A stretch of 20,738 nucleotides of DNA from a virus, in the IMG/VR virus record IMGVR_UViG_3300021963_000796, positions 1 through 20,738 of that record; one strand, given 5' to 3'. Position 1 is the stretch's first letter. Every line of letters begins with the position of its first letter. The notes beneath the pieces were generated by a model that saw nothing but the letters and a program-made list of their open reading frames with translations, did no database searches and was not told where the DNA came from. This document shows, in pieces, positions 1 to 20,738 of the stretch. A program made the translations under genes and the position numbers.

Positions 1-13
1 CGGAGGGTAAATA

Positions 14-715
14 ATGGGTAAACTGACTCGACTCATCGGAGACATTCATGGCGAATGGGAACTTTATCATCAGACCGCAACGGATGCGATCAACTTCGGC
101 GGGTGTGAACGCACGATCCAAGTCGGCGACTTTGGCGTTGGATTTGCTGGTCCGTATTGGCACGACCGCGCTGACGAGTTCCATTGGGACGGAACGCATC
201 GCTTTATCCGCGGCAACCATGATGACCCTTCACGTTGTAAGAAAATGCCGGGATGGATTCAAGATGGTCTGGTCGAAAATGATGTGATGTTCATCGGAGG
301 TGCATGGTCGATTGATCAAGCCTTCCGTACCGAAGGAACATCATGGTGGGCAGATGAAGAACTCTCGATGGAAGAACTCTATCGAATGATTGCAATCTAT
401 GAGCAGGTCAAGCCTCGTGTTATGATCACACATGATTGCCCTCAGGAAGTAAGCACTCAGATGTTCATTCAGTCGGGTCTTGCTTTGTTCAAGGGTAACG
501 CTAAGACGATTCCGACTCGTACGGCGATGGCATTCAGCACGATGCTTTCTATTCATCAGCCCGACTTTCATTTTTTTGGGCATTGGCACCATACTATGGC
601 GTACAAACATGGTCGCACTACGTTTGTGTGTTTAGGCATCCACGACTACATCGATGTTGATTTGTCAGATTCAGATCAAATTCATGCAGCTATTGCGGAA
701 CGTTGGTCACTTTAG
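14..715 (+). CDS. Calcineurin-like metallophosphoesterase
   Basis: This 233-residue protein carries the ordered metal-binding motifs of the calcineurin-like phosphoesterase superfamily: GDIHG (D10, H12), GDF (D39), GNHDD (N68, H69), THD (H140) and GHWHH (H190, H192). Such enzymes use two metal ions to hydrolyse phosphomono- or phosphodiesters. Small phage members may act on nucleotides, RNA ends or proteins, and the substrate cannot be told from sequence. The ATG follows a GGAGGG Shine-Dalgarno at positions 3-8. The last 26 bases overlap the 3' end of the convergent homing endonuclease gene, yet the protein appears complete, with the GHWHH motif followed by a normal-looking tail. The family is secure; the biological role is not. 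Confidence 0.88.
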   Translation: MGKLTRLIGDIHGEWELYHQTATDAINFGGCERTIQVGDFGVGFAGPYWHDRADEFHWDGTHRFIRGNHDDPSRCKKMPGWIQDGLVENDVMFIGGAWSIDQAFRTEGTSWWADEELSMEELYRMIAIYEQVKPRVMITHDCPQEVSTQMFIQSGLALFKGNAKTIPTRTAMAFSTMLSIHQPDFHFFGHWHHTMAYKHGRTTFVCLGIHDYIDVDLSDSDQIHAAIAERWSL

Positions 716-1274
716 TACAATTATCAAAGTGCCATCTTTTCATAGCTCTAAGTTGTCCATGCTTACCACAGTGTGGGCAACTACCAAAACTATTTGGATG
801 ATTACCGTCTATCATACGTTTGTTATATACGGCTTTTCCACGGTCTTTGCTAGCTTTACCGATCTTATTGAGAGATTCTAACGAATGTTTCTTTCCATAG
901 AATGAATTAGTTTCTCCGGTTTGTCTAACCTTTGCACTAGCCGACATCTTCTTATGTGTTTCTTCACTCAACATTCTGTTAGTATTGTCAACATGATCCC
1001 AACCTCCGAAACCTCCAACTTTTATGTTATACGTATCTTCGCGCAGAACAAACTCTCGAGAAACCAACTCTTTCTCTTTTGCGTACATTTCTTCGGCTGT
1101 ATTAAACGTAAAGAGGATAGACTTTTGAAAGTTTTTAATTCCGTACTTTGCTATAGCATAACCAAGGTGTTTGCCTGAACCAAAGTAATCATCGGTTAGA
1201 TCATTGGTCTTATGAGCGCCTATGTAGATTTTGTTGTTGACAGTGTTAGTAATTTGGTATACGGTATAATACAT
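690..1274 (-). CDS. GIY-YIG homing endonuclease
   Basis: A 194-residue, free-standing GIY-YIG endonuclease of the Seg type, and the only gene on the minus strand. The N-terminal nuclease module has a degenerate first strand (VYQIT) followed by KIYIGAHKT (residues 15-23), YFGSGK (30-35) and the YNIKVGGFGG segment (82-91). The middle contains NUMOD3-like helices (SEETHKKMSASAK, then a NSFYGKKHS segment). The C-terminus has a zinc-finger pattern, CPHC at 166-169 with H182 and C186, typical of DNA-binding tails of phage homing enzymes. These enzymes cut a homologous site in co-infecting phage DNA and spread themselves by repair. An AAAGGAG Shine-Dalgarno precedes the ATG, and an exact TATAAATA box lies just upstream. 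Its last codons are antisense to the metallophosphoesterase 3' end. Confidence 0.9.
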   Translation of the reverse strand: MYYTVYQITNTVNNKIYIGAHKTNDLTDDYFGSGKHLGYAIAKYGIKNFQKSILFTFNTAEEMYAKEKELVSREFVLREDTYNIKVGGFGGWDHVDNTNRMLSEETHKKMSASAKVRQTGETNSFYGKKHSLESLNKIGKASKDRGKAVYNKRMIDGNHPNSFGSCPHCGKHGQLRAMKRWHFDNCTKVTNVPQ

Positions 1275-1291
1275 ATAAATCTCCTTTAGAC

Positions 1292-1299
1292 TATTTATA
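1292..1299 (-). promoter_or_regulatory. T4-type late promoter box of the homing endonuclease
   Basis: On the minus strand this reads TATAAATA, identical to the core of T4 late promoters. It is about 18 bases upstream of the GIY-YIG start codon, and an AAAGGAG ribosome site lies between. Free-standing and intron-borne homing endonucleases of T4 are often served by late promoters, so position and family agree. The promoter call is an inference from the box alone. Confidence 0.6.
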
Positions 1300-1338
1300 T
1301 ATTGAGTAGTCTGGACACTGGCATAAGGACATTGAACT

Positions 1339-1479
1339 ATGAACTACAAAAAGCATTTTGCCGAAACGCTCAAGATAAACCCGAAAGCAATTGTCGGGTT
1401 TATTCCTAAAGACGGGAACAATACTAACTTTAGTCTCAACAACATGATGTTGATCATCGATCCAGAGTTCATGAGATGA
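1339..1479 (+). CDS. Small hypothetical protein (46 residues)
   Basis: A 46-residue reading frame, MNYKKHFAETLKINPK to FMR. The ATG at 1339 has an AAGGA Shine-Dalgarno at 1326-1330, and the stop overlaps the start of the next gene by an ATGA-type junction (next ATG at 1476). That tight coupling is the main reason to regard it as real. It is basic at the N-terminus with a hydrophobic NNMMLIID segment near the end. I do not recognise a family. It opens the operon that runs to the 2OG oxygenase. A partial late-type box (TATAAATC, 1274-1281) lies upstream on the same strand. Confidence 0.6.
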   Translation: MNYKKHFAETLKINPKAIVGFIPKDGNNTNFSLNNMMLIIDPEFMR

Positions 1480-1688
1480 CTAAAGAACACAATCCATTTA
1501 CCGATTGCACTGCTCAAGGTTCTGAGCATGGAACTGGATGGTCCGTGTGTTCTATGTACTGGAATATCATGATGCCTAATCAGGGAGTCGCTGAACGGGT
1601 TGCTGAGTTGATAAGAATGTCGTACTTTGCTGGACAAAGAGACGCACAAAATGAAATTAAGAAAGTATTAGGGATTCCATATGAGTAA
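1476..1688 (+). CDS. Hypothetical protein (70 residues)
   Basis: A 70-residue soluble protein that begins MTKEHNPFTDC. It overlaps the preceding small gene by 4 bases and the next gene by 8, so it is probably translationally coupled. The first half is rich in G, S and C (two Cys, at C11 and C25), and the second half is predicted helical (VAERVAELIRMSYFAGQRDAQ). No catalytic motif or membrane segment is visible, and I do not recognise the family. The ATG is the only sensible start given the overlap with the upstream stop. Confidence 0.65.
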   Translation: MTKEHNPFTDCTAQGSEHGTGWSVCSMYWNIMMPNQGVAERVAELIRMSYFAGQRDAQNEIKKVLGIPYE

Positions 1689-2007
1689 CTATATTCCCGA
1701 CAACTGGGTTGTCATTCACATGAAAGGCGATGACCCCCACTATCGTATCCTATCCGGGGTATCGGGTGGGTACACACAGGGTTCATCTTGGAGGATGAAT
1801 AGCGGCATCGTTCGAGTCACTGAAGATGATCACTATTTTTACTTCTACGGCGCATCTGGATCTTGCTATCAGTGCAACAAGGAATCGTATTGTCTGCGGA
1901 TGAACAACGCATACATCTGGACAGCGCTTCAGGAGAAGCATGGTGAGAAGGTCGAGATGATGCCTGAAGAGACCGACTGGATGAAGATGGACTGGATCAT
2001 CTCGTGA
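1681..2007 (+). CDS. Hypothetical protein (108 residues)
   Basis: A 108-residue protein starting MSNYIPDNWVVI, with an AGGG Shine-Dalgarno about 8 bases upstream. It is rich in aromatic residues and looks like a beta-sheet fold (WRMNSGIVRVTEDDHYFYFYGASGS), followed by a short helical acidic tail. It contains CYQC and a third Cys, but the spacing does not make a clear zinc finger. Similar short proteins occur in many phage genomes as conserved hypotheticals. That is a general impression and not a database result. Its stop codon overlaps the GTG start of the next gene. Confidence 0.7.
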   Translation: MSNYIPDNWVVIHMKGDDPHYRILSGVSGGYTQGSSWRMNSGIVRVTEDDHYFYFYGASGSCYQCNKESYCLRMNNAYIWTALQEKHGEKVEMMPEETDWMKMDWIIS

Positions 2008-2477
2008 TTGATTTAAATGCATTTGACAAAGGCGGCTTCGGAAAGGTAAACCATTCTCTTGTAAACAATTGGACATGGGAATCGCTTGGTGAGATGGTGA
2101 AATCCATAGCCGAGAAGGATATTCGACGAAGCATGTTGTTAGGTGATGGCGGATTCGTTTGTTGGGGATGCGAACCTTGGTTTAAGGACGTGTTAGACTT
2201 TCTCCAACCACTCAAACCAGAGTACCAGCCACGAGCAGGTCTGTATGCCAGCACCACAGACACGTCTAAGTCGTTTGAACCTCATCGCGATCCAGAGCAA
2301 TACATTTGGGTTTGGCAACTCATCGGTTCTACGCCTTGGCAGGTTGAAGGAACCGATCTTGTGCTTGAGACGAACGAGTTGCTGTACATCACGCCAAACA
2401 TGTTGCACTGCGCAAAGCCAAACTCTCCAAGAGCAAGCATCACATTTTCTCTTGAAAAAGAACACTTTTACGGTTGA
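2004..2477 (+). CDS. JmjC/cupin-like 2-oxoglutarate-Fe(II) oxygenase
   Basis: A 157-residue protein with the signature of JmjC/cupin_4-type oxygenases, the fold of the ribosomal oxygenase YcfD. It has an HxD motif at H94-D96 (PHRDPEQ), then WVWQLIGSTPWQVEG, matching the family's pattern of a strand followed by G-x3-W. ELLYITPNMLHCA supplies the distal H135, and R143/S145 in SPRASITFSLE are at the 2-oxoglutarate end. Known members hydroxylate histidine or arginine on ribosomal proteins, or demethylate histones. The target here is unknown. At 157 residues it is near a minimal catalytic core, without the winged-helix and dimerisation parts of YcfD. The start is GTG (2004), overlapping the preceding TGA. 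No in-frame ATG lies nearby. Its own TGA stop sits inside the TTGACA of the next promoter. Confidence 0.68.
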   Translation: MIDLNAFDKGGFGKVNHSLVNNWTWESLGEMVKSIAEKDIRRSMLLGDGGFVCWGCEPWFKDVLDFLQPLKPEYQPRAGLYASTTDTSKSFEPHRDPEQYIWVWQLIGSTPWQVEGTDLVLETNELLYITPNMLHCAKPNSPRASITFSLEKEHFYG

Positions 2478-2502
2478 CATTTCCCTTTAGGCGTATTATA
2501 CC
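2474..2502 (+). promoter_or_regulatory. Sigma70-type promoter, TTGACA-N17-TATACC
   Basis: Perfect -35 TTGACA at 2474-2479, a 17-base spacer, and -10 TATACC at 2497-2502, followed by an AAAGGA ribosome site and the ATG at 2527. The TGA stop of the upstream oxygenase gene (2475-2477) lies within the -35 hexamer. The 20 bases 2461-2480 match 17088-17107 at 19 of 20 positions. Confidence 0.75.
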
Positions 2503-2526
2503 TAAAAGGTAAGTAAAGGATACATA

Positions 2527-2934
2527 ATGACCCCAACCCTATATTGCCTGATGCGTCAGGATCTGCAAGACCTGAATCCAGGCAAAGGTATGGCTCAAGC
2601 CATGCACGCTCAAGCTGACTTCGATCAATGGGTCGATGATAAGTTGATGAGTTCGCCCATGTACAAACCATACATCGCTGAGTGGAAAGAAGATCGATCG
2701 TTTGGTCGAACGCTTGTGCTTGAATGTACTCTCGATGAGATCAGTAACGTTGGTGCTCTGACGTTGGGTACAGGTCACCCTTCAGGTATCACCGTCGATC
2801 CAACGTATCCGTGGCGTAACTTCTACGGAAAAGTGTTCCTGACTTCAGAAGTCACGTGCGCATGGCTGTTTGCCTGCGATCTGACTCCGGTAAACGTCAT
2901 GGAAGAAATCCGCAAACTCTCTCTACATAGGTAA
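2527..2934 (+). CDS. PTH2-like peptidyl-tRNA hydrolase
   Basis: A 135-residue protein whose N-terminus closely follows the Pth2 signature of a strand, then MRxDL, then GK-x-x-AQ-x-x-HA. Here YCLMRQDL is followed by PGKGMAQAMHAQADF (residues 18-32). The C-terminal half continues with FYGKVFLTSEVTCAWLFA, consistent with the later strands of the fold. Pth2 enzymes free tRNA from peptides released by stalled ribosomes. The archaeal/eukaryotic-type fold also occurs in bacteria and phages. The gene stands behind its own TTGACA promoter and an AAAGGA site. The nearby CCA-adding enzyme supports a tRNA-upkeep role. Loss of activity or a new role cannot be excluded. Confidence 0.6.
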   Translation: MTPTLYCLMRQDLQDLNPGKGMAQAMHAQADFDQWVDDKLMSSPMYKPYIAEWKEDRSFGRTLVLECTLDEISNVGALTLGTGHPSGITVDPTYPWRNFYGKVFLTSEVTCAWLFACDLTPVNVMEEIRKLSLHR

Positions 2935-2944
2935 GGAATATATA

Positions 2945-3253
2945 ATGAAAGCTGTTCTACTCGGCACCGCCGCAATCGTCGGTCTCGGACTTCTGTCATG
3001 GGGAGGCATCTACGTGAAAGGCTTCCTTGACGCAGAGCGTGAAGCTCAACGAACCAAGGTTTTTCAGGAATCGCAGGCCCACACCGACGGCATGAAGCTG
3101 CAACTGAACAACCTCTACATGGAGTATCAGACGGCAGACACCGCTGGCAAGATTGGCATCGCAAACGCTACACGCGACATCTTTGCTTCGGTCGATACCA
3201 CCGATTACCCTCAGCATCTCCAAAATTTCCTCCGTGAAGTACAGGCTCGCTAA
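2945..3253 (+). CDS. Membrane-anchored small protein, possible inner-membrane spanin
   Basis: A 102-residue protein with a single N-terminal hydrophobic helix (about residues 3-25, VLLGTAAIVGLGLLSWGGIYV) and no clear signal-peptidase site after it. It therefore probably stays anchored in the inner membrane with the rest in the periplasm. The remainder is charged and helical (FLDAEREAQRTKVFQESQ and so on), a layout shared by inner-membrane spanins, but also by many unrelated phage membrane proteins. An AAGGAA site precedes the ATG. It is followed after one base by a secreted protein, and a lipoprotein lies further on. The spanin idea is speculative. Confidence 0.65.
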   Translation: MKAVLLGTAAIVGLGLLSWGGIYVKGFLDAEREAQRTKVFQESQAHTDGMKLQLNNLYMEYQTADTAGKIGIANATRDIFASVDTTDYPQHLQNFLREVQAR

Positions 3254-3254
3254 C

Positions 3255-3782
3255 ATGAAAAAGATCCTTCTCGCAACTACGGTTGCATTGATGACCGCAA
3301 CGACCGCAAATGCTGGTTGGTTTGATGAACCGCCTCCTTCGAGTGATGAAGCGGTGGCCGACCAGATGGAAGCACTTCTGAAAGAAGGCGAACGTCAAAC
3401 CGGTCTTCCGGCCATCACGAACTTTACTGAGAAGCGTATGGTGAAATGGCTGTACGAGTTGCGTGACCAGCCGAACTATCGTACCTACACCTACATCGCA
3501 ACGATGAACGGTGCTTTGGTCAAGATTTGTGACAGTGTCGGATACGGTATCAGTGCTTCGATTCAATACAGCAATCCCGAAAAGGTTGTTGACTATGAAG
3601 ACTTTGTTGGAGATCGTATCGACACCAACGTCGGAACGCTTCCTCAGGCAGAACCGAACGGCTTGTTTATGCCAGAAGGACTTGCTGCGACCTACGTGAT
3701 GTGTGTGGTTCCAGGCAAAGATGAGGTTCAGGCGGTCTATCTTGAACCCGAAATCATCGTTTCGCCCTTTCCTCTCAATTAA
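3255..3782 (+). CDS. Secreted/periplasmic protein of unknown function
   Basis: A 175-residue protein with a classical Sec signal peptide: MKK, a hydrophobic core (ILLATTVALMTATT), and an ANA-GW cleavage site after residue 20. The mature part starts with a proline-rich GWFDEPPPSS segment and contains just two cysteines (C93 and C157 by my count), which could form a disulfide in the periplasm. The ATG at 3255 is preferred over an upstream in-frame ATG at 3153, because the signal peptide starts exactly there and the longer form would overlap the previous gene. I do not recognise the family. Synthesis probably continues from the upstream membrane-protein gene, one base away. Confidence 0.75.
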   Translation: MKKILLATTVALMTATTANAGWFDEPPPSSDEAVADQMEALLKEGERQTGLPAITNFTEKRMVKWLYELRDQPNYRTYTYIATMNGALVKICDSVGYGISASIQYSNPEKVVDYEDFVGDRIDTNVGTLPQAEPNGLFMPEGLAATYVMCVVPGKDEVQAVYLEPEIIVSPFPLN

Positions 3783-3785
3783 CAG

Positions 3786-3814
3786 TTGACATTAGCAGAG
3801 GATGGTGATAGTCT
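3786..3814 (+). promoter_or_regulatory. Sigma70-type promoter, TTGACA-N17-TAGTCT
   Basis: Perfect TTGACA at 3786-3791 with a 17-base spacer and a weak -10, TAGTCT, at 3809-3814. It lies in the gap between the secreted-protein gene and the lipoprotein gene. The -10 resembles TAGACT at 5807 and TAGGCT at 17124, so this form recurs. Confidence 0.6.
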
Positions 3815-3837
3815 ATTCATATAGCAAGGAGCTAATC

Positions 3838-4038
3838 ATGAAATACTTCGCCATCCTCTCGTTTGTTGCTCTGTCGGCTTGCGCCGGTACAGGTATTCCT
3901 GTCGAAGAAGATCGTGCAATGCAAACGCAGTATATGCAAGATGTCAGTGAACGTAAAGCATTTCGTCCTGAAGTGTATGCTGAACCTGAGTTCGAAGCAG
4001 ACTGTGAAGAATATCAAATGCCGGAGTGCTATGAATGA
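3838..4038 (+). CDS. Small lipoprotein
   Basis: A 66-residue protein with a type II (lipoprotein) signal peptide: MKYFAILSFVALSAC has the lipobox LSAC with the lipidated Cys at residue 15, followed by AGTG. The mature part is short, acidic and proline/glutamate-rich, with two more cysteines near the end (DCEEYQMPECYE). The Ala-Gly after Cys gives no inner-membrane retention signal, so outer-membrane placement is likely. An AAGGAG site sits at 3827-3832, and the ATG at 3838 is preferred over 3802, which lies inside the promoter. The stop overlaps the cca start by 4 bases. It could be an outer-membrane spanin or a superinfection-exclusion lipoprotein. The sequence does not decide between them. 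Confidence 0.75.
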   Translation: MKYFAILSFVALSACAGTGIPVEEDRAMQTQYMQDVSERKAFRPEVYAEPEFEADCEEYQMPECYE

Positions 4039-5282
4039 GATTTTTTAAAGTCGGCGGTTACGTCCGTGATCGTCTACTGGGAGTTGATTCCCAAGATGTT
4101 GACTGGGTTGTGACTGGTGCAACCGAAGCCGAACTGATGGCTTCTCCTCCGTTCTACATCAAGTCGTTCACCAAAGTCGGTGCTGAATTCCCGGTCTATC
4201 TGTGTGATCGTGGTGACGAATGGGCCCTGGCTCGTCGCGAAAAAAAGTCAGGTAAAGGTTACCATGGCTTCGACGTCGAGTTTGGTCCTGAAGTCACGAT
4301 CGAAGAAGATCTGTCTCGTCGCGATCTGACCATCAACGCTATGGCGTTTGAGTTCTTCAACGACGGAATAACTCGCGTGCTGGACTTGATCGATCCATTC
4401 AATGGCGAGGATGACCTGGATAATAAAGTCCTGCGTCATACCTCTGACGCCTTTCAAGATGATCCCGTTCGAGTCCTGCGGCTGGCACGCTTCCGTGCAC
4501 GTCTGGGGCCTGAATGGACTGTTGCACCTGAGACCGTTGCTCTGGTTTCTCAGATGGCAAAGAAAGGTGTTCTGAACGAACTGACCGCCGAACGTGTTTG
4601 GAAAGAACTGAGTCGGGCACTGATGGAAGATCATGCACGTCTGTTCTTCGACACTCTGATGGAGTGTGACGCTCTGCACGTCGTGTTTCCTGAAGTCTAT
4701 CGTCTGAAGACTGCTCTGGAAGCTCGTCGTTGGCACCCCGAAGGTGACGCGTATGAGCACACCATGCTGGTTCTGACTCAGGCTGTTGAGAGCAACTTTG
4801 ATCTGGAAACTCGTCTGGCATGCCTGGTTCACGACTTCGGTAAAGGTCTGACTCCTCGTGATCAACTGCCCAAGCACTATGGGCATGAAGTGTCGGGCGT
4901 GAAGGTTGCCAAAGACTTTTGCGATCGTCTGACAGTTCCGTCAAAGATGCGGGATCGTGTGATGAAGACCACTCGGTACCATATGCACATGCATAAACTG
5001 GATACGCTGAACCCGAAGACGTTTGTGAACATGTTCATGGACATGGGTGCGTTCAACGATCCTGAAGTTGTTCTGCTGCTGTGGGCCGTCGGTGTTTGTG
5101 ACGCAAACGGTCGACTGGGTTCTGAGGACGAGGATACCTCCGAACTGATGAAGGTTCGGCGCCTGTTTGATGCGGTTCGTGCTGTGAAGTTCGCCGACGT
5201 ATTTCCCAACGGTGAAAAGAACGTCACTAAGATCAAGGAAGGTATGTTTAAAGCGCGTGTTCAGGCGGTTAAGTCTGCCTGA
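4035..5282 (+). CDS. cca: CCA-adding tRNA nucleotidyltransferase with HD domain
   Basis: A 415-residue protein that aligns by eye along its whole length with bacterial class II CCA-adding enzymes of the E. coli type (412 residues). The nucleotidyltransferase head has VGGYVRDRLLG (6-16), the metal-binding pair D21/D23 (DVDWVV), the ERKSG-like REKKSGKGY segment, EEDLSRRDLTINAMA (90-104) and a downstream PVRVLRLARF helix. An HD phosphohydrolase domain follows (CLVHDFGKGLTP, H266-D267). The enzyme restores the CCA end of tRNAs. It overlaps the lipoprotein gene by ATGA. Codon use is striking: by hand count 38 of 40 leucines are CTG, unlike the CTC/CTT/TTG mix in neighbours, which suggests acquisition from a bacterium. 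All expected catalytic residues are present, so activity is likely. Confidence 0.95.
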   Translation: MRFFKVGGYVRDRLLGVDSQDVDWVVTGATEAELMASPPFYIKSFTKVGAEFPVYLCDRGDEWALARREKKSGKGYHGFDVEFGPEVTIEEDLSRRDLTINAMAFEFFNDGITRVLDLIDPFNGEDDLDNKVLRHTSDAFQDDPVRVLRLARFRARLGPEWTVAPETVALVSQMAKKGVLNELTAERVWKELSRALMEDHARLFFDTLMECDALHVVFPEVYRLKTALEARRWHPEGDAYEHTMLVLTQAVESNFDLETRLACLVHDFGKGLTPRDQLPKHYGHEVSGVKVAKDFCDRLTVPSKMRDRVMKTTRYHMHMHKLDTLNPKTFVNMFMDMGAFNDPEVVLLLWAVGVCDANGRLGSEDEDTSELMKVRRLFDAVRAVKFADVFPNGEKNVTKIKEGMFKARVQAVKSA

Positions 5283-5302
5283 GCTTATTTTATGGAGTTA
5301 AT

Positions 5303-5788
5303 ATGACTAGAGTTATTAAAGCGCCTGAGGCGTACGAATACAGTAATGCGATTCGAATTTTCCTTGGCGGATCGATCGACATGGGTACCGCGGAAAATTG
5401 GCAAGATCGTCTTACAAAAGACTTATCTGGTTACAGCGACGAAGATCTGATTCTGTTGAATCCTCGTCGGGATGATTGGGATTCGTCTTGGGTTCAAGAT
5501 CCCACCCCGGGAACTCAGTTCTATGAACAGGTCGCATGGGAACTCACTCAGCAAGAAGAGGCTGAAGGTCTCGTTTATTACTTTGCTGCAGACTCGAAGT
5601 CTCCCATCACCCTGTTGGAACTTGGCCTGTTCAACGAGATGAACACGGTCGTGTGTTGCCCAAAAGAGTTCTATCGTTACGGTAACGTGAAGATGGTATG
5701 TGATCGGTACTCTATCCCGATCGTTGAGACCTACGAAGAGTTGGTTACCTTTATCAAGGGTGCGATCGACGAAGAACTTAGGAATTGA
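5303..5788 (+). CDS. Nucleoside 2-deoxyribosyltransferase-like protein
   Basis: A 161-residue protein with the pattern of the phage/bacterial nucleoside 2-deoxyribosyltransferase-like family: IFLGGSID (19-26), WQ, LLNPRRDDW (51-59), a QVAWE helix, SPITLLELG (100-108) with the probable catalytic Glu at 106, and a VVCCP strand followed by YGNV. Family members swap or hydrolyse bases of deoxynucleosides or nucleotides, so the gene may recycle host nucleotides or handle a modified base. A GGAG site lies 7 bases before the ATG. The TGA stop is inside the TTGACA of the next promoter. The family is convincing; the substrate is unknown. Confidence 0.82.
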   Translation: MTRVIKAPEAYEYSNAIRIFLGGSIDMGTAENWQDRLTKDLSGYSDEDLILLNPRRDDWDSSWVQDPTPGTQFYEQVAWELTQQEEAEGLVYYFAADSKSPITLLELGLFNEMNTVVCCPKEFYRYGNVKMVCDRYSIPIVETYEELVTFIKGAIDEELRN

Positions 5789-5812
5789 CATTTCACAAAC
5801 TTGTGATAGACT
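5785..5812 (+). promoter_or_regulatory. Sigma70-type promoter, TTGACA-N16-TAGACT
   Basis: Perfect TTGACA at 5785-5790, containing the upstream TGA stop (5786-5788), then a 16-base spacer and TAGACT at 5807-5812. Just beyond, GATAAATA at 5814-5821 is one base off the late-promoter box, so an early/late tandem is possible. The leader runs to the ATG at 5852. Confidence 0.6.
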
Positions 5813-5851
5813 AGATAAATACGGTCGAATGACCTAACATAGGAGAACTAA

Positions 5852-6136
5852 ATGGCTAAGAAGGGTGGAAAGTCGAAAGGCTTTATCTCGAAGGGTATTC
5901 ACAGCAACGTGAGCCGTAAGATCACGAACGCTATGCGTTCTGAGTACCTGCAATCTGGTGATCGTATTCTGAACCAGATGAAAGCGTTGCGTCAAGGCAA
6001 AGACATCGTCCTGACCGTTGCCAACCCGAACAAAGAACAGACGAACAAGAAGTTCATCAAGGTTCGTGTTTCGGGCAAAGAGTATATCCAGCGCCTGAAG
6101 GATAACTCTCGTATCCAAAAGACCGTCGAGGCGTAA
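5852..6136 (+). CDS. Small basic conserved phage protein
   Basis: A 94-residue protein, strongly basic at the N-terminus (MAKKGGKSKGFISKG), suggesting nucleic-acid or ribosome contact. The rest appears mixed helix and strand, with no catalytic motif. It has an AGGAG site before the ATG and its own TTGACA promoter. Its stop overlaps the glutaredoxin ATG by one base (TAATG), so the two are probably co-translated. Similar proteins are common as conserved hypotheticals in T4-like phages in my recollection. I cannot assign a function. Confidence 0.75.
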   Translation: MAKKGGKSKGFISKGIHSNVSRKITNAMRSEYLQSGDRILNQMKALRQGKDIVLTVANPNKEQTNKKFIKVRVSGKEYIQRLKDNSRIQKTVEA

Positions 6137-6390
6137 TGATTACGATCTACGGTACCACGCATTGCACGTATTGCCAAAAAGCCAAGGACCTCGCCACTGA
6201 GCGAGGTCTTCGGTTTGAGTTTCGCAATCTAGAAGAAAATGAACAGTTTCACGTCGAGTTGAAGGCGTTGAAACCGGACTTTAAGAAGGTTCCGCAAATC
6301 TGGTGGGACAATCGATATATCGGTGGATTTACCGATTTTGCTGCAGAGGTTGAAAACACCGTTGGAGGTTATGGTGACGGAAAATTCTGA
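6136..6390 (+). CDS. Glutaredoxin
   Basis: An 84-residue glutaredoxin with the redox pair C10-T-Y-C13, a TVP-equivalent KVPQIW loop carrying the cis-proline, and a YIGGFTD glutathione-binding segment. This is the usual size of the family and of T4 NrdC. Such proteins reduce ribonucleotide reductase during phage DNA synthesis. No reductase gene lies in the window, so the partner is inferred. The start overlaps the previous stop by one base. A hairpin with 8-bp perfect arms (6187-6208) lies inside the coding region. Confidence 0.93.
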   Translation: MITIYGTTHCTYCQKAKDLATERGLRFEFRNLEENEQFHVELKALKPDFKKVPQIWWDNRYIGGFTDFAAEVENTVGGYGDGKF

Positions 6391-6679
6391 TAATGGCGTT
6401 ATTGAAGAACTCGTAAAGTTGCTGAAGCAGGATGAGTTGATTGAACTCTTGAAGCATCAAGTCGTGGACATTCAGTTCAAGAAAAAAGATGGCACGGTTC
6501 GCAAGATGTCTTGCACGCTGATGTCTGAGATGCTTCCTGAACAAACCGACATCGAGGAACATATCCAACGTAAAGCGTACAACCCTGACATCCTGTCGGT
6601 GTTTGACGTCGAGAAGGATGGATGGCGGTCTTTCCGTTGGGATAGTCTGCTTACCGTAAATGGAGCAAAATTTGAATAA
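6371..6679 (+). CDS. SH3-like beta-barrel small protein (DUF2693-like)
   Basis: A 102-residue protein (MVTENSDNGVIEE onward). After an acidic helical N-terminus it contains VDIQFKKKDGTVRKMSCTL, then a variable part and VFDVEKDGWRSFRWDSL. This 'KKDGT-R-M-CT ... DVEK-x-WRSFR' pattern is the hallmark of small phage SH3-fold proteins related to DUF2693, whose function is unknown. The start is ambiguous: the ATG at 6371 lies only two bases after GGAGG, whereas the in-frame GTG at 6374 has better spacing. It overlaps glutaredoxin by 20 bases and the next gene by 20 bases. The upstream in-frame ATG at 6323 would lie deep inside the glutaredoxin gene and is unlikely. Confidence 0.72.
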   Translation: MVTENSDNGVIEELVKLLKQDELIELLKHQVVDIQFKKKDGTVRKMSCTLMSEMLPEQTDIEEHIQRKAYNPDILSVFDVEKDGWRSFRWDSLLTVNGAKFE

Positions 6680-7568
6680 CACCGCAAAGGGTGGAACTGA
6701 ACTCATGGCGGATCGGATTAATTCCCTTCCGCCTGAGTTGCTTTCTAAGTTCCAAATCATCCACTCACGTGTTCGTGAGCTTGATCCAAACAAGAAAAAG
6801 ATTTATGTCCTGCATGACCTTGCAGGAGATCCAGAGGTCCAACACCTCAGAAACGAGGGTTGGAAGAAGTTCGACAAACTGGTCTTTGTAAGCCATTGGC
6901 AACAGCAGATGTATAACGCGTACCTCAACGTACCGTTCGATGCGGGTGTTGTTCTTCAAAACGCCATTGAACCTATCGCACCTCATGAGAAGCCTTTAGA
7001 CAAAATTCGTCTGATGTACTTCTCGACTCCGCATCGTGGTCTTGAGTTGCTGTATCCGGCATTTAACCATCTATACAAGAAGTACGGCGATAAGATCGAG
7101 TTGAACGTTTTCTCGTCTTTCAACCTGTACGGTTGGGAAGAGCGTGACAAACAGTACGAGGCCGTGTTCAAGCTTTTGAAGGCGCATCCAGGTATCAACT
7201 ACTCGAAGGCTGTACCAAACGAAACGATCCGTGAAGAACTCAAGCGTTCTCACATCCTCGCCTATCCGTCGATCTGGCAAGAGACGTCGTGTTTGGTTAT
7301 GATCGAGTCTATGTGCGCAGGTCTGTCGTGTGTACACTCATCGTTGGCAGCACTACCGGAAACCGCCATGGGTTGTACATACATGTATGACTACACCGAG
7401 AATCAACTGGTCCACATGCAAAGGTTCACTCGGACTTTGGAAGAAGCCATCCTTGATAAGTCTGACAACATGAACATGTCTGATGAGAGGGTTGAGTTCC
7501 TCAACGAAACGTATTCATGGTATAACCGGAAACTGCAATGGGAAAACCTGTTGACATCTCTGCTGTAA
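6660..7568 (+). CDS. GT-B glycosyltransferase
   Basis: A 302-residue protein resembling GT4-type glycosyltransferases. The N-terminal GGTELMADR glycine-rich loop is followed by VLHDLAGD and FVSHWQQQMY. The C-terminal Rossmann half has IRLMYFSTPHRGLELL, an HILAYPSIWQE strand, and an EX7E motif (E208 to E216, ETSCLVMIE) followed by a SMCAG loop that binds the sugar nucleotide. It is shorter than typical bacterial GT4 enzymes but retains both halves. Phage enzymes of this type may glucosylate phage DNA, capsid or host surface sugars. The substrate is unknown. The ATG overlaps the previous gene by 20 bases and lacks a strong ribosome site, so coupling is likely. A TTGACA promoter lies within its last codons. 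Confidence 0.82.
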   Translation: MEQNLNNTAKGGTELMADRINSLPPELLSKFQIIHSRVRELDPNKKKIYVLHDLAGDPEVQHLRNEGWKKFDKLVFVSHWQQQMYNAYLNVPFDAGVVLQNAIEPIAPHEKPLDKIRLMYFSTPHRGLELLYPAFNHLYKKYGDKIELNVFSSFNLYGWEERDKQYEAVFKLLKAHPGINYSKAVPNETIREELKRSHILAYPSIWQETSCLVMIESMCAGLSCVHSSLAALPETAMGCTYMYDYTENQLVHMQRFTRTLEEAILDKSDNMNMSDERVEFLNETYSWYNRKLQWENLLTSLL

Positions 7569-7579
7569 CGTGTTATGCT
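7551..7579 (+). promoter_or_regulatory. Sigma70-type promoter, TTGACA-N17-TATGCT
   Basis: Perfect TTGACA at 7551-7556, inside the last codons of the glycosyltransferase gene, then a 17-base spacer and TATGCT at 7574-7579. A GAAGGAG site precedes the ATG at 7598, leaving only a short leader. Confidence 0.72.
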
Positions 7580-7597
7580 TTCCTGAAGGAGTAAACT

Positions 7598-8806
7598 ATG
7601 GCAAAAGCATCACTTAAGGCAATCTCGGCAAAAAAGAAAAAGCCGGAACTCAAACCCATGCCTCAACGCAAGTCGAGTGCGGCACGGGTTTTAGAGGAAA
7701 AGCACATCGGTTCTGAGATCACCGACTGGGCAAACGTCGTGAACCTAGATCACGCCATCTATCAGAACCTTCGTCACTACAACTACTTCTATGACAACAA
7801 AGAGGCCGTGACTTGGGTTGCGGCTTGGATCAAAAAGAACCGTACAGCCTCAGAGGCTACGGACTTCAAGTCATGTGAAGATTGGCGTGTAAACACGTCT
7901 CTCGGTGGTTTGGCAAAGATGCACATGGCCGGTGCACCTCTTGAGGAACGTTACCTAAAGCGTCTCAACGATGGTGTTAACGAGGCCATCGCTGCAGGTG
8001 CAAGCAACCGAAAGACGACCGAGTCTGCGTTGAAGACCATGCCGGTCAAAACCGCAGCAGACGTTCTGAACTCAAAGATTAACGACTTCATTGCAGAGGT
8101 CGAAGGCGTTATCGACATGTACAACGACCCAAAGGTTTGGGTAGATGGTGAAAACTACTCGGTCTTCAACGAGTTGAAGAAGATCATAGCACCAAAACCT
8201 TTGGCTCATAGGGTGTACGAGTACTACAAACCGTTGTATGATGAGATCGAGGAGTTGATCACACAGAAGACTCCTGACCTCGTTGAGGGCTACAAACACC
8301 TGAAGACGATCAAGGAGAAGAAGGACTATCTGGCCTTCGTGAAGAACATCATCGACGACTGCCAGAAATATATGAACGCTCAGGCAGCAACCAAGGTTCG
8401 TGCTGTCCGTCAACCTCGTGCAAAGAAGAAGGTTCCTGTCGAGAAGTTGGTTGCGAAGGTGCAGTATCAAAAGGAAAGCGTCGACTACAAGCTGACGTCG
8501 GTCGATCCTGCGAACATCATCGGTGCGACCGAGGTGTACCTCTTCAACACGAAGTATCGACAGTTGACCCAACTCGTTGCGGCTTCGGTTGATGGGTTCT
8601 CGATCAAGGGAACCACGATCACAAACCTTCGTGAAGAGAAGTGTCTGCGTAAGACCCTTCGCAAGCCAGAAGAGGTTCTAACCGAGATCGGTAAGACGAC
8701 CAAGGCCCGAGTCAACAAGGTGTTCATCGACATCAAGACCAAAGAAACTGTTGCAAACGGCAGGTTAAACGAAGATACCATCATCCTGAAAGTGTTTAAG
8801 GGTTGA
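7598..8806 (+). CDS. Conserved phage protein of unknown function (402 residues)
   Basis: A 402-residue soluble protein. Residues 1-28 are strongly basic and low-complexity (AISAKKKKPELK and so on). Residues 40-260 look mostly helical, with many charged residues (IYQNLRHYNYFYDNKEAVTWV, KTIKEKKDYLAFVKNII). A second basic linker (RQPRAKKKVPVEK) leads to a C-terminal beta-rich domain (TEVYLFNTKYRQLTQLVA). No catalytic motif is apparent, and I do not recognise a named family, though proteins of this build occur in T4-like phages. The basic tails suggest DNA or RNA contact. It sits behind its own promoter, immediately upstream of RNase H, and its TGA stop is embedded in the next TTGACA. Confidence 0.78.
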   Translation: MAKASLKAISAKKKKPELKPMPQRKSSAARVLEEKHIGSEITDWANVVNLDHAIYQNLRHYNYFYDNKEAVTWVAAWIKKNRTASEATDFKSCEDWRVNTSLGGLAKMHMAGAPLEERYLKRLNDGVNEAIAAGASNRKTTESALKTMPVKTAADVLNSKINDFIAEVEGVIDMYNDPKVWVDGENYSVFNELKKIIAPKPLAHRVYEYYKPLYDEIEELITQKTPDLVEGYKHLKTIKEKKDYLAFVKNIIDDCQKYMNAQAATKVRAVRQPRAKKKVPVEKLVAKVQYQKESVDYKLTSVDPANIIGATEVYLFNTKYRQLTQLVAASVDGFSIKGTTITNLREEKCLRKTLRKPEEVLTEIGKTTKARVNKVFIDIKTKETVANGRLNEDTIILKVFKG

Positions 8807-8831
8807 CATTTTAGTAAAACCAATATATAGT
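8803..8831 (+). promoter_or_regulatory. Sigma70-type promoter, TTGACA-N17-TATAGT
   Basis: Perfect TTGACA at 8803-8808, containing the upstream TGA stop (8804-8806), a 17-base spacer and -10 TATAGT at 8826-8831. An AGGAG site precedes the ATG at 8862. Confidence 0.78.
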
Positions 8832-8861
8832 TGATCAGTGTAAATTTTCAGGAGCTTTAAC

Positions 8862-9716
8862 ATGGCCATCTTGGTCGATCTAAACCAAGTCATGATTGCG
8901 AACCTAATGGTTCAGATTGGCAATCATCACAACGCCGAAGTTGACGAGAATATGATTCGTCACATGGTACTCAACTCGATTCGCTTTAATCGTATGAAGT
9001 TCAAGGACGAGTTCGGCGAACTTATCATCTGTGCCGACGACAAAAACTACTGGCGTCGGACACAGTTCCCCTACTACAAGGCTGCACGTCGCAAGAACCG
9101 TGAAGAGTCGGAACTTGATTGGTCCTCGATCTTTGCAGCATTGAACAAGGTTCGTCAAGAACTCAAAGACGTGTTCCCCTACAAGGTGATCCAGGTCGAC
9201 GGGGCAGAGGCGGACGACATCATCGGAACCATCATTCATAAGGAAGGTAAGCTTATGAATGCCGGAGAAAAGTTCCTCATCCTGTCTGGAGACAAGGACT
9301 ACATCCAACTTCACAAGTACGCAAACGTTCAGCAGTACAATCCTGTACTCAAGAAGTTTGTCGTTCACTCAGACCCGGAAGAGTACCTCTACGAGCACAT
9401 CGTGAAGGGTGATGCTGGTGACGGCGTTCCCAACATTCTTTCGGCAGACAACTCCTTGGTCCTGGGCATCCGTCAGAAGCCTGTCACCAAGAAAAGGTTG
9501 GAAGAATGGCTAGATATAAATAAGATGAGTTCAGAAGTTAAGCGCAACTACATGCGTAATAAAGCACTCATCGATCTGGCTGAGATTCCCTCGCATATCC
9601 AAGAAAAAATCCTCGAAGAATATGAACGTGAAAACACGAAGGATCGGTCGCAACTTCTCAACTTCTTCATCCAAAAAAGATTGAAACTACTCACCGAAAA
9701 TCTAGGTGAGTTCTGA
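8862..9716 (+). CDS. rnh: T4-type RNase H, 5'-3' flap exonuclease
   Basis: A 284-residue member of the FEN/5'-3' exonuclease family closest in layout to T4 RNase H (305 residues). The acidic metal ligands are in place: D6 (VDLNQ), the CADD group (59-60) followed by the KNYWRR arch, AEADDII (116-121), LSGDKDYIQL (D144, D146) and KGDAGDGVPN (D184, D187). T4 RNase H removes RNA primers and flaps from lagging-strand DNA. The C-terminal NFFIQKRLKLL segment corresponds to the region contacting the single-strand-binding protein in T4, by analogy only. The gene has its own strong promoter. An exact TATAAATA box (9515-9522) lies in its second half, pointing at the next gene. Confidence 0.9.
   Translation: MAILVDLNQVMIANLMVQIGNHHNAEVDENMIRHMVLNSIRFNRMKFKDEFGELIICADDKNYWRRTQFPYYKAARRKNREESELDWSSIFAALNKVRQELKDVFPYKVIQVDGAEADDIIGTIIHKEGKLMNAGEKFLILSGDKDYIQLHKYANVQQYNPVLKKFVVHSDPEEYLYEHIVKGDAGDGVPNILSADNSLVLGIRQKPVTKKRLEEWLDINKMSSEVKRNYMRNKALIDLAEIPSHIQEKILEEYERENTKDRSQLLNFFIQKRLKLLTENLGEF
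9515..9522 (+). promoter_or_regulatory. T4-type late promoter box inside rnh
   Basis: An exact TATAAATA within rnh, part of a 12-base stretch (9511-9522) that recurs exactly at 11012-11023. It could drive late transcription of the genes at 9729 and 10207. The alternative is a chance match in coding sequence. Confidence 0.45.
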
Positions 9717-9728
9717 CCGGAGAACCAA

Positions 9729-10214
9729 TTGAGTAATACACGTTCATTATCAGAAATCGTGAATAAAACATGTGGACTAAACACAAAAGAAGAAAAGGTA
9801 GCTTGGCTTAAAGAGAACAACAGCGAAGCACTTCGAACGATCCTAACGGTTATGTTCGACAAAGCAAACTTTGTGTGGAACATTCCAAATGAGTCTATTC
9901 CACCATACAAACCTTCACCCCACGTAGAGTCACACGGTATGTTATACCGACAGGCTCGTAAGCTTCGGTACTTCATCAAAGGGTACGACGGAGAAAACCT
10001 AAGTCAGTATCGTAGAGAGTTCTTGTTTATTGAGATGCTCGAGAGCATCGACCAAGAAGACGCCAAGTTGATGGAAAAGGTCCTGTTGCAAGACCCTCCA
10101 ACCGGACTTTCACTCGATGCTGTGAATGAAGCTTTGGCACTCAACATCGTTAGTACTACACAAGACGACAAACCTGAACCGAAGAAAAGAGGCAGAAAAC
10201 CTAAAAATGTCTAA
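9729..10214 (+). CDS. Conserved T4-like phage protein (DUF6433-like)
   Basis: A 161-residue soluble protein resembling the DUF6433 family of T4-like phages (recognised by overall pattern: LSEIVNKTCGL, VAWLKENNSEALRTILTVMFD, then VWNIPNESIPPYKPS, and a basic GRGRKPK-type tail, here KKRGRKPKNV). The function is unknown. The start appears to be TTG at 9729, 6 bases after GGAG, because the next in-frame ATG (MFDKANF) would remove about 40 conserved-looking residues. It begins 12 bases after rnh. The basic AT-hook-like tail suggests DNA binding. Its stop overlaps the next ATG by 8 bases. Confidence 0.75.
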   Translation: MSNTRSLSEIVNKTCGLNTKEEKVAWLKENNSEALRTILTVMFDKANFVWNIPNESIPPYKPSPHVESHGMLYRQARKLRYFIKGYDGENLSQYRREFLFIEMLESIDQEDAKLMEKVLLQDPPTGLSLDAVNEALALNIVSTTQDDKPEPKKRGRKPKNV

Positions 10215-10380
10215 GAAGCAAAAGAACTTCAAGGAGTGGCAAGATGACGAGTGGGGATCATCGGAAGACGCCAAAAGAGACGGAAAACGTTACAACCTCA
10301 AGAAAGAGTTCGTGAAACAGGAAAGAGATCGAAAGTCTCGTCAGAAGAATAGCTACTTTGAAGTCGATAAAAGCAATTGA
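10207..10380 (+). CDS. Small highly charged protein (57 residues)
   Basis: A 57-residue, highly charged, hydrophilic protein (MSKKQKNFKEWQDDEW onward) rich in K, R, E and D with almost no hydrophobic core, probably helical or disordered until bound to a partner. The ATG at 10207 is chosen over an in-frame ATG at 10126, because the longer form would run through most of the preceding gene's tail. It overlaps that gene by 8 bases. The TGA stop is inside the TTGACA promoter of the HAD gene. I do not recognise the family. Confidence 0.65.
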   Translation: MSKKQKNFKEWQDDEWGSSEDAKRDGKRYNLKKEFVKQERDRKSRQKNSYFEVDKSN

Positions 10381-10405
10381 CATTTCGTAGGAAATGCTCT
10401 ACAAT
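10377..10405 (+). promoter_or_regulatory. Sigma70-type promoter, TTGACA-N17-TACAAT
   Basis: Perfect TTGACA at 10377-10382, containing the upstream TGA stop (10378-10380), a 17-base spacer and TACAAT at 10400-10405 (5 of 6 to consensus). It lies 25 bases before the HAD gene. Confidence 0.78.
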
Positions 10406-10429
10406 ATAATGTAACAGCGAAAGATTGAT

Positions 10430-11011
10430 ATGAACCTCGCGAAAAAAGTAATCCTAGTCGACGCAGACGGAGTTCTGTTAGACTGGTTCCATAGCTTTGC
10501 CCAGTGGATGGACTTCCATGGGTACCCGATCGTAGTGAACGATGAGTACCAGATCGAAAAGACCTTCGACATCCCGAAGGAACAGGCAAAGGCACTTGCA
10601 CGGCACTTCAACGAAAGTGCACGTATCGAACATCTCCCACCGTTTCGGGACGCCATCAAGTATGTTCGGAAACTCCATGAAGAACATGGATACGTGTTCC
10701 ACTGCATCACCTCTTTGAGTTCGGATCCGTTCGCCGCAACCCTTCGGCAGAAGAACCTGAAGGCCTTGTTTGGTGAAACCGTCTTTGAGAAGATCTTGTG
10801 CCTTGATACCGGCGCAGACAAGGATGAAGCCTTGGCTCCGTACAAAGATACCGGTTGTATCTGGGTTGAAGACAAGTTCGAAAACGCTGTTGCAGGACTG
10901 AACGCAGGGTTGACCCCGTTCTTGCTTGATCATGGGCACAACAAAGCACAACACCACCCGGACATCCAGCGTGTAAACAACTGGCGTCATATCTATGAAC
11001 TGATTGTCTGA
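10430..11011 (+). CDS. HAD-family phosphatase
   Basis: A 193-residue haloacid dehalogenase-type hydrolase. Motif I is VDADGVLLDW (catalytic D11 and D13), motif II is a CITS segment, and the later acidic motif is IWVEDKFENAVAG. A four-helix cap is formed by the stretch between motifs I and II. Phage HAD proteins of this size act as 5'-nucleotidases or polynucleotide 3'-phosphatases. Without the kinase domain of T4 Pnkp I would favour a nucleotidase. The ATG at 10430 has a weak ribosome site (GCGAAAGA). A strong terminator 30 bases after the stop ends this unit. Confidence 0.85.
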   Translation: MNLAKKVILVDADGVLLDWFHSFAQWMDFHGYPIVVNDEYQIEKTFDIPKEQAKALARHFNESARIEHLPPFRDAIKYVRKLHEEHGYVFHCITSLSSDPFAATLRQKNLKALFGETVFEKILCLDTGADKDEALAPYKDTGCIWVEDKFENAVAGLNAGLTPFLLDHGHNKAQHHPDIQRVNNWRHIYELIV

Positions 11012-11015
11012 TAGA

Positions 11016-11023
11016 TATAAATA
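11016..11023 (+). promoter_or_regulatory. T4-type late promoter box upstream of the phoH-PAAR operon
   Basis: An exact TATAAATA, within a 12-base sequence (11012-11023) also found inside rnh at 9511-9522. It precedes the seven-gene run 11079-14376, which includes the PAAR spike-tip gene, and late expression is expected for that gene. A transcript starting near 11030 would pass straight through the terminator hairpin at 11041-11068. Confidence 0.55.
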
Positions 11024-11040
11024 TCTTTGTGGTAGTGAAC

Positions 11041-11068
11041 AAAGGGATCCTACGGGGTCCCTTTTTTA
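11041..11068 (+). terminator. Rho-independent terminator with UNCG-class tetraloop
   Basis: AAGGGATCC (11042-11050) pairs with GGGTCCCTT (11055-11063), with one T-G wobble, around a TACG loop closed by C-G. This is an extra-stable C(UACG)G tetraloop, followed by an unbroken run of T to 11067. It ends the HAD gene unit. Confidence 0.9.
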
Positions 11069-11078
11069 TTGGAGAAAC

Positions 11079-11315
11079 ATGATGCCAACTTATACATTCC
11101 GCAACGAATCAACCGAAGAAGAAGTGACACACTTCATGACTTGGGCTGAACGTGAAGAATTCATTCAAAACAATCCCGACTTTAAGCAGATACTCACCGC
11201 GCCAGCAATTGCTGATTCGGTGCGTCTAGGTGTGCGCAAAATCGATAGAGGCTTTAACGACGTCCTTCAGAAAGCCAAAAGTGCGCACCTACATTCAACT
11301 ATCGAGACACTCTAA
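11079..11315 (+). CDS. Small conserved phage protein, FmdB-like N-terminus
   Basis: A protein of about 78 residues (MMPTYTFRNESTEEEVTHF onward). The opening MPTYTFRN resembles the first strand of FmdB-type zinc-ribbon proteins (MPTYEFRC), but the cysteines of that ribbon are missing. The remainder has a TAPAIADSVRLG segment and GFNDVLQKAK, a pattern seen in many T4-like phage conserved hypotheticals. The start is ATG at 11079 or 11082, both after GGAG at 11071-11074. The second has the better spacing. It is the first gene after the terminator and the late-promoter box. Confidence 0.75.
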   Translation: MMPTYTFRNESTEEEVTHFMTWAEREEFIQNNPDFKQILTAPAIADSVRLGVRKIDRGFNDVLQKAKSAHLHSTIETL

Positions 11316-11329
11316 TACAAGGACCCATA

Positions 11330-12082
11330 ATGCCTCTGCAACAACAAGCAAGAACAACTAAGCGGCAGAAACGAATCAATAAGCAAAACGGGATGCAAGA
11401 CGAGGGTAGAGAACCAAAAGCATTCTTGATGAAAGACGACATCAGTCCCATGACAGAGAATCAACGCGTTGCGTTTGATCAATGGGATAATGGATTTAAC
11501 CTAATGCTGCATGGCATCGCAGGTACGGGTAAGACTTTCATTGGGATGTACCTAGCTTTAGGTGAAGTACTCAAGTCAAACACGCCTTACCGAAAAGTTT
11601 ACATCGTTCGATCTACGGTATCGACCCGTGATCAAGGATTCCTTCCGGGATCGCTGAAAGATAAAGCCAAAGTCTTCGAAGCGCCTTACGTGCCGATCGC
11701 GACCAAACTTTTCGGTCGAGGAGATGCGTATGAGGTACTCAAAGGAAAAGGTATAGTCGAGTTCATCACAACGTCTTATCTTAGAGGCGAAACCTTTGAT
11801 AACTGCATCTTGCTTGTGGATGAAGTTCAAAACATGGGTGATGGTGAACTGCACACAGTTATGACTCGTGTCGGCGAAAACTGCAGGATCCTGTTCTGTG
11901 GAGACGTCAAACAGGATGACCTGACGTCAGAGCGTAAGAAGGAACTATCTGGTTTACGCGACTTCATGCGAATCATCGAACGTATGAAAGAGTTTGAGTT
12001 TGTAAACTTTGAGATCGAAGATATTGTTCGCTCTAAGTTAGTAAAATCGTACATCATAGCAAGGGATAAGCTTGGTTTATGA
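11330..12082 (+). CDS. phoH: PhoH-like ATPase
   Basis: A 250-residue PhoH-family P-loop protein. The N-terminus is basic (KRQKRINKQN), followed by the Q-motif-like PMTENQRVAFD, Walker A GIAGTGKT (62-69), a YIVRSTVS segment, Walker B ILLVDEVQ (about 161-168) and a sensor region RILFCGDVKQ. PhoH-like proteins are RNA/DNA-dependent ATPases, some with helicase activity, and are very common in large phages, where their role is unsettled. It lacks the PIN or KH domains of some bacterial relatives. The stop overlaps the next ATG by 4 bases. Confidence 0.93.
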   Translation: MPLQQQARTTKRQKRINKQNGMQDEGREPKAFLMKDDISPMTENQRVAFDQWDNGFNLMLHGIAGTGKTFIGMYLALGEVLKSNTPYRKVYIVRSTVSTRDQGFLPGSLKDKAKVFEAPYVPIATKLFGRGDAYEVLKGKGIVEFITTSYLRGETFDNCILLVDEVQNMGDGELHTVMTRVGENCRILFCGDVKQDDLTSERKKELSGLRDFMRIIERMKEFEFVNFEIEDIVRSKLVKSYIIARDKLGL

Positions 12083-12267
12083 ACGCTAAGATAACTGGTA
12101 TTTCACAAGTAAAAATTGATAACGATGGTGAACCCTATATCGAGTTTAATCCCCGTCTCTTAGCCCAAGTGGGCTGGGACGACAGGACTCTTCTTGAATG
12201 GGAGGTGATGGGTAACATGGCAGTCATAAGGAAAAAAGAAAATGGCGGGAGTAGCTCGAAAGGGTGA
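12079..12267 (+). CDS. Small AbrB/MazE-like protein
   Basis: A 62-residue protein with a swapped-hairpin look: ISQVKIDNDGEPYIEFNPRLLAQVGWDDRTLLEWEVMGNMAVIRKK. The order of strand, 'E-FNPRLLAQVGW' turn, 'G-D-LEWE' strand and 'AVIRKK' strand matches AbrB/SpoVT-type DNA-binding or antitoxin-like domains. No toxin gene is paired with it. It overlaps phoH by 4 bases and PAAR by 26. It may be a small regulator or just a structural adaptor. Confidence 0.6.
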   Translation: MNAKITGISQVKIDNDGEPYIEFNPRLLAQVGWDDRTLLEWEVMGNMAVIRKKENGGSSSKG

Positions 12268-12541
12268 TTCGGTAGCAACCGGACACGGATGTGATGCAAC
12301 TACATCATTAGATACACCGGGACAAACAACGGTTTTTGTTGATGGATTACTTGTCGCATGTCAAGGCGACTTAACAGTTGTACATCTATATCCCGTAGGC
12401 ATAGCATGCGTGCCTCATGTTGAACCGATAACTGGTGCAACTTCTACGGTTAAGATCGGTGGAATATCAATAGCAAAATTAGGAGATGCGTGTGATGCAG
12501 GATCTATCACAAGTGCATCTTCAACCGTGTTCATAGGGTGA
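12242..12541 (+). CDS. PAAR-domain spike-tip protein
   Basis: A 99-residue PAAR protein: MAGVARKGDSVATGHGCDATT, then repeats of short beta turns (TTVFVDGLLVACQGD, HLYPVGIACVPHVEP, STVKIGGISIAKLGDACD, SSTVFIG). H15, C17 and later His/Cys residues could supply the metal site. It is the size and type of T4 gp5.4, which caps the central spike of the baseplate and pierces the outer membrane. It starts inside the preceding gene after AAGGA at 12228-12232. Its virion role supports late transcription of this operon. Confidence 0.93.
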   Translation: MAGVARKGDSVATGHGCDATTSLDTPGQTTVFVDGLLVACQGDLTVVHLYPVGIACVPHVEPITGATSTVKIGGISIAKLGDACDAGSITSASSTVFIG

Positions 12542-12547
12542 TAACAT

Positions 12548-13042
12548 ATGATAGGATTTAAACAATTTATGGAAAGAGCACCTACAAAGAAGTACGTAGC
12601 GGTTCAGTACGACGCAGCAACTCAGAAGAAGCTTCGCAAATGGGCAGAGGATAACGGGTTTGACCTGTCCACCAAGTACGATGGGACAAAGCAGGATCCG
12701 GAAGACTTCGACTTTCACACCACGATCTTCTTCACGTCGTCAAAGCACGACATTCCAAACTACATTAAGACAATTGCTCCTGCAGGTAGCGCAAAAGTTG
12801 TTGACATTATGATGCTTGGGGTTAATAATGACATACCTGTCCTGAAGATCGAGTCACCAATAGTGCTTCGACTACGTAAGCATTTTGAGGATGCGTATGG
12901 TATGGAAGACGAGTGGCCTGAGTACAAACCACATGTTTCCATCTCTTACTCGAAAAATCTTCCTGACATGAACAGTGTGAAACTACCAACGTTTGAACTA
13001 ACGTTTAACCAAGTGAAAGTTGATGATGGAGCCGAAGTATAA
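12548..13042 (+). CDS. 2H phosphoesterase, Acb1-like candidate
   Basis: A 164-residue protein with two HxT/S motifs of the 2H phosphoesterase fold: H57-T-T59 in DFHTTIFF and H129-V-S131 in YKPHVSISYS, 72 residues apart. T4 Acb1 (57B), which cleaves cyclic oligonucleotide signals and blocks CBASS, uses H44/T46 and H113/T115 (69 apart) in a protein of about 150 residues, so size and spacing agree. Other 2H enzymes open 2',3'-cyclic phosphates or act as RNA ligases. The first residues, MIGFKQFMERAP, look like an added tag similar to T4 internal-protein leaders (KTYQEFIAE type). The gene directly follows PAAR. The fold is well supported; the anti-CBASS role is inference. Confidence 0.8.
   Translation: MIGFKQFMERAPTKKYVAVQYDAATQKKLRKWAEDNGFDLSTKYDGTKQDPEDFDFHTTIFFTSSKHDIPNYIKTIAPAGSAKVVDIMMLGVNNDIPVLKIESPIVLRLRKHFEDAYGMEDEWPEYKPHVSISYSKNLPDMNSVKLPTFELTFNQVKVDDGAEV
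12801..12829 (+). promoter_or_regulatory. Possible internal promoter, TTGACA-N17-AATAAT
   Basis: A perfect TTGACA followed by T, with a 17-base spacer and AATAAT (5 of 6), inside the 2H phosphoesterase coding region. It meets the same standard as the intergenic promoters and could serve the two downstream genes, but its position within a gene makes chance more likely. Confidence 0.35.
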
Positions 13043-13715
13043 GCTGATATGTGACGCCAACCTAAGGGTAGGCGAAAAGACCGTTTGTTTCATTCAGGCG
13101 CTGAGAGACTTCGGAGACGTAAAGGCAGGAGACATCGGCGGGGCGATCGAGTCGGAAACCAACCTTGCACACGACGGCGATTGTTGGGTTTACCATAACG
13201 CAAAGGTCTATGGTTACGGTCGTGTAACCGGTAACGCAAAGATCATGGACACAGCAGAGATCTTAGACTATGCGACTGTGGCCGGTGATGCGATAGTTGC
13301 CGGAAATGCAAAAGTTTTCCAACGAGCACTCGTGTTTGATAAGGCTATCGTGGATGGACAAGCATCTATCTACGGAGCGGCTCAGGTCTTTGGCAACTCC
13401 CGTGTGATCGGGTTCTCCCGTGTGCACGAGGACGCGTGGGTATACGGTGATGTGCTCGTAGATGGGTATTCTAACATCACAAGAAAGACTACGATTCGTC
13501 CAATCACACTACTCGGGCTTGAGTACAATGTGACGATCATGGATGAAGATATAAGTATTGATTGTCAGACGAAGTCGTTCGACGAATGGCGAAAGGTTAC
13601 GCGTGAAGAAGCTTTTGCTTTGAACGGTAAACAATCCCTCAAGTTCTTCAATGAGTCATATGACACCTTCGAGTTCCTTGTGCAAAAATATCGAAAGAAG
13701 AAATCCAATGTTTAA
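13023..13715 (+). CDS. Hexapeptide-repeat left-handed beta-helix protein
   Basis: About 230 residues. After an N-terminal cap (YKLICDANLRVG, then DVKAGDIGGAIESETNLAHDGDCWV) comes a run of hexapeptide-like repeats (KVYGYGRV, TGNAKI, DTAEI, YATVAGDAIVAGNAKV and onwards to about residue 150) that would fold as a left-handed parallel beta-helix, usually trimeric. A C-terminal helical part follows (EEAFALNGKQSLKFF). The cap plus repeats resemble widespread phage/plasmid proteins of the YdcK-like type. Acetyltransferase activity is sometimes guessed, but no clear catalytic His or CoA site is seen. ATG at 13023 or 13026 is the start; a TTG at 13020 is less likely. It overlaps the 2H gene by about 20 bases. 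Confidence 0.82.
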   Translation: MMEPKYKLICDANLRVGEKTVCFIQALRDFGDVKAGDIGGAIESETNLAHDGDCWVYHNAKVYGYGRVTGNAKIMDTAEILDYATVAGDAIVAGNAKVFQRALVFDKAIVDGQASIYGAAQVFGNSRVIGFSRVHEDAWVYGDVLVDGYSNITRKTTIRPITLLGLEYNVTIMDEDISIDCQTKSFDEWRKVTREEAFALNGKQSLKFFNESYDTFEFLVQKYRKKKSNV

Positions 13716-14376
13716 TCATGTGCAGCATGGGATCGTGCTTGAGCAGCTCGGTTGTGATACTACTCCAACCGGGCGTTTTTATTTTCTATCATCAGGTGAA
13801 AAGTACCCTTCCGTAACAACCGTCCTTGGTGTACAAGACAAGTCCGGTCTTAATGCGTGGAAGGAACGTATCGGTGAGGAAGAAGCCAAGAAGATCAGCG
13901 TTCGAGCAGCGAACCGTGGATCAGACGTCCACCTCATTGCCGAGAACTATCTCAACAACCTTCCTGACTACAAAACGAAGTGCATGCCGGTCAACCTCAT
14001 GACGTTCAACACGCTGAAGCCGATCATCGACAAGTATGTGAACAACATCTACTTTCAGGAAGCTCCTCTCTACAGTCACAAGATCAAGACCGCAGGTCGA
14101 GTTGACCTGATCGCAGAGTTTAATGGTGTGTTGTCCATCATCGACTTCAAAACATCCCGTAAGCCGAAAAAGGCTGAATGGATTGAAGGATACTTCATGC
14201 AGGAGTCGTTCTATGCTGCAGCGTTCTATGAACTGACCGGCATTCCGATCAAACAACTCGTCACTCTTGTGATGGTTGACGACGACAAACCTCAGGTTTT
14301 CATTGAACAACCCTTGACATGGTTACCTAAGTTTATCGAACTGAGAAACAAATACAAATCAATCTATGGTATTTGA
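13708..14376 (+). CDS. PD-(D/E)XK nuclease (RecB/Cas4-like exonuclease)
   Basis: A 222-residue PD-(D/E)XK nuclease: PSVTTVLG (34-41), RGSDVHLIAE with H75, GRVDLIAEF with D133, IIDFKTS with D146 and K148, and MQESFYAAAFYEL providing the Q165...Y169 (QxxxY) motif of RecB/Cas4-type exonucleases. Phage relatives process DNA ends in recombination, repair or host DNA breakdown. The ATG at 13708 overlaps the preceding stop. An upstream in-frame ATG at 13651 would lie fully inside the previous gene. A perfect consensus promoter points back into its 3' end from 14417. Confidence 0.87.
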   Translation: MFNHVQHGIVLEQLGCDTTPTGRFYFLSSGEKYPSVTTVLGVQDKSGLNAWKERIGEEEAKKISVRAANRGSDVHLIAENYLNNLPDYKTKCMPVNLMTFNTLKPIIDKYVNNIYFQEAPLYSHKIKTAGRVDLIAEFNGVLSIIDFKTSRKPKKAEWIEGYFMQESFYAAAFYELTGIPIKQLVTLVMVDDDKPQVFIEQPLTWLPKFIELRNKYKSIYGI

Positions 14377-14389
14377 AAACCTTAAAGGT

Positions 14390-14417
14390 ATTATACACTC
14401 GCCGTCGAAAGTGTCAA
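14390..14417 (-). promoter_or_regulatory. Perfect-consensus antisense promoter, TTGACA-N16-TATAAT
   Basis: On the minus strand TTGACA (14417 down to 14412) is followed by 16 bases and TATAAT (14395 down to 14390), matching the sigma70 consensus at 12 of 12 bases. The start site would be near 14383, reading antisense into the PD-(D/E)XK nuclease gene. No coding gene is seen downstream on that strand, so an antisense or small RNA is possible. Confidence 0.6.
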
Positions 14418-14474
14418 CACAAAAGCGTGGGTGAGAAAAAGTTAGTGTCAGACCAAAAAGTTGTGTTTTGGCTA

Positions 14475-14503
14475 TGTACATCGCCAGTTGGAAGTGCTAT
14501 ATC
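14475..14503 (+). promoter_or_regulatory. Variant promoter, TGTACA-N17-TATATC
   Basis: TGTACA at 14475-14480, a 17-base spacer, and TATATC at 14498-14503. The -10 and the following AGTAGTAAACAA leader resemble the sites at 16242 and 16625. The gap 14377-14528 otherwise holds only the antisense promoter and a 6-bp hairpin (CCAAAA/TTTTGG, about 14453-14471). Confidence 0.55.
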
Positions 14504-14528
14504 TAAGTAGTAAACAACGGAGAAAACC

Positions 14529-14684
14529 ATGTCTGACATCGTAACGATCTTGACCGAACTCCTGATGAAAGCTCAAGAAGAGCTTGCTTCCGCTGCCACG
14601 CCAATGTCCATCGACGTCGCTGAGACGAAGATCAAACAGCTCGAGATGAAACTCGATCGCATCTTGACTCTCGCTGACCTCTGA
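14529..14684 (+). CDS. Small helical protein (51 residues)
   Basis: A 51-residue protein starting MSDIVTILTELLMKAQEEL and ending ILTLADL, almost entirely helical with an acidic/leucine pattern that could form a two-helix hairpin or coiled coil. The ATG at 14529 has a GGAG site about 6 bases upstream and its own promoter, which supports it as real despite its size. The gene at 14693 follows after 8 bases. I do not recognise the family. Confidence 0.7.
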   Translation: MSDIVTILTELLMKAQEELASAATPMSIDVAETKIKQLEMKLDRILTLADL

Positions 14685-14692
14685 GGTATACT

Positions 14693-15100
14693 ATGACCTA
14701 CACGTACGACTCGAAACTTGTCTCCGACCTTCACAAAGACGCGTACGGGTTTCGCCCGTCGGTTCACTATATGGTTGAGTGGGACAAAGCAAGTCCTGCC
14801 GGCAAACAGGCAATCTGGGATGGATTGCTGGTCGACCTTGAGCATGAGATCGAGCAAGAAAAACTTGCAACCGCCCGCAGCGTTGAAATCTTTGAAGGAA
14901 TGATAACGAACTCGATGTTGCTCGGTGCAGCGGATCGTGATACAGCAATTCGCTGGTTGGCTCAGGCCGAAGACTTCAAACATTCTCAAGACGTTGAAGC
15001 TTGGGTGTGGGGACACGGAATTCTCCATACAGACGTCGGTCGTGAGGTTGTGCAGAAAGTGTGCAAGCTTCACGACTTCTATCTTTTCAATCCCGAATGA
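14693..15100 (+). CDS. Conserved phage protein with SDLHKDAYGFRP motif
   Basis: A 135-residue soluble helical protein containing SDLHKDAYGFRP near residues 11-22, a motif I associate with a very widespread but uncharacterised phage family. The rest follows that family's plan: YMVEWDKAS, KQAIWDGLLVDLEHEIEQE, DTAIRWLAQAED and a C-terminal HGILHTDVGREVV helix. No catalytic residues can be assigned. A GAGG site overlaps the stop of the previous gene. It belongs to the run of small genes that is probably expressed early. Confidence 0.8.
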   Translation: MTYTYDSKLVSDLHKDAYGFRPSVHYMVEWDKASPAGKQAIWDGLLVDLEHEIEQEKLATARSVEIFEGMITNSMLLGAADRDTAIRWLAQAEDFKHSQDVEAWVWGHGILHTDVGREVVQKVCKLHDFYLFNPE

Positions 15101-15109
15101 AAGCACAAA

Positions 15110-15316
15110 ATGAAATTCGCTAATCAGGTAGCATCTCTGTCACATGGTTTGTCAGAGATGGCTAAGACTCATCACAACGACGTCATCTCGAACGCTATGG
15201 CTGCACTCGCAGACAAACTTAGCTCAAAGGGTGAAACCCTCACCATTGGCATGTTGACATCGACAGAAAAGATGGTTATCCAATACTACCATGCAAACAA
15301 AGGGAACAGCGCATGA
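15110..15316 (+). CDS. Hypothetical protein (68 residues)
   Basis: A 68-residue protein, probably all helical (FANQVASLSHGLSEMAKTHHND, AMAALADKL), with no recognisable motif. It ends in an ATGA overlap with the next gene. The ribosome site is weak (TGAAAG), so translation may be coupled to the upstream gene, 9 bases away. Confidence 0.7.
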   Translation: MKFANQVASLSHGLSEMAKTHHNDVISNAMAALADKLSSKGETLTIGMLTSTEKMVIQYYHANKGNSA

Positions 15317-15477
15317 CAGGTATTTTCATATTGGTCGGAGCGTATTGGATTGCAGACGCAATCCTCTTCGTGAACGGCTACAAGAGCTTCTGGTTTTTTG
15401 CAAAAACCGATCAGGAGAAGGCCGTACGTAAGGCAATGTTTGAAGCTAAAGGCATCGAGTGGGACGGTAAGAAATGA
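15313..15477 (+). CDS. Small membrane protein (54 residues)
   Basis: A 54-residue reading frame, MTGIFILVGAYWIADAILFV at the start, with one hydrophobic segment (about residues 3-20) followed by a charged, lysine-rich tail (KTDQEKAVRKAMFEAKGIEW). It is joined by ATGA overlaps on both sides (15313 and 15474), which makes it a convincing gene. It is likely an inner-membrane protein with a cytoplasmic tail. The function is unknown. Confidence 0.72.
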   Translation: MTGIFILVGAYWIADAILFVNGYKSFWFFAKTDQEKAVRKAMFEAKGIEWDGKK

Positions 15478-16028
15478 ACCTCTTCATCCTCGACAAAGAT
15501 CCGGTGATCGCTGCACAACTTCAGTGTGACAAGCACGTCGTCAAGATGATCGTCGAGTCGGCACAGATGCTTTCGACAGCACATCGTATGCTTGATGGAG
15601 TCCTCAAGCGTGCACCCTCAAAGTCTGGCAAAACTATGTCGAAGCATTGGACTCTGCCAGACGATCGTGAAAGCGTGTTCTACAAAGCCGTTCACATGGC
15701 TCATCCTTGCACTGTGTGGACCACGAAGTCGAACAACAACTACACGTGGCATTGGGTCCACTTCGCCGCTCTTTGTGACGAATACACCCATCGCTACGGT
15801 AAGGTTCACGCGACCGACACGTTGCTACGTGAGAAGCTGAAAGCGTTGCCTCGTAACATTCCCGTTGCTCCTCTTACTCAGCAACCTCTTGCGATGCAAG
15901 CAAATCCTGAATGTATGCATCCGAACGATCCGGTTCGGTCGTATCGCGAGTTTTATCAGACGAAGCAAGATCGCTTCAAGATGGTGTGGACAAACCGTGA
16001 GGTGCCAGAATGGTTTACGATGAAGTGA
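15474..16028 (+). CDS. Conserved phage protein with CDKHVVKM motif
   Basis: A 184-residue protein: MNLFILDKDPVIAAQLQCDKHVVKM, then ESAQMLSTAHR, HPCTVWTTKSNNNYTWHW, LCDEYTHRYGKVHA and a C-terminal AMQANPECMH...SYREFYQTKQ region. This order of motifs recurs in a widely distributed phage family that I recognise but cannot name. Conserved H, C, D, Q and W residues suggest an enzyme rather than a structural protein. It overlaps the membrane-protein gene by 4 bases and the next gene by 19. Confidence 0.8.
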   Translation: MNLFILDKDPVIAAQLQCDKHVVKMIVESAQMLSTAHRMLDGVLKRAPSKSGKTMSKHWTLPDDRESVFYKAVHMAHPCTVWTTKSNNNYTWHWVHFAALCDEYTHRYGKVHATDTLLREKLKALPRNIPVAPLTQQPLAMQANPECMHPNDPVRSYREFYQTKQDRFKMVWTNREVPEWFTMK

Positions 16029-16222
16029 AAAACGAATACGGCTTCAGCGCGAAGGACATTCGCGACTATCGTGATGCGACCGGAGTCGGAATGATGGAGG
16101 CAAAGAGGTTCTTCATGCAACGATACAAGCTTCGGAAAAAGGCTGAGATGGTAAAGCTCGTCGAATCTGGCACGCTGGAAGATATTCAAAAAATTGTGAA
16201 AATTCTTATCGAGGACTATTGA
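16010..16222 (+). CDS. Small UBA-like protein with EF-Ts-type motif
   Basis: A 70-residue protein whose segment DIRDYRDATGVGMMEAKRFF closely resembles the N-terminal UBA (TS-N) domain of elongation factor Ts (LRExTGAGMMDCKKAL) and, less closely, the L7/L12 C-terminal helix. The TS-N domain of EF-Ts helps bind EF-Tu. A phage stand-alone version could therefore touch EF-Tu, or may be a UBA fold used elsewhere. A GAGG site lies 7 bases before the ATG. The TGA stop is within the next TTGACA. Confidence 0.7.
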   Translation: MVYDEVKNEYGFSAKDIRDYRDATGVGMMEAKRFFMQRYKLRKKAEMVKLVESGTLEDIQKIVKILIEDY

Positions 16223-16247
16223 CATTTTCGTGTGGATTGCTTATATC
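16219..16247 (+). promoter_or_regulatory. Sigma70-type promoter, TTGACA-N17-TATATC
   Basis: Perfect TTGACA at 16219-16224, containing the upstream TGA stop (16220-16222), a 17-base spacer and TATATC at 16242-16247. The sequence TATATCTGAATAGTAA then matches the one at 16625, including the start region of the leader. Confidence 0.75.
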
Positions 16248-16277
16248 TGAATAGTAATCAACGGCAAGGAGGCCGAC

Positions 16278-16595
16278 ATGATCGCCATCTATCAGATCCC
16301 TCTCAACGGTGCCTTTTCTGACCCTGACGTTCTCGCCGCGAAGACCTCACTGATGCTCGGTTTTAATCGTTGGAAAGACGATTACTCGAAGATGTACGTT
16401 CGTACCTACGAGGTCGACACCGACGATCTTGAGAAAGCCTTCGAGTCCACCAACCTGTGGGAGGACTATAGCGTAGTGAAGCTGCGTAACGGTTCTTCGA
16501 CCTCCGTCGGTGACATCGCAGTGAAAGACGGTAACTGCTACTTCTGCGACACCTTCGGTTGGGTCGCACTCGGTAAATATGAAGGACTGAACTAA
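16278..16595 (+). CDS. Hypothetical protein (105 residues)
   Basis: A 105-residue soluble protein. The middle has YVRTYEVDTDDLEKAFESTN, and the C-terminal part has SSTSVGDIAVKDGNCYFCDTFGWVAL. The latter 'S-SVGD-V-DG-xY-C--FGW' pattern is familiar from small phage and plasmid proteins of unknown function. It has a strong AAGGAGG site and its own promoter. The CYFC pair alone does not make a zinc site. Confidence 0.75.
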   Translation: MIAIYQIPLNGAFSDPDVLAAKTSLMLGFNRWKDDYSKMYVRTYEVDTDDLEKAFESTNLWEDYSVVKLRNGSSTSVGDIAVKDGNCYFCDTFGWVALGKYEGLN

Positions 16596-16601
16596 GACCT
16601 A

Positions 16602-16630
16602 TTGACATTGCCTTCCAGAAGTACTATATC
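16602..16630 (+). promoter_or_regulatory. Sigma70-type promoter, TTGACA-N17-TATATC
   Basis: Perfect TTGACA at 16602-16607, a 17-base spacer and TATATC at 16625-16630, followed by the same TGAATAGTAA leader as at 16248. An AAAGGAG site precedes the ATG at 16656. It is a near-duplicate of the preceding promoter. Confidence 0.75.
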
Positions 16631-16655
16631 TGAATAGTAAACAAAGGAGCCCATC

Positions 16656-17009
16656 ATGGCCTATATCTCTGCAGAAGAAGTCAAGAACGTTCGCGTCATG
16701 CTCAAAGAAGAGTTTCCCAAGTTCAAATTCTCGGTGAGCGGAGGCGGTAGCCTCGAGTTGAAGGTCGCGATCATGAAAGGTCCTGAAGACTTCAGCGAGT
16801 TGACCAAAGACTGGTCGAACCCGACGATCAACGAGTTTCACCTTCACCTCTACGGTAAGTTTGAGAAGCTCTTCGGAAAGATCTTGAAAGTCATGAAGAG
16901 TCAAGACTGGTTCGACCACTCTGACAGCATGACCGACTACTTCCACGTTGCCTACTACCTGAACCTCTCGATCGGCAAGTGGAACAAACCTTACGAGATG
17001 GTGAAATGA
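16656..17009 (+). CDS. LPD29-like protein
   Basis: A 117-residue protein that begins MAYISAEEVKNVRVMLKEEFPKF and ends with the strongly conserved-looking DHSDSMTDYFHVAYYLNLSIGKWNKPY. This pairing matches the 'large polyvalent protein associated domain 29' family, found as small proteins or as parts of very large polyproteins in phages and plasmids. Its function is unknown. The stop overlaps the ATG of a tiny membrane protein. Confidence 0.78.
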   Translation: MAYISAEEVKNVRVMLKEEFPKFKFSVSGGGSLELKVAIMKGPEDFSELTKDWSNPTINEFHLHLYGKFEKLFGKILKVMKSQDWFDHSDSMTDYFHVAYYLNLSIGKWNKPYEMVK

Positions 17010-17086
17010 AGTTCTTCATTGCTATGATCGCAGGCGCGTTCGCGTTTCAAGTGATCTTTTGGTTGCTGTACTTTTGTATGCACTGA
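17006..17086 (+). CDS. Tiny membrane protein (26 residues)
   Basis: A 26-residue frame, MKFFIAMIAGAFAFQVIFWL then LYFCMH, almost wholly hydrophobic, with an ATGA overlap with the preceding stop. It would form a single membrane helix. The overlap and the clean hydrophobic content make it more than chance, but its small size keeps confidence low. Between its stop and the next promoter there are 14 bases. Confidence 0.5.
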   Translation: MKFFIAMIAGAFAFQVIFWLLYFCMH

Positions 17087-17100
17087 CAACACTTTTACAG

Positions 17101-17129
17101 TTGACATCTTCGACGGGCTAGTGTAGGCT
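17101..17129 (+). promoter_or_regulatory. Sigma70-type promoter, TTGACA-N17-TAGGCT
   Basis: Perfect TTGACA at 17101-17106, a 17-base spacer and a weak -10 TAGGCT at 17124-17129. The upstream 20-base block (17088-17107) matches 2461-2480 at 19 of 20 bases. An AAAGGAA site precedes the ATG at 17151. Confidence 0.68.
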
Positions 17130-17150
17130 GTCTTAAGAAAGGAACTCATC

Positions 17151-19286
17151 ATGTCTCTTTTAGCTAAAAAATCTATCCTCGCCCGCCTGCTCGCAAACGA
17201 AAACGTTGCGGTTGAGCAGACCAACCATCACACCGCGTTCTTCGACGTCACGAATCGCGTGCTCGGTCTTCCGTTCTGGAAGGACATCGACAAAGATCTT
17301 TACGATCTTCTTGTCGGCCATGAAATCGGTCACGCCCTCTACACGCCCGCTGACGGTTGGCACTCGTGCACGACCGACATTCCCGGCTGTCCGCGTGACT
17401 ACGTGAACGTTGTCGAAGACATTCGGATCGAGCGTAAGGTTCTTGCCAAATATCCTGGTTTGCTTGCCTCGTTCATGCGCGGCTATCAAGATCTTCTCGA
17501 TCGTGACTTCTTCGGTCTCTCGAAGAAAGGTATCAACGAGCGGTCCTTCATGGATCGCCTGAATGTGTTCTCCAAGTCTCGCGGTTTGGTAGAAGTCCAC
17601 TTCAACGAGAAAGAACAGCCTTACGTCGACATGGCTATGGCCGTCGAGACGTGGGAAGACGTCATCGAGGCTTGCCGTAAGATCTACGAGTTCGTGAAGA
17701 ACGAGATCCAAAACGAGAACGAGACTCAAGACTCTGAGGACTCACAAAAGTCCAGTCTTCCTTCGAAGGTGATCATCAGTGCCGGTAAACCTGGTGAGGG
17801 CGAAAAGGCCGAAGAGCTTTCGAAAGAAGAGATGGAAGCCATCATGAATGGCGACATCGAAGTCGAGATTGATACCGAGTCCTTCGAGAACGCCGGCAAA
17901 GAAGAAGGCGAAGACGAGGGTGAAGACGGTCAAGGCAGTGTTCCTTCGAACGAGGAAGGCGACAATGAAGCCAAACCGACTCCGATCGTTTCGACCGGTG
18001 CTGGTTCTTCTCCGGACAGTGTGGACACCGACAAGGAGTTCCGCAACAACTTCATGAAGAAGCTCGTCGACTCGGTCAATCTAGGTGGCAAGAACCTCTA
18101 CGTGAAGGGTCCGACCGCTAAGCAAGCAATGGCAACCATCAGCGAGTTCAACGACGTCCATGGCGCTCGTTATTCGAAGGTGAAACCTGACGACGAGAAG
18201 TACAAAAAAGCTCTGGCCGAAACGAAGCAGACCGTGATGCTTATGGTCAAAGAGTTCGAGATGCGTAAGGCTGCCTTCCGTTCGGCTCGTGCTCGTGTGT
18301 CGACCAAAGGAAGTCTGGATGTTAACCAGTTGCACAAGTACAAGTATGACGACCAGCTCTTCAAGCAAGTCACCTACCTCGCAGACTCTCAGTCGCATGG
18401 TATGATCATGTTGGTTGACTACTCCGGTTCGATGAATGGCACAATCAAGAACGTTCTCAAGCAAATTGTAGTCATGGTTGCCTTCTGCAAGCGAGTCAAC
18501 ATTCCGTTCGAGGTTTACGGCTTCACCTCAATGTCGGCCGGACAACACTTCGTGAACAAACAGAAAGCCATCATGGCTCATGCTTCCAAGCTGACCAACG
18601 TCGAGATGTCCACCACCCACATCTTCAAACTAATCTCTTCGGACATGTCTAAGCCGGTCTACGAAGAAGCGTATCGTTCGTTGTGGGGTCAGAGTTGCTA
18701 CGGTAGTGGTTACAGAGGTAGCCTCGAGCAGATGAATGGGACTCCGCTGAACAACGCTCTGTTGGCCATGATGCACGTCGTCGAGGCTTTCAAAACAAAG
18801 CACCGTGTTCAGAAGATGAACTTCATCACGCTGACCGACGGTGAGAGTGAGAACATGAACGTGAAGTACGGTGTGGATACTCAAGGACGTGGTCAGAGAC
18901 TCATCGTGAGCCACATGGGGTTCAACATCTCTCAGCAACCCTCGTGGGGATTTGCTGCAGAAAACACTCAGAATATCCTGAAGTGCTACACCGAGATGGG
19001 CGTTCGGACGATGAACTACTACATCAACCCCGATCGTTACAAAATGTCGAGTGCAGCGGTAAAGGCTCTCAAGAGCGAAGGCCTTGCGGTGGTGGACAAG
19101 GATGGTGGTTACGACCGTCGTTTCTTCATGCGGAACAACTCTGATCAGTTGTCCGGCACGGTCGAGGACATGGACTTCGACGATACTGCTTCCTCGTCGA
19201 AGATTGCTCGCGAGTTCTCCAAGCATGCAACCTCGAAGCAGAATGCTCGGACCTTGGCATCAAAGTTTGCTGAAGTTATTTCGTGA
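17151..19286 (+). CDS. Zincin-like and VWA-domain protein (CobT-like)
   Basis: A 711-residue protein with three parts. Residues 50-100 carry HEIGH (57-61) and the downstream VNVVEDIRIERK (86-97), a zinc metallopeptidase-like HExxH with a plausible glutamate third ligand. Residues about 200-290 are an acidic, low-complexity linker. The C-terminal part is a von Willebrand A domain with a complete MIDAS: D423-Y-S-G-S427 and the TDG at 562-564. CobT and related VWA proteins work with MoxR/CobS-type AAA+ ATPases, and such an ATPase is the next gene. The 'cobalt chelatase' label is misleading, since no cobalamin pathway is present. A role in remodelling or cleaving host or phage proteins is inference. 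Confidence 0.87.
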   Translation: MSLLAKKSILARLLANENVAVEQTNHHTAFFDVTNRVLGLPFWKDIDKDLYDLLVGHEIGHALYTPADGWHSCTTDIPGCPRDYVNVVEDIRIERKVLAKYPGLLASFMRGYQDLLDRDFFGLSKKGINERSFMDRLNVFSKSRGLVEVHFNEKEQPYVDMAMAVETWEDVIEACRKIYEFVKNEIQNENETQDSEDSQKSSLPSKVIISAGKPGEGEKAEELSKEEMEAIMNGDIEVEIDTESFENAGKEEGEDEGEDGQGSVPSNEEGDNEAKPTPIVSTGAGSSPDSVDTDKEFRNNFMKKLVDSVNLGGKNLYVKGPTAKQAMATISEFNDVHGARYSKVKPDDEKYKKALAETKQTVMLMVKEFEMRKAAFRSARARVSTKGSLDVNQLHKYKYDDQLFKQVTYLADSQSHGMIMLVDYSGSMNGTIKNVLKQIVVMVAFCKRVNIPFEVYGFTSMSAGQHFVNKQKAIMAHASKLTNVEMSTTHIFKLISSDMSKPVYEEAYRSLWGQSCYGSGYRGSLEQMNGTPLNNALLAMMHVVEAFKTKHRVQKMNFITLTDGESENMNVKYGVDTQGRGQRLIVSHMGFNISQQPSWGFAAENTQNILKCYTEMGVRTMNYYINPDRYKMSSAAVKALKSEGLAVVDKDGGYDRRFFMRNNSDQLSGTVEDMDFDDTASSSKIAREFSKHATSKQNARTLASKFAEVIS

Positions 19287-19291
19287 AAACC

Positions 19292-19323
19292 GCATTTAGG
19301 GGTGTACAACCTCCCCTAAATGC
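19292..19323 (+). repeat. Perfect 11-bp inverted repeat enclosing a TGTACA -35 box
   Basis: GCATTTAGGGG (19292-19302) and CCCCTAAATGC (19313-19323) are exact inverse copies around a 10-base loop. The loop holds TGTACA, the putative -35 of the next promoter. As RNA it would form a stable hairpin, but there is no T run, so it is a weak terminator at best. As DNA it could be an operator. Confidence 0.75.
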
Positions 19324-19331
19324 CTTATATA
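19303..19331 (+). promoter_or_regulatory. Variant promoter, TGTACA-N17-TATATA
   Basis: TGTACA at 19303-19308, a 17-base spacer, and TATATA at 19326-19331, with an AGGAG site before the ATG at 19368. This is the same TGTACA-N17 arrangement as at 14475. The -35 sits in the loop of the inverted repeat. Confidence 0.55.
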
Positions 19332-19367
19332 GATCATGTGACTAATCAAAAACCTCAGGAGACTTAA

Positions 19368-20531
19368 ATGTCCGACGTCCAATTCTTCATCGACGCAGTG
19401 CGCAGTGCACATGACGGTGCTTCCATCTTCACGCGTAAGCAACTGCTCGACTTTGCCAAAGATCGCGGCATGAAGCAGAAGATCGTTTGGGAGACGATCA
19501 AATCGGTCAAGACCTCGTACGGCATCGTTGACCTTTCCGCGACCGTCACCCAACTGCGACCTGATCCGATCGAGACTGCGATCGAGACTGCGATCGAGAC
19601 TGTGGTTGAACCCATCAAGACCAAGGTTCAATCGACCTCGAACGAAGACTGTTACATCCCTTCGAAGTTGAAGACCTACGTCAAGTGGGGCCACGCGAAG
19701 GACGTCACGCAGATCATCGCGTCTCGCATGTTCTACCCCGTGTATGTAACTGGTCTGTCCGGTAACGGTAAGACCATCATGGTCGAACAAGCCTGTGCTG
19801 ACCTGAAGCGCGAATACATCCGTGTTCAAATCACTCCTGAGACCGACGAAGACGACCTGATCGGCGGCTTCCGCCTCGTGAACGGCGAGACTGTCTTCGC
19901 GAAGGGTCCGGTTATCAAAGCGATGGAGGCAGGTGCAATTCTCCTCGTCGACGAGATTGACCGCGGTTCGAACAAACTGATGGCACTTCAAGGCGTTCTC
20001 GAAGGCAAGCCTGTCATGATCAAGAAGACCGGCGAAGTGATCGTACCGAAGAACGGCTTCAACATCATCGCGACCGCCAACACCAAAGGCAAAGGTTCCG
20101 AAGACGGTAAGTTCATCGCTGCGACCATCATCGACGAAGCCTTCCTCGAACGCTTCACCATCACGATGGAACAGCCTTATCCCAACCAGTCGGTTGAGAA
20201 GAAGATCGTGATGAAGCACATGGAACTCTTCGGCGAGGTGTCTGACGAGTTCGCTGAGTTGCTGACCAAGTGGTCGCAAGCGATCCGCAAGACCTATGAA
20301 GATGGTGGCGTGGATGAACTCATCTCCACTCGTCGACTGTGCCACATCGTTCAGACCTTCTCGATCTTCAAGAACCGTAAGAAGGCAGTTGAACTCTGTG
20401 TGTCCCGCTTCGATACCGACACTCGTACGGCCTTCGTTGATCTTTACACGAAGATCGATGCATCTGCTCCAACCGTGACTCCGGTTCCTGCCGATGAAGA
20501 AGATGACTACCGCAACGACTCCCCCTTCTAA
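19368..20531 (+). CDS. MoxR/CobS-like AAA+ ATPase
   Basis: A 387-residue AAA+ ATPase. After an N-terminal domain (about 1-65) and a short repeat linker (IETAIETAIET, 68-78), it has Walker A GLSGNGKT (129-136), the EDDLIGGFRL segment of the MoxR group, Walker B ILLVDEID (191-198), a sensor-1 region (GFNIIATANTKG) and a C-terminal lid. MoxR-type ATPases pair with VWA proteins, matching the upstream neighbour. Similar CobS-like genes are common in T4-like phages of marine and alphaproteobacterial hosts, where the role is unclear. The acidic tail is typical of phage proteins that bind partners. Confidence 0.93.
   Translation: MSDVQFFIDAVRSAHDGASIFTRKQLLDFAKDRGMKQKIVWETIKSVKTSYGIVDLSATVTQLRPDPIETAIETAIETVVEPIKTKVQSTSNEDCYIPSKLKTYVKWGHAKDVTQIIASRMFYPVYVTGLSGNGKTIMVEQACADLKREYIRVQITPETDEDDLIGGFRLVNGETVFAKGPVIKAMEAGAILLVDEIDRGSNKLMALQGVLEGKPVMIKKTGEVIVPKNGFNIIATANTKGKGSEDGKFIAATIIDEAFLERFTITMEQPYPNQSVEKKIVMKHMELFGEVSDEFAELLTKWSQAIRKTYEDGGVDELISTRRLCHIVQTFSIFKNRKKAVELCVSRFDTDTRTAFVDLYTKIDASAPTVTPVPADEEDDYRNDSPF
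19568..19603 (+). repeat. Three tandem 12-bp repeats within the AAA+ gene
   Basis: GATCGAGACTGC occurs twice, then again with a final T, encoding the repeated IETA/IETV linker between the N-terminal domain and the ATPase core. It adds or removes four residues per unit, so length variation between related phages is likely. Confidence 0.85.
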
Positions 20532-20540
20532 GGAAATAGA

Positions 20541-20738
20541 ATGCTAATCTCAGGTATCTGCGTCGTGGCCATCTTGGCCACGAGCTTCAATGTTCAAGGT
20601 TCGCAAGAGGTTCTTGCCCTCATGGTTGCCTTCATCGCAACCATGTTCTACGGTCTGATCGCAAGACTTATGGTTGGATTGTCACAGGCTGAATTGAACC
20701 ACAACGTCGACCTTCAGAAGATGCTTACCTCGTACCTC
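20541..20738 (+). CDS. Membrane protein, start only (cut by window end)
   Basis: An open frame of 66 codons that runs off the window. It begins MLISGICVVAILATSF with a first membrane helix, then QEVLALMVAFIATMFYGLIARLMVGL as a second, and a helical polar stretch (SQAELNHNVDLQKML). An AAGGAA site precedes the ATG, 9 bases after the AAA+ stop, so it is probably in the same operon. It could be a membrane partner of the VWA/AAA+ pair, but only its position suggests this. A 9-bp perfect hairpin (20563-20583) lies near its start. Confidence 0.7.
   Translation, partial: MLISGICVVAILATSFNVQGSQEVLALMVAFIATMFYGLIARLMVGLSQAELNHNVDLQKMLTSYL

Follow-up and report, generated by a model that had tools for sequence, protein, structure and literature searches.

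The open reading frame at positions 12548-13042 of the viral DNA analysed here (all 20,738 nucleotides of IMG/VR record IMGVR_UViG_3300021963_000796, hereafter the window) is best described as encoding a divergent Acb1 with a conserved leader that resembles capsid-targeting sequences (CTSs), a feature common to T4's own Acb1. We propose that this enzyme is made late, acts against CBASS signals, is docked by its leader, and is packaged and injected, and we give the whole proposal a probability of roughly 0.45. T4-like phages inject anti-defence proteins: IPI acts against the restriction enzyme GmrSD and IPIII against an unknown defence. To our knowledge, there is no earlier packaged enzyme directed against nucleotide-signalling immunity. 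If Acb1 is packaged, first-strike defence would also cover immunity based on second messengers, and the report of a late onset for T4 Acb1 would have to be re-examined. Even without packaging, a conserved and removable peptide occurs at the N-terminus in much of the Acb1 family, and it is missing from the crystallised FBB1 construct.

The encoded protein matches the Pfam Acb1 profile (PF23474) over residues 16–154 (E 3.6e-12; 46.7 bits, curated cut-off 27) and the PHROG of the T4 57B type, phrog_755 (E 1.3e-21), scores that speak against a chance match. The annotation of phrog_755 is RNA ligase, which 57B genes also bear; the 2_5_RNA_ligase2 profile reaches 21.9 bits on this reading frame, under its cut-off of 27. 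The initial annotation had noticed motifs HTT and HVS spaced 72 apart and a core of about 150 residues fitting T4 Acb1. Both readings are borne out: the HTT motif begins with residue 57 and the HVS motif with residue 129, and the core is recovered by the Pfam profile and by the predicted fold. Conservation of the catalytic residues and of Tyr16 was read from an alignment of 36 homologues (A3; Table 1). H57 and H129 would carry out metal-independent acid–base catalysis. The serine in place of the final threonine of the HxT/HxT tetrad (S131) is a conservative change, also found in the window protein's relatives.

Table 1 Features of the acb1 locus in the window and, in the last rows, of proteins with CTS-like leaders in contig G001 (loci L021 and L026)
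Feature	Position	Strand	Basis or remark
TATAAATA, T4-type late-promoter-like site	11016..11023	+	Upstream of small gene, phoH, PAAR, acb1
PhoH-like ATPase, same operon	11330..12082	+	Homologue of phiM7 gp193; conserved upstream of PAAR-acb1
PAAR spike-tip protein, 99 aa	12242..12541	+	PF05488 E 2.1e-9; phrog_281 E 7e-17
Acb1-family 2H phosphoesterase, 164 aa	12548..13042	+	Pfam, PHROG, AlphaFold2, fold matches
CTS-like leader MIGFKQFMER (F4, F7)	12548..12577	+	Short helix 4-9 predicted, outside Acb1 core
Second ATG in frame (Met8); may start a leaderless form	12569..12571	+	AGGA motif upstream
Tyr16, equivalent of T4 Acb1 Y12 (base stacking)	12593..12595	+	Nearly invariant, alignment A3
First catalytic motif H57-T-T59	12716..12724	+	H57 and T59 invariant, 36 sequences
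Second catalytic motif H129-V-S131	12932..12940	+	H129 invariant, 36 sequences; T4 has HxT
Beta-solenoid (YdcK-like) protein	13020..13715	+	Overlaps acb1 end; conserved next gene, close relatives
CTS-like-leader proteins of G001	L021 9619-10284, 17291-17656, 17653-18882, 18879-19664	-	Leader likeness
CTS-like-leader protein of G001	L026 11924-12931	-	Leader likeness

The AlphaFold2 model, built from the 36-homologue alignment, has a mean pLDDT of 91 and a pTM of 0.82. In the comparison with Acb1 that the initial annotation had suggested as a check, the Acb1 crystal structures rank best: FBB1 Acb1 (7t26/7t27) is matched with Z 14.8/14.6, over 135 residues at 2.5 Å for 7t26, followed by the BCSR5 phosphodiesterase (Z 13.6 and 13.2), and plant CPDase, LigT and the remaining structures score Z ≤10.5. 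An RNA ligase or CPDase identity is rejected, since both its profile and its fold scores lie below those of Acb1; the refuting outcome named in the initial annotation, a fold fitting the RNA ligase/CPDase groups better, did not occur. Membership of the Acb1 family and fold is close to certain.

The substrate is a separate matter. In T4 Acb1, Y12, W74, F107 and W147 form stacking contacts with the bases, and E141 recognises adenine (PMC9117128). Alignment A3 places an aromatic residue, W124, at the F107 position of the window protein and a leucine at W74; E141 and W147 have no counterpart in the C-terminus, where the alignment is gapped, and the C-terminal lid is short in this branch. As W74, E141 and W147 are not kept, the substrate may differ from that of T4 Acb1, and with these lid contacts missing we only infer anti-CBASS activity for the divergent branch, for which descent makes it likely. 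An Acb1-fold 2H phosphodiesterase acting on a non-CBASS substrate, such as 2′,3′-cyclic or 2′-5′ RNA ends or another signalling nucleotide, would fit the lost base contacts, the short lid and the HxS form of the second motif. We consider it unlikely: the two Acb1 crystal sets are the best folds, well above LigT and CPDase, Tyr16 is retained, and W124 keeps an aromatic side chain where T4 has F107. CBASS cyclic di- or trinucleotide alarm signals are the probable substrate of the window Acb1.

The first ~10 residues would form a detachable leader ahead of this core. In the AlphaFold2 model, residues 1–10 are loosely packed with a pLDDT of 61, as opposed to 85–98 in the core, and the structural match to 7t26 starts only at residue 13. 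The initial annotation had called this N-terminus extra and likened it to the leader tags of T4 internal proteins; the likeness holds, if moderately, through F4 and F7, but the N-terminus is not extra, as T4 57B has a leader too (MMEFKDFSTGLYV, beginning MMEFKDF). The full N-terminus of FBB1 Acb1 is MKKLSEFGKGLYV; the crystal construct, G8-D152, excludes this leader, yet it bound a cGAMP analogue (PMC9117128). The leader is missing while the core is kept in L087, L099, Ochrobactrum phage OC (L013), 44RR and Acj9, which marks it as a detachable module. Where present it appears to be selected as a peptide: among 28 pairs of 8 loci of the MKTLKEF group, codons 2–7 show 50 synonymous and 0 nonsynonymous differences. 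Across leaders, F4 and F7 are retained as adjacent residues vary; T4-group Acb1 leaders are often degenerate at position 7 (for example, MLTFDEAAEG and MADFKSVSTG).

Three other roles for the leader were rejected. That it belongs to the catalytic core is contradicted by the leaderless crystal construct, the low pLDDT and its absence from some homologues; that it is an oligomerisation device in T4, by the monomeric state of full-length gp57B (PMC8076793); and that it is kept merely for the nucleotide composition of the translation start, by the excess of synonymous differences. A limited search of the Acb1 and T4 head literature found no mention of the leader. Start codons of leaders were checked by hand, the gene finder's initial choice in the window being Met8. 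Many Acb1 leaders have a methionine at position 8 (FM), an in-frame start directly after the leader, and leadered and leaderless Acb1 could possibly be made from one gene.

For T4 IPIII, residues 1–10 are enough for head entry; residues 4 and 7 are decisive for targeting and residues 8 and 10 for processing, and a single change at residue 10 stops processing but not targeting (PMC9026906). F, Y or L stands at both positions 4 and 7 in 24 of 33 hand-picked, related Acb1 N-termini, counts that are not independent events because the homologues are related. We scored leaders with a matrix of four internal-protein leaders, known or annotated (two from T4, one from S16 and one from FBB1, the last being our own internal-protein assignment), with 531 N-termini as the control set. 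The Acb1 of the 195-kb IMG/VR contig G001 ranks 4th of 284 genes and T4 57B 6th of 252; among 32 Acb1 leaders, 17 score at roughly the level of the top 1% of the controls. The window leader is a moderate match, in the top 2.4% only, as it lacks Lys-Thr at positions 2–3; leaders of relatives lie nearer the consensus (MKSFSDFLAEQ, MKTFREYIMEQ). The sequence after the window leader, FMER-AP, has no prohead protease (gp21-type) site of the form [LI]xE-[AGS]. Aeromonas Ah1 57B (MLKSFSEFTEANKQ) has a cleavage-like FTE-A, and such sites occur in some relatives only. We consider it possible, at somewhat less than even odds, that the window leader acts as a signal for capsid targeting and that Acb1 is packaged in this phage.

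Other proteins have similar leaders. T4 gene 61.1 (54 aa; L032 = NC_000866, 18966-19130, minus strand), with the N-terminus MKTFKEFIKEDMVAGD, ranks third of 252 T4 proteins on the same matrix, after ipII and ipIII, and may on its sequence be an unrecognised capsid-targeted peptide. Further CTS-like leaders in G001 are MKTFKQIIAEA (a DUF5824 protein), MIRFNTFLTEA (DUF6267), MKRFRVFVEE, MKSFLQFLQTEE and MQSFKHFFVEQ, and TATAAATA sites lie at L021 19694 and 13567 (minus strand). These proteins possibly form a set of head-packaged proteins in this phage group.

The genes around acb1 also bear on the head. In the T4-like group, one or more genes with an MKT[FY]..F-like leader lie within ~700 bases after acb1 in 11 of 13 contigs; ipI is the gene right after 57B in T4, and the proteins that follow Acb1 begin MKTYQEF in S16, where the protein is annotated as an internal head protein, and MKTYKEF in FBB1. 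Acb1 thus heads an internal-protein locus in this group. Prohead-core proteins at the gp68 position begin MKSFKQLVET in phiM7 and MIKFSKLFET in G001, similar to Acb1 leaders.

The window virus is a T4-superfamily phage. A DNA search with the complete window matched none of 50,697 phage records, and a search of bacterial genomes with alignment A2 found no relative. Relatives are IMG/VR contigs, including G001 (Acb1 80% identical), and Sinorhizobium phages phiM7, phiM19 and phiN3 (35% identity). The order rnh, phoH, PAAR, acb1, exonuclease is the same in phiM7 and the window; in phiM7, homing-type endonucleases stand in between. PAAR ends 6 nt upstream of acb1 in the window and lies directly or nearly upstream in most non-Straboviridae relatives, a neighbourhood that recurs in diverse contigs, often with a few-base overlap. 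This conserved adjacency would suit an Acb1 that rides at the tail tip together with PAAR, the product of the gene upstream, like some type VI effectors, and enters with the spike. We find such a ride highly improbable: no PAAR-binding adaptor or fusion was seen, the T4 PAAR gene (5.4) is distant from 57B, and two genes separate PAAR from acb1 in some relatives. In L078, and similarly in L068 and L072, a baseplate or fibre protein gene adjoins acb1 and PAAR lies two genes upstream.

Two further observations concern these genomes. phiM12 (L036, NC_027204, around 113308-114136) has a short phoH of 258 nt, and PAAR, acb1, exonuclease and endolysin are unannotated where phiM7 has them, which suggests a deletion at the phoH-PAAR-acb1 locus and a natural acb1-minus relative of phiM7. 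In the window, an open reading frame for a CobT/VWA-type protein (17151-19286, plus strand; phrog_459, E 8e-156) is followed by one read as a MoxR-like AAA ATPase from a P-loop-like motif (19368-20531, plus strand); together they read as a putative chelatase-like pair.

Late transcription of the operon is suggested by the T4 late promoter core, TATAAATA, found 1.5 kb upstream of acb1 in the window. G001 has 41 copies, as opposed to 1–3 in shuffled sequence, and its sites precede the sheath, tube, protease, scaffold and major capsid genes. Several relatives have the motif at about −1530, a distance similar to that in the window, and L071, L089 and L090 have it at −471 to −429 (~430–470 bases before acb1), close to PAAR. 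In all, 28 loci, which are related, have 23 sites in the orientation of the genes and 5 in the opposite one. The motif was found by direct counting; a Markov-model ranking of overrepresented 8-mers did not bring it up. A further copy at 9515 is doubtful as a promoter, as it lies within rnh, at the same coding place in G001, and may be a coding coincidence. The sites in the window and its relatives make late expression of the acb1 operon likely, and acb1 would be transcribed, at least partly, late, along with PAAR. The replication-type genes (rnh, phoH) in the same operon make some early or middle transcription likely as well. Promoter motifs, and relatives that have acb1 downstream of tail genes, support the initial annotation's reading of a probable late operon behind PAAR. 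Late-promoter-like sites are also found elsewhere: a GIY-YIG-like homing endonuclease reading frame in the window (690-1274, minus strand) has TATAAATA at 1299 (minus strand), 17 bases upstream, and many homing-endonuclease-like frames in G001 show the same arrangement.

Packaging is made plausible by leader positions 4 and 7, the modularity of the leader, the T4-type late-promoter-like sites and the leader-bearing genes after acb1. Most probably, the leader would dock Acb1 on the prohead core in the manner of the CTSs of T4 internal proteins; some copies would then be enclosed in the head and delivered to the next host with the DNA, the leader probably uncut. What is known of T4 itself leans the other way, as does the missing protease site in the window leader. 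In T4 infection at an MOI of 2, lysates cleave cGAMP from about 15 min only (PMC9117128), so T4 virions deliver no readily measured activity. IPI is loaded at ~360 copies (PMC9958956), and an IPI-like load of Acb1 might, depending on the detection limit of the assay, have been visible earlier than 15 min. A study that left out final-virion proteins retained gp57B (PMC8076793), and our search of mainly freely accessible literature found no virion proteome naming gp57B.

Both the onset of T4 activity at about 15 min and the place of gp57B outside the counted virion proteins would be expected of an ordinary Acb1, made late, degrading CBASS signals in the same cell and not packaged, with a leader that is a vestige of exchange with neighbouring internal-protein genes or an aid to translation or stability. 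The degenerate T4-group leaders, and their loss in 44RR and Acj9, fit as well. The purifying selection on the MKTLKEF-group leader, the retention of F4 and F7 despite change in adjacent residues, and the near-consensus leaders of close relatives argue against it, and we rate this alternative as a serious one that falls short of even odds. The broader statement that T4-superfamily Acb1 is an internal head protein, injected to destroy CBASS signals before phage gene expression, we also rate as somewhat less likely than not.

Among known systems, T4 gp57B and Erwinia phage FBB1 Acb1 (7T26/7T27) stand closest to the window protein. It shares with them the 2H fold, the catalytic histidines, the tyrosine at T4 position 12, an M..F..F leader ahead of the first strand and a probably late-acting context. 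It differs in its low identity (~15–18% over the alignment), in HxS rather than HxT as the second motif, in the absence of T4's W74, E141 and W147 and of a long C-terminal lid like that of T4, and in a linker ~5 residues longer; its gene is linked to PAAR and PhoH, whereas that of T4 is linked to 57A and internal proteins. The Burkholderia phage BCSR5 phosphodiesterase (9Q2G/9Q2Y) has the Acb1 fold in common (Z about 13) but a lid conformation of its own. Sinorhizobium phage phiM7 gp196, annotated as RNA ligase, is 35% identical, has its own leader, MLTLREFL, and shares the gene order with the window as phoH-(homing endonuclease)-PAAR-acb1-(HNH)-exonuclease, but has a TTG start. As opposed to T4 IPI, IPII and IPIII, the window leader has Ile-Gly at positions 2–3 in place of Lys-Thr and no IxE-A site, and its cargo is a nuclease-type enzyme whose packaging is putative. 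Similar to these internal proteins, it has an N-terminal leader of ~10 residues, aromatic at positions 4 and 7, in a probably late operon.
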